DNA of 64,000 nucleotides from Shewanella loihica PV-4 (GTDB lineage Bacteria > Pseudomonadota > Gammaproteobacteria > Enterobacterales > Shewanellaceae): the NCBI RefSeq assembly GCF_000016065.1, contig NC_009092.1:1674001-1738000 (forward strand), read 5' to 3'. Positions 1 to 64,000 of this stretch are shown one piece after another. The notes beneath the pieces are model-generated. The model was given only the letters and a program-made list of their open reading frames with translations, was not told where the DNA came from and did not search any database. Position 1 is the stretch's first letter, and every line of letters begins with the position of its first letter. The position numbers were made by a program, and so were the translations under genes.

Positions 1-1
1 C

Positions 2-955
2 CCGAGTGAGATCCGTAAGGCCACGGGCCAGCCGTCGCTGCCCGTCCAGGGCCTGACACTCAAGCTTGCTTATCGTCCGCCCTATGATTGGCAACACCTG
101 CGCAGCTTCTTCGCACAGCGCGCCGTGCCCGAGATGGAGTGGCTAGATGAACAGAGCTATGGCCGCAGCTTCGTGCTCGGCGCCGCCAAGGGCTATTTCT
201 GCGCAGTCCATAGTGAGCAAGAGGCCTGCTTTCATGTCACCATTCATCTCGCCGAGGCGGACTCACTCAGCCAGCTCAAGGGGATCATCAGTCATATTCG
301 TCGCATTCTGGATCTCGACGCCGACATGCTCACCATAGGCGATAAGCTGCAAGCGCTGGGTAAGGCTCTGCCTCAGGTATCGCCTGGCCTGCGTCTGCCC
401 GGCGTCTGGTCGCCTTTCGAGGCGGCTTGCCGCGCCATCTTAGGTCAGCAGGTGAGTGTGACCCAGGCGATCAAGCTCTTGGGGCAACTGGTGGCCGATC
501 ATGGCGAGACGATTAGCCTAAATGAAAAAACGGTGCGTCTGTTCCCGACTCCTGCGGCGCTAGTGGATGCCAGCCTGGATGGGCTTAAGATGCCGGGGAT
601 CAGAAAAGAGGCGATTCGTGCCCTGGCGGCCTTTGTGATGGCTAACCCCGAGTCGGAAATAGACGACTGGCTACAGATCAAGGGGATAGGCCCCTGGACT
701 TTGGATTATGTGCGCCTGCGGGGCCTGAGCCTGCCAGACGTGCTGCTGGTTGGCGATCTCGTGGTCAAACAGCAACTGCTGGTGAACCTGCGACCCGAGC
801 CGTCCAGTTGTGATGGTGAGCCTGCTGAAGACGAAGATCCCAAGGCGGCGAAGAAGCGGGCGCAGGCACAATATCAGGCGCTCAGCCAAGCCGTGCTACG
901 GCAGGTCGCCCCCTGGGGCAGTTATCTCACCCTGCAGCTCTGGAATCGGCAGTAG
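2..955 (+). CDS. Ada/AlkA-type DNA-3-methyladenine glycosylase, 3' part (5' end outside window)
   Basis: This gene is cut by the left edge: the frame is open from base 2, so the GTG at 125 is internal. The visible protein is an AlkA-type base-excision glycosylase that removes alkylated purines. The AlkA N-terminal domain starts around the LAYRPPYDW segment. The helix-hairpin-helix is LQIKGIGPWTLDYV, followed by VGDLVV, whose Asp matches the catalytic Asp of AlkA. The residues before LAYRPP (PSEIRK) look like the end of an AraC-type HTH, which suggests the common fusion of an Ada regulator to AlkA; that part cannot be confirmed here. ogt follows 65 bp downstream, so this is an alkylation-repair pair. 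Confidence 0.85.
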   Translation, partial: PSEIRKATGQPSLPVQGLTLKLAYRPPYDWQHLRSFFAQRAVPEMEWLDEQSYGRSFVLGAAKGYFCAVHSEQEACFHVTIHLAEADSLSQLKGIISHIRRILDLDADMLTIGDKLQALGKALPQVSPGLRLPGVWSPFEAACRAILGQQVSVTQAIKLLGQLVADHGETISLNEKTVRLFPTPAALVDASLDGLKMPGIRKEAIRALAAFVMANPESEIDDWLQIKGIGPWTLDYVRLRGLSLPDVLLVGDLVVKQQLLVNLRPEPSSCDGEPAEDEDPKAAKKRAQAQYQALSQAVLRQVAPWGSYLTLQLWNRQ

Positions 956-1020
956 AGAAAGCCGCCACAATGCATTTAGAAATAACCTAATGAATCTAGA
1001 AGTAAACTAGGGAATATAAA

Positions 1021-1608
1021 ATGAATCAAAAGACCTCAGTGCTTGAGTACATTCCCCTAAGCCGGGACGCCGGATTAAGCGGCTATCAGGCGCTTGCCGA
1101 GCGAGTCATAGATACGCCGCTGGGAAAGGTGAGTCTGGCGGCCAATCAGTTTGGTCTGTCGCACCTGAGCTTTCTGCCCGGGCAAGATGACGACTTTGCC
1201 GCACGGGAAGTCACCTTGGTCGCGCGCGATCGGCAGGCGCTGGAGCAGGCCGAGGCACATCTCGACCAGGCCGAGCGTGAGTTATCCGCCTATTTTGCCG
1301 GTAAGCTGACCGCCTTTAGCCTGGCCTTGGCGCCGGTAGGCACGCCGTTTCAGCATCAGGTGTGGCAGGCGCTGCTCGCTCATCCCTTCGGCGATGCGGC
1401 GAGCTATTCGGATATCGCCAGCGCGATTGATAATCCCAAGGCGGTGCGGGCGGTGGGCAGCGCCAACGGCGCTAACCGAATCGCCATTATCATTCCCTGT
1501 CATCGTATCATAGGCAAGGGTGGGGCGCTGACGGGTTACGCCTATGGCCTGGGGATTAAGCAGCAGCTTTTGGCCCTGGAGGCCGAGGCCGTGGGCGAAA
1601 GCCTATAA
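1021..1608 (+). CDS. ogt: Methylated-DNA--protein-cysteine methyltransferase
   Basis: A suicide DNA-repair protein of 195 residues that moves the methyl group from O6-methylguanine to its own cysteine. The active site IIPCHRIIG is at about residues 157-165 with acceptor C160, followed by the typical ALTGYAYG...K segment. A helix-turn-helix-like stretch (FGDAASYSDIASAI) lies before it and fits the DNA-binding part of the family. Length is normal for Ogt with an N-terminal domain and without Ada's zinc domain. The Shine-Dalgarno is weak. It sits directly downstream of the Ada/AlkA-type gene and may be cotranscribed as part of the adaptive response. Confidence 0.93.
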   Translation: MNQKTSVLEYIPLSRDAGLSGYQALAERVIDTPLGKVSLAANQFGLSHLSFLPGQDDDFAAREVTLVARDRQALEQAEAHLDQAERELSAYFAGKLTAFSLALAPVGTPFQHQVWQALLAHPFGDAASYSDIASAIDNPKAVRAVGSANGANRIAIIIPCHRIIGKGGALTGYAYGLGIKQQLLALEAEAVGESL

Positions 1609-1722
1609 GCGATCTAAGATAAGATTGATGCCTAAGTCGATTAGGCAGTAAAGATTAGGTGTTTGGCAGTAAATTTAGGTACAATGCGCGGCTCTATTTT
1701 GTACGGTTAGCTAAATCTTATC

Positions 1723-3048
1723 ATGACAACTAATGCGCTCGACCCATCTGCTCTTGAGCCCTCTGCGCCATCGGCCCTGTCGCTGTCGACGACCGATTTT
1801 AGTCAGTTAAATCTGGTCAAGGCGCTACAGGCCAGACTGCATCATCTCGGTTATCAGCAGGCCACGCCGATTCAGGCCAAGGCGATCCCCGCCATCTTGG
1901 CCGGTCGCGATCTGCTGGCCGGTGCCAAGACAGGTTCGGGTAAGACCGCTGCCTTCGCGCTGCCCTTGTTGCAGAAGCTGGTGGGACAGAGAGCCGGTGG
2001 CGGCAATCATGTTGGCGCCCTGGTGTTGGTGCCGACCCGTGAGCTTGCCCAGCAGGTGGCCGACAGCTTCATCAGCTATGGCGCCGAGCTTGCGCCAAGA
2101 GCCAAGGTAATCGCCGTGTTTGGTGGCGTCTCGGTGAACAGCCAGATGTTGGCCCTGCGTGGCGGCGCCGATATTCTGGTGGCGACCCCGGGCCGTCTGC
2201 TGGACCTGCTCGGCAGCAATGCCGTTAAGCTCTCTCAGCTCAAGGCCTTAGTGCTCGACGAAGCCGATCGCATGTTAAATCTGGGCTTCACCGAGGAGCT
2301 CGGTGAGATCCTCAAACAACTGCCCGACCAAAAACAGACCCTGCTGTTCTCGGCAACCTTCCCCGAAGAGGTGCTTAGCCTCACCGCCAAGCTGCTGACC
2401 GACCCTGTCGAGATCCAGATGCAGGAGGCGCAGAGCGCAGATATCGAGCAGCGCGTCTACACCGTTAACCGTAGCAACAAGACGGCGCTGCTTGCCGAGC
2501 TTATCAAGGTGCGTCAGTGGCGACAGGTGCTGGTATTCGCCAGCGCCAAGCGCAGCTGCGATCATTTAGCGCAGAAGCTGGAGAAGCGCGGCATCAGCGC
2601 CCAGGTCTTCCATGGTGACAAGGCCCAGGGCGCCCGTAGTCGTGTGCTCGATGGCTTCAAGAACGGTGAAATTACCGTGCTGATCGCTACCGACATCGCG
2701 GCCCGTGGCATCGACATCGACAAGCTACCCGTGGTGATCAACTTCGAATTGCCAAGAAGCCCCGCCGACTATCTGCACCGTATCGGTCGTAGTGGCCGCG
2801 CCGGTGAGACAGGTGAGGCCATCTCTCTCATCAGCCACGACGAGTATCATCATTTCAAGGTGATCGAGAAGAAGAACAAGCTGCGCCTGCCAAGGGAGCA
2901 GTATCCTGGCTTCGAGGCCGACGCCGAGGCGCCGCTGGATTGTCCATCACGTCAGGATAAGCCTATGGCGAAACCCGAAGGCACGGGTAAGAAAAAACGT
3001 AAAAAGTTACCCAAGATCAATGACGCGATCTGGAAGCGTCCCTCATAG
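1723..3048 (+). CDS. DEAD-box ATP-dependent RNA helicase, RhlE-like
   Basis: A 441-residue RNA helicase. All core motifs are readable in order: Q-motif region (FSQLNLVKAL...GYQQATPIQ), motif I AKTGSGKT, Ia PTRELA, TPGRLLDL, motif II DEAD, motif III SAT, RGIDID and motif VI HRIGRSGRAG. The C-terminal tail is short and ends in a lysine-rich stretch (GKKKRKKLPK), as in the RhlE branch, where such tails bind RNA. It probably works in rRNA processing or RNA turnover; the exact paralogue cannot be fixed by eye. A -10-like TACAAT lies at 1680-1685 in a spacer with an imperfect 21-bp repeat. Confidence 0.93.
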   Translation: MTTNALDPSALEPSAPSALSLSTTDFSQLNLVKALQARLHHLGYQQATPIQAKAIPAILAGRDLLAGAKTGSGKTAAFALPLLQKLVGQRAGGGNHVGALVLVPTRELAQQVADSFISYGAELAPRAKVIAVFGGVSVNSQMLALRGGADILVATPGRLLDLLGSNAVKLSQLKALVLDEADRMLNLGFTEELGEILKQLPDQKQTLLFSATFPEEVLSLTAKLLTDPVEIQMQEAQSADIEQRVYTVNRSNKTALLAELIKVRQWRQVLVFASAKRSCDHLAQKLEKRGISAQVFHGDKAQGARSRVLDGFKNGEITVLIATDIAARGIDIDKLPVVINFELPRSPADYLHRIGRSGRAGETGEAISLISHDEYHHFKVIEKKNKLRLPREQYPGFEADAEAPLDCPSRQDKPMAKPEGTGKKKRKKLPKINDAIWKRPS

Positions 3049-3081
3049 TAGGGCGCGTTTATCTAACAGAGTGAAACAGAG

Positions 3082-3552
3082 ATGCAGCAGCTTTTTTGGT
3101 TAGTCGAAGGCGAACTTGCCGGTCGTTGTGGCCCCAACCTGGTGCCTTGGGATCTGAGTGAACTCAAGGCGCAGGGCGTCGGCGCTATACTCTCGGTCAA
3201 TGGCGGCGATCTCTGTGATCCTGATGAGATGGCGCGGTTGGCGCTGCGCTACGCCTGTATTCCGCTATCGGGCAATATTCCCCCCATGGAGGGCGACGAG
3301 GCGCACTGCGTGGCTCAGCTGCCCAAGGCGCTGGCCTTTATTCGTCAGTGTGAGGCCGATGGCCTGCCTGTGATGATCCATTGCCGCTCTGGCAAAGACA
3401 GGACCGGGCTCTTGATGGCCTACTACCTGATGGAGAATGGTGCCGCGCCGCTACATGCGGTGAGCCAGGTGAGGGCGGTGCGTGATATCGCCTTTAGCGC
3501 CGAGGGCTGGGATCAATTCGTCTATGACGTCTTATACGCTTTACAGGAGTAA
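3082..3552 (+). CDS. Small dual-specificity/tyrosine phosphatase family protein
   Basis: A 156-residue cytoplasmic protein with the Cys-phosphatase signature HCRSGKDRTG at residues 100-109 (nucleophile C101, phosphate-binding R107). The KDRTG form of the loop resembles PTEN-like and inositol-phosphate-type phosphatases as well as dual-specificity enzymes, so the substrate is open. A possible general acid lies in the PLSGNIPPMEGDEAH region. It begins 34 bp after the helicase and is on the same strand, so readthrough is possible. Confidence 0.85.
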   Translation: MQQLFWLVEGELAGRCGPNLVPWDLSELKAQGVGAILSVNGGDLCDPDEMARLALRYACIPLSGNIPPMEGDEAHCVAQLPKALAFIRQCEADGLPVMIHCRSGKDRTGLLMAYYLMENGAAPLHAVSQVRAVRDIAFSAEGWDQFVYDVLYALQE

Positions 3553-3607
3553 GGCTAACGCCTATGTTAGTGACTAGGCGTATAAATTCATGGTGTTAGG
3601 GTAAGTG

Positions 3608-5176
3608 ATGAACCTCTCTGTGGTAAGCAAAAGCATGATGCGATTGGCCTCAAAGTTGATGGCTTTGCCCTCGAAGTTGATGACTCTGGCCTTGACCCTG
3701 AGCCTAGTGTCGGCCTGCAGCAGTTTACCGCCACCCCAGCAACTTACCCCCAGCCACAAGCTGGCTGCGCCGACCGATTCTGGCCTGTATCGTTACCTCG
3801 AAGGCGACCTCAAGGCGCATCCAAACAAGACGGGCTTTCTGCCTCTCTCATCCGGTGTCGATGCCTTCGTGGCCCGCCTGGCGATAGTCGATGCGGCCAG
3901 TCAGAGCATAGATCTGCAATACTACATCTATCACGACGATGAAACCGGCCGTCTGCTGATCTGGCACTTGATCGACGCCGCCGATCGTGGTGTGCGGGTG
4001 AGGGTGTTACTCGATGACCTCACCACCAAGACCCTGGATGATGGGCTGGTGCTGCTGGCCAGTCACCCCAATATCGAGATACGCCTGTTTAATCCCTCCT
4101 ATGAGCGCACCTTTCGCAGCTTCGCCATGTTGACCGGCTTCTCCCGCCTCAATCACAGGATGCACAATAAATCCCTTACTGTGGACAATCAGATAACCAT
4201 TGTCGGCGGGCGCAACATAGGCAATGAGTATTTCTCCAAGAATGACGATGTGGATTTTGGCGACTTCGACCTCCTGACCATAGGCGATGTGGTCGATGAG
4301 GTATCGGATCAATTCGACCGCTACTGGAACAGCGAGCAGGTCGAGAGCGTGGTCAACCTGGTGCCGCCACCGACCAGTGAGATGTACAAAGAGGCGGCCA
4401 AGATCATGGCCAGAAACAAGCAGAACTTCCTCCACGATGAGTACCTTAATCGCCTCGAGCTGAGCGAGCTGCTGACACAGATCACCTCCAAGGGGCTCGC
4501 CTGGTATTGGGGCGATGCGCAGCTACTGTACGATCCGCCCCAGAAGGCGAGCAGGCAGGGCCATCAGGAGTGGTTGCTAACTGACCTTAGCCAATTCCTG
4601 GGCAAGGCGCGCAAGGAAGTACTCATCGTCTCGCCTTACTTTGTGCCTACCGACGGCGGCTGTCAGGCCTTGATAGACGCGGCTAAGCAGGGGATCAAGA
4701 TCACCATTATCACCAATAGCCTGGCGGCCACCGATGTGTTGGCAGTGCATGCAGGCTACAAGGCTTATCGCGAGCGGTTGCTGGAAAACGGCATCGCCCT
4801 GTATGAGGTTAAGGTAGATATCAACAACCGTCCCAGCGCCTGGAAGGGCAGTTCGCGCACCAGCTTGCATGCCAAGACCTTTGTGCTGGACAGGGCGTCT
4901 GTGTTTGTCGGCTCCTTTAATTTCGACCCCAGATCGGCCTGGATCAACACTGAGATGGGGCTGATTGTCGACCAGAGTGAGTTTGCCGGCGAATTAGTGG
5001 ATGAGATTCAAAAGTCCCTCAAGCGCAGCAGCTACCGCTTGGATCTTAACGATGGCGAGCTGATCTGGCATGACGATCTTAAGGGCCAAGTCTATTATGC
5101 CGACCCGGATGCCAGCTTCTGGCGTCGTTTCATGGCCGATTTTATCGGTCTGCTGCCGATAGAGTCACAGTTGTAA
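3608..5176 (+). CDS. Phospholipase D-family lipoprotein (cardiolipin synthase C-like)
   Basis: A protein of about 522 residues with two HKD motifs: HNKSLTVDNQ...GGRNIGNEY in the first half and HAKTFVLDRASVFVGSFNFD in the second. This two-motif layout defines phospholipase D enzymes, and the bacterial lipoprotein members resemble YmdC/ClsC, which makes cardiolipin from phosphatidylglycerol plus phosphatidylethanolamine. The N-terminus has a signal peptide ending in a lipobox (LVSACSS), so it is probably membrane-anchored in the envelope. A GTG lies directly before the ATG at 3608; the ATG is preferred. No ymdB-like partner is nearby. Confidence 0.88.
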   Translation: MNLSVVSKSMMRLASKLMALPSKLMTLALTLSLVSACSSLPPPQQLTPSHKLAAPTDSGLYRYLEGDLKAHPNKTGFLPLSSGVDAFVARLAIVDAASQSIDLQYYIYHDDETGRLLIWHLIDAADRGVRVRVLLDDLTTKTLDDGLVLLASHPNIEIRLFNPSYERTFRSFAMLTGFSRLNHRMHNKSLTVDNQITIVGGRNIGNEYFSKNDDVDFGDFDLLTIGDVVDEVSDQFDRYWNSEQVESVVNLVPPPTSEMYKEAAKIMARNKQNFLHDEYLNRLELSELLTQITSKGLAWYWGDAQLLYDPPQKASRQGHQEWLLTDLSQFLGKARKEVLIVSPYFVPTDGGCQALIDAAKQGIKITIITNSLAATDVLAVHAGYKAYRERLLENGIALYEVKVDINNRPSAWKGSSRTSLHAKTFVLDRASVFVGSFNFDPRSAWINTEMGLIVDQSEFAGELVDEIQKSLKRSSYRLDLNDGELIWHDDLKGQVYYADPDASFWRRFMADFIGLLPIESQL

Positions 5177-5270
5177 GGCCAATTTATCAAGGCTTGAGCA
5201 TCGTCAATTTAATCTGGCTATGCTAGGGTTAAACTTATCGCTAATTAAGCATTTACGTGTCGGTAAGAAT

Positions 5271-6164
5271 ATGAAAAGTAAGGCGAGCCAATCTCAAGGC
5301 CTATTATTGTTCCGCTTGTCCCATACTCAGTTGTTTGCCCTCGGCACACTCAAGATCCGTGAACTGGTTCCCTTCTCAAAACTCAGCGCCATCCCTCAGT
5401 CTCATCCCGCTATTTTGGGCGCCGCGACCGTCAGGGGCCACACCATTCCCATCATAGACATGGCCGCGGCCGTGGGCTATGCGCCCATCACGCCCGAAGA
5501 GTGCGCCAACGCCTATATCATCATCACAGATTGTCAGCGCATGGTGATGGGGTTTCTGGTGCGCAGCATAGATAAGATCATCGAGTGTAACTGGCGGGAT
5601 ATCGAGTCGCCGCCGGATAACCTGGGCAAGAATGCCTTTCTCACCGGGGTGACTCGGGTCGATGACAAGTTAGTGCAGTTGCTGGATGTGGAGCTGTTAT
5701 TGTCCAAGATCTTCCCCGCCAGCCCAGATACCACCCGGGCGATACTGACAGATGTGCAGCGGGAGATCTTAAAGCCGCTCAATATCTTGCTGGTGGACGA
5801 TTCCATGGTGGCGCGCAAGCAGCTTAGCGACGCGCTGGACAGCATCAATATTCCCTATCTGGTGACCTCAGATGGCAGAGACGCGCTCTCCATCATGGAG
5901 GAGGCCGCCAAGGAGGGAAGGCCGGTGGATCTGCTGGTGAGCGACATCGAGATGCCGGGGCTCGACGGCTACGAGTTGGCGTTCGAGGTGAAGAACACGC
6001 CTGCCTTGGCCGACGCCTATATCATCTTGCACACCTCGCTCTCGAGTGAGATCAGCGTGAGTCAGGCCCATCAGGTAGGTGCCAACGAGGCGCTGACCAA
6101 ATTCGACGCCCACGAGCTGATCGACGCCATGCTCAGGGGCGCCAAGCGGCACCAGGCCAGTTAA
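5271..6164 (+). CDS. CheV-type chemotaxis coupling protein (CheW domain + receiver)
   Basis: The first half is a CheW-like coupling domain (FRLSHTQLFALGTLKIRELVPF, GAATVRGHTIPIIDM). The second half is a response-regulator receiver with the acidic pair in LLVDDS, the phospho-acceptor Asp in SDIEMPG, HTSLSS and a switch Lys in LTKFD. This is the CheV architecture, which links receptors to CheA and tunes adaptation by phosphorylation. The ATG at 5271 is chosen because it is preceded by GGTAAG and begins just before the domain; an ATG 51 bp upstream is in frame but adds a non-conserved leader. It stands alone, away from a chemotaxis operon. Confidence 0.9.
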   Translation: MKSKASQSQGLLLFRLSHTQLFALGTLKIRELVPFSKLSAIPQSHPAILGAATVRGHTIPIIDMAAAVGYAPITPEECANAYIIITDCQRMVMGFLVRSIDKIIECNWRDIESPPDNLGKNAFLTGVTRVDDKLVQLLDVELLLSKIFPASPDTTRAILTDVQREILKPLNILLVDDSMVARKQLSDALDSINIPYLVTSDGRDALSIMEEAAKEGRPVDLLVSDIEMPGLDGYELAFEVKNTPALADAYIILHTSLSSEISVSQAHQVGANEALTKFDAHELIDAMLRGAKRHQAS

Positions 6165-6255
6165 AGATTAGATTTTTGTTATCTTTATGATGCTAGTGGG
6201 TAATATCTAAAGCGAAATCGAGCGGTTTGCTAGACAAGACGGGGGAGTTTCTATA

Positions 6256-6301
6256 AAACACAGGATGAAGGAAGTTTAACCTTGGGCCAGATCCTGTGTT
6301 T
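6256..6301. promoter_or_regulatory. 11-bp perfect inverted repeat in the sstT leader
   Basis: AAACACAGGAT at 6256-6266 is repeated inverted at 6291-6301, with a 24-base loop. It lies about 165 bp upstream of the sstT start in a 300-bp gap. There is no strong T-run after it, so it is not a clear cheV terminator; it could be an operator or part of an RNA leader. Confidence 0.45.
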
Positions 6302-6464
6302 GACACCAGCTTTTACTCTCATCCTTAGTACGTTTCGGTCATAACGGCCATGCGTGACCAAGGCGAGAGACGATAAATAACATAAAGAAAGCTGTTCTGC
6401 TCAGCGAACGTTGACGGCGATGAGCAAAGGTTAAATTCAATTAATTATAATGATAGGTCAATCA

Positions 6465-7688
6465 ATGAATCAAAATCGTTCCTTATTTGCCAAGTTGGCA
6501 GATGGCAGCTTAGTGCTGCAAATTATCTTGGGGATCATTGCCGGGGTAGCCCTGGCGAGTTTTTCACCTTCCTCGGCAGAGAGTGTCGCCTTTCTAGGTG
6601 ATCTGTTTGTCGGCGCGCTAAAGGCGATTGCGCCGATCTTAGTGTTTATTCTGGTGGCGGCCTCGATAGCCAATCAGAAGAAAAATACCAAGACCAACAT
6701 GCGACCTATCATAGTCCTCTATCTGTTTGGTACCTTTGCCGCGGCGATCACCGCAGTGACCATGAGCTTCCTCTTCCCCACCTCTTTGGTGCTGGTGAGC
6801 GGTGCCCAAGGTGCGACGCCGCCGGAGGGGATTGGCGAAGTCCTCAATACCTTGCTCTTCAAGGTGGTCGATAACCCGGTTAATGCCCTGATGACGGGTA
6901 ACTATATTGGCATCCTGGCCTGGGGTGTTGGCCTAGGCATCGCCCTGCATCACGCCTCTGAGAACACTAAGACGGTATTTGCCGATGTGAGCCACGGTGT
7001 CTCTCAGATGGTGCGTTTCGTGATCCGTCTGGCGCCTATCGGCATCTTCGGTTTGGTGGCTAACACCTTCGCCGCAACCGGTTTCGAGGCGATTGCCGGC
7101 TATGCTCAGCTGCTTGCCGTGCTGCTGGGTTCTATGCTGATCATCGCGCTTATCATCAACCCGCTTATCGTCTGGTTTAAGATCCGCCGTAACCCTTATC
7201 CGCTGGTATTTACCTGCCTCAGAGAGAGCGGCGTGACCGCCTTCTTTACCCGCTCGAGCGCGGCCAACATCCCGGTGAACATGGCTCTGTGTGAGAAGCT
7301 GGATCTGCATGAAGATACTTTCTCGGTATCTATCCCACTAGGGGCGACCATCAACATGGCGGGCGCGGCGATCACTATTACCGTATTGACTCTGGCGGCG
7401 GTGCACACAGAAGGGATCCAGGTCGATATCCTGACCGCGATTCTGCTGAGTGTGGTAGCGGCGGTTTCGGCCTGTGGCGCCTCTGGTGTGGCCGGTGGCT
7501 CGCTGCTGCTTATCCCGCTGGCCTGTAGCCTGTTTGGTATCTCTAATGATGTCGCCATGCAGGTGGTTGCCGTGGGCTTCATCATTGGCGTGATTCAAGA
7601 CTCGGCGGAGACCGCCCTCAACAGCTCCACCGACGTGCTCTTTACCGCGGCGGCCTGTGAGGCGGCCGAGCGTCAGGCGGAGATTTAA
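6465..7688 (+). CDS. sstT: Serine/threonine:Na+ symporter SstT
   Basis: A membrane transporter of about 407 residues in the dicarboxylate/amino acid:cation symporter family. The family signature regions are plain: [34 protein letters not shown], the hairpin [13 protein letters not shown], and [18 protein letters not shown] near the C-terminus. These closely follow E. coli SstT, which imports serine and threonine with sodium. The ATG at 6465 (MNQNRS) is preferred over the one at 6450 because TAGGT lies eight bases before it and homologues start there. A hairpin terminator follows the gene. Confidence 0.95.
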
Positions 7689-7725
7689 GCCTGCGTTAGT
7701 CAGAGTAATAAGTTTTCGAATTGAG

Positions 7726-7749
7726 AAGGAGCCGCTTGGCTCCTTTTTT
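7726..7749 (+). terminator. Rho-independent terminator of sstT
   Basis: An 8-bp stem, AAGGAGCC/GGCTCCTT, with loop GCTT and a T-run, 38 bp after the sstT stop. Confidence 0.9.
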
Positions 7750-7769
7750 GCGCCCGGTTTTTATAACAG

Positions 7770-7804
7770 GATTTCGTGACTAGATTTCGTGACTAGATTT
7801 CGTG
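7770..7804 (+). repeat. 13-bp tandem repeat, 2.7 copies
   Basis: The unit gatttcgtgacta occurs at 7770-7782 and 7783-7795, with a 9-base partial copy to 7804. It is non-coding and looks like a slippage duplication. Confidence 0.8.
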
Positions 7805-8086
7805 CTGGTACTTTGTGCCTGGATTTGTGTTTTGGCCGATTTAGGCCTCATGGCATGAGCCGATGCGGCCGATAAGATTTAGAGAGTGACGGCTTTGGCG
7901 TGTTGAAAAAAATTTGTATTACACTTTACTTAAATAATGCATTAAAAGTGATTTAGATCGCGTTTTTATTTCCGCTCTAGGTTACAATTTCACACAAAGG
8001 AGACGACAAGTCGATTTAACTTGTTGGTTTATGGTTGCTTTTTCACAATGTTGTAACATTTGCGGTAATTTAGAGGTTAAATAAAT
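7805..8086. other. Upstream region of the 8087 gene
   Basis: Together with the terminator and repeat before it, this makes a 398-bp gap after sstT. No ORF or RNA gene is recognisable. It is AT-rich towards 8086 and holds the CRP-like site at 7947-7962, consistent with a long regulated promoter region for the following unknown gene. Confidence 0.5.
7947..7962 (+). promoter_or_regulatory. Candidate CRP binding site
   Basis: AGTGATTTAGATCGCG matches the CRP consensus TGTGA-N6-TCACA at most positions (GTGAT...ATC.C). It lies 125 bp upstream of the unknown gene at 8087 in an AT-rich stretch. This is an inference by eye only. Confidence 0.4.
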
Positions 8087-8491
8087 ATGAGTTCTGAGCT
8101 TAGGGTAATGTTAGGCAATGCCAGTGCTAACGGTTCACAGTCATTACTTCAAGTTATCGAAATGTCGGTTGTCGAAAAGCGCAAACGTTTACGTTGGCAG
8201 GAGCAAGATATGGAAACACGCGAAATTATTGGCCAGTGGATAGATGAGCGCCCCTCTCTGGGCGACAAGATCACCCTTTATCGTCAAGGCGATAAGCTGT
8301 TTCTAGAGACCTGGTATAACGATGGTTGCCATAGTTTTGATGAGATGCAGGCAACTAGACTCGATAATGGTCTCAAGCTTGAAGATCTCGGTGGTAACCT
8401 GTTCGGCGAATATTTCCTGCTCTCCGACGACAACAACCTGCAATTTTGCAACAGCAGTGAATGCTTCTATACCGCCAAACGCGCGGCATAA
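8087..8491 (+). CDS. Hypothetical protein, 134 residues
   Basis: I do not recognise this family. There is no signal peptide or membrane segment. The middle (QDMETREIIGQWIDERPSLG onward) alternates acidic and aromatic residues and suggests a small beta-rich domain; two cysteines sit near the end (FCNSSECFY). The first 40 residues are less orderly, and internal ATG codons at 8162 or 8210 could also be starts. It has its own long upstream region with a CRP-like site and its own strong terminator, so it is a monocistronic, probably regulated gene. Confidence 0.7.
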   Translation: MSSELRVMLGNASANGSQSLLQVIEMSVVEKRKRLRWQEQDMETREIIGQWIDERPSLGDKITLYRQGDKLFLETWYNDGCHSFDEMQATRLDNGLKLEDLGGNLFGEYFLLSDDNNLQFCNSSECFYTAKRAA

Positions 8492-8500
8492 GCTAAGAAG

Positions 8501-8526
8501 AAAGGCGCCAGATAGGCGCCTTTTTT
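8501..8526 (+). terminator. Rho-independent terminator
   Basis: GGCGCC/GGCGCC stem with a five-base loop, flanked by AAA and a six-base T-run, directly after the 8087 gene. Confidence 0.9.
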
Positions 8527-8575
8527 GTGTCTAGCTTTACTACTCCTGAGAGTCGCCTCCTGAAAAGCAAAGGCT

Positions 8576-9229
8576 TTAGAAGGGATGCAGACTCGAGAAG
8601 CTCAGTCTGGTCTGCTTGTAGGGATGAGTGATGCTCAAGTGCTCGGCATGCAGGTGCAGACGCGGCGCGGCGGCAATAATGGCTTCGTCGCCATAGAAAT
8701 CATCACCCAGTATGGTGTGGCCCAGCGCCTTCATGTGTAACCTGAGCTGGTGGGTTCGCCCCGTGATCGGCTTGAGTTTCACCAGAGTGCTGTTGCTGCG
8801 TCGCTCCAGCACCTCAAAATAGGTGGTCGCCGGTTTGCCATCCTCGGCAATCTTCTGTAGCGGCGGTTGCTCGCTATCAGGCTTCATCGCCAACTCTATC
8901 TTGCCACTGTCCTGGGCCATCAGGCCCTCGACCTCGGCCACATAATATTTTTCTGTGGTGCGGTTTTGAAACTGGGTCTTGAGGTGAGACTCGGCCTTCT
9001 TGTTGAGGGCGAATACCATGATGCCAGAGGTGGCGCAGTCGAGCCTGTGCACCAGGATCGCTTCGGGAAAACGCTGCAACAGGCGGTTGATGGCGCAGTC
9101 ATGGGTCTCCGCGGCGCGGCCGGGATTAGACAACAGGCCAGATGGCTTGTTGATTATGATAATGTCGCGATCTTGGTAGCGTATGTCGAGCCAGGGAATA
9201 GCCGGGGGCTGGTAACTAAAAATTTTCAT
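8576..9229 (-). CDS. rluA: RluA-family pseudouridine synthase
   Basis: A 217-residue enzyme that isomerises uridine to pseudouridine in rRNA and/or tRNA. The catalytic motif is HRLDCATSG (Asp is the nucleophile), preceded by INKPSGLLSNPG and followed by KPITGRTHQLRLHM and LGDDFYG, all family landmarks. There is no S4 domain, and the length matches the short RluA type (E. coli RluA is 219 residues) better than RluC/RluD. The start is well supported by GAGGAG ten bases upstream. A more remote paralogue (for example the TIGR01621 group) cannot be excluded, so the symbol is tentative. Confidence 0.85.
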   Translation of the reverse strand: MKIFSYQPPAIPWLDIRYQDRDIIIINKPSGLLSNPGRAAETHDCAINRLLQRFPEAILVHRLDCATSGIMVFALNKKAESHLKTQFQNRTTEKYYVAEVEGLMAQDSGKIELAMKPDSEQPPLQKIAEDGKPATTYFEVLERRSNSTLVKLKPITGRTHQLRLHMKALGHTILGDDFYGDEAIIAAAPRLHLHAEHLSITHPYKQTRLSFSSLHPF

Positions 9230-9465
9230 CGTCTCTCCTCGGCGGCGATCCTAACAAAGAATCCCGGCCCTGCCTATCCTATGGGCATCGGTTTGCGACC
9301 CTCTTGGCCTCTTTAATTTCGCCTTGGCCGCAAGTTCAAGGCTGGGTTTACAAAGCTTGGCGAGTTGAATTTTCTTAAGCTTGCTCACAGGCGCGCCGAG
9401 TTTAGGTATCATGGGGGAATGTGGCCCCGCCAACAAAGGGCGGCTTGGCCGAGGCAGAGAACAAG

Positions 9466-10398
9466 ATGGAAAATAAGATGACAGAGCAACAAGGTTATTG
9501 GATTGGTGAGGCGGGTAAGCCTTGGGGCGAGGCGGAAAAAGCAAAGTGGCGCGCCGCGCAGCAGAAGAAGCGCTCCTATGAGCAGGAAGTGCTGAGCAAG
9601 TTCAGCCAGGTGAGCGAGAGCTTCGAGGCGCAGCAGTATGGCGAGCTTAACTATGCCGAGGGTCAGTATCCGCTCTATGGCTTTAAATCCCGCGACTGGG
9701 ATCAGGAAAAGCCCACTATCTTAGTTACCGGCGGCGTACATGGTTACGAGACCAGTGGCGTGCAAGGGGCGCTGCGTTTCTTAATCGCCAAGGCCGCCGA
9801 GTACAGCCAGGATTTCAATATCCTGGTGGCCCCCTGTGTCAGCCCTTGGGGTTACGAGACCATCAATCGCTGGAACCCCGAGGCGATTGACCCAAACCGT
9901 TCCTTCTATGCCGACAGCCCGGCTCAGGAGTCCCGCGCCCTGATGCAGTGGGTGGCGAGCTTTAACTTGCCCTTGATGGCGCATATCGACCTGCATGAGA
10001 CCACAGACACAGATAACAGCGAGTTTCGTCCAGCCTTGGCCGCAAGAGATGCCAAGGTGCAGACTAACTGGAATATTCCCGACGGTTTCTATCTGGTGGG
10101 AGATAGCGAGAACCCTAACGATGAGATGCAGGCGGCCATCATAGCGGCCGTGGGCAAGGTGACCCATATCGCCCCGGCCGATGAGCAGGGACGATTAATC
10201 GGCGAGCCTATCACTCAATTTGGGGTGATCAACTATGCGACTAAGGCACTGGGCCTGTGCAGCGGCTTTAGCGATGCCAGATACAACACCACGACCGAGG
10301 TCTATCCAGACAGTCCGTTGGTGGACGATGAAAACTGTATCCAGGCCCAGGTGATGGCGGTAAGCTCGGCGCTGGATTATATCCGCAGCCAGGGCTGA
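9466..10398 (+). CDS. M14-family zinc carboxypeptidase-like protein
   Basis: About 310 residues with the zinc-ligand pattern of M14 / succinylglutamate-desuccinylase-like enzymes: VTGGVHGYETSG (H-x-x-E) and the later HIDLHE. The catalytic Glu may be in the TTTEVYPDSP region near the end. There is no signal peptide, so it is cytoplasmic. Substrates in the superfamily are peptides or N-acyl amino acids; which applies is unknown. Starts at 9421 (GTG), 9466 and 9478 are all in frame. 9466 is a compromise, since the first 15 codons after 9421 look unconserved and no start has a perfect ribosome site. Confidence 0.8.
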   Translation: MENKMTEQQGYWIGEAGKPWGEAEKAKWRAAQQKKRSYEQEVLSKFSQVSESFEAQQYGELNYAEGQYPLYGFKSRDWDQEKPTILVTGGVHGYETSGVQGALRFLIAKAAEYSQDFNILVAPCVSPWGYETINRWNPEAIDPNRSFYADSPAQESRALMQWVASFNLPLMAHIDLHETTDTDNSEFRPALAARDAKVQTNWNIPDGFYLVGDSENPNDEMQAAIIAAVGKVTHIAPADEQGRLIGEPITQFGVINYATKALGLCSGFSDARYNTTTEVYPDSPLVDDENCIQAQVMAVSSALDYIRSQG

Positions 10399-10466
10399 GC
10401 TAGACCCTCACCCGAGTAAGCCCGGGCGCCGCTGTCTTGAGGGCTGAGGGCTTAACGGTCAAGGTT

Positions 10467-11117
10467 TTAACGGGCGAGGGCGCCGGTGAGGATCACTCCG
10501 GCGACGAAGATAAAGAGCAATCCGGTCAACAGGTTGATCATTGGGGTTGCTCTTTTCATTTTGAGCTGCATCTTGGGATGAGAGAGCACCAGGGCTATCA
10601 GGCTAAACCACCCCAAAGAGAGGGCGAACATCATGGCGGTGGCGGCCACCTTAGTGCTCAGGGTCACCTCTGGGGTGATCAGGGTCGAGAATAGGGTGAT
10701 GAAAAATACCAGCGCCTTGGGATTGAGCAGGTTGGTGGAGACCCCCTGCATGAAGCCCTGAGCCGCGCCGAGCCCTCGACCCGCCGCACTTGCCGCATTC
10801 AGATGCGCCTCATCGCGCCAGTGGGCGATGGCGGCGCGTATCGCGCCTATGCCCATCCAGCCAAGGTAGCTGGCGCCAATCAGCTGCACCGCCATGAAGA
10901 GGTTAGGGGAGCCCTTGATGATAAGGCTCACCCCGGTGAGGCTCAGCAATGTGTGTAGCGTGATGGCCACCGCCAGGCCCAGCGCGGCGGCGACCGCCGT
11001 GCGTCTGTGCTCCTGGGCGGCCAGCCTGACCACCAGGGCGAAATCCGGGCCAGGGCTTGCCAGGGCGACCGTGTGTATGACGGCCAATGAGAAAAGCAGT
11101 TGCAGCTGTAGTTCCAT
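10467..11117 (-). CDS. LysE/RhtB-family amino acid exporter
   Basis: A 216-residue integral membrane protein with about six hydrophobic segments. The N-terminal signature of the LysE/RhtB family, HTVALASPGPDFALV, is clear. Family members export amino acids such as lysine, homoserine or threonine; the substrate is not readable. It is transcribed in the same direction as the AraC-type regulator just upstream (128 bp gap). That is a frequent pairing in proteobacteria and suggests the regulator controls this exporter. Confidence 0.9.
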   Translation of the reverse strand: MELQLQLLFSLAVIHTVALASPGPDFALVVRLAAQEHRRTAVAAALGLAVAITLHTLLSLTGVSLIIKGSPNLFMAVQLIGASYLGWMGIGAIRAAIAHWRDEAHLNAASAAGRGLGAAQGFMQGVSTNLLNPKALVFFITLFSTLITPEVTLSTKVAATAMMFALSLGWFSLIALVLSHPKMQLKMKRATPMINLLTGLLFIFVAGVILTGALAR

Positions 11118-11244
11118 CTGTGTTGAACTCTCACGCGTTAAATTTAAATCGATGTCGCCATAGTAAGCCTATCCGCGGCGCCGGGATTGTAAAATATTGC
11201 ACGTTTGCTTTTAGGCCTGATGTTTTTGCCTGTGGGCTAACCTA

Positions 11245-12084
11245 TCAGGGCGTGACCCGTTTCTGAAAATGGGCTGGAGTGATCAAAAACGCCCGCTTGA
11301 ACGCCTTATTGAAATGGCTCTGATCGAAGAAACCTAAGTCATAGGCGGTGCTGATGGCGCTGTCGCCCCGCATCAGCGCCTTCTTGGCATATTCCAGCCG
11401 CAGGCGTTTCAGGTAGGCGTGGGGCGTCATGCCGGTGGCCGCCTTGAATTGACGCAAGAATTGAAACTTACTCAAGTCGACGGAGAGCGCCAGCTGCTCC
11501 AGCTCGAACTCCTGATCCAGCCCTTGGTGGAACTGCTGTTTGATATTGTCCAGCTGGGCACCGCTTAACCTGGCCTGACAGCTCGGCAGGTTACGCAGCT
11601 TGCCATGGCGATAAAACAGCTCGCTGATAAAACCAAGCAGCAAGGTCTCCGCCTCCAGCGGCGTGATGTTGGCCTGATGCAGGGTCAGCTGCCTGTGCAG
11701 GCGGATAAAATAGGCCCTCAGCTTAGGGTCGTCTAGGATAGGCGTGCTGAAATAGAGCTCTCCCTGGTTGAGCGCCCCGCCGACCTGCTGCACATAGCTG
11801 GTGGGCAGAGACATCACCAGCGCCTCATAGCCGCCATCGGCGATACTCTGGCCGTTGTGGCTCTCGTCCGGATTGAGGGTGGATATGTTGCCCGGCGTCA
11901 GGCGGTACTCGCTGCCCCTGTGATGATAGCGTTGGCCGCCATGGCAGACCACGCCTATGTGGTAGTCCAGATGCACATGTTTCTCGAAGGCGAAATGGGT
12001 AAATTGCGCGCGGCTAAGCTCCATCTCTTTCAAGATGCTCGCCTGCCAATAATCTATCTTCTCTACCGCGCTTGTAGCCATCAT
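11245..12084 (-). CDS. AraC-family transcriptional regulator
   Basis: A 279-residue regulator. Residues up to about 170 form a cupin-like AraC sensor domain (HVHLDYHIGVVCHGGQRYHH is typical). The C-terminal 100 residues carry two helix-turn-helix units, with the signature region AYDLGFFDQSHFNKAFKRAF. It lies immediately upstream of the LysE exporter on the same strand and divergent from nadE. The 12141-12159 inverted repeat in the shared spacer could be its operator. The ligand is unknown; an amino acid or analogue is the natural guess from the neighbour. Confidence 0.9.
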   Translation of the reverse strand: MMATSAVEKIDYWQASILKEMELSRAQFTHFAFEKHVHLDYHIGVVCHGGQRYHHRGSEYRLTPGNISTLNPDESHNGQSIADGGYEALVMSLPTSYVQQVGGALNQGELYFSTPILDDPKLRAYFIRLHRQLTLHQANITPLEAETLLLGFISELFYRHGKLRNLPSCQARLSGAQLDNIKQQFHQGLDQEFELEQLALSVDLSKFQFLRQFKAATGMTPHAYLKRLRLEYAKKALMRGDSAISTAYDLGFFDQSHFNKAFKRAFLITPAHFQKRVTP

Positions 12085-12140
12085 CTCGCTTCGCTTGACT
12101 CCTGACCGGACCCTCCGATCGTCTGATTAGCCAGTGTAGA

Positions 12141-12159
12141 TCAGGGCGTTTTCCCCTGA
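12141..12159. promoter_or_regulatory. Inverted repeat between AraC gene and nadE
   Basis: TCAGGG at 12141-12146 and CCCTGA at 12154-12159 with a 7-base spacer, in the divergent spacer. It is a candidate operator for the adjacent regulator; no other evidence. Confidence 0.3.
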
Positions 12160-12292
12160 CTAGTAAATAATTGCAGCCTCTCGACCTATTTATTGGATTG
12201 GGGTGAGCTTAGGTCGTGAATTTCCCGAGGAATTGGCTCATAATGGTCAGCTTAGAATCATGCTGACAGTTAACCTAAGTGGAGTCGGACCA

Positions 12293-13126
12293 GTGAAAGG
12301 ACAGATCATACGTGAAATGAAGGTGCAGCCGCATATTGAGGTGGAATATGAGGTGCAAAGACGTATCGCCTTTATCAAAGCGAAACTCAAAGAGGCGCGC
12401 GCCACCAGTCTAGTGCTGGGGATCAGCGGTGGGGTAGACTCCTCACTGGCAGGCCGTCTGTGCCAGCTGGCAGTGGATGAGCTGAACAGCGAAGGCGAAT
12501 ATGAAGGCAGTTATCAGTTTATCGCGGTGCGTCTGCCCTTCAAGGTGCAGAAGGATGAAGATGAGGCGCAGATGGCCTGTCAGTTCATTCAGCCCAGCAA
12601 GCTGGTAACGGTTAACATAGGTGAAGGGGTCGAAGGGATCCATCATCAAACCCTGGCGGGCCTCGAAGTGGCCGGCGTCATCTCTCATCCCCACAGCAAT
12701 GTCGATTTCGTGAAGGGTAACGTGAAGGCCAGAATGCGTATGATCGCCCAGTATGAGATTGCCGGCCTGACCGGTGGCCTGGTCGTGGGCACCGACCACA
12801 GCGCCGAGAATATCACCGGCTTCTATACCAAGTGGGGCGATGGTGCATGCGATCTGGCGCCGCTGTTTGGTCTGAGCAAGCGTCAGGTGCGTCAGCTGGC
12901 GGCGGCACTGGGCGCACCTAGCGTGCTGGTCGATAAGGCGCCGACGGCGGATCTCGAGTGTGACAAGCCACAGCTCGAAGATGAGGTCGCCCTGGGCCTG
13001 ACCTATGATCAGATTGATGATTTCCTCGAAGGTAAGCCGGTAGACGCCGCGGTCGAGGCGCGCCTAATCGCCATCTACAACGCGACCCAGCACAAGCGTA
13101 AGCCTATCCCGACGCTATACGACTGA
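12293..13126 (+). CDS. nadE: Ammonia-dependent NAD+ synthetase
   Basis: Final step of NAD biosynthesis: ATP-dependent amidation of deamido-NAD with ammonia. The PP-loop [13 protein letters not shown] is plain, and the later segments [26 protein letters not shown] and [13 protein letters not shown] follow E. coli NadE closely. The GTG at 12293 is chosen: GGAG lies eight bases before it and it gives 277 residues (E. coli 275). The longer in-frame extension from 12203 is not conserved. There is no glutaminase domain, so it uses free ammonia. A hairpin terminator follows. Confidence 0.95.
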
Positions 13127-13172
13127 CTCTGAATCTGTCATTGCGAAATAAAAAATAGCAAACAGAATCGAT

Positions 13173-13195
13173 AAAGGCGCCTAGGCGCCTTTTTC
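13173..13195 (+). terminator. Rho-independent terminator of nadE
   Basis: AAAGGCGCC/GGCGCCTTT palindromic hairpin followed by T residues, 47 bp after the nadE stop. Confidence 0.85.
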
Positions 13196-13269
13196 TTTGG
13201 TGAGGCCGCTCTGCCTGATGCAAATCCTTTTTTATCTCCTTGAGCACTGGAGACGGTTGGGCTTGAGGG

Positions 13270-13776
13270 CTAACCGGTGAGCGATTCGCGAAGCTTACGC
13301 AAATCCGCTATCAGGGCGTTGGGACACTGGCGATAATCCAGATAGGGGAGCAGGTAGATTTGATTATCGTTATCTTGCTGGTGTGTAAAGGTCTTGGGCT
13401 CACTTAAAGGCGTTAAGCCTAGGGCGATGGCACTCTGCTGGCCGCAGACATAATGCTCGCAGGCCATGGATGACAGGGCATCGGCGCCGAAACGTATCTG
13501 CTCGTCGTGCTGTAATAGCTTGTGCATGTAGCCGCGCCAGTCGTCGTCCGGCGCGCTCAGTTTTGCCATGATCACTACGATCTTGCGCCAGTTATTGCCG
13601 TTGAGAGCGATCAGGCTCTCTAAACTGCCTATATTTAAGCTAGTTATTTCTGAGTCAGCTTTATTTAAGTCGGCTGGCTGGGCATGCTGCCAGTCGGCAG
13701 GCAGAAGGGGAGGCGTTGGCAGATAAAAGCAGCGCTTGGCGCATTCCTGCCCTAAGGGCTTCACATTCTTAGGCAT
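13270..13776 (-). CDS. Hypothetical protein, 168 residues
   Basis: I do not recognise a characterised family. There is no signal peptide or membrane helix. Visible features are a proline-rich N-terminal patch (YLPTPPLLPADW), a helical centre, and a C-terminal segment (IYLLPYLDYRQCPNALI) that reads like a conserved core ending with an arginine/lysine-rich helix. Six cysteines are spread along it. AAGGAA nine bases before the ATG supports the start. It is divergent from the hydrolase gene at 13890 and separated from nadE by the terminator, so it is probably monocistronic. Confidence 0.7.
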   Translation of the reverse strand: MPKNVKPLGQECAKRCFYLPTPPLLPADWQHAQPADLNKADSEITSLNIGSLESLIALNGNNWRKIVVIMAKLSAPDDDWRGYMHKLLQHDEQIRFGADALSSMACEHYVCGQQSAIALGLTPLSEPKTFTHQQDNDNQIYLLPYLDYRQCPNALIADLRKLRESLTG

Positions 13777-13889
13777 AATCTTTATTCCTTGGGCTTTGGG
13801 GCTGGAGTTTACGCAATAAAGCCGTGTATGTTAATGGTTAACGGACTTGCAGCGCATCAGCGCGCACATGGAGCCTAGCGGTCATTCTC

Positions 13890-15467
13890 ATGAAAACACT
13901 GCTCATTCACTCGACAAAACATCTTTCCATCGCCGTCACCTATGCCTGTCTCGGCATTGTCGCGGCCGCGCTCGCCTTTGGGGTCTGGTTTTTGAATGCC
14001 CGTCCCGACCTGTCCATCTGGCATTCGACCATGCTCGAGCATCAGTTTCGCCTCGATAGCGAGGTAGACGATTTCCCTGCCTATCAGGCGCTGGAGGCCA
14101 AGCTGTTCGAGGAAGTAGAGAGTAAGATCTACCGCCGCACCCAACACTTGGATCAGCCCCTCAATCGCTATTGGCATGGCAGCTTTGCCGATCCAGACAA
14201 CTGGCCTAAGGCCTGGAATCGCAGCTATGAGTGGGCCAAGCCAGACGCCGAGTTTGGCATCTTGTTGCTGCACGGCATGTCAGACTCACCCTATGCCTTG
14301 TCGCACTTTGCCGAGCATTTTAAGGGGCGTGCCCACCTGCTGGGGCTAAGATTGCCGGGCCACGGCACCATACCCTCTGGCTTGGTGGAGCTTAAATGGC
14401 AGGAGATGGCCAGGGCGGTGGAGCTGGCGACCAAGCATCTTAAGCAGCAGATGGGCGATAAGCCGCTCTATGTGGTGGCCTTCTCTACCGGCGCGGCGCT
14501 GGCGTTAAACCATGAGCTCGAGCGGCTCGCGCATAATTCGACGCTGAGTTACCGCGGCATGATCTTCCTCTCGCCGGCCATAGGTCTGTCGCCGGTGGCG
14601 GCCGGTGCCAAGTGGCAGGACAGGTTAGGGCGGCTTTTGGGGCTAGAGAAGCTGAGCTGGAACTCGATTCAGACCGAGTACGATCCCTTTAAATACAACT
14701 CCTTCGCCGTCAATGCCGGCGATGTGGTCTATCAGCTGGCAGAGCGCAATCAACAGCTGATGCAGGCGATGCCCCAGGAGCAATTGGCCGAGCTGGCCGA
14801 CATCTTAACCTTTCAGTCGGTGGCCGACGCTACTGTCTCGACCCCGGCAGTGGTGAGCAATCTCTATGGGCGTCTGCCTTCGAAACAGCATCAGCTGGTG
14901 CTGTTTGATATCAACCGCCAACCCCTGAGTCTGGCCCTAGTGGTGAGCGATCCGCTGACTGCCTTGTTGCCTTCACTCAGTCTCGATGCCCCAAGATTCG
15001 ATCTAACTCTGGTGCAGAATCGTCAAGCTGTTCCGGAGCGGAATCAGGAGAGAGAGCAGGAGTTGGTTGCGCAAACTGTGCTTTCTCAAAGCGATCCGTC
15101 ACAACATAAGCCGTCACAGAACGAGCCGCTAAAGAGCCTCGACGAGGTCGAGGCCAACAGATATCGACCTGGGAAAGTGGTTGTTCATCAGCCCTTAGGG
15201 CTCAATTGGCCGGCGGGCATCTACTCGCTCTCCCATGTGGCCCTGCCTTATCCCGCGAGCGATAACCTGTATGGCACGGCGTTCGTCAAGGGGAGTCACA
15301 GGGTGCAGATTGGTGCGGCGGCTACCCGCGGGGAGCGCGGCGTGCTGGGCGTGTCGGCAGCGGAGGTGCTCAGGCAGAAATGGAATCCTTTCTTCCCTTA
15401 TCTGTTAGAGCGGGTGGATAGCTTTATCCAGGCGCGCCAAGGGACTAATTCTACGCCTGCAAACTAG
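13890..15467 (+). CDS. Membrane-anchored alpha/beta hydrolase (carboxylesterase/lipase-like)
   Basis: A 525-residue protein with one N-terminal membrane anchor (about residues 12-36) and an alpha/beta hydrolase domain. The oxyanion region is ILLLHGMSDSPYAL, then LRLPGHGTIPSG and the nucleophile elbow VVAFSTGAAL with candidate Ser199. The elbow is A-x-S-x-G, not the usual G-x-S-x-G. A hydrophilic Glu/Gln-rich insert (about residues 375-415) separates the core from a C-terminal part holding a possible late His (SHVALPYP). The hydrolase domain probably faces the periplasm. Substrate unknown. It converges with the GGDEF gene. Confidence 0.85.
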   Translation: MKTLLIHSTKHLSIAVTYACLGIVAAALAFGVWFLNARPDLSIWHSTMLEHQFRLDSEVDDFPAYQALEAKLFEEVESKIYRRTQHLDQPLNRYWHGSFADPDNWPKAWNRSYEWAKPDAEFGILLLHGMSDSPYALSHFAEHFKGRAHLLGLRLPGHGTIPSGLVELKWQEMARAVELATKHLKQQMGDKPLYVVAFSTGAALALNHELERLAHNSTLSYRGMIFLSPAIGLSPVAAGAKWQDRLGRLLGLEKLSWNSIQTEYDPFKYNSFAVNAGDVVYQLAERNQQLMQAMPQEQLAELADILTFQSVADATVSTPAVVSNLYGRLPSKQHQLVLFDINRQPLSLALVVSDPLTALLPSLSLDAPRFDLTLVQNRQAVPERNQEREQELVAQTVLSQSDPSQHKPSQNEPLKSLDEVEANRYRPGKVVVHQPLGLNWPAGIYSLSHVALPYPASDNLYGTAFVKGSHRVQIGAAATRGERGVLGVSAAEVLRQKWNPFFPYLLERVDSFIQARQGTNSTPAN

Positions 15468-15497
15468 TCTGTCGCCAACGCGGCAAGGCTTGAGTCT

Positions 15498-15537
15498 TTA
15501 ACAGAAGGCCAGGCTCGTTAACAGAAGGCTTGGCTCG
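15498..15537 (+). repeat. 20-bp tandem duplication
   Basis: Two adjacent 20-base copies beginning ttaacagaaggc, at 15498-15517 and 15518-15537, differing at two bases. They lie in the convergent spacer between the hydrolase and the diguanylate cyclase, where no strong terminator is visible. Confidence 0.75.
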
Positions 15538-15625
15538 GTAAAAGAGACCAAGTTATATGAGCCTAAGTTAAAAAGCCTAGGGGCTAAAAGCGCGTGAGCT
15601 AAAACTGCATAAGTGAAAGCCGTCG

Positions 15626-17794
15626 TTAGCTTAGCTGATCTTCGGCTGACAGCAGGGAGCAGATCACTCGGTTGCGGCCATTTTCCTTGGCCTCGTAGAG
15701 GTTAAGGTCGGCCATCTTAAACCAGTGATCTATGTCGTTCATGTAGCCGGCATTGCTGATCACCGCGCCGATACTCACGGTCAGGCTGATTGCTGCCTGG
15801 CCCGGCACCTCTATCTGATGCTCGGCGACCAGCTCCTTAAACTGATTCAGGTGTTGCTCTACCTGCAGGGCGTTGCACTGGGGCAGCACCACCAAAAACT
15901 CTTCACCGCCATAGCGAGAGACAATATCCGTGTCCCGCTTAAAGAACTGCTTCATCAGTTCTGCCAGGGCGATCAGGGCGCTATCGCCTATCTGGTGGCC
16001 ATAGGTGTCGTTGATCTTCTTAAAGTGATCGATATCTATGATGCAGAACGCCAGCGCCGCATAGCTGCGCTTGCACATATCGTGAATATTGCCGAAATGA
16101 TTTTCCACGTAGCGGCGGTTGTAGAGCTGAGTCAGCTCATCGCGCTCCGCCAGCGCCTGCAGCTTGAGGTTGGCATCTTCCAGCTCAACCGTGCGCATTG
16201 CCACCTTTTCCTCCAGCTCCAGCTGGTAGCTGATCAGCTCCTGTTTACTCTTCTGAATGCTGCTGGAGAGGGCGTAGATCTCCTGGGGCGTGGTGTCTGC
16301 CATCGCCTCATCCTGATGTTCGGCCATGCCCCATTGGCTAAATTTCTTGGCGATGGTCTCAAGCGGCTGAGTCAGGCGATTACTGATCACCTTGATCAGC
16401 AAGATGGTGATGATGAAGGCAATAAACAGCAGGCTGAAGGTGGTCAGGTACTGCTGCTCCACCTGCTTCACCAGCGGCGAGAAGGGCATCACCACATAGA
16501 GTGACCAGCCATTTTTCAGCACATATTTGGCGTAGGCGAACTCAGGGTTAAAGCTGTCGAGATTGCGAAAGTTGATCATGTTCAGGCTGGTGCGATAGCG
16601 CTGCCCCGAGGTGGAGACCTTAAGCGGGGTCAATGGTGCCAGGTCGAGCATCTCAGAGGCGTAGATCACCAGGCCGTTCTCGTCGGTAAGCACCATGGCC
16701 TGCTCGTGAAACTCGCGGTTGCGCTCATCGATACTGGCGAACTTGGTAAGGTTTAACGAGCCTTCGATGATCCCTATGGGACTGACCGGGTTGTCCTTGG
16801 AATAGAGCGGCGCGCTGATGGCGACTATGGGATCTGTACCAAACCCCCGCCCGAGGAAGGCCGGGGAGATAAAGGTCAGCTGATTGTAGAAGGCCTCCTG
16901 AAAATAGTGCCTGTCGCTGATGCTGAGATCTTTGTTTTGAACTGTCTCCTTGCCCAGGCGTGAGATGGGGCTGGCCGCCGAGATAAGCCCCTTGTCATCG
17001 GCTATCAGCATAGAGATAAAAAACGGGTAGCTCTGGTGCAATTTAGATAACAGGCTCTGCCACTGGGCCGCATCATAGTTAGAAAGGCTCAGCCAGCGCG
17101 CCGCGTTGTCTATGGCGCTGATATGTCCCTCGATAAAGCTCTCGGTGGCCTTGCCTAGGTGGGCCGCCGAGTCTTCCAGGTTGAGCTTCACATCCCGCTG
17201 CTGTTGGTCGATGGAGTTGTTGTTGAAGATCAGCGCCGATACCAGCAGGGCCAGGGTCAACACCTGGGTAAAGGTGTAGGTGAGCTGGGCGTTGAAGCTC
17301 TTGCGCTTCTTATTCATCAGCTTGCCGTCGATATGCAGCTGGCTTGGCAGCATGGTGACACAGATGGCGCCGAGCGCCGTATAGAGCATGCCGTTAATCC
17401 CCTGCTTGAGGGTGATAAAGGTCATGTAGCTGTTGGGCATCTGAAACACCAGGTTGGCGTACAGATAGAAGAGCGGCATGCCCAGCAAGAGCCAGAAGGT
17501 GATATCCGCATACAGGGTGTAGAATTCTTTGCGCCGCGCATAGCCCAGCCACAGCGCCTCTAACGGGAACAGCAGGAACATGTGCCAGCTGTCCCAGGCG
17601 ATATAGAGGCCGGTGGCACAAAGCAGCGAGGTTAACAGGGCATACCAAGGGCCGAGGAAGATGGCCACGATCACGAAGAAGAGGTTACCAATGATCAGCT
17701 GTTGGTTTCCAAACAGGGGAATAGGTGCCAGGTTGACCAGCAAGCCCAGTAGACCCAGTAGCAAGGCAAACCCTAGGTGATTCTTATTGATCAA
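15626..17794 (-). CDS. Membrane diguanylate cyclase with Cache sensor
   Basis: A 722-residue enzyme making cyclic di-GMP. Order: about five N-terminal membrane helices (a MASE-like module, residues 1-150), one more helix near 170-195, a periplasmic double-Cache-like domain (about 200-440, with ISDRHYFQEAF), a membrane helix, a HAMP-like linker, a short coiled coil and a GGDEF domain. The active site is GGEEF at 629-633 and the inhibitory site RDTD at 620-623, five residues before it, so it should be active and product-inhibited. There is no EAL domain. The ligand is unknown; Cache domains often bind small metabolites. Confidence 0.93.
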   Translation of the reverse strand: MINKNHLGFALLLGLLGLLVNLAPIPLFGNQQLIIGNLFFVIVAIFLGPWYALLTSLLCATGLYIAWDSWHMFLLFPLEALWLGYARRKEFYTLYADITFWLLLGMPLFYLYANLVFQMPNSYMTFITLKQGINGMLYTALGAICVTMLPSQLHIDGKLMNKKRKSFNAQLTYTFTQVLTLALLVSALIFNNNSIDQQQRDVKLNLEDSAAHLGKATESFIEGHISAIDNAARWLSLSNYDAAQWQSLLSKLHQSYPFFISMLIADDKGLISAASPISRLGKETVQNKDLSISDRHYFQEAFYNQLTFISPAFLGRGFGTDPIVAISAPLYSKDNPVSPIGIIEGSLNLTKFASIDERNREFHEQAMVLTDENGLVIYASEMLDLAPLTPLKVSTSGQRYRTSLNMINFRNLDSFNPEFAYAKYVLKNGWSLYVVMPFSPLVKQVEQQYLTTFSLLFIAFIITILLIKVISNRLTQPLETIAKKFSQWGMAEHQDEAMADTTPQEIYALSSSIQKSKQELISYQLELEEKVAMRTVELEDANLKLQALAERDELTQLYNRRYVENHFGNIHDMCKRSYAALAFCIIDIDHFKKINDTYGHQIGDSALIALAELMKQFFKRDTDIVSRYGGEEFLVVLPQCNALQVEQHLNQFKELVAEHQIEVPGQAAISLTVSIGAVISNAGYMNDIDHWFKMADLNLYEAKENGRNRVICSLLSAEDQLS

Positions 17795-18146
17795 TTACTT
17801 TCTTCCCTAATCTTTCATTGACGACGCAGTTGATGCAGAAAATGCTGGCAGAACTGCGACAGCGGATGCTCTTTGCCGGCGCCCTTAATAGGCATTCATC
17901 GGCCGCACTCTGAGCCTTTTGCTAGGCCTGTATCGATAATGACACGCTTAAATAGGAGTGTAAGGGAATCCCAAGTTAAATGCTAACCAAATGTTTCTTA
18001 TCACTCTTTTGTGGTTTTTAGAGGACTTGTTTTTCAGTGAGAACATTGACTAAGAGTTTGGTTAAGAATGAGGATGTTTGATGGGGATAGTAATTTGCTG
18101 TATTTGTGGCGAGAAAGCAGAGGAGATCTTTTGAATTACTGTATAC
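17795..18146. other. Gene-free stretch upstream of the AT-rich block
   Basis: About 350 bp between the divergently oriented cyclase gene and the terminator at 18147. No convincing ORF is present (a 48-codon frame from 18070 runs through the terminator). An 8-bp inverted repeat (TAACCAAA at 17984-17991, TTTGGTTA at 18057-18064) is visible. Composition shifts from the GC-rich core to AT-rich near 17940, marking the left edge of the foreign-looking block. An unannotated small RNA ending at the terminator is possible. Confidence 0.5.
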
Positions 18147-18176
18147 AAAAAGGACTACCAACAGGTAGTCCTTTTT
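18147..18176 (+). terminator. Orphan bidirectional-looking terminator
   Basis: An A-run, the stem GGACTACC/GGTAGTCC with loop AACA, then TTTTT. No + strand gene lies upstream of it and no - strand gene reads into it, so it belongs to an unseen transcript or is a boundary relic. Confidence 0.85.
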
Positions 18177-18231
18177 ATTTGGCTATATTGGCGATAAACT
18201 CAATAGGTTAGTTCGACATAGGATGTTAAGA

Positions 18232-18660
18232 ATGCATAAATGGATGTTTATCACATTGATTATGGCTAGCTTCAACCTTCATGCTGCAGTTTATAAATGC
18301 ACCATAGACGGGGTTGAAACTTACAGCCAAGATCCTTGCGCAGAAGATGCCCAAGAGATCACAGTAACTCCTCCCGTGAAAATGAATAGTAGTGACAATG
18401 ATTTGAGCGTCGATCAATTGGTCGAGCAATGCATTACGACGTTAACATTAATTGGGGGATTTAAAGATCCAGAGTCAATTAAGGTACTTGGTCACCATTT
18501 TGATTGGGTGCAGGATGACACTGGGGCACGTCGCGTACTCCAACTAAGAATCAATGCAAAGAATAGCTATGGTGGTTACGGCGGGGCTGAATTTTACCCC
18601 TGTTTCTTGAACCATAGCGGAACTCAACTTAGTGAGCATCAGTACAGAATACGGAAGTAA
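18232..18660 (+). CDS. Secreted DUF4124-like protein
   Basis: 142 residues from the ATG at 18232, chosen because AGGA lies eight bases upstream; an ATG at 18223 is also in frame. The signal peptide is MHKWMFITLIMASFNLHA, with cleavage expected before AVYKC. The mature start (VYKCTIDGVETYSQDPCAE) fits the short DUF4124 motif, in which two cysteines likely form a disulfide. The rest is not recognisable; a glycine/tyrosine patch (YGGYGGAEFYPCF) lies near the end. AT-rich. It is followed four bases later by the next gene, suggesting cotranscription. Confidence 0.75.
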   Translation: MHKWMFITLIMASFNLHAAVYKCTIDGVETYSQDPCAEDAQEITVTPPVKMNSSDNDLSVDQLVEQCITTLTLIGGFKDPESIKVLGHHFDWVQDDTGARRVLQLRINAKNSYGGYGGAEFYPCFLNHSGTQLSEHQYRIRK

Positions 18661-18663
18661 AGC

Positions 18664-19248
18664 GTGTCTAAATCAAAGAAAAGATATTTAAACCTCTGGC
18701 GAGAAATATTAGCAATTATAGTTGTTTTGGCTTCCATGTATTATGGCTACTGGCTACTTTCAGTGAGTCTAATAACCAGTTCTGATTTTTTAACGTGGAA
18801 CATTATCACATGGTTGTTAGCAATCGCTTTCATAGCACTGCCACGGATAAGCGAGATCTCTATTGGGGGGAATGTTATTAAGCTTATCCAAGCAACTAAG
18901 CAAGCCCAATCTACTCTTAAAGGGTTGTTTAGGGCACAGCTTGTTATGCTTAGACAAACTCCTAGTGGATTTAGAAGCTCACTTGTCACAGTTGATCCTC
19001 GGGTAGAGCCATTCTTCGATTTGTGTGAAGAGATAGCCAAACTTGAGCTAGCCGATGAGCTGAGCGCTGATATGGTTCAAACTGCACAAGAATTGATACA
19101 AACTCATGTAACTAATTTTATGGATATGCTTTTTATGCATGAACCACCTAAAGATGAGTTTTATAGTGATGATGAGCTAATTCAACATCGTGTAATGCCA
19201 GATGCAAAAGATGTTTATGTAAGACTGCGGGATTTCATCTGCCGTTAA
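18664..19248 (+). CDS. Two-helix membrane protein of unknown function
   Basis: 194 residues from a GTG start four bases after the preceding stop. Two hydrophobic segments (about residues 14-34 and 41-59) are followed by a mainly helical soluble domain of about 130 residues rich in acidic residues, probably cytoplasmic because the short N-terminus is strongly basic (SKSKKRY). I recognise no family. AT-rich like its neighbours. Position suggests it is cotranscribed with the DUF4124-like gene and possibly with the reverse transcriptase 68 bp downstream; a membrane partner of the RT is conceivable but unsupported by motifs. Confidence 0.7.
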   Translation: MSKSKKRYLNLWREILAIIVVLASMYYGYWLLSVSLITSSDFLTWNIITWLLAIAFIALPRISEISIGGNVIKLIQATKQAQSTLKGLFRAQLVMLRQTPSGFRSSLVTVDPRVEPFFDLCEEIAKLELADELSADMVQTAQELIQTHVTNFMDMLFMHEPPKDEFYSDDELIQHRVMPDAKDVYVRLRDFICR

Positions 19249-19316
19249 CTCTTAAGGTTTTTTAATATAGCTCGTATGGTGATGCTAGGTGTTTGTGAAC
19301 TATGGGGGGCTAGTAT

Positions 19317-20948
19317 ATGAAGGTTAAAGATTTACTCAATATTACGGATGAGGATGAACTAAAAAAATATCGTGTTTTTAGAGCATTATCTCGCTTTAAC
19401 TATTTTCCAAATCAAAAACAGGCTATAGGCGAGTTACCTGATTGCTTTACAACTTCATCTTTAACACCTGAAGTATGTTTAAGACTATTATCAGGTGGGA
19501 TTGACAACAAAAGAAAAAACACAGGATTTGCTCCTGTTGAGTACAAGTCAACGCGTTATAACAATATACCTAGAGTTCTTTCTCTTGTTCATCCTGTTGC
19601 CCATGCGCAGCTTTGCAAACATATTTACGAAAACTGGCAAGATATTGAGTATATTTCTGCTAATACTATTAGCAGAGTTAGACCTGAATTCTATGAAGTA
19701 GATAAGCGAATTGTTGTCATGAATTATGATGATCCGATTGTTAAAGATAGGAAGTTTAATGACATAACATTTGGAAAGAAATACATTGTAAATGCAGATA
19801 TCGCGAGTTGTTTCGATAGTATTTACTCTCATAGTATACCTTGGGCAATTAAAGGATATGAGTTTGCAAAAAACAATAGAGGTGAAAATGAATGGTTTAA
19901 CCAGTTTGACAAATTTTTAAGAACAACTAAAAGATGTGAAACCAATGGGATGCCGATAGGTCCCGCTACTTCCTCAATATGTTTAGAAATTATACTTGCG
20001 AGAGTTGATAGTAGGTTACATGACCTTGGTTTTGAACATGAACGATATGTAGATGATTTTTGTTGTTACTGTTCAACCAAAGAGCAGGCTGATGAATTTA
20101 TTATAAAATTGTCGGAGTTGTTAGCTGAGTATCGATTGAGTTTGAACTTGAGAAAGACAACTATTATTGAGTTGCCAATAGCATCAACTGATGATTGGAT
20201 TGTAGAATTGAATAGCTTGTGTATTGACCGATATAATGCAGATGGAGACCTAGTTCTGATAGGTGCTAAAGAAGCTATAAATATTATCAATAAGGCAGTT
20301 TTTTTAAGCCAATCACATAAAGATGGTAGTGTGATTAAGTTTGCAGTAGGTTTTTTAGTAAAAAAATTAGCTGACACTGCATACCAAGATGTGTTCGAGT
20401 GTTTATTAAGTTTGTCATTTCATTATCCAATTCTTATTCCATATTTATCTATTTTGCTGGGCAGAGGAAACTTAGAGGCTCAGCATTACGTTGATAAGTT
20501 TCAGATGATCATTGAAGAAAATGCGCTCCATAAAAGATCAGATGGGATGGCGTGGCCACTTCATATCTTTAGAGAGCATAATATTGAGCCAACCCAAGAA
20601 ATAGTTGATAGAGTTTTGGAAACTAAGGACTGTGTTGCTATCACCATTTTGCAAGATATTTGCCCTGATAATGAGAATATAAGGCAATTTGTAGTAGATA
20701 TCTCAAATGATTTGGATATTAAGAAGGATGAATATTGGCTATTACTATATCAATCATATCTTCTTGGACATATAAATAACCCCTATCGCGATAGATGTTT
20801 TATTGTACTAAAAGATTATGGTGTTAATTTTTTTAAAACTGATAGTAGAACCAAGTTTGAGATGAGATGTGATAATGTTGGTGCTGTTTGGGCTTTTAAA
20901 GAATTAGAAGAGATTAAACAGCCTCAAGCAAAGGCAGTAAATATCTAA
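19317..20948 (+). CDS. Reverse transcriptase of the Abi/UG (defence-associated) type
   Basis: A 543-residue RNA-directed DNA polymerase. Motif A is NADIASCFDSIYSHSIPWAI (Asp161), motif B NGMPIGPATSS (210-220) and motif C RYVDDF (Asp246, Asp247), followed by a motif D-like LNLRKTT. The SIYSHSIPWAI wording after the first Asp is what I associate with abortive-infection and 'unknown group' RTs. There is no maturase, endonuclease or CRISPR Cas1 fusion, and no obvious msr/msd. Residues from about 310 to the end are alpha-helical and repeat-like, similar in style to the C-termini of AbiK/DRT proteins. The codon use is strikingly AT-rich. The subclass is not assignable by eye. Confidence 0.85.
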   Translation: MKVKDLLNITDEDELKKYRVFRALSRFNYFPNQKQAIGELPDCFTTSSLTPEVCLRLLSGGIDNKRKNTGFAPVEYKSTRYNNIPRVLSLVHPVAHAQLCKHIYENWQDIEYISANTISRVRPEFYEVDKRIVVMNYDDPIVKDRKFNDITFGKKYIVNADIASCFDSIYSHSIPWAIKGYEFAKNNRGENEWFNQFDKFLRTTKRCETNGMPIGPATSSICLEIILARVDSRLHDLGFEHERYVDDFCCYCSTKEQADEFIIKLSELLAEYRLSLNLRKTTIIELPIASTDDWIVELNSLCIDRYNADGDLVLIGAKEAINIINKAVFLSQSHKDGSVIKFAVGFLVKKLADTAYQDVFECLLSLSFHYPILIPYLSILLGRGNLEAQHYVDKFQMIIEENALHKRSDGMAWPLHIFREHNIEPTQEIVDRVLETKDCVAITILQDICPDNENIRQFVVDISNDLDIKKDEYWLLLYQSYLLGHINNPYRDRCFIVLKDYGVNFFKTDSRTKFEMRCDNVGAVWAFKELEEIKQPQAKAVNI

Positions 20949-20984
20949 CTCCGAAATCTTTCCAATCCGACCCAATCCCATAAG

Positions 20985-21022
20985 CCGAGACAATGACATC
21001 ACGTTCACTGTCTCGGTTTTTT
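20985..21022 (+). terminator. Hairpin/terminator after the reverse transcriptase
   Basis: CCGAGACA at 20985-20992 pairs with TGTCTCGG at 21009-21016, followed by six T residues. It lies 37 bp after the RT stop. Confidence 0.8.
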
Positions 21023-21111
21023 ATGTGTGACAATTATCTTGTGCTTTGATCACTAGGGGCTAGCGCAAAGAGCCTTTAGTTACTTTGATACGCTATCAAA
21101 TCCCAGACAGC
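21023..21111. other. Structured spacer between RT and tRNA-Pro
   Basis: No ORF. Contains a 7-bp hairpin (TTTGATA at 21084-21090, TATCAAA at 21094-21100). With the flanking terminators, three hairpins fall in about 150 bp. Confidence 0.4.
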
Positions 21112-21138
21112 AAAAAGCCAGCTTCTCAGCTGGCTTTT
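21112..21138 (-). terminator. Terminator of the tRNA-Pro transcript
   Basis: On the minus strand, AGCCAGCT/AGCTGGCT stem with a four-base loop followed by a T-run, nine bases after the tRNA 3' end. Confidence 0.85.
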
Positions 21139-21146
21139 CTAGTATT

Positions 21147-21223
21147 TGGTCGGTATGAGAGGATTCGAACCTCCGACCCCTGACACCCCATGACAGTGCG
21201 CTACCGGGCTGCGCTACATACCG
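21147..21223 (-). tRNA. tRNA-Pro (anticodon GGG)
   Basis: A 77-base tRNA on the minus strand. It starts CGGTATGTAGCGCAG, has D-loop CCCGGTAGCGC, anticodon loop ATGGGGT (GGG, decoding CCC/CCU), T-arm GGAGGTTCGAATCCTC, and ends in an encoded ACCA. The acceptor stem pairs fully (CGGTATG/CATACCG). It closely follows E. coli proL, including the U-U position in the anticodon stem. Its 3' end faces the AT-rich RT block, which is where tRNA-targeting islands usually insert, though no integrase or repeated tRNA end is present. Confidence 0.95.
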
Positions 21224-21271
21224 ATTTTATCCAAAGCAGCAAAGACTTGGGGTCTGCTTCGAACAGGCTGA

Positions 21272-21300
21272 ACTTTATCAAGTCGTTTGCCCCTGTGCAA
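21272..21300 (-). promoter_or_regulatory. Promoter of tRNA-Pro
   Basis: On the minus strand, -35 TTGCAC (21295-21300), a 17-bp spacer and -10 TAAAGT (21272-21277), 48 bp before the tRNA 5' end. Confidence 0.6.
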
Positions 21301-21403
21301 GTGTTTCGGCGGTTGGGCCCGATCGACTGGCTAGTTTATAGTCGCTGGCGGCTCAACCTAAGTAGTTGGCGCATAGCGATCTAATGTTCAGTGACTCAAG
21401 TTT

Positions 21404-23191
21404 CTAGTGATTGTAGAAGCGTCGTCCCTCGCGCATCACCTGGATCAGCTCGGGTGCGCTAATCTTCTTGTTGCGCAGACGCTGGCTATAGTCACGGTTA
21501 TAGATACGGTATTTGCCGTGTCTGTCGATCACTGTGATCTCATCTTCCTGATAGATGCCAAACACCAGGTTGTCACCGATGTAGGTCCAGTTCTCGCTTT
21601 GGGGCTGCAGTATGTTGCGCCCGGCGCTGTAGTCGCTCGGCTTGTTGGTGCAGTCGAGTAGCTGAGTCATCAGGGTCGGCACCACGCCGTAGTGGCTGCT
21701 GGGGTAGGTGACCGTCTTGTCATACTCCATGCCGGGCCAGTGGATGATCAAAGGCACATGCACGTTGGCCGGTGACAGGTTGCCGCGCTGGTTGTCGTTG
21801 TCGCCGGTAAACACCTTGCCCGACACGCCGGTGACCATCACGAAGGTGCTGGCCGGTAGGCGCTCGATAAGCTTTTGCAGCTGCTTGTCGATAAAGTTGA
21901 GCGACTGACGGTATTGGTTGAACAGCACCTTCTGCGCCGGCTTGAGCGGCGTGCTCGGCTTCACCGTTTCGATACCCAGGAAACCGATAGGGGTGTCGTA
22001 GCTGTCGGGGCTCTGCAGGTTGAGCAGGGCAAACCAAGGCTTGTCTTGCTGCATACGCCACTCGTTAAAGCTGTCGATGGATTGAATATCGGCATCGGCC
22101 ACGCCGTTGGTGAGTGGCTGAATGTGCGAGGTCATATCCTGATAGATGGCCTGTGGCTCGATATTGCTGGTTTCAGGGGCGAAACGCGCCAGGGTGTAGC
22201 CCTGTTTAGCCAGCTCCTGGGTGAACACAGGCGAGCGATAGCTAAGATCGCTGGCGGCGATATAGCTGCCCTGCAGGCCATAGAGCAGGGAGAACATGCC
22301 GCTGTTGTGCATATTGCCGCCACTCAGGTGCTGCTTAAATTCATGGTTGTGTTTGCCGTATTCGTACAGGAACGGCATGGTCTCTTTGTCCACCAGATCG
22401 GCCCTGAAGCCGTCGATAGCTACCATCAATATGTTGATCTCTGGGTCGGCGCTACACTGCAGCGGCGATATTGGGTAGTTGAGACTCGGTTGCAGCTTGC
22501 TTGGGTCTTGTGCCTTGCTGCTCTTCTCTATGCCGTGGCTCTCCATGAAGGAGCGCGCGGTGGCAGGATAGGAGAGCGGATAGGCGTCATCCAAGCGGGT
22601 GATCTCTGTGATATCGGCGGCGTCGGCCCAGATATGAATCAGGTGGCTGCTGACGAAACAGAGGCCGATAACCAACACCACCTTAGGGCCGTAGTTAGAC
22701 TTGCGGATCTTTTCTATGCGTTTCCACAGGTAGTTGGCGGCGGTCAGCTCCAGGATGATGATCCCCAGCGGCGTGACGATATAAGAGGTGCCTTGCAGCA
22801 GGGCATTGAGATCGGCCCAGGCGATGTCGAACACAAATGGACTAAGGTGCAGACCATAGTCGTCGTAAATCAGGGTGTCATACAACAAGATACACAGGCC
22901 AAGGGTGGCGGCAAAGGCCGCGAGCCCGCGCAATATCTTGGAGTAGGGCAGCAGTAGGGTGATGGGAAACAGCACCACCAGATAGACGATGAAGGCGAGG
23001 AAGCTAAAATGCCCCAGGGTGCTGATGGCCAGGTAGCCCCAGCCAATCCAAGACTCGGGCGCGCCCACGGTTTCAATATAACGGACGCCGACTATCATCG
23101 CCAAGAAGCCGTTGAAGAAGGCAAACCAATGCCCCCAACTGACTAAGCGTGACACACGATCACGGCCCATCTCTTTTTTACGCTCGATCAT
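21404..23191 (-). CDS. yejM: Inner-membrane sulfatase-like protein YejM (PbgA/LapC)
   Basis: 595 residues (E. coli 586). About five membrane helices in the first 190 residues form the DUF3413 module, followed by a periplasmic sulfatase/alkaline-phosphatase-like domain (NILMVAIDGFRADLV, then LSGGNMHNSGMFSLLYGL). In enterobacteria this protein senses lipopolysaccharide and controls LpxC turnover through LapB. Metal-ligand residues typical of true sulfatases are only partly kept, as in the family. The neighbours yejL and yejK are divergent or adjacent as in other gammaproteobacteria, which supports the assignment. Confidence 0.93.
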   Translation of the reverse strand: MIERKKEMGRDRVSRLVSWGHWFAFFNGFLAMIVGVRYIETVGAPESWIGWGYLAISTLGHFSFLAFIVYLVVLFPITLLLPYSKILRGLAAFAATLGLCILLYDTLIYDDYGLHLSPFVFDIAWADLNALLQGTSYIVTPLGIIILELTAANYLWKRIEKIRKSNYGPKVVLVIGLCFVSSHLIHIWADAADITEITRLDDAYPLSYPATARSFMESHGIEKSSKAQDPSKLQPSLNYPISPLQCSADPEINILMVAIDGFRADLVDKETMPFLYEYGKHNHEFKQHLSGGNMHNSGMFSLLYGLQGSYIAASDLSYRSPVFTQELAKQGYTLARFAPETSNIEPQAIYQDMTSHIQPLTNGVADADIQSIDSFNEWRMQQDKPWFALLNLQSPDSYDTPIGFLGIETVKPSTPLKPAQKVLFNQYRQSLNFIDKQLQKLIERLPASTFVMVTGVSGKVFTGDNDNQRGNLSPANVHVPLIIHWPGMEYDKTVTYPSSHYGVVPTLMTQLLDCTNKPSDYSAGRNILQPQSENWTYIGDNLVFGIYQEDEITVIDRHGKYRIYNRDYSQRLRNKKISAPELIQVMREGRRFYNH

Positions 23192-23291
23192 AGGGATCCG
23201 TTATTTGTTGAAATACTTGTCTATCTTAATTTTTTTTAAGGCGGATTGGCCAGTTTTTTGCGAACAAAAACCGCTTTTTTAGCCGTTAGTG

Positions 23292-23507
23292 TTAGCTTTT
23301 TACCGACTGGGTCAGCGCCTTGGCAAACTGCTCGGCCACTTGGGCACGCGCTTCCTCAGGCACCTTGCGTAGCAGCAGATCTGTGACACAGTTGCCCAGC
23401 ACCATGAGGCTGAGGTCGGTCGGCGCCTGGTGCTTGTCGAGTACTGCCAGGATCTCGGCGATAACGGCTTCGACCTGGGCGTTTGAATATTTAGATTGGA
23501 TAGCCAT
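23292..23507 (-). CDS. yejL: YejL family protein (DUF1414)
   Basis: A 71-residue cytoplasmic protein. The sequence from MAIQSKYSNAQVE through LDKHQAPTDLSLMVLGNCVT matches E. coli YejL nearly word for word. The ATG at 23507 is used because homologues begin there; an open frame continues 22 codons upstream with no conservation. Function unknown. It lies just upstream of yejM on the same strand and divergent from yejK with a 77-bp spacer. Confidence 0.92.
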   Translation of the reverse strand: MAIQSKYSNAQVEAVIAEILAVLDKHQAPTDLSLMVLGNCVTDLLLRKVPEEARAQVAEQFAKALTQSVKS

Positions 23508-23584
23508 ATTTAAAAATTTTTTCACTTTAATTTGAAATAGCGGCATATAATAACGGATTTCTACCAACATCACTATCGAGGCTT

Positions 23585-24616
23585 ATGAGTATTAACGTCG
23601 AACAAGCAATTATTCACGCGATATCCCAAGATGGCGAAGGCCAGCTCAGCTGTAGATTGCGTCCACAACCGCTACTAAATAGTCAAGCCGTCGAAGCCAT
23701 GCTCGAAGAGCTGCATCAAACCTACACCAGTAAGTCGGGTAAGGGGTTTGGTCATTTTGGTACCCACGGCGAAGATGGTGAAGCCAACCCACAGTTTAAA
23801 GAGGCCCTGAGCCAGTATCTGGGTGGCGAGCTTGGGTTCGTCGAGTTCTCAGGCATGGCAGGTAAGCTGCTGCAGGAAGAGCTCGCCAAGTATGACTTCA
23901 GCCAGGGCGGCTTCCTGCTGCTGGCCTGTTATACCTATATGACCAGCGACTACCTGTTTGTCTCTCTGCTCAACGCCAAGTCGTCGATGACGGTTCTGGA
24001 TGATATGGAGCTGTCGCAGAACACTCACCTGGATCTCAACAATGTGCAGCTGGCGGCGCGTATCGACTTGACCGAATGGCAGGCCGATCCGGATTCGCTC
24101 AAGTATATCTCCTTCGTGCGCGGCCGTGCCGGACGTAAGGTGGCGGACTTCTTCCTCGACTTCATGGGCTGTGTCGAAGGGGTTAACACCAAGGCGCAGA
24201 ACAAGTCGCTGATGAACGCGGTAGAAGATTTCGTGGCCAGCAGCGAGCTGACCAAGGATGAGCGCCAACAGTGCCGCGAGAAGGTGTTCGAGTATTGCAC
24301 CGAGCGGGTCGATAGCGGCGCCGACATACAGCTTAAAGACTTGGCAGATGAACTGGCCGATGCGGGCATGGACTCCTTCTACGATTTCGCCCAGGGCGGC
24401 GACTATGAGCTGGAAGAGGAGTTTCCCGGCGACAAGCCGACCCTGCGTCAGCTGAAAAAGTTCTCGGGTACCGGCGGTGGCGTGACCATCAGTTTCGACG
24501 GTCAGCATCTGGGCGAGCGGGTGATCTATGATCCCATCTCAGATTCTATTTTGATCAAGGGCGTGCCGGCTAACCTGAAAGATCAGCTGGATCGTCGCCT
24601 CAAGGGCGGTCAATAA
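23585..24616 (+). CDS. yejK: Nucleoid-associated protein YejK/NdpA
   Basis: 343 residues, the usual NdpA length. The opening ([18 protein letters not shown]) and the middle ([20 protein letters not shown]) are characteristic. Homologues are found in isolated nucleoids and bind DNA; the precise role is not settled. The start codon follows a GAGGCTT sequence close to the ATG. It is followed by a strong terminator, so it is a single-gene unit. Confidence 0.95.
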
Positions 24617-24642
24617 CCCCATTAACGGGTATTCAGCGCCAG

Positions 24643-24671
24643 AAAAAAGCGTCTGTGTTAGACGCTTTTTT
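24643..24671 (+). terminator. Rho-independent terminator of yejK
   Basis: A 12-bp stem AAAAAAGCGTCT/AGACGCTTTTTT with loop GTGTT. Confidence 0.93.
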
Positions 24672-24845
24672 CGTTTATGATGCTTTAAATAGGGTGTAAT
24701 GGTCAGGCGGCGAACGCTTAGGCCCTGTGCGACTTGCTAAAATATCGCAGATGAGTTGAAATTATCTGTTGAAACTAGAGTGTCCTCCGGCCGTTTGCCG
24801 ATGGGATCAATTAAGGTGGACTGTTTTTCTGCCGACGGAGCGTAA

Positions 24846-25730
24846 ATGCAACTTTTTGTTAGAGATTTAACCGTAATCGATTTTTCTTACCTGTGTCCTA
24901 TCCGTGGCATGGTGGGAGAGAGCTGGATCGTCGATGTGCTGCTCGATGGCGGCCTGGACGATCAGAACATGGTGCTGGATTTTGCCAAGGTGAAACGCAC
25001 CATCAAGAACACCATTGACGATGTGGCCGATCACCGCCTGCTGATCCCCACCGCCTGCGCAGAGGTGAGATGGCAGCAGCAGGGCGATCGTGTCTGGATG
25101 GACTTCAACAGTCTACAGGGAGATATCCATCTCGCCTGTCCTGCCCAGGCCTTTGCCCTGATCCCGACGGAAATTATCGATTTCGACAGTGTTAATGCCT
25201 TCTTGCAAAAAGCCTTGAAAGAGGTGTTGCCTGACAACGTGCAGGGAATTGCTCTGACACTGCGTAACGAGCTGCATGAAACGCCTTATTATCACTATTC
25301 ACATGGCCTGAAGAAGCACGATGGTAACTGCCAGCGCATCGCTCACGGTCATCGCAGCCCGATCAATGTGTTTGAAAATGGTATCGCCGCGCCTAAGTGG
25401 GACGAGTATTGGGCCCGCCGCTGGAAAGATATCTATCTCGGCAGCGAAGATGATCTGGTCGAGGTTGACGAGCTGGACCTGTCACCGCAGACAAGCGTGA
25501 GCGATGAGACCCACTATGGTTTCCATTATGTGGCGCCGCAGGGGGATTTCCAGCTGGCCATGCCTAAGAAGCGCTGTGAGATAATCCCACACGATACCAC
25601 GGTAGAGCTGCTGGCCGACTTTATCGCCACCACACTGGCGAGCGAAAACCCAGAGAGTGAATTTAAGGTGATCGCCTATGAAGGCGTGGGTAAGGGTGCC
25701 ATCGCCTCTAAAGGCGAGCGCAACGTTTAG
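24846..25730 (+). CDS. Long 6-pyruvoyl-tetrahydropterin-synthase-like protein
   Basis: 294 residues, about twice the size of QueD. The first half has the PTPS opening (LFVRDLTVIDFSYLCPIRG, then GESWIVDVLLDGGLDDQNMVLDFAKVK), in which the DFAKVK phrase is a QueD/PTPS landmark. The second half has HDGNCQRIAHGHRSPI (zinc-binding-like histidines) and resembles another PTPS unit. It therefore looks like a two-unit or extended member of the 6-carboxytetrahydropterin synthase family. A role in queuosine or pterin synthesis is possible, but the canonical catalytic Cys-x-x-x-His-Gly-His pattern of QueD is altered. Monocistronic. Confidence 0.75.
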   Translation: MQLFVRDLTVIDFSYLCPIRGMVGESWIVDVLLDGGLDDQNMVLDFAKVKRTIKNTIDDVADHRLLIPTACAEVRWQQQGDRVWMDFNSLQGDIHLACPAQAFALIPTEIIDFDSVNAFLQKALKEVLPDNVQGIALTLRNELHETPYYHYSHGLKKHDGNCQRIAHGHRSPINVFENGIAAPKWDEYWARRWKDIYLGSEDDLVEVDELDLSPQTSVSDETHYGFHYVAPQGDFQLAMPKKRCEIIPHDTTVELLADFIATTLASENPESEFKVIAYEGVGKGAIASKGERNV

Positions 25731-25793
25731 CAGCGTGTCAGACGTTTTAGTTAGCCTTAGTCCTTTATTAGCCTGAATCGATAGGAGTCGAAT

Positions 25794-26657
25794 TTGAACT
25801 TGTTGCGCTTAGTTGTGGCTGTACTCTGTCTTGGTGGCGCCGTGGGCGCTCAGGCCGAGGTTAACTTGAGTGGCAAGATGGAGCAGGGCGCGCTGATCCG
25901 CGGCCAGGCTCAGGCGGGAACCCAGGTATGGCTCAACGGCGAGCCAGTAAAAGTCAGCCCCGAAGGGCTGTTTGCCTTCGGTTTCGAGCGGGAAGCCACG
26001 CTCAATCAAGAGCTTAAACTAATCTACCCAGATGGCCTGACCCAGCTTATGCCCCTCAAGATAAGCGAGAAGCAGTACAAGATCGACAAGGTCAACGGCA
26101 TCGCCAAGAAGATCATGAAGCCAGATCCTAAGGCCGTAGAGCGCGCGGCCAAAGACAGCAAGCAGGTCAAGGCGGCCAGAGCCACCTTCTCGGGGCAGAC
26201 CGCCTTTGCTCAAGACTTCATCTGGCCGCTGACCGGCCGCATCTCGGGCGTGTATGGCAGCCAGCGGGTCTATAACGGCAAGCCGGGCAATCCTCACTAT
26301 GGCGTGGATGTCGCCGCCAAGACGGGCACTGTGGTGGTGGCGCCCGCCGATGGGGTGGTGACCCTCTCAGTACCCGACATGTTTTATTCTGGCGGCACTA
26401 TGGTTATCGATCACGGCTATGGGGTCAGTTCCAGCTTTTTGCATCTGAGCAAGCTGTATGTGAAGCCGGGTGAGATCATTAAACAGGGCCAGCCGGTTGC
26501 CGAGGTGGGCGCCACCGGACGCGCCACCGGGCCGCACCTTGACTGGCGTCTCAACTGGTTCCAGATGCGACTGGATCCCGTGACTGTGGTACCGTCCATG
26601 GCGAGCGTGCTTGAGCGTCAAACCCAGGCCAAACAGACCAAACAGGCCAACAAGTAG
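25794..26657 (+). CDS. Secreted M23-family metallopeptidase
   Basis: A 287-residue LytM/peptidase M23 protein that likely cleaves peptidoglycan cross-links in the periplasm. A signal peptide (LLRLVVAVLCLGGAVGAQA) is followed by a beta-rich domain and the M23 domain, with HYGVDVAAKTGT (zinc His and Asp), SSFLHLSKL and TGPHLDWRLNW (second His pair). All metal ligands are present, so it should be active rather than an EnvC-like activator. The start is TTG, supported by AGGAG six bases upstream; no nearer ATG fits. A hairpin terminator follows. Confidence 0.9.
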   Translation: MNLLRLVVAVLCLGGAVGAQAEVNLSGKMEQGALIRGQAQAGTQVWLNGEPVKVSPEGLFAFGFEREATLNQELKLIYPDGLTQLMPLKISEKQYKIDKVNGIAKKIMKPDPKAVERAAKDSKQVKAARATFSGQTAFAQDFIWPLTGRISGVYGSQRVYNGKPGNPHYGVDVAAKTGTVVVAPADGVVTLSVPDMFYSGGTMVIDHGYGVSSSFLHLSKLYVKPGEIIKQGQPVAEVGATGRATGPHLDWRLNWFQMRLDPVTVVPSMASVLERQTQAKQTKQANK

Positions 26658-26726
26658 GGAAGTAGGGAAGTAGGGCGAGTAGGGAAAAGCGCTCTCTGAC
26701 AAGGAGAGTGGAACGAAATATCAGTT

Positions 26727-26750
26727 AAGGCGACCAAGGGTCGCCTTTTT
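26727..26750 (+). terminator. Rho-independent terminator of the M23 gene
   Basis: AAGGCGACC/GGTCGCCTT stem with loop AAG and a short T-run. Short tagggaag repeats lie between the stop codon and the hairpin. Confidence 0.9.
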
Positions 26751-26946
26751 CATGTCTCCTGTTATTAACTCCTCTCTTTATTAATCCTTCGCTTTAGTTA
26801 TTCCTCGCTTGCTTATCCCATCTGGTACTTAGGTGATCGATTCTCATCGGCGCTGCGTATGCAAGTTATAGGTCATGCAGATATCGTAAGCAGCAAAGTT
26901 ACCGCGCTTTGATTTTTGTGTCGGAAAGCACTTAAGCAGAAGAGTC

Positions 26947-27648
26947 GTGTCAATCAGTATGAAGATCACCCATGAAATCAGCCCTGCTACCGGGGCGCAG
27001 CAAGCGGGTCACTCAGAGTCGCGGCAACAGCAGCCCACCAGTCTAGCGGAGCAGACTCTGGCGGTCTTTCCCCTGCCACTGTTTGTGCTGCCGGGGGGCG
27101 TGCAGCGCCTGAGGATCTTCGAGCAGCGCTATCTTGCCATGGTTTCAGAATCCTTGGTTTCAGAATCCTTGGTGGCCGAGTCTACAGGCAAAGGCTTCGT
27201 GATCGCCCGCTACGATAAGGCGTTTGACTTCAATGTCCCCGACTGGGGCACTAAGGTGCAGATAATCGATTTTCACCACGGCGAAGATGGCCTGCTGGTG
27301 ATCGATGTTAGAGCTAACCATCTGGTGAGCCTGGACAGTTTCGATGTGCGTGGCGACGGGCTCTTGATGGCTCGCTGTCATTACCGCGACCACTGGCCGA
27401 CGCTTGCCGCCAGTACCAAGCGCGGCGAGCTGGGGCAGGCCCTTAGCGCCCTGTTTGCCAAGCATCCACAACTGGCCGAACTTTACCCGCAACCAGAATT
27501 TAATCGCCTGGATTGGGTCTGCGCTCGCTTTTTAGAGATATTGCCTTTATCTTTGAATGAGAAGGAGAAATTCATCTTGCCTGGCAGTTTTCCTCAGGCA
27601 AAATCGTTTCTCGATACATTCATTTTGGGTCAGGACAAAATTAATTGA
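26947..27648 (+). CDS. Lon N-terminal-domain (LON substrate-binding) protein
   Basis: A 233-residue protein made of the LON N-terminal domain alone, with no AAA+ or protease part. The signature FPLPLFVLPGGVQRLRIFEQRYLAM is clear, followed by a helical C-terminal piece. Stand-alone LON domains are widespread, and their client is unknown. An internal duplication (SESLVSESLVAES, from two 15-base DNA copies near 27138) is unusual in an otherwise conserved part. The start at GTG 26947 is uncertain; ATG 26959 is also possible. The RpoE/ChrR promoter overlaps the stop codon of this gene. Confidence 0.85.
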   Translation: MSISMKITHEISPATGAQQAGHSESRQQQPTSLAEQTLAVFPLPLFVLPGGVQRLRIFEQRYLAMVSESLVSESLVAESTGKGFVIARYDKAFDFNVPDWGTKVQIIDFHHGEDGLLVIDVRANHLVSLDSFDVRGDGLLMARCHYRDHWPTLAASTKRGELGQALSALFAKHPQLAELYPQPEFNRLDWVCARFLEILPLSLNEKEKFILPGSFPQAKSFLDTFILGQDKIN

Positions 27649-27673
27649 TCCTCGCCGCGCTCACCTGCGTATA
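27646..27673 (+). promoter_or_regulatory. Candidate RpoE (sigma-E/ChrR) autoregulatory promoter
   Basis: TGATCC at 27646-27651, a 16-bp spacer, then CGTATA at 27668-27673. This agrees with the promoter type described for the singlet-oxygen sigma factor RpoE of Rhodobacter (TGATCC ... CGTA). It overlaps the end of the previous gene and lies 33 bp before the sigma factor start, as expected for autoregulation. Confidence 0.7.
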
Positions 27674-27705
27674 GGCCTCTATGTAAGGGTCATACGTGAG
27701 TACAG

Positions 27706-28344
27706 ATGCAGACATTTGTTAGCGCAGGCGCCCCGGATAAAGGGAGTGCGAATATCAAGACTCAACCAGAGACGCAGGTGCCTGCCGAGCTGTCGACCTG
27801 GCTGGTGCGGGTAGCTGATGCAAGGGACAAGCAGGCGTTTACCCGTCTGTTTCAATTCTTTGCGCCCAAGATCAAACGCTTTGGTATCAAGCAGTTAGGC
27901 AACGAGGCTCAGGCACACGAGTTGGTGCAGGAGACCATGAGTAACGTCTGGCGCAAGGCGCATCTTTATGACGGCGACAAAGGCGCGGCCACCACTTGGG
28001 TCTATACCGTGATGCGCAACGCCGCCTTCGATATGCTTAGGCGCGTCAAGGCCAAGGCCGAGATGAACCTGGGTGACGATATCTGGCCATTGGAACAGGC
28101 GCAGGTCCAGAGTGAGGAGGAGCCGCTACATTTTGCCGATCATCTGATGGAGAAGCAGATGCTGGCCTATGTCGACAGCCTGCCCGAGGCCCAGCGAGCC
28201 GTGGTCAAGGGCGTCTACTATCAGGAGCTCTCCCAGGAGCAGTTGGCCCAGCAATTTGGCGTGCCAATCGGCACCATTAAATCCAGACTCAGACTTGCCC
28301 TGGCAAAACTCAAGCAGCAGATGGGAGACCAGCAGCATGATTAA
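27706..28344 (+). CDS. rpoE: ECF RNA polymerase sigma factor, RpoE of the ChrR type
   Basis: A 212-residue extracytoplasmic-function sigma factor. Region 2 is visible as HELVQETMSNVWRKAHLYD...WVYTVMRNAAFDMLRR, and region 4 as LPEAQRAVVKGVYYQELS...FGVPIGTIKSRLRLAL. The next gene, overlapping by eight bases, is the zinc anti-sigma factor ChrR, which identifies the sigma factor as the group that answers singlet oxygen and similar stresses. A matching promoter lies upstream. The eleven downstream genes include photolyase and lipid-modifying enzymes typical of this regulon. Confidence 0.92.
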   Translation: MQTFVSAGAPDKGSANIKTQPETQVPAELSTWLVRVADARDKQAFTRLFQFFAPKIKRFGIKQLGNEAQAHELVQETMSNVWRKAHLYDGDKGAATTWVYTVMRNAAFDMLRRVKAKAEMNLGDDIWPLEQAQVQSEEEPLHFADHLMEKQMLAYVDSLPEAQRAVVKGVYYQELSQEQLAQQFGVPIGTIKSRLRLALAKLKQQMGDQQHD

Positions 28345-29086
28345 TCACCATCCCAACTCTGATGTTTTGGCGCAATTTGTCGCAGGTACCTTACCAGCAT
28401 CGGTATCCGTACTGGTCGCCAGCCATGTGGAGCTATGTAGCGAGTGTACCCGCGCGGTGCAGGCCCTCACCGAACAGGCCGCCATCGACGCCTTCGGCGA
28501 GTCTAGTCAAGAAGCCTTACGAGATGCGTCTCAACCCGCTGGCTTAGCGGATGTTTCTGGCTTGGACGATTTTGATGGCTTGGACGATTTTGATACTAGC
28601 GACCAGTTCGGCGACTCAGACGAGTTTGCTGATTGCATTAACGCCATCACGGCCCTGGAGCGCGACGATACGCAGCAGTTGCCGCAAACCGTCACCGAAA
28701 TTGCCGTGGGCGGCGAGCGTATCCCGCTGCCGACCGCGCTTAGGTCTATCCCCCTTAAAGAGTGGCAGGGCATGGGCAAGCTATCCCGTTCGCGCCTGGC
28801 GCTGGACGATGGCGATCTCAGGATGAGCCTGCTGCACATAGACAAAGGTGGCAGCGTGCCTTGTCATACCCACAAAGGGTTCGAGATCACCTTGCTGCTG
28901 CAGGGCAGCTTCACCGATGAGATGGGCGAATACCGCAAGGGCGATTTCATCTGGCTCGACGGTCAACACACCCATCAGCCGGTGACGGAGAAGGGCTGCG
29001 TCTGTCTCACGGTATCGAGCGACGCCATTCGTTTCACCCAAGGGGTGAGCCAGCTGCTTAACCCAATCGGACGATTCATCTATTAG
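28337..29086 (+). CDS. chrR: Zinc anti-sigma factor ChrR
   Basis: About 249 residues. The N-terminal anti-sigma domain keeps the zinc ligands in the same spacing as Rhodobacter ChrR: H5, H30, C34 and C37. The C-terminal part is a cupin with HTHKGFE and later HTHQP as metal ligands. It binds and holds RpoE until singlet oxygen or related oxidants act. The ATG at 28337 overlaps the sigma gene by eight bases; open frame upstream of it is shadow. Between the domains lies an acidic linker with a duplicated GLDDFD, made by an 18-bp tandem repeat (28559-28594). Confidence 0.92.
   Translation: MINHHPNSDVLAQFVAGTLPASVSVLVASHVELCSECTRAVQALTEQAAIDAFGESSQEALRDASQPAGLADVSGLDDFDGLDDFDTSDQFGDSDEFADCINAITALERDDTQQLPQTVTEIAVGGERIPLPTALRSIPLKEWQGMGKLSRSRLALDDGDLRMSLLHIDKGGSVPCHTHKGFEITLLLQGSFTDEMGEYRKGDFIWLDGQHTHQPVTEKGCVCLTVSSDAIRFTQGVSQLLNPIGRFIY
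28559..28594 (+). repeat. 18-bp perfect tandem repeat inside chrR
   Basis: Two identical, in-frame 18-base copies, each encoding GLDDFD, in the acidic linker between the anti-sigma and cupin domains. Confidence 0.9.
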
Positions 29087-29119
29087 TCCGAGTACTAATT
29101 CGAGTATTAATCCGAGTCT
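29087..29119 (+). repeat. Short degenerate tandem repeat
   Basis: Units tccgagtactaat, tcgagtattaat and a partial copy in the chrR/DUF523 spacer. No promoter is seen here. Confidence 0.6.
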
Positions 29120-29135
29120 GCCAACTGGAGGCGCC

Positions 29136-30080
29136 ATGAAGAAGAAATTGAAGATCGGCATCAGTGCCTGTGTGATGGGCGAGCCGGTGCGTTTCGACAG
29201 AGGTCATAAGAAATCGGGCTTCTGTATGGAGCAGCTGGCGGAGTTTGCCGAGTTTAAACCTGTGTGTCCCGAGATGGCCATCGGCCTGCCGGTGCCGCGC
29301 CCGACCATCAGGCAGATAGTGCGGGACAACATCATTACCGTGTCCCGCCCCGACGGCAGCGGCGATGTGACCCAGGCCCTTAAAGAGTTCGGCGCTAAGG
29401 CCGCCCTGAACTATCAGGAGCTGGCGGGTTTCGTGTTTTGCGCCAAGAGCCCCAGCTGCGGCATGGAGCGGGTCAAGGTGTATCATCACCACGGTAAGGG
29501 CTCAGAGTCCACCGGCGTCGGCATCTTCGCCGAGCAGGTGATGAAGGCCAATCCGCTCTTGCCCTGCGAGGAGAATGGTAGGCTGAACGACCCCATCATT
29601 CGCGAAAACTTCACCACCCGCATCTTCACCTATCAGAAGTGGCTGGATCTCAAGGCGGAGGGGCTGACCCGGCACAAGTTGATCCAGTTCCATAGCGCCC
29701 ACAAGTATCTGGTGATGAGCCACCATGTCGAGAGCTATCGCGAGCTTGGACGTCTGTTGGGCCGCGCCGACATTGGCCTCGAGGAGCAGAGTGAGCGTTA
29801 TATCTCGGGTCTGATGCAGGCGCTTAAACATAAGGCGTCCCGTCGCAGTCATACCAACACACTGCAACATCTGCAGGGCTACTTTAAGCGTCAGCTTGAC
29901 GAGCATAAGCGCCGCGAGCTGACCCAGGAGATCGCCGCCTATCGCGAGGGGCTGTCGCCGCTCCTAGTGCCGCTGACCCTGATAAAACATTATCTTATTG
30001 AGTTTCCAAATGAATACCTGCTACAGCAGGCCTATCTGAACCCCCATCCCAAGGAGCTGAGATTGAGGTACGGCTATTGA
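29136..30080 (+). CDS. DUF523 and DUF1722 domain protein (YbgA-like fusion)
   Basis: 314 residues. The N-terminal DUF523 (IGISACVMGEPVRFDRGHK, then CPEMAIGLPVPRPTI) carries conserved cysteines, including FCAKSPSCGME, suggestive of an iron-sulfur or thiol site. The C-terminal DUF1722 (about residues 190-305) is the YbgA domain. In many genomes this fusion sits next to a photolyase gene, as here, where the photolyase start overlaps its stop. Its biochemical role is unknown; a part in light or photolyase-related stress is inferred only from context. It is preceded by GGAGG. Confidence 0.9.
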   Translation: MKKKLKIGISACVMGEPVRFDRGHKKSGFCMEQLAEFAEFKPVCPEMAIGLPVPRPTIRQIVRDNIITVSRPDGSGDVTQALKEFGAKAALNYQELAGFVFCAKSPSCGMERVKVYHHHGKGSESTGVGIFAEQVMKANPLLPCEENGRLNDPIIRENFTTRIFTYQKWLDLKAEGLTRHKLIQFHSAHKYLVMSHHVESYRELGRLLGRADIGLEEQSERYISGLMQALKHKASRRSHTNTLQHLQGYFKRQLDEHKRRELTQEIAAYREGLSPLLVPLTLIKHYLIEFPNEYLLQQAYLNPHPKELRLRYGY

Positions 30081-31513
30081 GCGCACTCTTGTGGCTGAGA
30101 CGGGATTTCCGTCTCCATGATAATCCCGCCTTGAGTGAGGCGGTGCGGCTCAGGGTGAAACAGGCGCTCTTTATCGCTACCCCGGCCCAGTGGCAGCAAC
30201 ATGATATGGCGCCGATAAAAGCCGATCTCATTCGTCGTCACCTCGAGTTGATGGCCGGTGAGTTAGCTGAGTACGGCATCGAGCTGGTCATCTTGTCTGC
30301 CACAGATTTTAGCGATCAGGTGAGGGTGTTATGCGACTACTGCCGTGACCATGGGGTCAAACTATTGCTGGCCAACAGCGAGCCTGAGCTCGATGAGCAG
30401 GAGCGCGACAAACAGGTGATGGCGGCGGGGATCGATCTGCGCCTGTGGCAAAACGATACCATCTTGCCGCCGGGCAGCGTGCTCAACCAGCAGGGGGAGA
30501 TGTTTAAGGTCTTTACCCCCTTTAAGAAGGCCTGGCTCAAGTGTGTGGCGGCGAAGGGCATAGAGTGTGTGCCGACGCCGGCCAAATCGACGCCGGTAAA
30601 ATCGATCGGTGATGCTCAAGCAGCGTCTCAGCTTCCCCAACAGCCAACACCACAATCATCAAGCATCAACCTAGATTATCCCCTGGTGGATTCCGGTCGC
30701 TGGCCCGACAGTGAGCAGGTGATGGGCCAGCTGCTGCCCCATTTCTGGCAAGACAAGCTGCTCAATTATGGCGAGCGGCGCGACTTTCCGGCCATCAAGG
30801 GGACATCAGGCTTATCGCCTTATCTGGCCATAGGGGCGATTAGCTCGCGTTGGCTGGCGCTGCAACTGGTGCAGCGTCATCCCGAGGTGATATACGACAC
30901 TCAGCACGGCGCCTTCACCTGGCTCAACGAGCTGATCTGGCGGGATTTCTACAAACATCTGCTGTTTCACTATCCAGAGCTTATCAAGGGCGGGAGCTTT
31001 CAGCCCAAGTATGAGTCGCTGCCCTGGCCCAATAACGAGGCCCACTTTCAGGCCTGGTGTGAGGGGCGCACCGGCTACCCCATAGTCGATGCGGCCATGA
31101 AACAGCTGCGCCGTACCGGCTGGATGCACAATCGCCTGCGTATGATAGTGGCGAGTTTCCTCACCAAGCATCTGCTGGTGGACTGGCACAAGGGCGAGCG
31201 CTTCTTCATGCAGCAGCTGATCGACGGCGATTTCAGTGCCAACAACGGCGGCTGGCAGTGGGCCGCCAGCACGGGCTGCGATGCCCAGCCCTATTTTAGG
31301 ATCTTTAACCCCATCACCCAGAGCCAAAAGTTTGATCCTCGGGGAGAGTTCATCCGTAAATATCTACCAGAGTTGAGAGAGGTGCCCGACAAGCAGATCC
31401 ACTTCCCCCACGACTACTTAGCGAGTCAGGGCAAGGCTGAGATCTACCCTGCGCCGATAGTGGACCATAAGGCGGCGCGCCAAAGGGCCCTGGCATTTTA
31501 TAAGGTGGAATAG
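30077..31513 (+). CDS. phrB: Deoxyribodipyrimidine photolyase
   Basis: A 478-residue cryptochrome/photolyase that uses blue light to split cyclobutane pyrimidine dimers. The N-terminal antenna domain starts LLWLRRDFRLHDNPAL. The FAD-binding C-terminal domain has WLNELIWRDFY, RTGYPIVDAAMKQLRRTGWMHNR and NNGGWQWAASTGCDAQPYFRIF, all landmarks of class I CPD photolyases. The start is TTG overlapping the previous stop (TTGA), with GAGG eight bases upstream. It belongs to the RpoE/ChrR operon, as is common in marine bacteria. Confidence 0.95.
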   Translation: MSALLWLRRDFRLHDNPALSEAVRLRVKQALFIATPAQWQQHDMAPIKADLIRRHLELMAGELAEYGIELVILSATDFSDQVRVLCDYCRDHGVKLLLANSEPELDEQERDKQVMAAGIDLRLWQNDTILPPGSVLNQQGEMFKVFTPFKKAWLKCVAAKGIECVPTPAKSTPVKSIGDAQAASQLPQQPTPQSSSINLDYPLVDSGRWPDSEQVMGQLLPHFWQDKLLNYGERRDFPAIKGTSGLSPYLAIGAISSRWLALQLVQRHPEVIYDTQHGAFTWLNELIWRDFYKHLLFHYPELIKGGSFQPKYESLPWPNNEAHFQAWCEGRTGYPIVDAAMKQLRRTGWMHNRLRMIVASFLTKHLLVDWHKGERFFMQQLIDGDFSANNGGWQWAASTGCDAQPYFRIFNPITQSQKFDPRGEFIRKYLPELREVPDKQIHFPHDYLASQGKAEIYPAPIVDHKAARQRALAFYKVE

Positions 31514-31514
31514 G

Positions 31515-31958
31515 ATGACAAAGACGATGGCTAGCGCCCTGTGGTTACAGAACTTCACGGCCGTATACCGCGAACTGGGTACCGATAACCTGGAGGCGCT
31601 GCGCAAGATCTATCATCCCGAGGTGGTGTTCTGCGACCCTCTGCATCGCGTCGAGGGGCTGGATAACCTGCTGGGCTATTTTCAGGGCCTCTATCGCCAG
31701 GTGATCAGTTGCGAATTCACTATTGAGCATGTGTTTGAGCAACAAGGTGAAGCCGCCGTCTACTGGACCATGACCTTCAGGCACAAGCAGCTTAACGCCA
31801 GCCAGCCCATGGTCGTCGAGGGACACTCTCGACTGAAGGCCAAAGACAACAAGGTTGTCTATCACAGGGATTATTTCGATGTCGGCGCCATGTTGTATGA
31901 ACAGCTGCCGCTGCTCGGTGGCCTTATCCGCGCGGTCAAACGCCGCGCCGTGAACTAG
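31515..31958 (+). CDS. NTF2-like (SnoaL-type) domain protein
   Basis: A 147-residue cytoplasmic protein with the cone-shaped NTF2 fold suggested by LRKIYHPEVVFCDPLHRVEGLDNLLGYF and later WTMTFRHKQL...VEGHSRLKAKDNKVVYHRDYFD. It starts one base after the photolyase stop. Members of this fold bind small hydrophobic ligands or act as isomerases; this branch recurs in sigma-E/ChrR operons and has no assigned reaction that I know of. Confidence 0.85.
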   Translation: MTKTMASALWLQNFTAVYRELGTDNLEALRKIYHPEVVFCDPLHRVEGLDNLLGYFQGLYRQVISCEFTIEHVFEQQGEAAVYWTMTFRHKQLNASQPMVVEGHSRLKAKDNKVVYHRDYFDVGAMLYEQLPLLGGLIRAVKRRAVN

Positions 31959-31967
31959 GAGGCCGGG

Positions 31968-32690
31968 ATGAAACTCATGATAACCGGCGCCACCTCTGGG
32001 ATAGGCAAGCAGCTGGCCCTTGGCTATGCCAAGGCCGGGCATAAAGTAATCGCCTGCGGTCGCAGTCAGACAAAGCTAGATGCTTTGGCAGAGGCGCAGC
32101 CTAACATCAGCACCTTGTGTTTCGATCTGATGCAGTACGATAGCTATCCTGCGCTCGCTGCCGACCATGGCCCGCTGGATCTGCTTATTCTCAACGCCGG
32201 CGACTGCGAATATATCGACGATGCGCTCAACTTCGATGCCAAGCGTTTCGACAAAATTATCAACATCAACCTTATCGCCATTGGCTACGCCCTGCAGGCC
32301 TGGTTACCCAATTTGAAGCCTGGCGGTCGCCTGGTGTTGGTCAGTTCCAGCGCCCAGCTTTTGGCGCTGCCTCGAGCCGAGGCCTACGGCGCCTCCAAGG
32401 CGGGGCTGAGTTATCTGGCCAAGGTGCTGGCGATCGATCTGGCTAAGCATCAGATAGAGGTAACCTTGGTGCATCCAGGCTTCGTGCAGACGCCGCTAAC
32501 GGATAGAAACACCTTCGCCATGCCCATGATGATCGGCGCCGAGGAGGCCGCCTTGACCATAATGCGTGGCATCGCCAAGGGCAAGCGCGACATTCGCTTC
32601 CCACGCCTGTTTATCTGGCTGATGCAGAGCCTCTCACTGTTACCTTTTTCGCTCTGGCGCCGTCTCGCCATGAGGATGGTGTCTTCATGA
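31968..32690 (+). CDS. Short-chain dehydrogenase/reductase
   Basis: A 240-residue SDR oxidoreductase. The NAD(P) site is ITGATSGIGKQLAL, the second motif LNAGDCE, and the catalytic set is Ser in VLVSSSAQ and Tyr/Lys in YGASKAG. HPGFVQTPL matches the usual PG motif. The Arg after ACGRSQ suggests NADP(H) preference. It ends in a hydrophobic stretch (LFIWLMQSLSLLPFSLW) that may touch the membrane, in keeping with a lipid substrate in this operon. It overlaps the next gene by four bases (ATGA). Confidence 0.92.
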   Translation: MKLMITGATSGIGKQLALGYAKAGHKVIACGRSQTKLDALAEAQPNISTLCFDLMQYDSYPALAADHGPLDLLILNAGDCEYIDDALNFDAKRFDKIININLIAIGYALQAWLPNLKPGGRLVLVSSSAQLLALPRAEAYGASKAGLSYLAKVLAIDLAKHQIEVTLVHPGFVQTPLTDRNTFAMPMMIGAEEAALTIMRGIAKGKRDIRFPRLFIWLMQSLSLLPFSLWRRLAMRMVSS

Positions 32691-33940
32691 AAAAAATTGC
32701 CATTATCGGCTCGGGCATCTCGGGCCTGACCTGCGCCTATCTGCTGGACAAGCATTATGATGTGACCCTGTTTGAGCAAAACGATTATGTGGGTGGACAC
32801 ACTGCCACGGTCGATGTGCACCATGAGGGGCGCGACTATGCCATAGATACCGGCTTTATCGTGTTCAACGACCGAACCTATCCCAATTTCAATCGTCTGC
32901 TGGCCATGCTCGGTATCGAGGGGCAGGCTACCGAGATGAGTTTTAGCGTGCACAACCGCCAGACGGGTTTCGAGTACAACGGCCACGGCCTCAATAGCCT
33001 GTTTGCCCAGCGGCGTAATCTGTTTCGTCCCCGTTTTTGGCGTCTGCTAAGTGAGATCTTAAGCTTCAATCGTCTCTGCAAGGAGTGTTACGGCCAGGAT
33101 ACTGTGCCTGATGGGATGACCCTGGGGGAATTTTTGCAGCAACATGGTTTTTCTCGCTTTTTCAGCGAGCACTACATTCTGCCCATGGGCGCGGCCATCT
33201 GGTCGACCAGCCTGAAAGAGATGCAGGCCTTCGAGCTTAGGTTCTTCATCCGTTTCTTCTACAACCATGGCCTGCTCAACATCAGCGACAGGCCCCAGTG
33301 GTATGTGGTGCCCGGCGGCTCACGTCAGTATGTTGAGGCGATCCTCGCCGGCCTCTCTTGTCCGGTACATTTAGGTAGCCAGATTGAGGGGGTATATCGC
33401 CAGGAGGGTGAGGTGAGGCTGGTGCTGCAAGGGGGCGAGACCCTGGTATTCGATGAGGTGATCTTCGCCTGTCACTCGGACCAGGCCCTCGTCCTGTTAG
33501 GGGACGCCACGGCCGATGAACAAGAAGTGCTGGGCGGCATTCCCTATAGCCGCAACGAGGTGGTGCTGCACACAGATATCAGTCTGCTACCTAAGCGGCC
33601 ACTGGCCTGGGCGAGCTGGAACTATATGTTGGATGATAATCTCGAGCGCGCCGCCTGCGTCACCTACAACATGAATATCCTCCAAGGGATCGACAGCGAT
33701 ACCACCTTCTGCGTCACCCTGAATCAGAGTGAGGAGATAGCCGAAGATAAGGTACTGCGCCGCTTCGTCTATCACCATCCGGTGCTGAACGAGGCCAGCT
33801 GCCGCGCCCAGCAGCGACGCCTGGATATATGCGGTAAGGCCCACACTCATTTTGTCGGCGCCTACTGGTACAACGGCTTTCATGAAGATGGGGTGCGCAG
33901 CGCCCTGGATGTCACCAAGCGCTTCGGGATGAGCCTATGA
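32687..33940 (+). CDS. FAD-dependent amine-oxidase-like protein (COG2907 type)
   Basis: 417 residues. The Rossmann FAD motif is at the start ([17 protein letters not shown], then [12 protein letters not shown]), followed by [17 protein letters not shown] and C-terminal [15 protein letters not shown], typical of the COG2907 family. This family is nearly always next to DUF1365 and cyclopropane-fatty-acid-synthase genes, as here, and is implicated in modifying unsaturated fatty acids (for example furan fatty acid formation in alphaproteobacteria). The reaction in this organism is inferred, not shown. Confidence 0.9.
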
Positions 33941-34740
33941 GTGTCAATGGCCAATCATCTGCTGCCTCTCAAGCGAGCGAGCAGCGAGAGCCAAATGCGC
34001 CTGTGGAGCATAGCGGTATCTACACCGGCCAAGTTCGCCATCGCAGGTTTGGCGAGATCCCACACGCCTTTGGCTATCGCCTCTACATGATGGGGCTGGA
34101 CCTCGACGAGCTATCAGCAGTGACATCCCGTAGCTGGCTGTTTGGCCAGCGTTGGTTCAACCCCATACGTTTTAATGAAAAAGATTACCTCAAAAATGAA
34201 CCCGGCAGCCTTAAGCAGCGTATTGCCCAGAAAGTCGCCGCACTCGGTGGAAGTTGGCAGACAGAAAACAGGGTAGTGATGCTGGCTCAGTGCCGCTGCT
34301 TAGGGGTTTATTTCAGTCCCATCAACTTCTACTTCTGTTACGACGCGCAGCAGGTTTGCCGCTACATGTTGGCCGAGGTGAGTAACACCCCCTGGAACCA
34401 GAGGCATTACTACCTGCTGAGCCTGGAGGGCGAGATGAAGCTCAAGAAGGCATTTCATGTGTCGCCCTTTATGGCGATGGAGATGACCTATCATTGGCGA
34501 GTTTCGCCGCCGGCGGCCAAGGCGTTGGTGCATATCGAGAACCATCAGGAGGCTAAGGTGTTCGATGCCACCCTGGCACTCGACAGACAGGGGATCACCC
34601 CGGCTAATTTGCTGAACACCTGGGTCAGGATTCCTGCCATGACGGTGAAGATGCTGCTCGGGATCTACTGGCAGGCGCTTAAGCTGTTTCTCAAGCGGGT
34701 GCCCTTTATCGCGCACCCAGATGCCGATAGCGCCAGTTGA
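33937..34740 (+). CDS. DUF1365 domain protein
   Basis: A 267-residue protein. After a variable first 25 residues, the conserved DUF1365 core appears: [28 protein letters not shown], then [15 protein letters not shown] and [16 protein letters not shown]. It overlaps the FAD gene by four bases and precedes cfa. The constant grouping with COG2907 and Cfa-like genes suggests work on membrane acyl chains, but no reaction is proven for it as far as I know. Confidence 0.92.
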
Positions 34741-34851
34741 GCCACTAGCCAGTTAAGTAAGTAGCGCTAGATAGGCAATTAGCGCAGGCAGACAGCAGCA
34801 GAGCATGGCGACAACCCGGATGCAGATGGTATTTCATTTAGCGAGGTAGAG

Positions 34852-36132
34852 ATGGAACAGACAATCAAACAAGTAAATGGTGTAAGGCCTCGCGCTGTGG
34901 CAGTGGAACTGGGCACAATGCAGAAGTATCGCGCCCTGGTCATTCGCCTGTTGGGCCAGCTCAAAGGCGGCTTTATCACCCTCATCGAAGGTGATACGCA
35001 GCAGCAGTTTGGTGAGCGAAGTGCAAGCCTCAGCGCCCAGATAAACGTGTTGGATCCCTGCTTCTATCGCGACCTTATCCAGGGGGGCAGCATAGGCGCC
35101 GCCGAGGCCTTTCTCGATGGTAAGTGGACCAGCCCGGATCTCACCCGTCTGATTCAGGTGATGGCCCGCAATCAAACCCGGCTGGACGCGCTGGAGCAGA
35201 AGATGGCCTGGCTGACCCGCATCAAGCATCTGCTGCTAAGGCTGAGTCAACGCAACACTGAGCAGGGCGCCAAGCGCAACATCCTGGCTCACTACGACAT
35301 AGGTAACGAGCTCTACGAGCGCTTCCTCGATGACTCTATGCTCTACTCCTGCGCGCTTTACGGCGACAGTGCTCAGACGCTCGCTCAGGCCCAGCAGCAT
35401 AAGCTGCAAACCATCTGTGAAAAGCTTGAGCTAAAACCCGGAGAACATGTGCTTGAGATTGGCACAGGCTGGGGGGCGCTGGCCATCTATATGGCGCAGC
35501 ACTATGGTTGCCGCGTGATCACGACCACCATATCCGATGCCCAGTATCAATATGCCAAGACGCGGATTGAGCAGGCGGGCCTTAGCGACCAGATAACCCT
35601 GCTCAAGCAGGACTATCGCCGCCTGACAGGCCAGTATGACAAGCTGGTGTCGATAGAAATGATTGAGGCGGTGGGCCACGAGTATCTGGGGACATTTTTT
35701 GAGACCTGCTCGGGCTTGCTGAAGGATGATGGCAAGATGCTGCTGCAGGCGATCACCATCAGTGATGGCCGCTACGAAAAATACCGTAAAGGCGTCGACT
35801 TCATTCAGAAATATATCTTCCCCGGTGGCTGTCTGCCGTCTGTGGCCGTGATGAGTGAGCAGCTGGCCAAGCGAACCGACATGGTGATCTGCGATCTGGA
35901 GGATATCGGCCTGCACTATGCCAGAACCTTGTACGACTGGCGTCAGGCGTTCGACCAGGCCTGGCCGGAACTGGAGGCGCTTGGCTATGACGAGCAATTT
36001 AAGCGTCTCTGGCTGTTTTACTTCTGCTACTGCGAAGGGGCATTTAAGGAGCGACTGATCGCCACCCATCATCTGGTCGCCCGTAAGCCCAGGTATTTTG
36101 GTGCTCAGGATGAAAGCGTTCTGGCTTATTAA
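34852..36132 (+). CDS. cfa: Cyclopropane-fatty-acyl-phospholipid synthase family protein
   Basis: A 426-residue SAM-dependent enzyme acting on unsaturated acyl chains of membrane phospholipids. Landmarks: AHYDIGNELYERFLDDSMLYSCA, SAM loop VLEIGTGWGALAIYMA, SIEMIEAVGHEY and FIQKYIFPGGCLPS. The operon position with the COG2907 and DUF1365 genes fits the regulon version of the enzyme; such a branch may make cyclopropane or branched/furan precursors. A GAGGTAGAG sequence precedes the ATG. A 111-bp gap separates it from DUF1365, and I find no second sigma-E-type promoter there. Confidence 0.93.
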   Translation: MEQTIKQVNGVRPRAVAVELGTMQKYRALVIRLLGQLKGGFITLIEGDTQQQFGERSASLSAQINVLDPCFYRDLIQGGSIGAAEAFLDGKWTSPDLTRLIQVMARNQTRLDALEQKMAWLTRIKHLLLRLSQRNTEQGAKRNILAHYDIGNELYERFLDDSMLYSCALYGDSAQTLAQAQQHKLQTICEKLELKPGEHVLEIGTGWGALAIYMAQHYGCRVITTTISDAQYQYAKTRIEQAGLSDQITLLKQDYRRLTGQYDKLVSIEMIEAVGHEYLGTFFETCSGLLKDDGKMLLQAITISDGRYEKYRKGVDFIQKYIFPGGCLPSVAVMSEQLAKRTDMVICDLEDIGLHYARTLYDWRQAFDQAWPELEALGYDEQFKRLWLFYFCYCEGAFKERLIATHHLVARKPRYFGAQDESVLAY

Positions 36133-36619
36133 TCTTGGCCTGTTTCAGCTGGCTTGGTGGTCGGCGGCTTGGTTAACAAACTCGGCCAGCTACATCATCT
36201 CTGGGCTGATCGTGCTGCACTGTCTGCTGTCCCCCTGTGTGAGGGCGGATCTCAGGCTGCTGGCGCTGTTGCCGCTCGGGCTGCTGGTGGATGGGGCGCT
36301 CATCGCCCTCGGCGCCTTTCGCGGTGTCGAGTCTGCATTTCCCCTCTGGCTAGCCCTGCTATGGATGATCTTCCTGATGAGCCTCAATCACAGCTTACGC
36401 CTGCTATCCGGGCTCAGCCTGCCCTGGCTGATGCTCATCGGCGCCCTTGGTGGGGCGGGCAGCTATTGGGCCGGCGTGAGCCTGGGCGCCTTAACGACCC
36501 AAGTCTCGGCTATCAGTTTTTGGTTGATCGCGGCGCCAGTCTGGGCAGTGCTCTTGCCCTTGCTGGTTTGGGGACAGGAGAAGGTCTCAGCGCCGCAAGC
36601 TAGCAAGCTCATTCGGTAA
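36110..36619 (+). CDS. DUF2878 membrane protein
   Basis: About 169 residues, nearly all hydrophobic, with roughly five membrane helices. The opening FWLINLGLFQLAWWSAA is the familiar DUF2878 start. It overlaps the end of cfa by about 23 bases. The ATG at 36110 is used; GTG 36101 with AGG seven bases before it is an alternative. No function is known. It recurs next to cfa in RpoE/ChrR operons of gammaproteobacteria, so a membrane-lipid role is inferred. Confidence 0.85.
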   Translation: MKAFWLINLGLFQLAWWSAAWLTNSASYIISGLIVLHCLLSPCVRADLRLLALLPLGLLVDGALIALGAFRGVESAFPLWLALLWMIFLMSLNHSLRLLSGLSLPWLMLIGALGGAGSYWAGVSLGALTTQVSAISFWLIAAPVWAVLLPLLVWGQEKVSAPQASKLIR

Positions 36620-36651
36620 CAAGCTCATTAGGTAAGAAGCGTATTAGGTAA
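36604..36651 (+). repeat. 16-bp tandem repeat, three copies
   Basis: Units caagctcattcggtaa, caagctcattaggtaa and gaagcgtattaggtaa. The first contains the DUF2878 stop codon. Confidence 0.75.
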
Positions 36652-36667
36652 GAAAGCGAGGTGAGTC

Positions 36668-37156
36668 ATGGGCAAAGTTCTATTGCTATTACTCTTAAGC
36701 CTGAGTGCTCAGGCCGCGGATCTCGACAGGCTACATAAGATAGGTAGCGCCGAGATGCAGTATCTGTTTTGGACCTTGTATCGAGCAGAGCTGTATAGCG
36801 CTCAGCCTGACTATGAGGCGAGTGCTGATAAGGCGCTGAAGATAAATTACTACCGAGATATCGAAAGCGATCTGCTTATTGAGGCCACGGTAGAGCAGTG
36901 GCGTCACCTGGGTTACTCAGACCAGCAGATAACTTCTTGGCAGCGGCATATCCAGGGACTCTGGCCCGATGTGCGCGAGGGCGATAGCCTGACCCTATGG
37001 GTGAACAGCCAAGGCGACAGCTATTTCTACTTCGGTGACAAGCCGCTTGGGCAGATCCAGGATCGCACCTTCGGCGAGGCGTTTCTGGCCATCTGGTTAT
37101 CTGAGCGCACCTCAGAGCCTGAGTTAAGACAGGGCCTATTGGGATTAAGACAATGA
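36668..37156 (+). CDS. Secreted chalcone-isomerase-like protein
   Basis: 162 residues. A signal peptide (KVLLLLLLSLSAQAADL) precedes a domain whose sequence GSAEMQYLFWTLYRAELYS and later YFYFGDKPLGQIQDRTFGEAFLAIWL match the bacterial chalcone-isomerase-like family. These periplasmic proteins likely bind fatty-acid-like molecules rather than chalcones. It has a good ribosome site (GAGGTGAG) and overlaps the following lipoprotein gene by four bases. Confidence 0.87.
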   Translation: MGKVLLLLLLSLSAQAADLDRLHKIGSAEMQYLFWTLYRAELYSAQPDYEASADKALKINYYRDIESDLLIEATVEQWRHLGYSDQQITSWQRHIQGLWPDVREGDSLTLWVNSQGDSYFYFGDKPLGQIQDRTFGEAFLAIWLSERTSEPELRQGLLGLRQ

Positions 37157-37686
37157 AAAATATCGTTTTGGCATTTGTGACCGCCTTACTTATCTTGCTG
37201 CTTAGTGCCTGTGGCAGCGCCTCACTGGAGGACTATAGCGCCACCACCCCAGAGCTGCATCTGGACAGCTTTTTTGACGGTAAGCTAAAGGCCTACGGCA
37301 TAGTGCTGGATCGCTCCGGCACCCTGATAAGGCGCTTCGAGGTGGATATGTTGGCTAACTGGCTGGGCGATAGGGGCGAGATCCAGGAGTGGTTTCTGTT
37401 CGATGACGGCGAGAAGAGCGAGCGCACCTGGCAGCTCACCAAGCTTGATGATAATTCCTATCAAGGCAGCGCCCAAGACGTGGTGGGCAAAGCCCTCGGA
37501 CGCACCCAAGGAGCAGCGCTGTTCTGGCAATATGAACTCGAGATCCCAATCGATGGCGAGATCTATCAGGTGACCTTAGATGATTGGATGTTTCTGCTCG
37601 ATGATAAGCGCCTGTTCAACAAGACAGAGATGAGCAAGTTTGGCTTTAAGGTGGGGGAAGTTATCCTCTACATCGAAAAAATTTAG
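37153..37686 (+). CDS. DUF3833 lipoprotein
   Basis: 177 residues. Signal peptide with lipobox LLSACGS, so lipid-anchored in the envelope. The mature part (LDSFFDGKLKAYGIVLDRSGTLIRRF...DDWMFLLDDKRLFNKTEMSKFG) fits DUF3833 and looks like a small beta-barrel. It is the last gene of the RpoE/ChrR operon. A weak hairpin (GGGTT/AACCC, 37686-37703) follows directly. Function unknown; carriage of a hydrophobic ligand with the chalcone-isomerase-like protein is a guess from context. Confidence 0.87.
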   Translation: MKNIVLAFVTALLILLLSACGSASLEDYSATTPELHLDSFFDGKLKAYGIVLDRSGTLIRRFEVDMLANWLGDRGEIQEWFLFDDGEKSERTWQLTKLDDNSYQGSAQDVVGKALGRTQGAALFWQYELEIPIDGEIYQVTLDDWMFLLDDKRLFNKTEMSKFGFKVGEVILYIEKI

Positions 37687-37940
37687 GGTTAAACCGCCAA
37701 CCCGTTTGCTGTCGTCATTTTAAATCGCGTTTGAGCATGCGTCTGGTTATCCAAACCTCATGGTTTCTACTAACATAAAGACTGATGCTCTTTTGATACG
37801 CCGTATTTATATCCGTGACTGAATTCCATTACTCCAACTAGAACCAAGCATTATTGACGTTATACTTGAGGGAATGAGCATAGCACTTATTGGCACATAC
37901 ATTGTTTGCGCGGCGATGTGACGCTTAAGAGGCAGCTTAT

Positions 37941-39326
37941 ATGAAAGGTTTACAACAATCTCAGGTGGACAGTTTTAAGGCTGGATTTGGTGGCGATGTT
38001 ATTTTGCCCGAAGACAGCAACTATGACGAAGTGCGACAGATCTGGAATGCCATGATAGATCGAAAACCGGGGATGATCGCCCGTTGCACCTCGGCGGAGG
38101 ATGTGGTCAAGGCCGTCAACTTTGGCCGGGAACATGATTTACTCATCTCGGTTCGCGGCGGTGGCCACAATATCGCGGGTAAAGCCCTTTGTGACGATGG
38201 CCTGCTGATAGATCTGTCCTTGATGAAACAGGTTAAGGTCGACCCCGACAAACAACTGGCTTTGGTTGAGCCTGGTTGTACTCTGGAGGATGTGGACGCG
38301 GCTACCCAAAAACATGGTCTGGCGGTACCCGTGGGGATCAACTCCACCACAGGGATCGCAGGATTAACCTTAGGTGGTGGCTTTGGCTGGTTAAGCCGCA
38401 AATTGGGCATGACAATCGATAACCTGGTGTCGGCCAATGTCGTTACCGCCGAAGGCAAACAGCTCGTTGCCAGTCAGGCCAGCGAACCAGAGCTCTTCTG
38501 GGGACTGCGCGGCGGCGGTGGTAACTTCGGCATAGTCACTCAATTTGAGTTTAAGCTGCATCCCCTCGGGCCCGACGTCCTCAGCGGCCTCATCGTTTTC
38601 CCCTTCGAGCAGGCAAAGTCTGTTATCAGTCAGTTTGTTAACTTTACCGCCAATGCCCCCGAGGATCTGAGTGTCTGGATGGTGGCTCGTAAGGCGCCGC
38701 CACTGCCATTTCTCCCCGAGTCGGTTCACGGCAAAGAGGTGATAGTGCTGGCGATCTGTTATGCTGGCGATCCCGCCGAAGGTGAGAAACTGATCGCGCC
38801 GCTTCGTCAATTTGGCACGCCTGTGGGTGAGCATGTGGGCGTACAACCCTTTGCTGCCTGGCAGCAGGCCTTCGATCCTTTGTTGACGCCCGGTTCACGT
38901 AACTATTGGAAGTCCCATAACTTTACCCAGCTTAGTGAAGCGGCTATCGATACGGCCATCGAATATGCCGGTACCCTGCCCACAGAGCAGTGTGAGATCT
39001 TTATCGCCTCAATCGGTTGCGCCACCTGTTTGCCGGCCGCCGACGCCATGGCTTATTCGGCCCGGGATGCCCAGTACGTATTGAACGTGCATGTGCGCTG
39101 GGAGTCTGCCGACGATGATAAACGCTGCATCGCTTGGGCGCGGGAATTCTTCGATAAGACTAAGCCTTTTGCCAGTGGCGGCGCCTATATCAACTTCCTG
39201 ACCGATGATGAATCCGATCGTACCGAGTCGGCCTATGGGGAAACCTACGGGCGATTACGTCAGCTGAAGAAGCAGTACGATCCGAACAACCTGTTTAGGG
39301 TGAATCAGAACATCAAGCCCGCTTAG
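37941..39326 (+). CDS. FAD-binding oxidoreductase, berberine-bridge-enzyme type
   Basis: A 461-residue flavoprotein. The FAD-binding domain shows SVRGGGHNIAGKAL (His expected to bind FAD covalently), TGIAGLTLGGGFGWLSRKLG and FWGLRGGGGNFGIVTQFEF. The C-terminal BBE element is YDPNNLFRVNQNI. The second cysteinyl FAD link of plant-type enzymes is not evident, since the GGGFGWL loop has no Cys, so single covalent attachment is likely. Relatives oxidise sugars or secondary metabolites. It stands alone after a 254-bp gap. Confidence 0.9.
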   Translation: MKGLQQSQVDSFKAGFGGDVILPEDSNYDEVRQIWNAMIDRKPGMIARCTSAEDVVKAVNFGREHDLLISVRGGGHNIAGKALCDDGLLIDLSLMKQVKVDPDKQLALVEPGCTLEDVDAATQKHGLAVPVGINSTTGIAGLTLGGGFGWLSRKLGMTIDNLVSANVVTAEGKQLVASQASEPELFWGLRGGGGNFGIVTQFEFKLHPLGPDVLSGLIVFPFEQAKSVISQFVNFTANAPEDLSVWMVARKAPPLPFLPESVHGKEVIVLAICYAGDPAEGEKLIAPLRQFGTPVGEHVGVQPFAAWQQAFDPLLTPGSRNYWKSHNFTQLSEAAIDTAIEYAGTLPTEQCEIFIASIGCATCLPAADAMAYSARDAQYVLNVHVRWESADDDKRCIAWAREFFDKTKPFASGGAYINFLTDDESDRTESAYGETYGRLRQLKKQYDPNNLFRVNQNIKPA

Positions 39327-39347
39327 ATTGGGGCTTAGGTTGAAAGC

Positions 39348-39390
39348 AAAAACCAAGTGACTGTTTATTTGCAAGATAACAGTCACTTGG
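39348..39390 (-). terminator. Terminator of yecM
   Basis: A perfect 13-bp stem (39353-39365 with 39378-39390), loop of 12, followed on the minus strand by TTTTT. It also lies just after the convergent flavoprotein gene. Confidence 0.85.
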
Positions 39391-39444
39391 CAGTTATCTG
39401 ACTGCGGTCAGGCTACTTGGCTACTGGATTAGTGTGCTACTTAG

Positions 39445-40035
39445 CTAAGTAGCTTCGGAGGCGATAACCGCCTTTATGCCGTGGGGATGGACCTTGATGC
39501 AGAGGTTGCCCCGCTTGAAGGCGATGGTGGGGTTAGCCAGGCGCTCATGTTCCCCCTGCGGCGAACTCATCTTCACCTTCACATCCGTTTCCTGAGCCAG
39601 CACTCTGGTAAGTGTGGGTATCCGCTCGAGCAGCTGCTCGCTCAGTGTCTCTGTGGTGGTCGCACCGCCCGGCAGCACCAACTCGATATGTTCCCAGCCC
39701 TCTACCGGGTAGCGTTTATCGCCGGGGTAGGGCAGCTCGATACATTCTATCGTCAGCTCGCCCAGCACCATGGGGGTGTCGAGGGCGATGATGAGAATCG
39801 GGCGGCCGTTGATCATATTATCTGAGATTATCTCACCCTGACGGCAGAAGGCCTCTCTTAAGCTGTCGGCACCTTGGTTGGTGTTGATCCTGAGGGCGGC
39901 ATGGTCGCACTCAAGATCCAGGCCATCCAGCCCTAGCTCCTTCATGAAATCTAAAATCGCTTGGCTAAAGGTAGGCCACTGCAGCTTGAGCGCGTCAAAA
40001 GTCAGCTCATCGGAAACTTGAGATTCAGTCATCAT
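39445..40035 (-). CDS. yecM: YecM family protein (VOC-like fold)
   Basis: About 197 residues from the ATG at 40035; an open frame continues upstream without conservation. DHAALRINTNQGADSLREAF, INGRPILI and IECIELPYPGDKRYPVEGWEHIE match E. coli YecM, a vicinal-oxygen-chelate-like protein of unknown reaction that may bind metal through His and Glu residues. It has its own terminator downstream. The L,D-transpeptidase gene lies 75 bp upstream on the same strand. Confidence 0.9.
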   Translation of the reverse strand: MMTESQVSDELTFDALKLQWPTFSQAILDFMKELGLDGLDLECDHAALRINTNQGADSLREAFCRQGEIISDNMINGRPILIIALDTPMVLGELTIECIELPYPGDKRYPVEGWEHIELVLPGGATTTETLSEQLLERIPTLTRVLAQETDVKVKMSSPQGEHERLANPTIAFKRGNLCIKVHPHGIKAVIASEAT

Positions 40036-40109
40036 ATTTGTCTTGTGTGGACTCAAAATTGGATATTGATGCCATGCTAGCGGTGCTGGCACCGGGTTCG
40101 GCACTGGTC

Positions 40110-40649
40110 TTATGGCCAGATCTCTATGGGGGTGCCAGTATCGACGGCGCGCCACAGCTCGTCTATCTCTTCGTTCTTGATGGCGATGCAGCCGTCGGTC
40201 CAGTTGAGGCGCTGGGCTTCATCCGGGGTGAGCGAGGAGTTAGGGTTCTGGCCGTGGATCATGATCTGTCCGCCGGGATTGATCCCCAGCGCGGCGGCCC
40301 TGAGTTTATCTTCGTCGTTGGGGTAGGAGATATGGATAGCGCGGTAGTAGGCGCTGTCGGCCTTCTTGTAATCCAGGATGTAGCGCCCCTCTGGCGTGCG
40401 TTGATCTCCCTCTTGCAGCTTGTGGCCAACCGGGCGATCCCCCAGGGCAATCTTGTAGCGTCTCAACACTTTACCTTGACGCATCAACAACATGCTGGCT
40501 TCAGACTTATTAACCACCACGAGATCTACCTTGCCAATCTGGCTCTTACTGGTGCTGTGGGGCGAGCTGAGGCCACTCGATTGCGCCCAGGTAACCCCTA
40601 ACGGGGCGAGCAGGCAGAGCAGCAGGAGTTGTTTAAAAAATGTCTGCAT
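40110..40649 (-). CDS. L,D-transpeptidase family (YkuD) protein
   Basis: About 179 residues from the ATG at 40649, which starts directly at the signal peptide (QTFFKQLLLLCLLAPLGVTWA). The YkuD domain has PVGHKLQEGDQRTPEGRY, IMIHGQNP and the active-site WTDGCIAIKN, with Cys as nucleophile. Such enzymes make 3-3 peptidoglycan cross-links or attach proteins to the wall; the short YafK/ErfK-like form without LysM fits here. An upstream in-frame ATG at 40694 is less likely. Confidence 0.9.
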   Translation of the reverse strand: MQTFFKQLLLLCLLAPLGVTWAQSSGLSSPHSTSKSQIGKVDLVVVNKSEASMLLMRQGKVLRRYKIALGDRPVGHKLQEGDQRTPEGRYILDYKKADSAYYRAIHISYPNDEDKLRAAALGINPGGQIMIHGQNPNSSLTPDEAQRLNWTDGCIAIKNEEIDELWRAVDTGTPIEIWP

Positions 40650-40794
40650 CGTCTTGGTTCGGTAAAATAAAGCCACTACTTGGGTGTTCATCATACCTTA
40701 TTTTAGATTAAGCTGGATCGGTTAATTCCATGTTGCGTCAAAGCGCATGGGGTTGGCACGTTTTTATTGCATGAGATAAGGATTGTTGATTTAG

Positions 40795-41622
40795 ATGGAT
40801 GAGACCCCGCAAGAGGCGCGTAAACAGAAGCTCAGAGAGATTATCTTCGGCACAGACACTCCGGCCGGTCGCTATTTCGACCTTAGCCTGATCGTCTGTA
40901 TCGTGTTGAGTGTCGCCCTGGTATTTGTCGACACCATAGACAGCGTGCATAACCGCTACGGCGACTGGATCCGCATCGCCGAGTGGGGCTTTACCGGCAT
41001 ATTTACCCTGGAGTATCTGCTTAGGCTCTACTGCTCGGCCCATCCGGTGCAATACGCCCGCAGCTTCTATGGTGTGGTGGACCTGCTCTCCATTCTGCCC
41101 AGTTACCTGGCGCTCATCTTCCCGGGCGCTAACTTCACACTGGTGATCCGTGTGCTGCGACTGTTCCGCATCTTCAGGGTGCTCAAGTTGCTGCGTTATC
41201 TCAGCGAGGGCAACATACTGCTGCGGGCCATGATGCAGTCGAGCCGTAAGGTGTTTCTGTTCTTCTTCTCCGTCAGCCTGATCGTCATGGTGCTCAGCGC
41301 CATCATGTATGTGGTGGAAGGACCCGAGCATGGTTTCACCTCCATGCCGAAATCTATCTACTGGACAATCGTGACCATCACCACTGTAGGTTATGGCGAT
41401 ATCACCCCGCAGACGACATTAGGGCAGGGGATCGCCGCGCTGACCATGCTGATCGGTTACTCCATCATCGCCATCCCGACCGGCATCCTAACCTCGGAGA
41501 TCTCCCAGGAGATGGTGCGCAAGAAAGATCTGCGCCGCTGCAGCAACTGTCTCAAGATGGGTCACGAAGTCTCGGCGCTCTACTGTGACAAATGCGGCAA
41601 CGAGCTGGAAACCGACCTCTAG
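40795..41622 (+). CDS. Voltage-gated K+ channel with C-terminal zinc ribbon
   Basis: A 275-residue six-helix ion channel. The S4 voltage sensor is LVIRVLRLFRIFRVLKLLRYL, with regularly spaced arginines, and the K+ selectivity filter is TTVGYGD (about residues 196-202). After S6 the cytoplasmic tail carries two CxxC pairs (C249/C252, C264/C267), a zinc-ribbon pattern. No RCK/TrkA-N domain follows. Each subunit of the tetramer would add one zinc site at the inner mouth. Regulation by metal or redox is possible but not shown. Confidence 0.92.
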   Translation: MDETPQEARKQKLREIIFGTDTPAGRYFDLSLIVCIVLSVALVFVDTIDSVHNRYGDWIRIAEWGFTGIFTLEYLLRLYCSAHPVQYARSFYGVVDLLSILPSYLALIFPGANFTLVIRVLRLFRIFRVLKLLRYLSEGNILLRAMMQSSRKVFLFFFSVSLIVMVLSAIMYVVEGPEHGFTSMPKSIYWTIVTITTVGYGDITPQTTLGQGIAALTMLIGYSIIAIPTGILTSEISQEMVRKKDLRRCSNCLKMGHEVSALYCDKCGNELETDL

Positions 41623-41680
41623 GGAGCCTTATGTTTGCAATCTATTCGGCAGTAAGCGTGATTGACCGTGAGGGAGCGCT

Positions 41681-43168
41681 ATGACCACGGCTAAGTTTGT
41701 CCAGGGCTCCATCATGCGCCACATACTGGTGATGAGCTCCACCGCCGCCATCGGCATCTCGGCGCTGTTTGTGGTGGATCTGATCGACATCTTCTTCCTT
41801 AGTCTGCTGGGGGAGCAGGAGTTGGCCGCGGCCGTGGGCTACGCGGGCACCATCTCCTTCTTTACTACCTCTATCGGTATCGGCCTCTCTATCGCCCTCG
41901 GCGCCCTGGTGTCTCGCGCCGTGGGGGCCAAAGAGTTTGAGCTGGCCAAGCGTTTGCTGCTCAATAGCGCCGTGGTGACAGTGCTGGTGGCCTCTGTTGT
42001 CGCCATCATAGTCACCTGTTTTATCCCCGAGTTACTCACCTTGGTGGGTGCCACGGGCCGCACAGGTGAGCTGGCCGCCGGTTACCTCTATATTCTGGTG
42101 CCCTCCATGCCCATCATCTGTCTGGCGATGGCGTTAGGGGCCGCGCTCAGGGCGGTAGGCGATGCCAAGCTCTCCATGGTGTCGACTCTCACTGGGGGCG
42201 GGGTCAATTTGGTGTTTGACCCTATCTTCATCTTCCTGCTGGCCATGGGTATCGAAGGGGCGGCGCTCGCCTCTGTGCTGGCGCGTCTCGCCGTGTTGCT
42301 GGTGGCCGCAAGGGGCGTGGTGGTCAAGCACAAGCTGTTTGGCCGTTTCGATTTGACCGCCTTCAAGGAAGATATCAAGCCGATTTTTGCCATCGCGGGC
42401 CCGGCGATGATGACCAACATCGCCACCCCCATAGGCAACGCTGTGGTGACCCGCGCCATCGCCGAGTTTGGTGACAGCTATGTGGCCGCCTGGGCCGTGC
42501 TGGGCAGGTTGACGCCCGTGGCCTTTGGCATGATCTTCGCGCTAAGCGGCGCCATAGGCCCGATAGTCGGGCAGAACTTCGGCGCGCGGGAGTTTGCCCG
42601 AGTGCGTCAGAGTCTCACCAAGGCGCTGCAATTCTGCGCCCTGTATGTGGTGACTGTGTCCTTGCTGCTGATGCTGCTGCAGGAGCAGATAGTGGCCCTG
42701 TTTGCCATGCAGGGGGAGAGCGCCGAGCTGATCCGCTTCTTCTGTCGCTACATCGCCGTCTTCTTCGTCTTCTCCGGCGCTCTGTTTGTGGCGAACGCCT
42801 CCTTCAATAACCTGGGTAAGGCCAAGTACTCGACCCTGTTTAACGTGGGTAAGGCGACCCTAGGCACCATTCCCTTCGTCTATTATGGCGGCCAACTCGG
42901 GGGCGTCGAAGGTGTGTTGATTGGCCAGGTGCTGGGAGCGATCCTCTTTGGCGTACTCGGAGTGTTAACCGCTTATCGTTTGGTAGATAAGGTGCAGGCG
43001 AGTGCCGTACCTGTGGTCAGTCAGGAGGTGCTGGACGAGGAGCTTAGCCCCAGCAGCCCCAATCCACTCTCGTCCTCCTGCGCTCAGATGGCGCAGCTCA
43101 GCGAAGAGCAAGATTGCGAGGAGAGCAATAGAGTGAGTGAGCTGGTCACTGGCCCGGGTCGCGACTAG
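41681..43168 (+). CDS. MATE family efflux transporter
   Basis: A 495-residue membrane transporter with about twelve helices in two similar halves. MSSTAAIGISALFVVDLIDIFFLSLLGEQELAAAVGYAG is a typical MATE opening, and GPAMMTNIATPIGNAVVTRAI starts the second half. These pumps expel drugs or cationic metabolites using Na+ or H+. A 45-residue hydrophilic Ser/Glu-rich tail follows the last helix. A strong GAGGGAG ribosome site lies before the ATG. The K+ channel gene is 58 bp upstream on the same strand. Confidence 0.92.
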   Translation: MTTAKFVQGSIMRHILVMSSTAAIGISALFVVDLIDIFFLSLLGEQELAAAVGYAGTISFFTTSIGIGLSIALGALVSRAVGAKEFELAKRLLLNSAVVTVLVASVVAIIVTCFIPELLTLVGATGRTGELAAGYLYILVPSMPIICLAMALGAALRAVGDAKLSMVSTLTGGGVNLVFDPIFIFLLAMGIEGAALASVLARLAVLLVAARGVVVKHKLFGRFDLTAFKEDIKPIFAIAGPAMMTNIATPIGNAVVTRAIAEFGDSYVAAWAVLGRLTPVAFGMIFALSGAIGPIVGQNFGAREFARVRQSLTKALQFCALYVVTVSLLLMLLQEQIVALFAMQGESAELIRFFCRYIAVFFVFSGALFVANASFNNLGKAKYSTLFNVGKATLGTIPFVYYGGQLGGVEGVLIGQVLGAILFGVLGVLTAYRLVDKVQASAVPVVSQEVLDEELSPSSPNPLSSSCAQMAQLSEEQDCEESNRVSELVTGPGRD

Positions 43169-43223
43169 CCGCGCTTGGTTTTTAATAAGAATTGATGAGA
43201 ACGACGCTGAAAGTGAGAGGTAC

Positions 43224-43248
43224 AAAAACGGCGCCCGTGATGGCGCCG
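43224..43248 (-). terminator. Terminator of the DUF2986 gene
   Basis: CGGCGCC/GGCGCCG stem with a six-base loop, followed on the minus strand by TTTTT. It also sits at the end of the convergent MATE gene. Confidence 0.8.
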
Positions 43249-43337
43249 CTTGGGGGAAGGACTGAGCACTAGTCCTAGCTCTTTCTATTTAATAGCCTTG
43301 AGCCTTATTGCTCAGCGGGGGATTACTTAGAGGCCTG

Positions 43338-43607
43338 TTATTCAGAAGCTTTTGACTCTGCGGCTTGTGAAGCTTCTTTCTGCTCAGCTGTTTCAACAGT
43401 CTCAACAGCGACTTCCTGCTCGCCCTCGACCTTAGCGGCCTTCTCGGCGGCATTAGCCTTGGCAGCCATCTCGGCCTGCTCCTGAGCCAGCATCTTGGCG
43501 CGATCGCCCTTAGAGATATATTTCTTTACGGTCGGCGGCGTATGTTTGTTGTGACGGGCCTTGGCGCGCTTTGCCGTCTTCTTCAGCATCTTTTGTTTCT
43601 TGTTCAT
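43338..43607 (-). CDS. DUF2986 small basic/acidic protein
   Basis: 89 residues. The first 35 are very basic (NKKQKMLKKTAKRAKARHNKH), and the conserved DUF2986 core is YISKGDRAKMLAQE. The last 45 residues are an Ala/Glu-rich low-complexity tail. It has no signal peptide and probably binds RNA or ribosomes given its charge, though no function is assigned. It has its own terminator. Confidence 0.82.
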   Translation of the reverse strand: MNKKQKMLKKTAKRAKARHNKHTPPTVKKYISKGDRAKMLAQEQAEMAAKANAAEKAAKVEGEQEVAVETVETAEQKEASQAAESKASE

Positions 43608-43731
43608 ACTTCCACCAGGGTCTTTGATTCAGATAAAATAAGGGCTTAAACCTAGTTAGCTTAAACCGGGGGCGGATTTTAACCTAATCTGTGCCAAGCG
43701 GCTATAGGCAAAAATAGCAGATAGAGGAAAT

Positions 43732-44055
43732 ATGACCCCGTTAACCTATGATGGCAAGATCACCTTCTTCGAGCGATTCGAAGCCGATATCCTCAGCGGA
43801 GCGAAAACCATCACCCTCAGGGATGAGAGCGAGTCGCACTTTCGCGTCGGTGACCGCTTGTCGGTATCCACCTTTGAAACCGGGCGACACTTTTGCGATA
43901 TTCAGGTGGTGCGGGTCGAAGAGCTTGCCTTCGAGGCATTAAACTCCCGGCACGCCGTGCAGGAGAATATGACGCTTGAGCAGTTAAAGGCGGTGATCAC
44001 CGAGATATATGGCGAGATTGATACCCTCTATCTTATCGAGTATCGTCTGCTCTAG
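43732..44055 (+). CDS. yqfB: ASCH-domain N4-acetylcytidine amidohydrolase YqfB
   Basis: 107 residues, the same size and pattern as E. coli YqfB: ITFFERFEADILSGAKTITLRDESESHF and HAVQENMTLEQLKAVI. The ASCH fold with Lys and Glu catalytic residues hydrolyses N4-acetylcytidine to cytidine in nucleoside salvage. A GAGGAAAT sequence precedes the ATG. It is a single gene; a repeat array follows. Confidence 0.92.
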   Translation: MTPLTYDGKITFFERFEADILSGAKTITLRDESESHFRVGDRLSVSTFETGRHFCDIQVVRVEELAFEALNSRHAVQENMTLEQLKAVITEIYGEIDTLYLIEYRLL

Positions 44056-44085
44056 CTTGTTTGACCCAGGATGAATAAGGAAAAA

Positions 44086-44158
44086 TCGGAATAACAAGGA
44101 TAAGTCGGAATGACAAGGATAAGTCGGAATGACAAGGACAAGTCGGAATGACAAGGAG
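44086..44158 (+). repeat. 19-bp tandem repeat, 3.8 copies
   Basis: Units tcggaatgacaaggataag at 44086, 44105, 44124 and 44143 (the last partial), nearly identical. Each holds an ATG and an AAGGA ribosome-site core. The last copy supplies the AAGGAG used by the hydrolase start at 44169. Confidence 0.9.
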
Positions 44159-44168
44159 CCAGCCAGCG

Positions 44169-44813
44169 ATGAAACCCCGCAATGAGTCAGTGATCTTACT
44201 CCATGGTTTGGCACGCACTCGAGGCTCGATGGAGAAGATGGAACATGCCCTGTCGGCTAAGGGCTATCAGTGCGTGAATCTGGGGTACCCTTCGACTCAG
44301 TTCGATATCGAGACTTTAGCCGGCGAGCATATCGACAAGGCGCTGTCACAGTGCCGGGGTGAGAGAGTGCACTTCGTGACCCATTCCATGGGCGGCATAC
44401 TGGTGCGCCAATATCTGAGCCAACATACTTTGCCTGCACTTGGGCGTGTGGTCATGCTTGGGCCGCCCAATCGCGGCAGCGAGGTGGTGGATAGCCTCAA
44501 AGATTTTCCCGGGTTTAAGTGGATAAACGGCCCGGCGGGTCTGCAGCTGGGCACGGAGGAAGAGAGCGTGCCTAATCGCCTGGGCAAGGCGCACTTTGAG
44601 GTGGGAGTGATTGCCGGCAGTCGCAGCGTGAATTTGCTGCTCTCGACCCTATTGCCATGGCCTAACGATGGTAAGGTCTCTGTGGCCCGCACCCACCTGG
44701 AGGGGATGCGGGATCATATCAGCCTGGCGGTCACCCATCCCTTCATGATGAATAACCCTAGCGTCATCGCCCAGACGGCGTATTTCTTAGCTCATGGACG
44801 CTTTCAGCGCTGA
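44169..44813 (+). CDS. Alpha/beta hydrolase (PGAP1-like lipase/esterase)
   Basis: About 214 residues. VILLHGLARTRGSM is the oxyanion region, and the nucleophile elbow is FVTHSMGGILVR (Ser in H-S-M-G-G). The catalytic His probably lies in MRDHISLAVTHPFMM. There is no signal peptide or anchor, so it is cytoplasmic. The ATG at 44169 is used, with AAGGAG ten bases before it; an in-frame ATG inside the repeat at 44148 would add seven residues. Substrate unknown; relatives act on acyl esters. Confidence 0.87.
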   Translation: MKPRNESVILLHGLARTRGSMEKMEHALSAKGYQCVNLGYPSTQFDIETLAGEHIDKALSQCRGERVHFVTHSMGGILVRQYLSQHTLPALGRVVMLGPPNRGSEVVDSLKDFPGFKWINGPAGLQLGTEEESVPNRLGKAHFEVGVIAGSRSVNLLLSTLLPWPNDGKVSVARTHLEGMRDHISLAVTHPFMMNNPSVIAQTAYFLAHGRFQR

Positions 44814-44828
44814 GATGTGACTCGGCGC

Positions 44829-45284
44829 TTATTTGTTGGCAAACTTGCTGATGTCGGCGTCGGTGGCGCCGTCGTTACACTCGCCGCGGATCTCACCGCG
44901 TCCTTCCTCTATGATACGGCTCAGCTCCAGATATCCTTCGCGGCAATAGCCTGTCATGGCGATGGTCTTCTCAAGGCCTAACTCTATCTGCTGTGTCCAG
45001 CGGGTCAGATCTGGCTCATAGACAGAGCGTTTCTTGCTGCCCGAGCGTTTCATCTTCTCTATCTGGCGTACCCGCTGCATGTGGGGCTGCTCAAGCGTCG
45101 GTAGATCGGCGTACTTCACCCTGTAGGTAAACAGCTTGATGCCGTTGCCCTTGATCGAGGTATGGAAGGTATCTTCAACGCGCACCTTAAAATCATCGAC
45201 GTCGCGTTTGCTGGCGCAGCCGCCAAGGCCAAGGATTACTATGAGCAGCAGTGTGGTGGTAAGCAGTGGGGAAGGTATCGGCAT
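44829..45284 (-). CDS. Lipoprotein of unknown function
   Basis: About 151 residues from the ATG at 45284, which begins a signal peptide ending in lipobox LGLGGCAS. The mature part is charged, with basic KMKRSGSKKRSV in the middle, and has two further cysteines (GYCREGY, GECNDGA) that could pair. I do not recognise a family. No good ribosome site precedes any of the candidate starts, and upstream in-frame ATGs exist at 45314, 45338 and 45362. Confidence 0.7.
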   Translation of the reverse strand: MPIPSPLLTTTLLLIVILGLGGCASKRDVDDFKVRVEDTFHTSIKGNGIKLFTYRVKYADLPTLEQPHMQRVRQIEKMKRSGSKKRSVYEPDLTRWTQQIELGLEKTIAMTGYCREGYLELSRIIEEGRGEIRGECNDGATDADISKFANK

Positions 45285-45400
45285 CTTGTTGTTATCTTTA
45301 TTTTTCGTCGAGGTTAACATTCGTTGCAGGGTCAGCATAACCCAATCGCCGGGGGAGGTCACCCCAGGTGACCTGACTTTACCTAAATTGACTCTGGCTT

Positions 45401-45440
45401 AGTAACTTGGGCTGAGTAACTTGCATTGGCCGAGTAACTT
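45401..45440 (+). repeat. agtaactt repeated three times
   Basis: Copies at 45401, 45415 and 45433 in the spacer before the DUF1538 operon; the surrounding bases are partly repeated as well (ggc..agtaacttg). Confidence 0.5.
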
Positions 45441-45557
45441 GAACTGGCTCACGTAAATGGGGCTGGATGTGAGAAAATTGTTGTTATTTGTTAGCGCCTT
45501 GGCACACTCAAGGTAAGGGGAAATGTGTTAGGAGCTCCCCAGTGCTAAGGAGTCTGC

Positions 45558-46292
45558 ATGTCGGCCTTGTTAAGCCTGTTTCGTTCATTACTCGGCAGTT
45601 TTCGGGATCTGGTACCCATCATCTGTGTGGTTGCCTTCTTCGAGATCTTCGTGTTGCATCAGGCCCCGGCTAATCTGGCCGAGATCCTGCTCGGGCTGGT
45701 GTTTATCGTCTTTGGTTTGACCTTCTTTGTCTTTGGGCTCGAGATGGGCCTGTTTCCCATAGGTGAATCTCTAGCCCAGGCGCTGGCGCGTAAGGGCAGC
45801 GTCTTCTGGTTGGTTGTCTTCTCCTTCTCCCTGGGCTTTGGCACTACTTTGGCGGAGCCCGCGCTGACGGCGGTGGCCAACGAGGCGGCCGAGGTCGCGG
45901 CGAACTCCGGGGCCATTGCAGCAAGTCAGGATGCCATGGATAGCTATGCCATGGGGCTCAGGCTGACGGTGGCCATCTCGGTGGGGCTGGCGATTCTGCT
46001 CGGGGTGATCCGTATCCTCAAGGGCTGGCCCATTCATTATCTGATCATCGGCGGTTATCTCTGCGTCATGGTGCTGACGGCCTTTGCGCCTGAGAATATC
46101 ATAGGGATCGCCTATGACTCTGGCGGCGTGACCACCTCCACCATTACCGTGCCGCTGGTGACCGCCTTGGGGGTAGGCTTGGCCAGCGTGATCAAGGGGC
46201 GTAATCCTATGTTGGATGGCTTTGGCTTGATCGCCTTTGCCAGCCTAACCCCGATGATCTTCGTATTACTCTACGGCATGTGGGTATTGTGA
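45558..46292 (+). CDS. DUF1538 membrane protein, first copy
   Basis: A 244-residue membrane protein with about seven hydrophobic segments. The hallmark stretches are [16 protein letters not shown] ([11 protein letters not shown]), [18 protein letters not shown] and the strongly conserved [20 protein letters not shown], near the end. DUF1538 proteins are predicted transporters with no proven substrate that I know of. AAGGAG six bases before the ATG is a good ribosome site. It is the first gene of a four-gene overlapping operon with a second DUF1538 gene, a PII-like gene and a CBS gene. Confidence 0.9.
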
Positions 46293-47080
46293 TGACTTAC
46301 CTGAGTGAGATGCTAGACACCCTCTTATTGACCGCCCGGGATGTGGTGCCCATCGCCGCTATCTTGTTTGGCTTTCAGCTCGGGGTACTTAAGCGTGCCA
46401 TAGCCAATTGGCGCCGGGTGCTGTTGGGGTTTGTCTATGTGATCATCGGCCTTAGCCTGTTCCTGGTGGGGCTGGAGCTGGCGCTGTTTCCCATCGGCCA
46501 GAGCATGGCCAGTCAGCTGACCTCGCCCGATTTCCTTCATCCAGAAGGCGGCGATACGCCCTTTATCTGGCAAGATTATCTTTGGGTCTACCTGTTTGCC
46601 GCGGCTATTGGTTTTAGCACCACGATCGCCGAGCCTTCATTGATTGCCGTGGCGATCAAGGCCAACGAAGTATCGGGCGGCGCCATCGGCATTCAGGGGC
46701 TGAGGATCTCTGTGGCGATCGGGGTCGCCATGGGGATAGCCCTGGGCTGTTTTCGTATCGTGGTGGGTGACCCCATTCATTACTACATCATGGCTGGCTA
46801 TGTGCTGGTGGTGATCCAGACCTATTATGCTCCTAAGATGATAGTGCCACTGGCCTATGACTCGGGCGGGGTGACCACCTCGACCGTTACCGTGCCGCTG
46901 GTGGCGGCGCTGGGCTTGGGGCTGGCGACCAATGTGGCGGGGCGCGACCCGCTTATCGATGGCTTTGGTTTGATTGCCTTTGCCAGCCTGTTTCCTATGA
47001 TCACAGTTATGGGCTATGCCCAGTTAGTCGAATTCTTAAGTCAGCGAAAATCCGCTAAGGAGCGAGACCATGCGCTTTAA
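46292..47080 (+). CDS. DUF1538 membrane protein, second copy
   Basis: About 262 residues, overlapping the first copy by one base (TGATG). It repeats the same landmarks: FPIGQSMASQL, GFSTTIAEPSLIAVAIKANE and [20 protein letters not shown], so the two products are homologous and probably form a pair in the membrane, like the two halves of a single transporter. The [10 protein letters not shown] phrase in both copies is the likely transport or ligand site. The substrate is unknown. Confidence 0.9.
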   Translation: MTYLSEMLDTLLLTARDVVPIAAILFGFQLGVLKRAIANWRRVLLGFVYVIIGLSLFLVGLELALFPIGQSMASQLTSPDFLHPEGGDTPFIWQDYLWVYLFAAAIGFSTTIAEPSLIAVAIKANEVSGGAIGIQGLRISVAIGVAMGIALGCFRIVVGDPIHYYIMAGYVLVVIQTYYAPKMIVPLAYDSGGVTTSTVTVPLVAALGLGLATNVAGRDPLIDGFGLIAFASLFPMITVMGYAQLVEFLSQRKSAKERDHAL

Positions 47081-47420
47081 ACTTATCGTCGCCTTCGTCG
47101 ATGAAACCTGTACCGATACCGTGCTCGATGCGGCGAGAGAGGCGGGCGCCACGGGAGCGACAGTCATCAATCATGCCCGCGGCGAGGGGCTGGAGAAGAA
47201 GAAGACCTTCATGGGCCTGGGCCTGGATATACAGCGCGACGTGATCCTCTGGTTGGTGGAGGAGCACATGAGTCGCAGCATTCTGGAAACCATTTGCCGG
47301 GTAGGGGAGTTCGACACTAACCCGGGGCAGGGGATTGCCATACAGATAGATGTGGAGGACGCCGTGGGCGTCGCCCATCAGGTGGAAAAACTCAGCAAAG
47401 AGATTGAGGATCAACTATGA
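47070..47420 (+). CDS. PII-like signal transduction protein
   Basis: A 116-residue GlnB-like protein overlapping the membrane gene before it by 11 bases. The opening RFKLIVAFVDETCTDTVLDAAREAGATGATVINHARGEG is the PII fold, with RGEG at the start of the T-loop. The protein contains no tyrosine, so it cannot be uridylylated at the T-loop like GlnB. Its nucleotide-binding glycine appears in FDTNPGQGIA. By analogy with SbtB and GlnK it may bind an adenine nucleotide and gate the DUF1538 transporter. Confidence 0.88.
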   Translation: MRFKLIVAFVDETCTDTVLDAAREAGATGATVINHARGEGLEKKKTFMGLGLDIQRDVILWLVEEHMSRSILETICRVGEFDTNPGQGIAIQIDVEDAVGVAHQVEKLSKEIEDQL

Positions 47421-47821
47421 AACCAAGCAGGCTAATTAAGAACAGCGACGTCATGAAAGACAGCTATGTGATGGTCGATGGTCTGCATACCGTGGCCGAG
47501 GCGATCAAGTTGGCTGTGGGTAACGATGTCAGCATGTTGCTGGTGAACAAGCGTCATGAACACGACGAATATGGCATGGTGCTGATGAGCGATATCGCCC
47601 GAAAGGTGCTGGCGAAAGACAAGTCGCCAGAGCGGGTCAATGTCTATGAGATCATGATAAAGCCCGTGCTGTCTGTGCATGCCGACATGGACATTCGCTA
47701 TACCGCCAGGCTGTTCGAGCGCTTCGGCATCAACAAGGCGCCGGTGATTGAGGCGGGCAAGATCTTAGGTGTGGTGACTTATCATGACATAGTGCTCAAG
47801 GGGATGATGCCCCATCTCTAA
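47417..47821 (+). CDS. Two-CBS-domain protein
   Basis: A 134-residue protein consisting of a CBS pair: VDGLHTVAEAIKLAVGNDVSMLLVNKR...GMVLMSDIARKVL and SVHADMDIRYTARLFERFGINKAPVIEAGKILGVVTYHDIV. Such pairs bind AMP, ATP or S-adenosyl ligands. It overlaps the PII-like gene by four bases, so two separate nucleotide-sensing proteins are encoded with the DUF1538 membrane pair, which points to a tightly energy-regulated transport system. The first 15 residues are not part of the CBS fold. Confidence 0.9.
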   Translation: MKPSRLIKNSDVMKDSYVMVDGLHTVAEAIKLAVGNDVSMLLVNKRHEHDEYGMVLMSDIARKVLAKDKSPERVNVYEIMIKPVLSVHADMDIRYTARLFERFGINKAPVIEAGKILGVVTYHDIVLKGMMPHL

Positions 47822-47839
47822 CGACTTGAGCCAGACAAT

Positions 47840-47862
47840 AAAAAGGGCACCCTAGGGTGCCC
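47840..47862 (-). terminator. Terminator of the glutaredoxin gene
   Basis: GGGCACCC/GGGTGCCC palindromic stem with a TA centre, followed on the minus strand by a T-run. It also closes the convergent CBS operon. Confidence 0.8.
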
Positions 47863-47905
47863 ATTGAGCTTAAGCGATAGCTAAGGTGAAAGCCTAGGTT
47901 AAACC

Positions 47906-48262
47906 TTAGGCGAAACGCTTGTTGAGATAATCTATGATATCTGAGGATTCATACATCCACTGAGTCTCTCCCGCCTCGTCAATACGCAGGCAAGGCACCT
48001 TGGCCAGTCCACCCTGTTCTACCAGCATCTGTTGATGCTCGGCTTGTTTGGCGTCGACAGTGACGATATTTAGCCCTTGGCGACGAATGGCGCGGCGTAC
48101 CTTAACGCAGAAGGGGCAGGCGGCGTATTGATAAAGCTGGAGCCCTTGTGTCTGCTCGTCGACCTTTGCCTGCTCGGCCAGCGGACGCTGACGCTTCTTA
48201 GGGGTAAAAACAAAATTCAGAAACAGGATAATGCGGCCTAATACCCAGCGAACAATAAACAT
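47906..48262 (-). CDS. Membrane-anchored glutaredoxin-like protein
   Basis: 118 residues. A short hydrophobic N-terminus (FIVRWVLGRIILFLNFVFT) probably anchors the protein, followed by a basic linker and a glutaredoxin/GST-N domain with the redox site YAACPFCVKVRRAI (C-P-F-C), the cis-Pro in KVPCLRID and the ESSDIIDYL end. A role in thiol-disulfide or glutathione-linked reduction at the membrane is inferred from the motif. Confidence 0.9.
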   Translation of the reverse strand: MFIVRWVLGRIILFLNFVFTPKKRQRPLAEQAKVDEQTQGLQLYQYAACPFCVKVRRAIRRQGLNIVTVDAKQAEHQQMLVEQGGLAKVPCLRIDEAGETQWMYESSDIIDYLNKRFA

Positions 48263-48413
48263 TAACGACTCCTAGATAATTTTGATGGGGCGGATTCTAA
48301 CGCAAGCGTGATGGAGATCAAAGCCTCGGTGCAAACTGAGCGCTGGTGAGCTGCATTTCGCCCTGTTTGGCGCCAAGTATGTTGTGAAGACACTATGGCC
48401 TGTAGCGGCAAAT

Positions 48414-48452
48414 AAAAAACGGCCAAGCTGTCCATAAACTGGAGCCTGGCCG
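48414..48452 (-). terminator. Terminator of the DUF748 gene
   Basis: A 10-bp stem (48420-48429 with 48443-48452, one wobble) followed on the minus strand by six T residues. Confidence 0.85.
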
Positions 48453-48474
48453 CCTGATGAGGTTAACGCCTCTG

Positions 48475-51400
48475 TTATTCGGCGCTTAGGGTCAGCAGGG
48501 CCTGTGAGGCGCTAGTGTCGAGAGCGGCCTGACTGTCGAGCACGAATACCCGGCCAGGTTCAATCTTGGCCTCTTCAATCAGGTATTGCTTCACGGCCAG
48601 GGCCCGGCTCTGAGCCAGCTGACCCAGGGCGTTATCGTCGAGCTGCTGGGCCGAGACCAGATAGTTGTACAGGGCTATATGCCAGCGGGTCTGCAGCTCC
48701 TCGTCGCTCAGCTTCTCGGCACTCTTATTCCCGGCACTATTGTCCTGCTGGGCCTGCTGCTGTTTGATCTCCTTGAGCACCTCGTCGGGATCTTTTTGCA
48801 GCGTCTTCTCATAGAGGGACCTAAGCGCATCGGAGAGTACCCCTGTGGTCGGGAAGGTGCTGGCGGTGAGTTCAGCCGGCATCTGCGCCTCGGTGAACTT
48901 GGCATCGTCAAGCTGCGCCTGGGCAATCAGCGCCTGGTGTAGCTTGGCCGTCATCAGGGCCTGGCTGTCGCTCACCGGATCCACCGCGCCCTTGGCGCTG
49001 ACGGTGAGTTTAGGCCTGTCGGCCAAGCCCTTGGAAAGCTTGCTCAGCAGCGACTGGCTTTCCTCTGGCAGCGTCGCCAGACCTGGGGTAAAGGCCACCT
49101 TATCCAGCTCATCGTCTGAGCCCAAGAGGCCGGCTAACAGGCTGAAGGGCGCGGTCACCGCCTTAGTGATCACATTGGTGAAGGCGGTGGCGATAATGCT
49201 GCCGAAGCTAAAGCTTGGCTCGTTGAGATCGCCAGAGACCTGCAGGCCTAAGTCGATCACCCCGTGTCTGTCTTGTAACAGGGCGATGGCCAGGGTGACA
49301 GGCAGAGAGGTTGCCAGGCTGGAGTTACTCTTCTTACCCAGCTGCAGCTGATCGACCACCAGATGGTTGTCGCCCACCAACTGATTGTTCTTCAGTTGAT
49401 ATTTAAGATCCAGCGACATCAAGCCTTTGTCTATGTAGTAACCTGCATAGGTGCCCGAATAAGGGTTAACCGAGGTCAGCTCCACATGCTTGAAGCTAAG
49501 GTCGAGATCCAGGTAAGGCTGCTCTAGCAGGGGGTTGATCTCACCCTTGAGGACGACCGGGGCGTATCTGTCTATCTTGCCCTTGATATCGACCTTGGCG
49601 GCCTTCTCGCTACTTGAGGAGAGGTTGGCGATATTGCCTTCGAGCTGCTCTATGCTGGCGGCAAAGTTAGGGGTGAGAGAGTTATCGGCAAAGAAGGTCG
49701 AGCCATCTTTAAACACTATCTTGTTGATGCTAAGGGCCATCGGCTTGGCCGCATCGGCGGTTTGCGCTGTGACCTTTTTCTTGGCAGCTTGTTTTTCCTG
49801 TTTGTCATTTTCCTGTTTGTCATTTTTCCGGGTGGCAGGCTTAGCTGCGCCGGATTGGTCGGCATCGGCCGCCGCATCATCCGCCGTAGCATCATCCGTC
49901 GCCACGACAAGTAGATCTTGGAAATTAGTGGTGCGATCTTCGTTGATCAGAATGCGTCCGTATGGCTTGTTTAACGTGACTTGATCGATTGCCAGTTTAT
50001 TGGCCTCTTTATCGAAGTCGAGCTGGTTGAGATCCAGCTGCTGCCACTTCACCAGTGTCTTGTTGGCCTTAAGGTCTTTGACCTGAAGATCGTCAACTTG
50101 AAGTGTGCCCTGATAATTTAGTTTTCCGTTGGCGTCGGCAAGCAGTTGTCCCGATGTCGCCAGGCGGCCATCGTCAATCTTGATGTTCACAATAGGCGCA
50201 ATGTAGTTCTGGAACCAGTTAAGGCCCAGCCCCTCGAGTGAGAGCTCGGCGCTGACCTGCTTGGCCAGGGCGTCGATCTGCCCCTGACTCTGCACCTGGG
50301 CACTTTGGTTGATGGCTAATGCCAGTTGATAGTCGATGGGTTGACTCAGGCTCTCATCTACCGCGCCAGTGGTGAGTTGCAGCTGGCCTATCTGCCAGAG
50401 GTTCTCCTCTTTAAACAGCTGCTCGGTAAGGTTTAGCTGATAGTTGCTCAGGCTTATCTTCTCAAGCTTAGCGTGCCAGCTTGGTGCCTGACTGTCTGTC
50501 TTCTTGTCTGTACTAGCCTCCTGGGTATCGGCTTCGGCGACTTGTACAGTGGCATCTTGAACATTACCGTCATGTACATTGGCATCTTGAGTATCTTCAG
50601 CCTGCTCGCTTGCCGTACTATTGTCTGTCGCTTTAGGCGTCTCAGTTGATTTTGCCTTATCACCATTACCTATTGGTGCCAGCAGGGCGACGAGATCGAT
50701 CCCTTTATCATCTAGGCGTGCGTTAACCAAGAGGTCGCTCGAGGTCAGGGCGGCCACATCGACTTGCTGCTGGCCAAGATCCGCTGCGATGCCCGAGAGG
50801 GCAAAACGTCCCAGGGAGATAAGCTCTCGCTGCTCATGGGTGATCAGTAGGTCACTGAAACTCAGCTCGCCGGCGCTGGTGCTGGCCTCAAGCTGGTCGT
50901 CATCCATGGCGACGCGGTACTCGGTGGCGAAATCCACATAGCCCTTGTCCAGTGACACATGGAAGGCCTTATCGACAAAGGTCCACAGCTGCGGCAGATC
51001 GATATGGCTCAGGCGGACATCGCCGACAAGCTCGAAGGGGGTGAGCTGTACCTGGCCCTTGAGGGCGATTTTGCCGCCGCGATCGCTATGAAACTCCATG
51101 TGGTAGCGGTTGGCCTTCTGCGCCGCGTCATTTTTGGCATCAAGGCTCTGGCCCTCAAGAGGCTTCGGCTTTGCGGCGTCGCCGCTCATCTTAGTGGCAA
51201 CTATGGGGTTATGGGAGTCGAAGCTGGCGACCTTGAGGTTAACCTTGGGATAGCTGACTTCCCCTTGAGTGATCTCATCGAGCAGATGCAGATTGGCATC
51301 GACGATCGCGAGATTCTTGAGGATAAAGTGGGGAATAGTCTTACCGCCCTCTGGCTCAGGTTCCGGCTCTGGTTGCGCCTTGCTGTTTTTCGCCAGGGTC

Positions 51401-51834
51401 TCCAGGATGTCGGAGAAGTTAAACCTTAGCGCCTCGTCGCTTTCTAAGCGTTTTACCTCGGCGTGGGGATTTTCCAGTGTGATATCCGTGAGGCTCAGCC
51501 CTTGCTGAAGCAGGGAGTCCCAAAATTGGATATTCAGGCCGAGGCGTTTAAAGCCGACAAAGGGCTGGTCGTTTTTTTCCTTGATGGCAAAGTCGGTGAG
51601 CTCGACCTCAAGCGTGAAGGGGTTGATCTTCACCTGGGTGAGGGAGACGGGTCTTTGGATCTGGTTCGACAGCTGCTTAGGGATTTGCTGGGTCAGCAGA
51701 TAAGGAAGCAGTAGACCCAGTAACAGGCTCCATGTTAAATACAAGGTAATTGAGATACCAATATATCTTTGATATTTGGGCAGCTGTTTGTATTTTTGTC
51801 CGAGTTTAGCGAAAAATGATGGGACGGAAGACAT
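48475..51834 (-). CDS. DUF748 (AsmA-like) giant envelope protein
   Basis: 1119 residues. One N-terminal membrane helix (YIGISITLYLTWSLLLGLLLPYLL) is followed by the DUF748 body: long, repetitive beta-strand segments of the AsmA/bridge-like type (PVSLTQVKINPFTLEVELTDF and similar). The C-terminus (SRALAVKQYLIEEAKIEPGRVF) resembles the end of an OmpA-like domain. Two low-complexity charged inserts occur, near residues 390-450 (NVHDGNVQDATVQ) and 640-690 (Lys/Asp/Gln rich). AsmA-like proteins are thought to move phospholipid between membranes; that role here is inference. Confidence 0.88.
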   Translation of the reverse strand: MSSVPSFFAKLGQKYKQLPKYQRYIGISITLYLTWSLLLGLLLPYLLTQQIPKQLSNQIQRPVSLTQVKINPFTLEVELTDFAIKEKNDQPFVGFKRLGLNIQFWDSLLQQGLSLTDITLENPHAEVKRLESDEALRFNFSDILETLAKNSKAQPEPEPEPEGGKTIPHFILKNLAIVDANLHLLDEITQGEVSYPKVNLKVASFDSHNPIVATKMSGDAAKPKPLEGQSLDAKNDAAQKANRYHMEFHSDRGGKIALKGQVQLTPFELVGDVRLSHIDLPQLWTFVDKAFHVSLDKGYVDFATEYRVAMDDDQLEASTSAGELSFSDLLITHEQRELISLGRFALSGIAADLGQQQVDVAALTSSDLLVNARLDDKGIDLVALLAPIGNGDKAKSTETPKATDNSTASEQAEDTQDANVHDGNVQDATVQVAEADTQEASTDKKTDSQAPSWHAKLEKISLSNYQLNLTEQLFKEENLWQIGQLQLTTGAVDESLSQPIDYQLALAINQSAQVQSQGQIDALAKQVSAELSLEGLGLNWFQNYIAPIVNIKIDDGRLATSGQLLADANGKLNYQGTLQVDDLQVKDLKANKTLVKWQQLDLNQLDFDKEANKLAIDQVTLNKPYGRILINEDRTTNFQDLLVVATDDATADDAAADADQSGAAKPATRKNDKQENDKQEKQAAKKKVTAQTADAAKPMALSINKIVFKDGSTFFADNSLTPNFAASIEQLEGNIANLSSSSEKAAKVDIKGKIDRYAPVVLKGEINPLLEQPYLDLDLSFKHVELTSVNPYSGTYAGYYIDKGLMSLDLKYQLKNNQLVGDNHLVVDQLQLGKKSNSSLATSLPVTLAIALLQDRHGVIDLGLQVSGDLNEPSFSFGSIIATAFTNVITKAVTAPFSLLAGLLGSDDELDKVAFTPGLATLPEESQSLLSKLSKGLADRPKLTVSAKGAVDPVSDSQALMTAKLHQALIAQAQLDDAKFTEAQMPAELTASTFPTTGVLSDALRSLYEKTLQKDPDEVLKEIKQQQAQQDNSAGNKSAEKLSDEELQTRWHIALYNYLVSAQQLDDNALGQLAQSRALAVKQYLIEEAKIEPGRVFVLDSQAALDTSASQALLTLSAE

Positions 51835-52004
51835 AATGACCTTAATGACGTTGTAGACGAACTGAAAAGATTCAAGGAAGGGGGGACGGCGAGTCCAATC
51901 CGCACGTTTGTGAACCAGTCGCTATAATTTTAGTAGGTTTATTATCGATAATGAACGGCTAAAGATTAAATTTATTTAAATTTTTACGAGATAAATCGAC
52001 ATAT

Positions 52005-52997
52005 ATGACAACATTTTACCTCGACGGTCAGGCATTTGAGGCCAAGGCCGGTGAGTCGGTATTGGACACCCTGATACGCCATGGTCAGCGGGTCAATTAC
52101 TCCTGTAAGAAGGGGGTGTGCAAAACCTGTCTGCTACAACATGTCGATGGCGAGATGGCGATTGGCGCCCAGCGCGGCCTGACCCTGGGGCTGAAGCAGC
52201 GTCACTATCTCTGCTCCTGTCAGTGTAAGCCCACTCCAGCCTTGCGCCTCAAGTCTATCTTGCCTCAGGACCTCTTCATCGGCGCCAAGATCCAGGAGAA
52301 GCAGTTTATCAATGAGGCCGTGGTGCGCGTTCGCTTGGTTCTTGATGAACCTCTGGCGCACCATCCGGGGCAGTATATTAATTTACGGCGCTTCGATGGC
52401 TTGACCCGCAGCTATTCGCCCACCAGCCTGCCGGGGGAGCCCTTTTTAGAGCTGCATGTGCGGCGCAAATACAACGGTCAGTTCAGTGACTGGCTGTATC
52501 ACCACGCGGGGATAGGCGAGAGCCTGCTGGTGCAGGGGCCGCTGGGCAGTCGCTATTATCGCACCGCCTATCGCGATGCCAAGCTGATCATCGTCGCCTT
52601 CGGCAGCGGTCTGGGAGTGGCCCACGGCATGTTGATGCAAGCGCTGGCCCAGGGCCATCAGGGGGAGATCTTCCTTTATGTTGGCGCGCGGGACGATAAC
52701 GACCTCTATCTGCACCCTAAATTACTTAAGATGATGCTGGAGCATCGCCAGTTTCATTATCAGGCCTGTATCACGGGGCAGAGTGAGAGCAAGGGGCGGC
52801 GGGTGATCCACGCCAACCCGTTTAGCGAGGCGCTTAAGTGTCATCAATTTGACCGTCAGCAGCACCTGTTTCTCTGTGGCGAACCTGGCCTGGTTAACGA
52901 GAGCCGGGAGATCGCCTTTCTTAACGGTTTCCCCATCGAGCGGATCCACAGCCTGTCGTTCGAGTATAAAGATCTGCGTAAACGTCCAAGGGGCTAG
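52005..52997 (+). CDS. 2Fe-2S ferredoxin/flavin reductase
   Basis: A 330-residue oxidoreductase. The N-terminal plant-type [2Fe-2S] domain has the cysteine pattern SCKKGVCKTCLLQ with a fourth Cys in LCSCQC. The middle is an FAD domain (RSYSPTSLPGEPFLELHVRR) and the C-terminal part is an NAD(P) domain (IIVAFGSGLGVAHGMLMQAL and CGEPGLVNE). It passes electrons from NAD(P)H through FAD to the cluster. Its partner oxygenase is not in the window, so its role is open. Confidence 0.9.
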   Translation: MTTFYLDGQAFEAKAGESVLDTLIRHGQRVNYSCKKGVCKTCLLQHVDGEMAIGAQRGLTLGLKQRHYLCSCQCKPTPALRLKSILPQDLFIGAKIQEKQFINEAVVRVRLVLDEPLAHHPGQYINLRRFDGLTRSYSPTSLPGEPFLELHVRRKYNGQFSDWLYHHAGIGESLLVQGPLGSRYYRTAYRDAKLIIVAFGSGLGVAHGMLMQALAQGHQGEIFLYVGARDDNDLYLHPKLLKMMLEHRQFHYQACITGQSESKGRRVIHANPFSEALKCHQFDRQQHLFLCGEPGLVNESREIAFLNGFPIERIHSLSFEYKDLRKRPRG

Positions 52998-53128
52998 CCT
53001 AGACTTATGTAGTATTCACAATGGACTGTTATTTTAATCTTAATGTGATAACATCAACTAAATCATAAGGATGTAACTGTATTTGTCGCCCCTCATTCCC
53101 AGGGCAATACAGATTTCAAGGACGGAAT

Positions 53129-53560
53129 ATGCTGATACGAATTGCAATTGAAGATGACTTGACCCTGCTGGCGCCTTTGTTTGACCGTTACCGTCAGAGC
53201 CTTGGACAAACCTCCGCACTGGTCGACAGTGGTGACTTTCTGCAGGCCCGCCTGCATGAGAACGATTCGGTGATCTTCATTGCTCAGCTGGACCAGGCGA
53301 TTGTCGGTTTCATTCAGCTTTATCCTTCTTTCTCCTCGCGTCTACTTAAACCCGTTTGGTACTTTGACGATCTTTACGTCGAAGAGGCTTTCCGCCATCA
53401 AGGCATAGCCACCCGTCTGGTTGAGAAGGCCAGGGAACTGGCAGATGAGACCAATGTGATGGCGGTGCGTCGCGAGCATCTCGGCGGCGATGGCTTTATC
53501 TTTGTCGATGAATGCGACACTCGTGCCCTGTTTGCCGAGCAGGCGGTTAACCAAAACTGA
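53129..53560 (+). CDS. GNAT family N-acetyltransferase
   Basis: A 143-residue single-domain acetyltransferase. The fold is visible from IRIAIEDDLTLLAPLFDRYRQ through VGFIQLYPSFSS and WYFDDLYVEEAFRHQGIATRLVEKA, which holds the acetyl-CoA loop (R-H-Q-G-I-A). Substrate unknown. It is preceded by GGACGGAAT a few bases upstream. It stands between the flavoreductase and a DUF445 gene, all on the same strand. Confidence 0.9.
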   Translation: MLIRIAIEDDLTLLAPLFDRYRQSLGQTSALVDSGDFLQARLHENDSVIFIAQLDQAIVGFIQLYPSFSSRLLKPVWYFDDLYVEEAFRHQGIATRLVEKARELADETNVMAVRREHLGGDGFIFVDECDTRALFAEQAVNQN

Positions 53561-53631
53561 TAGGCTGTCTTCAGGGATTTTGCTTGTGGTAAGATGGCGC
53601 GGTTTTTTGTCTTATCCTTGGAGATAAATCG

Positions 53632-54336
53632 GTGAATAAGAGTCTTATCACTAATTTACTGGCCGCCGCGTTGGTGGTCTGTGGCTATCTTTTTCAGCAC
53701 GCTATCCTGTTTAGCATCGGCCTGTTTGCCCTGTCGGGGGCGGTAACCAACTGGCTGGCGATCCACATGTTATTCGAGAAGGTGCCCGGCCTCTACGGCA
53801 GCGGCGTGGTGCCGGCCCGCTTCGAGGAGTTTAAGGCGGGGATCGCCCATCTCATGATGGAGCAGTTTTTCACCAACGAAAATATCGATAAGTTCCTGTC
53901 ACAGCAGGGTGGCAGCGTGGCACACATCAACCTGGAGCCCGTTATCGAGAAGGTGGATATGTCGCCGGCCTTCGATGCCCTGGTGACCACGGTTGAGCAG
54001 TCTTCATTTGGCGGCATGCTGGCCATGTTTGGCGGCACAGAGGCGATAGCTCCGCTGAAAGAGCCATTTATCAATAAGATGAAGGCCTCCTTGGTGGAGC
54101 TGTCCCAGAGCGATGATTTCTATGAGCTGCTGAAGAATGAGATAGAGCAGCCGGATGTGTTAGCCGATCTCAGGGCTAAGGTGAAGAGCATAGTAGACCA
54201 GCGCCTGGCCGAACTCACGCCGCAGTTGGTGAAAGAGATAGTGCAGGAGATGATCAAGCAGCACCTTGGTTGGCTGGTGGTCTGGGGCGGCGTCTTCGGC
54301 GGCCTCATAGGTCTGCTGGCGGCCTTGCTGGACTAA
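53632..54336 (+). CDS. DUF445 family membrane protein
   Basis: 234 residues from a GTG start with GGAG eight bases upstream. Two hydrophobic stretches at the N-terminus (LLAAALVVCGYLF, LFSIGLFALSGAVTNWLAIHMLF) and one at the C-terminus (WLVVWGGVFGGLIGLLAALL) enclose a soluble helical region, the DUF445/YheB arrangement. GAVTNWLAIHMLF is the conserved core of the family. No function is assigned that I know of. Confidence 0.88.
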   Translation: MNKSLITNLLAAALVVCGYLFQHAILFSIGLFALSGAVTNWLAIHMLFEKVPGLYGSGVVPARFEEFKAGIAHLMMEQFFTNENIDKFLSQQGGSVAHINLEPVIEKVDMSPAFDALVTTVEQSSFGGMLAMFGGTEAIAPLKEPFINKMKASLVELSQSDDFYELLKNEIEQPDVLADLRAKVKSIVDQRLAELTPQLVKEIVQEMIKQHLGWLVVWGGVFGGLIGLLAALLD

Positions 54337-54402
54337 CCTCTCAAGACTTACTGCTAATAAGCTGTATTTCAAAAGCTGTATTTCATAACCTCAATGATTC
54401 AG

Positions 54403-54426
54403 AAGGGAGCCAGGCTCCCTTTTTTG
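54403..54426 (+). terminator. Rho-independent terminator of the DUF445 gene
   Basis: AGGGAG/CTCCCT hairpin with a CCAGG loop followed by a T-run. Confidence 0.85.
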
Positions 54427-54568
54427 TTGGCTAAAATCTAGGCTATGTCGGCGGCTGGGGAGATTTAACACTCGCTTTACTTTTAGAACGAGGGTAGATT
54501 GAAAAGTGATACTTGGCTCACGTTTATGGGCCAAAACCTAATAACGAATATCCCTGCAAGGAAATGCA

Positions 54569-54919
54569 ATGAATCAAGACCAGACCATTAACTATATCGA
54601 GATCCCGGTTAAGGATATTGCCGCGACCAAGGCCTTCTTTGGCAAGGTGTTCGGCTGGCAGTTTGAAGATTATGGTCCCGAGTACAGCTGCTTTACCAAT
54701 GCCGGTATTGCCGGTGGATTTTTTCTGTCGGATAAAGGATTCGATATCGCCTCTGGTTCGCCGTTAATCGTACTCTATGCCAAGGCGCTAGAGGTATGTT
54801 TAACCTCGGTTGCCGATGCGGGCGCCTTGATCACCCAGGAGATCTTCTCATTTCCTGGCGGTCGTCGTTTTCATTTTAAGGACCCAAACGGTAACGAGTT
54901 TGCGGTATGGTCTGAGTAA
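54569..54919 (+). CDS. VOC (glyoxalase/bleomycin-resistance fold) protein
   Basis: A 116-residue protein of the vicinal oxygen chelate fold: INYIEIPVKDIAATKAFFGKVFGWQFEDYG is the typical start, and FHFKDPNGNEFAVWSE the typical end with the last metal Glu. One fold unit, presumably a dimer. Substrate unknown. GGAA lies close to the ATG. The CHMI-like gene begins two bases after its stop. Confidence 0.88.
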   Translation: MNQDQTINYIEIPVKDIAATKAFFGKVFGWQFEDYGPEYSCFTNAGIAGGFFLSDKGFDIASGSPLIVLYAKALEVCLTSVADAGALITQEIFSFPGGRRFHFKDPNGNEFAVWSE

Positions 54920-54921
54920 GA

Positions 54922-55269
54922 ATGCCTCATTGTATCGTCGAATATAGCGCGCCGCTGGCGCAGCAGATTGCCATCGACAACCTGGTTGAGCAGGTGCATC
55001 GCGGCGCCATCGAGAGCGAGCTGTTTGAGCCTGCCAGTATCAAGTCTCGCGCCTATAGCGCCGAGCATTACTGTGTTGGCGAGGCAAAAGCTGCTAGCTT
55101 TATTCATATCAGCTTTAAGATCATGCCGGGGCGCAGCAGCGAGCAAAAATTGCACCTGATGCAGTGTGTCGATCGCCTGATCGCGCCGCTGTGCGCTTCT
55201 GTATCCAGCATCACCATGGAGGTGCTGGATATCGAACGTGAACACTATTTTAAACGGCTAAATGATTAA
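54922..55269 (+). CDS. 5-carboxymethyl-2-hydroxymuconate isomerase-like protein
   Basis: 115 residues, the size of HpaF-type CHMI. The protein begins MPHCIVEYS, so Pro-2, the catalytic base of the tautomerase superfamily, is exposed after Met removal, and the downstream landmarks RAYSAEHYCVGE and FIHISFKIMPGRS follow CHMI. In other bacteria CHMI works in homoprotocatechuate breakdown. No other hpa gene is nearby, so its substrate here may differ. Possibly cotranscribed with the VOC gene. Confidence 0.88.
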   Translation: MPHCIVEYSAPLAQQIAIDNLVEQVHRGAIESELFEPASIKSRAYSAEHYCVGEAKAASFIHISFKIMPGRSSEQKLHLMQCVDRLIAPLCASVSSITMEVLDIEREHYFKRLND

Positions 55270-55342
55270 GCGGCTGATGAGCCGGGGTTTTATCAGGAGC
55301 AGTATGGTCAACGGGAGATGGAGTCCCAGGAGTCATTCTTGA

Positions 55343-56116
55343 ATGCAGCTTACTAGGGCCTTGATGTTGGCGGCGGGCTTGCTCGCCGCGCAGCCCATCT
55401 ACGCCGGCGAGGTCGAAATTGAGCGAGTAATGCGGGTCTGCGTCGACCACTATCCGCCGTTTCAGATCCTACAGCCTGAGCAGCCACCCATAGGTGAGAA
55501 TATCGCCGCGCTCGAGCTGTTTGCCAGCCTGTTACAGCGCCAGTTAACCTTTATTGCCAGCCCCAACTTCGCCCGTTGCCTGCATATGCTAGAGCAGGGT
55601 AGCGTCGATGTGTTGGCCGGAATATACGCCAAGCCTGAGCGTGCCGCCTTTAGCTATTTTCTGCCCTATCGCAATGACGGTCGCTTCGTCTTCATCAGCC
55701 AACAGACGCTGGCGAACGTGAATGACTATGAGGATCTCAGCGCGCTTTCTATCGGCGTGTCGCGGGAGACAGAGTATTTCGATCGTTTCGACAGCGATGC
55801 CAAGCTGAACAAGGTGCAGACCAATGATGTGATCTCGGCAACCAACATGCTACTCAAGGGGCGCTTCGATCTGCTAATCGTCTCAGAGGTGGTACTGCCT
55901 AGCCTGAGGGCCCGTTTCAGTGATTTCGACGACAAGCTTAAGGTGCATCCTTATACCCACGAGGAGCAGCGCCTGGTCTATTTCGGCGTGAGTAAGCGAC
56001 ATCAGATGGCGATCCCCCTGGGTGAGATGCAGGCGATTATCGGCAAGGCCTATGAAGAGGGGCGCTTCATGCAGGCGGTCGAGGAGTTTGCCACGCATCA
56101 TCTCGAGCATTATTGA
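55343..56116 (+). CDS. Periplasmic solute-binding protein, SBP_bac_3-like
   Basis: 257 residues. A signal peptide (TRALMLAAGLLAAQPIYA) is followed by a family 3 extracellular binding domain: MRVCVDHYPPFQIL at the start, LEQGSVDVLAGIYAKPERA in the middle. No permease or ATPase gene is next to it, so it may be a sensor-type or orphan binding protein, as is common in Shewanella. The start follows CAGGAGTC at a slightly long distance. Confidence 0.87.
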   Translation: MQLTRALMLAAGLLAAQPIYAGEVEIERVMRVCVDHYPPFQILQPEQPPIGENIAALELFASLLQRQLTFIASPNFARCLHMLEQGSVDVLAGIYAKPERAAFSYFLPYRNDGRFVFISQQTLANVNDYEDLSALSIGVSRETEYFDRFDSDAKLNKVQTNDVISATNMLLKGRFDLLIVSEVVLPSLRARFSDFDDKLKVHPYTHEEQRLVYFGVSKRHQMAIPLGEMQAIIGKAYEEGRFMQAVEEFATHHLEHY

Positions 56117-56140
56117 TTCACAGAGCGTTAAAAAGTGCAT

Positions 56141-56170
56141 AAAAAAAGAGACCCTGTGGTCTCTTTTTTT
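56141..56170. terminator. Bidirectional terminator
   Basis: AAAAAAGAGACC/GGTCTCTTTTTT stem with loop CTGT, between the convergent binding protein and asnB. Confidence 0.93.
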
Positions 56171-56191
56171 ATGCTTGTTCAAATGCAGTGA

Positions 56192-57850
56192 CTAGTAGGC
56201 ACTCTCGTGCACCGATTGTACCGCACGACCCGAGGGGTCGATGATCCCTTGCAGGCTTTCATCCCAGGCCAGCGCCTCGGGGGTAGAGCAGGCGACCGAC
56301 TTGCCACCTGGCACTGTCTCGGCGGCCGATGGCAGCGGGAAGTGCTCTTCGAAGAAGCAGCGGTAGAAGTAGGCTTCCTTGGTTTCCGGCGTGTTGTAAG
56401 GGAACCTGAACTTGGCGTTGGCCAGTTGCAGATCGTCCACCTGGGCCGCGGCATGTTCCTTCAGACCATCGATCCAGGAGTAGCCGACGCCATCGCTAAA
56501 CTGCTCCTTCTGACGCCATGCCACCTCTTGCGGCAGCTTGTGCTCGAAGGCCTGACGCAGGATATGCTTCTCGATACGGCCATCTTTGGACATCTTGGCC
56601 TCAGGGTTGATACGCATCGCCGTGTCGATAAAGGCCTTGTCGAGGAAGGGCACGCGCGCCTCTAAGCCCCAGGCCGCCATCGCCTTGTTGGCGCGCAGGC
56701 AGTCGAACAGGTGCAGCTTATCTAGTTTACGCACCAGCTCCTCGTGGAAGGCCTGAGCGTTTGGCGCCTTGTGAAAATAGAGGTAGCCGCCAAACAGCTC
56801 GTCGGCGCCTTCGCCAGATAATACCATCTTGATCCCCATCGCCTTGATCTTACGTGCCATCAGATACATGGGGGTTGCCGCACGTATGGTGGTGACATCG
56901 TAGGTTTCCAGGTGATAGATCACATCCTTAAGCGCATCTAGGCCTTCCTGGAAGCTGAAGGTGATCTCATGGTGTATGGTGCCTATGGCATCGGCCACCT
57001 TCTGCGCCGCCGCCAGATCCGGCGCGCCGGTCAGGCCAACGGCGAAGGAGTGTAGTTGTGGCCACCAGGCATCGCTGGCACCGTCATCTTCGATGCGGCG
57101 CTTGGCGAAAGTCTGGGTGATGGCCGATACCACGGAAGAGTCCAGTCCGCCGGAGAGCAGTACGCCGTAGGGCACATCTGACATCAGCTGACGCTTGACC
57201 GCGGCTTCTAGTGCCTCGCGCAGTTCTTCCACGCTGGCCGCGTTGTCCTGTACCGCCTCGAAAGATTGCCAGTCGCGCTGGTAGTAGTGGGTCTCACCGC
57301 TCTTGGTCAGGTAGTGGCCAGGCTTAAAGGTCTCGACCGTCTTACAGACGGGCATCAGCGCCTTCATCTCCGAGGCGACATAGAAGTTGCCTTCGGCATC
57401 ATGGCCTGTGTAGAGGGGGATGATCCCCATGTGATCCCTACCAATCAAATAGCTGTCGCTGCGCTTGTCGTAGAGCACGAAGGCGAAGATACCGTTGAGC
57501 TTGTCCAGAAATTCGGTGCCATATTCCTGATACAGGGCGAGGATCACCTCGCAGTCTGAGTTGGTCTGGTAACTGTACTTGTCACCCAGTTCGGCCTTGA
57601 GTTCCTTGTGGTTGTAGATCTCACCGTTGACCGCCAGGATCAGGCTTTCATCTTCTGAAAGCAGTGGCTGGGCGCCATGTTCGATATCGACGATGGCCAG
57701 ACGCTCATGGGCGAGGATTGCCTTGTCGCTGGCGTAGATCCCTGACCAGTCGGGGCCGCGATGACGCAGCAACTTGGACATCTCCAGGGCAACTTGGCGT
57801 AGCGGCGTGGCATCGGTTTGGATGTCGAGAATCGCAAATATTGAACACAT
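56192..57850 (-). CDS. asnB: Asparagine synthetase B (glutamine-hydrolysing)
   Basis: 552 residues. Cys-2 (MCSIFAILDI) is the N-terminal nucleophile of the glutaminase domain, which is followed by the ATP-dependent synthetase domain with the PP-loop LLSGGLDSSVVSA and VLSGEGADELFGGY. It converts aspartate, glutamine and ATP to asparagine. Length and pattern match E. coli AsnB. GGAG lies nine bases before the ATG. Its upstream region is AT-rich with a 6-bp inverted repeat (57936-57941 and 57954-57959) of unknown use. Confidence 0.96.
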   Translation of the reverse strand: MCSIFAILDIQTDATPLRQVALEMSKLLRHRGPDWSGIYASDKAILAHERLAIVDIEHGAQPLLSEDESLILAVNGEIYNHKELKAELGDKYSYQTNSDCEVILALYQEYGTEFLDKLNGIFAFVLYDKRSDSYLIGRDHMGIIPLYTGHDAEGNFYVASEMKALMPVCKTVETFKPGHYLTKSGETHYYQRDWQSFEAVQDNAASVEELREALEAAVKRQLMSDVPYGVLLSGGLDSSVVSAITQTFAKRRIEDDGASDAWWPQLHSFAVGLTGAPDLAAAQKVADAIGTIHHEITFSFQEGLDALKDVIYHLETYDVTTIRAATPMYLMARKIKAMGIKMVLSGEGADELFGGYLYFHKAPNAQAFHEELVRKLDKLHLFDCLRANKAMAAWGLEARVPFLDKAFIDTAMRINPEAKMSKDGRIEKHILRQAFEHKLPQEVAWRQKEQFSDGVGYSWIDGLKEHAAAQVDDLQLANAKFRFPYNTPETKEAYFYRCFFEEHFPLPSAAETVPGGKSVACSTPEALAWDESLQGIIDPSGRAVQSVHESAY

Positions 57851-58135
57851 AATGAAAGCTCCAGAAAACGGTATAAATCGCAGTTGCCAATCACTTTGAC
57901 AGCATTTTCTTCATCTGCCAAGTCTGAAAATTATCAAAACGTCATAAAATATGCGTTTTAGGTGATGTTTTTGTGGTTTTTATAGCAAAGATTTTGAGTT
58001 TTGTTTTGCTGTTTGCGGTTTTAATTGTGGAATCTCTATTTTTGCTCCCATATCTGAGGTGGGATTTGTGCATTCTTAATCTCAGTCTGGATTTTAGTCG
58101 AGTTGGTAAAAAGTGGCGTGACTGGCGGATAAATA
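57851..58135. other. Spacer upstream of asnB
   Basis: About 290 bp (340 bp counting the terminator) between the asnB start and the M28 gene. AT-rich; contains the small inverted repeat at 57936-57959 and probably the asnB promoter. A 76-codon frame on the + strand (57973-58203) is judged spurious because it runs through the terminator into the antisense of the M28 gene. Confidence 0.5.
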
Positions 58136-58164
58136 AACAAAAAGGCTTCCGATGGAAGCCTTTT
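58136..58164 (-). terminator. Terminator of the M28 peptidase gene
   Basis: AAAGGCTTCC/GGAAGCCTTT stem with a GAT loop; T-rich on the minus-strand side. Confidence 0.88.
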
Positions 58165-58189
58165 ATTCATGAGTTGCCGAAAACCTTAG

Positions 58190-59851
58190 TTACTCGGCGG
58201 TAGTGGTCTCTTTTGTGGTTGCCGGGCGCAGTTGGTGGAATTCGGTGCCGGCATAATAGCCGGGCCAGTCACCGTTGTTACCCAGGCGTTGAGCGGCCTG
58301 ATAGTAGACTCCAAGGTCTTCCAGGGCGCCGGAGAGATCCCAGTCGGCGCGATATTCGTCGCAGACATTGTGGTAACAGCCCTTCATCTGCGCTTTCATC
58401 TCGGCCTTGTATTTGGCCGTGGCGTCATCGACGGGGTTGTTGCCGCCACCGGCAAATACCGCAGGCACACCATACTTGGCGAAGCTGAAGTGGTCTGAGC
58501 GGAAGAAGCCGCCAGATTCAGGACGTGTCTCACTCACCGCGGTGCGCTGCTGGCCGCTGGCCGCCTCGACCAGATAGGTTTCCAGTTGTGACTTACCTTT
58601 GCCTACGATAGTGTAATCCGATGTACGGCCATAGATATTGGTGCTGTCCAGGTTGAAGACGGCCACTGTCTTGTCCAAAGGATAGACAGGGTTGGCGGCG
58701 TAGTAGCGCGAACCTAACAATCCTTGCTCTTCGCCTGTGGTGGCGACGAAGGTGAGCGAACGCTTAAGCGGCTTACCTTGCTTGGCCTGGGTGGCAAACT
58801 GGCGGGCAATCTCCAGGATCCCTGCTGTGCCAGAGGCGTTGTCCAGGGCGCCGTTATAGATCTGATCGCCCTGCTTGCTGGTGTCCAGGCCGATATGGTC
58901 CCAGTGGGCGGTAAAGAGGATCTGCTCGTCACTTGCGCCTTGGCCGGGGAGGGTGGCGACCACGTTGTAGCTATCGGCATATTCTGCCTTGTTGGCGAAG
59001 GCGATGCTGGCGGATTTTTGCAGTGCGACATTCACCGGGCTGCTGGCGGCGCGATCGCTTAAGGTCGCCAGCGACAAGCCAGCGCTGTCGAACAACTCGC
59101 TGGCTTTCTCCTTGGTGATCCAGCCTTCGACCTGTACGCGGCTGTCTTGCGTGGCCTTATCCAGTACCAGATCTTGCTGAGCCCCTGTCCAGCTGTTTTC
59201 TACCACAGACCAAGGATAGGAGGCGGGCTTGGTATCGTGGATGATGATGGCGCCGAGCGCACCCTGGCGGCTAGCCTCCTCAAACTTATAGCTCCAGCGG
59301 CCGTAGTAGGTCATCGCCTTGCCATTAAACTTGCCCGACTCGGGCAGGGCAAAGCCGGGGTCGTTCACCAGGATCAGGGCGATCTTGCCCTTCATATCCA
59401 GGCCTTGATAGTCGTCCCAATGATATTCCGGCGCCTTGATGCCATAGCCCACGAAGACCAGCGGCGCATCTTTAATCTCCACCCCTTGGTTGTCGTGGCG
59501 ACTGCCCAGGACGATATCCTGACGATAGTGCATCGGCAGATCGCCAAGGGTCACGGTTTGTGATTCGCTGGCGGTATAGCTGACCATAGGCACAGGCTGC
59601 AGGAAGCTGCCATCGTTGGCACCGACCAGTCCGGCGGCGGCAAAGGCCTTGCTGAGATAATCCAGCGTCAGCGCCTCACCTTGGGTCGTGGGGGCGCGGC
59701 CCTCAAATTTATCTGAGGAGAGGGTCTGAATATCCAGCCTGAATCTGGCTTCGTTGAAGGCGGGAACTTGCTCTTCGCTACTTAGCTGGGGAGCATGCTG
59801 GCTGCAGGCGCTGAGGAGCACCAGAGCACAGGTGGGTAGGGCAAAACGCAT
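58190..59851 (-). CDS. M28-family aminopeptidase, lipoprotein
   Basis: A 553-residue zinc aminopeptidase. A signal peptide with lipobox LLSACSQ suggests lipid anchoring. A protease-associated (PA) domain lies around residues 95-230 (VFVGYGIKAPEYHWDDYQG). The M28 catalytic part has FTAHWDHIG (zinc His), GALDNASGTAG (bridging Asp), ATTGEEQGLLGS (catalytic Glu) and FRSDHFSFAKYG. All ligands are present, so it should be active on peptides in the envelope. AGGAAG precedes the ATG. It ends with its own terminator. Confidence 0.93.
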   Translation of the reverse strand: MRFALPTCALVLLSACSQHAPQLSSEEQVPAFNEARFRLDIQTLSSDKFEGRAPTTQGEALTLDYLSKAFAAAGLVGANDGSFLQPVPMVSYTASESQTVTLGDLPMHYRQDIVLGSRHDNQGVEIKDAPLVFVGYGIKAPEYHWDDYQGLDMKGKIALILVNDPGFALPESGKFNGKAMTYYGRWSYKFEEASRQGALGAIIIHDTKPASYPWSVVENSWTGAQQDLVLDKATQDSRVQVEGWITKEKASELFDSAGLSLATLSDRAASSPVNVALQKSASIAFANKAEYADSYNVVATLPGQGASDEQILFTAHWDHIGLDTSKQGDQIYNGALDNASGTAGILEIARQFATQAKQGKPLKRSLTFVATTGEEQGLLGSRYYAANPVYPLDKTVAVFNLDSTNIYGRTSDYTIVGKGKSQLETYLVEAASGQQRTAVSETRPESGGFFRSDHFSFAKYGVPAVFAGGGNNPVDDATAKYKAEMKAQMKGCYHNVCDEYRADWDLSGALEDLGVYYQAAQRLGNNGDWPGYYAGTEFHQLRPATTKETTTAE

Positions 59852-60015
59852 GGGACTTCCTATTTGTTTTTGTTATTTATTAATCGCGACCACATGATGA
59901 ATAAGATGACCGGCATTATCAAGGGAGGCGGGGCGATTAAATGTTACGCTTTATGTTTGATGAAAGGCTGATGGCAGCTGGGCCGACAGGGATAAATATT
60001 GTGCAGGCATAGGAT

Positions 60016-60042
60016 AAAAAACGCGCGGTCTGGACCGCGCGC
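60016..60042 (-). terminator. Terminator of the NagD gene
   Basis: CGCGCGGTC/GACCGCGCG stem with a TG loop; T-run on the minus-strand side. Confidence 0.88.
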
Positions 60043-60072
60043 CTTGGCTAGTGATTTCTTTGGCTAAATAGG

Positions 60073-60819
60073 CTAGATGACGTCGATATCACCGGCGCAG
60101 TCAAACACATGGTTGGGCCTGAATGGCTCCTTGTCGATATCCTTTATCTGGCTGACGCCGCTGGTGACTAAGATGGTCTCCAGACCCGCCTGGAATCCTG
60201 CCAGGATATCGGTGCGCATGTTATCGCCGATGATCACGGTATTTTCCGAGTGGCCGCCGATATGGTTCAGGGCGCTGCGGATGATCCAGGAGCTGGGCTT
60301 ACCCACATAGAAGGGCATGCGACCCGAGATGCGCTCGATAGGTGCACAAAGGGCACCACATGCAGGGCTGTGGGCCGGGCCGTGAGTATCCGGGTTAGTG
60401 GCGATGAAGCGGGCGCCGGCGGCGACAAACTGGGCGGCCTTGTGGATCATGTCCCAGTTGTAGGAGCGGGTCTCACCGACGATGACAAAATCTGGGTTGA
60501 TGTCGGTAATGGTAAAGCCGGCCTTGTAAAGCTCGTGGGTGAGGGCGCCTTCGCCGATCACAAAGGCCTTGTCACCCGTCTGATGCTTGAGGAAGTCTGC
60601 CGTGGCCATGGCCGAGGTGTAGAAACACTCCTCCGGTACCTGGATACCGGCGGCGCCGAGGCGGTTTTGGAGATCTTTACCCGTCTGTACCGGGTAGTTG
60701 GTCAATATGACCAGCGGGTTTCCCTGCTCGAGAATGCGATGGATAAACTTATCGCTGCCAGGGATCAACTTATTGTCATGTAGCAGTACACCATCAATAT
60801 CACAAATTACGTTTTTCAT
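60073..60819 (-). CDS. nagD: HAD-IIA phosphatase NagD
   Basis: About 248 residues from the ATG at 60819, which aligns with E. coli NagD (KNVICDIDGVLLHDNK); another in-frame ATG lies twelve bases upstream. HAD motifs: DIDGVLL (nucleophile Asp), ILTNYP, GKPSSWII (Lys) and IIGDNMRTDILAGFQAG. The family dephosphorylates nucleoside monophosphates and sugar phosphates. It is not in a nag operon here. Confidence 0.93.
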   Translation of the reverse strand: MKNVICDIDGVLLHDNKLIPGSDKFIHRILEQGNPLVILTNYPVQTGKDLQNRLGAAGIQVPEECFYTSAMATADFLKHQTGDKAFVIGEGALTHELYKAGFTITDINPDFVIVGETRSYNWDMIHKAAQFVAAGARFIATNPDTHGPAHSPACGALCAPIERISGRMPFYVGKPSSWIIRSALNHIGGHSENTVIIGDNMRTDILAGFQAGLETILVTSGVSQIKDIDKEPFRPNHVFDCAGDIDVI

Positions 60820-61041
60820 CTTAGGTCTCATCTTGCTAGCAGAAAGTCAACTGTCTTCATCTAAAACCAATTGTGTTTTAAAAACAATGGAATTTGGTGA
60901 TTTATTTAGTCTGGCCAGCAATAAAGGGATGCTTTGGGCTTAGTGGTTAAATTGGGTGGGTGTTTCTGCTGTGGATCAAGGTATGTCGCCAAAGAGGTAA
61001 GGCATAACATACAAGCTGTTTAAGAATGCGCTTACGCCAAT

Positions 61042-61069
61042 AAAAAAGAGACCCTGAGGTCTCTTTTTT
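61042..61069. terminator. Bidirectional-looking terminator after purN
   Basis: AAAAAAGAGACC/GGTCTCTTTTTT stem with loop CTGA. It ends the purM-purN transcript on the minus strand. Its stem is the same sequence as the one at 56141. Confidence 0.92.
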
Positions 61070-61091
61070 AGATAGCTGACAATAGGCCGGG

Positions 61092-61736
61092 TCAGTCGGC
61101 GGCGTAGCCCATGGGGCTTAACAGTTGATCGTCAAGGTAGGCCTTGCCGTCTGTCATACGCAGGCGTTGCTGGCTGAACCACTTTACAACCAGGGGATAG
61201 ATGGCGTGTTCCTGCTCATGGACCCTTTCTGCCAGCACGCTGGCATCATCCTCGGGATAGACGGGCACCTTGGCCTGCAGGATCACTGGGCCGGCATCCA
61301 GCTCTGGGGTCACGAAGTGGACGCTGGCGCCATGCTCGCTGTCACCGGCGTCGATCGCCCGCTGATGGGTATGCAGGCCTGTGTATTTCGGCAGCAGCGA
61401 AGGATGAATGTTGATCATTCGTCCCTCGAACTGCTTGACGAAATCGTCGCTCAGGATACGCATAAAGCCCGCCAGCACGATAAGATCTGGCTGGTACTTG
61501 TCGATGGCCGCCTTGAGTCGCAGATCATAGTCGCTGCGAGACTCGCCCTCATGGGGGATCACGCAGCTGGTATCGATCTCACTCTGATGCGCGCGCACCA
61601 GGCCATAGGCATTGGGCTTATTGCTGATCACCCCAACGACTTCGGCGTCCAGGTTATCGTCACAACCGTCGATGATGGCTTGTAGATTGCTGCCATTACC
61701 AGAGACCAGGACGAGAACGCGACAGCAGTTGGACAT
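61092..61736 (-). CDS. purN: Phosphoribosylglycinamide formyltransferase
   Basis: About 214 residues. It transfers a formyl group from 10-formyl-THF to GAR in purine synthesis. VLVSGNGSNLQAIIDG is the ribonucleotide-binding start, and MRILSDDFVKQFEGRMINIHPSLLPKYTG holds the family signature with catalytic Asn-Ile-His; HFVTPELDAGPVI carries the Asp. The ATG at 61736 overlaps the purM stop (TAATG), the classic purMN arrangement. Confidence 0.96.
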   Translation of the reverse strand: MSNCCRVLVLVSGNGSNLQAIIDGCDDNLDAEVVGVISNKPNAYGLVRAHQSEIDTSCVIPHEGESRSDYDLRLKAAIDKYQPDLIVLAGFMRILSDDFVKQFEGRMINIHPSLLPKYTGLHTHQRAIDAGDSEHGASVHFVTPELDAGPVILQAKVPVYPEDDASVLAERVHEQEHAIYPLVVKWFSQQRLRMTDGKAYLDDQLLSPMGYAAD

Positions 61737-62773
61737 TAGCAAATCTCCACTTGCTCTTCGTCGCCATTGCGGCTGGCAATGTCACCGATGAGCCAAGCGT
61801 TTTCACCTTCGGCCTTAAGCAGGGTTAGCGCCGCATCGACCTGATCCTGTGGTAGGGCGATGATCATGCCAACACCACAGTTGAAGGTACGGTACATTTC
61901 AAACTCGGCGATATTACCGTTTTCCATCAACCAGTTGAAAACGGTAGGCCATTGCCATGAGTCGCCTTTTACCACGGCTTTAGCATCATTAGGTAGCACG
62001 CGTGGGATGTTTTCCCAGAAGCCACCGCCAGTGATATGCGCCATGGCATGGATGTCATGCTTCTCAAGCAGCTTAAGCAGCGGCTTAACATAAATCTTGG
62101 TCGGTTCCAGCAGGTGATCGATAAGCGGCTTGCCTTCGAGGTCTTGCTGAGGATCGGCCTTGCTCACTTCCAGTACCTTGCGGATCAGCGAGTAACCGTT
62201 TGAGTGTGGACCGCTTGAGCCCAGGGCGATCAGCGCGTCACCGGCAACCACTTTAGAACCGTCCAGCACATCTTCTTTCTCGACCACGCCGACGCAGAAG
62301 CCAGCTAAGTCGTAGTCTTCGCCTTCGTACATGCCAGGCATTTCGGCGGTTTCACCACCGATTAGAGCGCAACCTGATTGAGCACAACCTTCGGCGATAC
62401 CGTTAACCACAGAGGTCGCGGTCGCAACATCTAGCTTGCCAGTGGCGTAATAGTCGAGGAAAAACAGGGGCTCTGCACCGGCAACAATCAGATCGTTGAC
62501 ACACATGGCAACCAGGTCGACGCCGACGCTGTCATGCTTCTGATAATCGATAGCCAGTCTAAGCTTGGTACCAACACCATCGGTGCCAGACACAAGAACT
62601 GGATGTTTGTACTTAGTTGGCAGCTCGCAAAGTGCGCCAAAACCACCTAGGTTGCCCATAACTTCGGGGCGGTGGGTACGTTTAACGGCAGATTTAATAT
62701 TGTCTACAAGGGCATTGCCTGCGTCGATATCAACACCTGCATCTTTATAGCTTAGCTGGGTAGGAGTGCTCAC
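61736..62773 (-). CDS. purM: Phosphoribosylformylglycinamidine cyclo-ligase
   Basis: 345 residues from a GTG at 62773, the same length as E. coli PurM. GAGG lies just upstream; the 32 in-frame codons before it are not conserved. It closes the imidazole ring of AIR using [38 protein letters not shown] and [11 protein letters not shown] are unmistakable PurM phrases. The gene is divergent from upp, which salvages uracil, a frequent arrangement in gammaproteobacteria. A PurR operator was looked for and not clearly found. Confidence 0.96.
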
Positions 62774-62984
62774 GGAGGATCCTCTCGGGTACATCGTTAT
62801 TGGATTTTTATGCGGCGCTATTCTATCAGCTTGTGTAGGCACTCGAAAGGGATGATTTTGAATATTCAAACGGACTTAGGTCACGATTTACCGTGTTTGT
62901 AAAACTTTATGTTTTCGATTGTGAACAAATCTACTAGAATCGGTACAATTTGCTGGAAAAACTGGAATAGATCAGGAGAAAACG

Positions 62985-63611
62985 ATGAAAGTGGTCGAAG
63001 TTAAGCATCCTCTGGTACGTCATAAGATTGGCTTGATGCGTGAAGGAGATATTAGTACTAAGCGTTTCCGTGAGTTAGCGGCTGAAGTGGGTAGCCTGTT
63101 GACCTATGAAGCGACCGCTGACTTTGAAACCGAGAAGGTCACTATCGAAGGATGGAACGGTCCAGTAGAAGTTGAGCAGATCAAGGGTAAGAAGGTTACC
63201 GTAGTGCCTATTCTGCGTGCCGGTCTTGGCATGATGGATGGCGTACTTGAGCACGTCCCGAGTGCACGTATCTCTGTTGTGGGTATCTATCGCGACGAAG
63301 AGACGCTGGAACCTGTGCCTTACTTTGAGAAGCTTGCCAGCAATATGCATGAACGTATCGCATTGGTGGTCGACCCTATGTTGGCAACCGGCGGCTCTAT
63401 GATCTCAACTATCGATCTGCTTAAAGAGCGTGGCTGCACCTCAATCAAGGCGTTGGTATTAGTCGCGGCGCCAGAAGGCATCGCGGCGCTTGAGAAGGCC
63501 CACCCAGATATCGAGCTTTACACCGCTTCTATCGACAAGTGCCTTAACGAGAACGGTTACATCCTGCCTGGTCTGGGTGATGCTGGCGATAAGATCTTCG
63601 GGACTAAGTAA
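62985..63611 (+). CDS. upp: Uracil phosphoribosyltransferase
   Basis: 208 residues, the same as E. coli Upp. It makes UMP from uracil and PRPP in pyrimidine salvage. [18 protein letters not shown] opens the protein, [13 protein letters not shown] is in the middle, and the PRPP-binding loop is [14 protein letters not shown] strong ribosome site (AGGAG) lies before the ATG. A hairpin terminator follows. Confidence 0.97.
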
Positions 63612-63655
63612 CGCGAGCGAAGATTGTAAGACGCCATTGAAAAATGGTGAGCAGT

Positions 63656-63684
63656 AAAAAAGGAGCCTTAAGGCTCCTTTTTTT
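63656..63684. terminator. Bidirectional terminator of upp
   Basis: AAAAAAGGAGCC/GGCTCCTTTTTTT stem with loop TTAA, between convergent upp and the antiporter gene. Confidence 0.93.
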
Positions 63685-63705
63685 ATGGATCTTTATCAGT
63701 GTTGG

Positions 63706-64000
63706 CTAAAGCACCATGGCCGCTATCCAACCCGAGATCAACAAGGGGATGTTGTAGTGGATAAAGGTTGGGATCACGCTGTCACGAATGTGATCATGCT
63801 GACCGTCGGCGTTAAGACCGGCCGTTGGGCCCAGGGTCGAATCCGAAGCCGGTGAGCCCGCATCACCCAGCGCCGCAGCCGTGCCGACAAGCGCTATGGT
63901 GGCCGGTACCGAGAAGCCGAAGCTGATGGCCAGCGGCACATAGATGGTGGCAATAATCGGGATGGTGGAAAACGATGAGCCGATTCCCATGGTGATGAGC
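63706..64000 (-). CDS. Na+/H+ antiporter family protein, C-terminal part (5' end outside window)
   Basis: The last 98 residues of a membrane transporter; the frame continues past base 64000, so the ATG at 63990 is internal. [22 protein letters not shown], the conserved [25 protein letters not shown], and [19 protein letters not shown] match the end of the COG2056-type antiporters (Haemophilus HI0325 group) rather than NhaA or NhaB. It converges with upp. Confidence 0.85.

Follow-up and report, generated by a model that had tools for sequence, protein, structure and literature searches.

The reading frame at positions 19317..20948 (+) of the window, that is, the whole stretch of 64,000 nucleotides from Shewanella loihica PV-4 that was analysed, raises the question of what kind of reverse transcriptase (RT) it encodes and how this gene came to lie where it does. 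The evidence points, with a probability of about 0.8, to a DRT4 antiviral enzyme that by analogy would synthesise single-stranded DNA (ssDNA) without a template and whose gene was probably brought in, as cargo, by a Mu-like prophage. The frame is complete and intact (ATG start, 543 aa), and the sole Pfam family in its product was RVT_1 (62.8 bits as opposed to a cut-off of 29.6, residues 142-284). No maturase, endonuclease or Cas1 domain was found by Pfam at E values up to 1, in agreement with a preliminary description of this DNA, and the absence of a fused effector domain is thereby established. The same description had reported complete RT motifs and the phrase SIYSHSIPWAI; SIYSHSIPWA was seen in the protein, and Asp161 of motif A (codon 19797..19799, +) as well as Asp246 and Asp247 of the YVDD motif (20046..20057, +), i.e., the catalytic Asp triad of DRT4/UG15, were invariant in 40 of 40 rows of an alignment of the window RT with 39 relatives picked from among the matches. 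In the structure predicted from this alignment with AlphaFold2 (mean pLDDT 91.4, pTM 0.89), residues from about 293 to 534 formed almost wholly consecutive helices, which bears out the long helical C-terminal half described earlier.

Membership of the RT in the Drt4 family was evident from NCBIfam model NF041749, for which the score was 642.2 bits compared with a cut-off of 450 and positions 3-489 of 489 were covered, a coverage of this curated model that is far beyond chance. PADLOC scores were 690 bits for Drt4, 288 for Drt6 and 125 for AbiK. Identity as a group II intron RT or a retron RT was rejected, the curated group II model scoring 57 bits versus a cut-off of 300 and the retron St85 model 34 bits versus a cut-off of 235. 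DRT6 was also rejected, given the difference between 288 and 690 bits in PADLOC, a place in a different region of the tree and an identity of 22-23% between the window RT and PDB 9wy8. In that tree, which was a quick one with a midpoint root and long branches, the window RT nested in a 101-row Drt4 set (SH-aLRT 99), apart from DRT6, Drt3b and Abi-P2. Solved DRT4/UG15 structures (PDB 9vdo, 9vdv, 9l9s, 9ltm and 21ou) matched over the whole length of the window RT (E 7e-127, approximately 41% identity), and the RT domain, the C-terminal helical repeat domain and the catalytic residues were the same in the predicted structure, which establishes the fold; the general layout of an RT followed by a helical domain is shared with AbiK and Abi-P2. 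These findings support an RT of Abi/UG type, as opposed to a retron, group II or DGR RT, and of subclass DRT4/UG15. Phylogenetic placement and structural comparison, the two checks named in the preliminary description, thus favoured its Abi/UG-type reading, while its view that the subclass could not be placed is superseded, since NF041749, PADLOC and the tree all indicate DRT4/UG15. The RT adds a new member to an already known class, and this membership supports the proposed, still putative, role in phage defence.

Within DRT4, the window RT differs from the studied enzymes in its position on a divergent twig and in its setting in a Mu-like cargo cassette. The twig holds two near relatives (P0002 and P0003, 73% and 70% identity), all others being under 50% identical, and the nearest named relative was that of Shewanella sp. 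cp20 (74%). Given this divergence, the trigger or product could differ from those of studied DRT4, and the branch may be useful for finding the priming tyrosine and the trigger. In the same tree, the protein of L100 fell outside the Drt4 set although PADLOC names it Drt4 (467 bits). PADLOC Drt4 models PDLC02177 and PDLC02179 also scored best on proteins of viral contigs L101, L102, L105 and L109 and on that of L043, all of which scored high on Drt6 as well and lay outside the Drt4 set; the name Drt4 therefore seems to include DRT6-like proteins.

A mechanism may be proposed by analogy. According to the passages of a review that deal with DRT4 (PMC13213688), one gene suffices for this system, which produces random ssDNA without a template, and a phage DNA-binding protein, ORF55, is described as shielding the 3' end of this DNA so that toxic ssDNA accumulates. 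Priming on tyrosine is reported in part of a further review (PMC13314766), and DRT4 is counted among hexameric RT assemblies in a portion of a preprint (PMC13174585). For AbiK, which has a similar layout, sections of PMC9508834 give Y44 as the priming residue and D163/D247/D248 as the active site, and protein-primed untemplated synthesis is given there as known for both AbiK and Abi-P2. If the window RT behaves as these enzymes do, it would form a hexamer and make random-sequence ssDNA without a template, primed on a tyrosine, one among its own; during infection a phage factor would stabilise this product, and the stabilised DNA would halt or kill the cell, protecting against phage by abortive infection. 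Tyrosine was present at Y137, Y170 and Y478 in 40 of 40 rows of the alignment and at Y29 in 36 of 40. As for an RNA partner, Rfam found a tRNA alone in the window, the 68-nt spacer before the RT gene folded little better than shuffled sequences (z -1.02), and, when window positions 15000-24000 were compared by blastn with four further Drt4 loci (L048-L051), nothing matched upstream of the RT; no convincing RNA partner emerged from these searches.

Two genes precede that of the RT. The first (18223..18660, +) encodes a 145-aa DUF4124-like protein (PF13511, 18.6 bits, sub-threshold to a cut-off of 22) of a kind usual between the mor and lysis genes of Mu-like prophages, and the second (18664..19248, +) encodes a probable membrane protein of 194 aa with two hydrophobic stretches, as judged by eye, and no Pfam or PADLOC match. 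Three genes in a row on one strand of one cassette might constitute a multi-gene system in which the 194-aa protein, possibly with the DUF4124-like protein, serves as a partner of the RT, e.g., a membrane effector triggered by RT-made DNA, and a different RT system does have membrane partners, according to passages of PMC9122126. Such a system is nevertheless improbable, since the 194-aa gene was undetected in 15 other Drt4 loci (nine with several-kb flanks and six on viral contigs with shorter flanks) and the DUF4124-like gene was found with quite different cargo. Relatives of the 194-aa gene occurred in four other genomes among the 129 of the genus that were searched (G126, G025, G030 and G003). 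Those of G126, G025 and G030 had no Drt4 beside them, the Drt4 of G126 being on another contig and the relative in G030 sitting in a mor slot, while that of G003 was not re-detected at the thresholds used. A protein search with the 194-aa sequence returned three proteins, of which one was nearly the same as that of the window. A role of the 194-aa gene as a fixed DRT4 partner is thus not supported, and the gene is best regarded as accessory cargo of the slot. Of the single-gene or small multi-gene system envisaged earlier, the former alternative is favoured, in line with the single-gene description of DRT4 in the part of PMC13213688 noted above.

The RT gene is the last of a low-GC insert (18017..21096) in which GC content was 0.34-0.42 compared with about 0.55 outside. 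In blastn comparisons with the three genomes nearest at this site, homology stopped at 18016 and restarted at 21097. Identities of the main left and right flanks were 92% and 98% for G040, 88% and 93% for G009 and 79% and 83% for G056, and other sequence, of 4664, 2176 and 143 bp, respectively, lay between the same flanks. A tRNA-Pro (ggg) gene stands beside the insert (21147..21223, -; ARAGORN and Rfam). At the same chromosomal site, G040 and G009 encode two membrane proteins that are 56% identical to each other (285 aa, L083:6973-7830, and 281 aa, L084:9899-10744) and have no family above threshold. A reading of these as AbiC-like, abortive-infection proteins was not upheld, Pfam matches being sub-threshold and PADLOC giving none for the one submitted.

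The phage-cargo context of the RT, absent from the preliminary description, was indicated by both ends of the insert. On the left, 18102..18136 (+), a remnant of about 35 bp only, matched by blastn the last codons of mor (PF08765 in the matched loci) in L090 and, at a laxer threshold, in L151, L152, L153 and L046. It is followed by a strong hairpin and T-run resembling a terminator (18147..18176, +; fold of 18137-18222, z -4.44), ahead of the cargo genes. On the right, the sequence behind the RT matched three related genomes, among them that of L090, which also matched 18102-18136; in L088 this piece is a terminator directly ahead of an ORF and then a lysozyme gene (PF00959). The terminator (20949..21022, +) recurs in Mu-like prophages of the genus, where it stands between variable cargo and the lysis genes, as noted from an 82-bp search of 129 genus genomes. 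Slot-type borders are thus present on both sides, and the order of mor fragment, DUF4124-like gene, 194-aa gene, DRT4 and terminator would mirror a cargo slot between mor and lysis genes. No intact mor and lysis genes surround the RT, the insert contains no lysis gene, and Mor had no match anywhere in the window's genome. The insert is a remnant, not a prophage, and from the shared ends the remainder of a Mu-like prophage would appear to be missing from this site. An alternative is that the insert is no prophage remnant and that recombination at a variable site next to the tRNA-Pro gene swapped in a cassette, which brought the phage-like ends along. Such exchange would fit the variability of the site, with its 143 to 4664 bp of other sequence in the three genomes, and junctions in which neither Mu-like ends nor a target-site duplication were evident by eye, whereas phage parts flank the cargo on both sides and the same site in G040 contains part of a Mu-like protease gene (PF10123, E 6.9e-22). 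Exchange by recombination is accordingly considered rather unlikely, and a Mu-like prophage that carried the RT gene as cargo is the probable source.

Drt4 is patchy in the genus, as 2 of the 128 other genomes passed the cut-off. Matches at E <= 0.001 were noted in 42 of 129 genomes, of which 3 of 129, the window's included, were over the cut-off, and in the order the cut-off was passed in 4 of 394 genomes. This patchiness, together with loss of the surrounding prophage, might suggest an RT that is decayed or idle and retained by chance. Given a full-length open frame, invariant catalytic residues and a fold predicted with high confidence, chance retention is very hard to credit, and a functional DRT4 enzyme is preferred. 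Among phage records, nine matched the RT, but no match extended over 80% of its length (best 45%); among plasmid records, 209 matched, two of which covered at least 80% at 41% and 24% identity. When viral contigs were scanned with the 40-row alignment, 44 relatives emerged, including L093-L098 at 35-45% identity, in which none of the Mu-like proteins compared was found. With only the RT, or the 194-aa protein, as query, such scans gave no matches. A genome-contig scan gave five Pseudomonas loci. Two of the viral contigs with Drt4, L093 and L098, resemble P4-type satellites by ORFs that we take to be an integrase, a primase-like and an AlpA-like protein.

Mor matches were found at 35 places in 28 of 129 genus genomes, and the 26 best-scoring of these loci were examined (the mor ORF of L188 was not recognised by the script). 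The terminator stood behind varying cargo in 14 of the 26, the match in L151 and L199 extending over about 40 bp; L046 had 18 bp of it only, and 11 had none, five of the latter (L198 and L200-L203) being without any compared lysis or other Mu-like protein after mor. Counting the window, the 82 bp around the terminator occurred at 17 places, which belong to 16 of the 129 genomes. Besides the window, 13 of 16 places were behind cargo in a mor locus, one (G072, 4008276) had a partial Mor match at a distance of about 3 kb, and those of G014 and G121 were in genomes with no Mor match. Six of the 26 loci (L089, L151, L152, L153, L155 and L046) had a relative of the DUF4124-like gene after mor. Defence genes are present among the slot cargo, which included Ppl (L189, PADLOC 765 bits), ShosA and ShosT (L153, 222 and 51 bits), PDC-S31 and PDC-S45 (L151, 197 and 117 bits), an Mrr-type nuclease domain (L192), an Ntox15 toxin with immunity-like genes (L193) and a zeta-toxin-like kinase (L046). 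Much other cargo had no family, some of it recurring, such as DUF4145 genes and a pair of 417 and 348 aa (L088 and L197). PADLOC, run on part of the slot genes, mostly gave no match (7 of 10 proteins, one non-slot; 8 of 10, four non-slot; 7 of 10), and two of the three matches in the last batch were weak. The several slot genes of no known family are candidates for testing, and the signature of a mor end plus the 74-bp terminator finds cargo in Mu-like prophages as well as in orphaned remnants.

Variable cargo with defence genes at a fixed place in a temperate element recalls the defence hotspots that passages of PMC9122126 describe for P2-like phages and for P4-like satellites, with the difference that here the element is a Mu-like prophage and the place is between mor and lysis genes. 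Neither 'Mu-like' nor 'phage Mu' occurs as a term in the text of that paper that was searched. Defence systems in Mu-like phages generally are already in print (PMC9519451, in part), and a retron-type RT inside the structural cluster of a Shewanella Mu-like phage is reported in a section of PMC8541194. Among titles, abstract beginnings and some passages of the open-licence literature, neither a defence slot between mor and lysis genes nor DRT4 in such a slot was found to be described.

Besides that of the window, three cassettes look like slot cargo that has outlived its prophage, as judged from shared ends. The terminator was behind a Ppl protein in G014 (PADLOC 771 bits) and, in G121, behind a KAP NTPase (PF07693; PDC-S20, 287 bits) and ahead of an 81-aa ORF matching Glyco_hydro_108. 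In G030 (L046), apparently ordinary chromosomal genes, presumably mutY and a transporter, enclose a short mor ORF, the zeta-toxin-like kinase gene, relatives of the DUF4124-like and 194-aa genes, and part of a lysis-side ORF. Defence cargo may thus outlive its Mu-like prophage. A broader proposal, to which we give slightly less than even odds, is that the mor-lysis slot of Mu-like prophages in this genus often holds defence genes that hosts keep after prophage decay, so that DRT4 in the window, Ppl in G014, KAP NTPase PDC-S20 in G121 and the zeta-toxin-like cassette in G030 would each have survived independently. If so, prophage decay would steadily supply chromosomes with isolated defence genes, and the slot context suggests a route by which such genes come to adjoin ordinary chromosomal ones.

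The recurring 417- and 348-aa proteins, whose genes fill the mor slot in both genomes (L088:5940-8236, +; in L197, the two genes that follow mor), were 48% and 47% identical between loci. Three members scanned had no Pfam match and the L088 pair no PADLOC match, and the pair is a candidate two-gene system of unknown kind. In G072, Ntox15 toxin and Tdi1-type immunity genes occurred twice before the same terminator (L193 and L223), about 19 kb apart.
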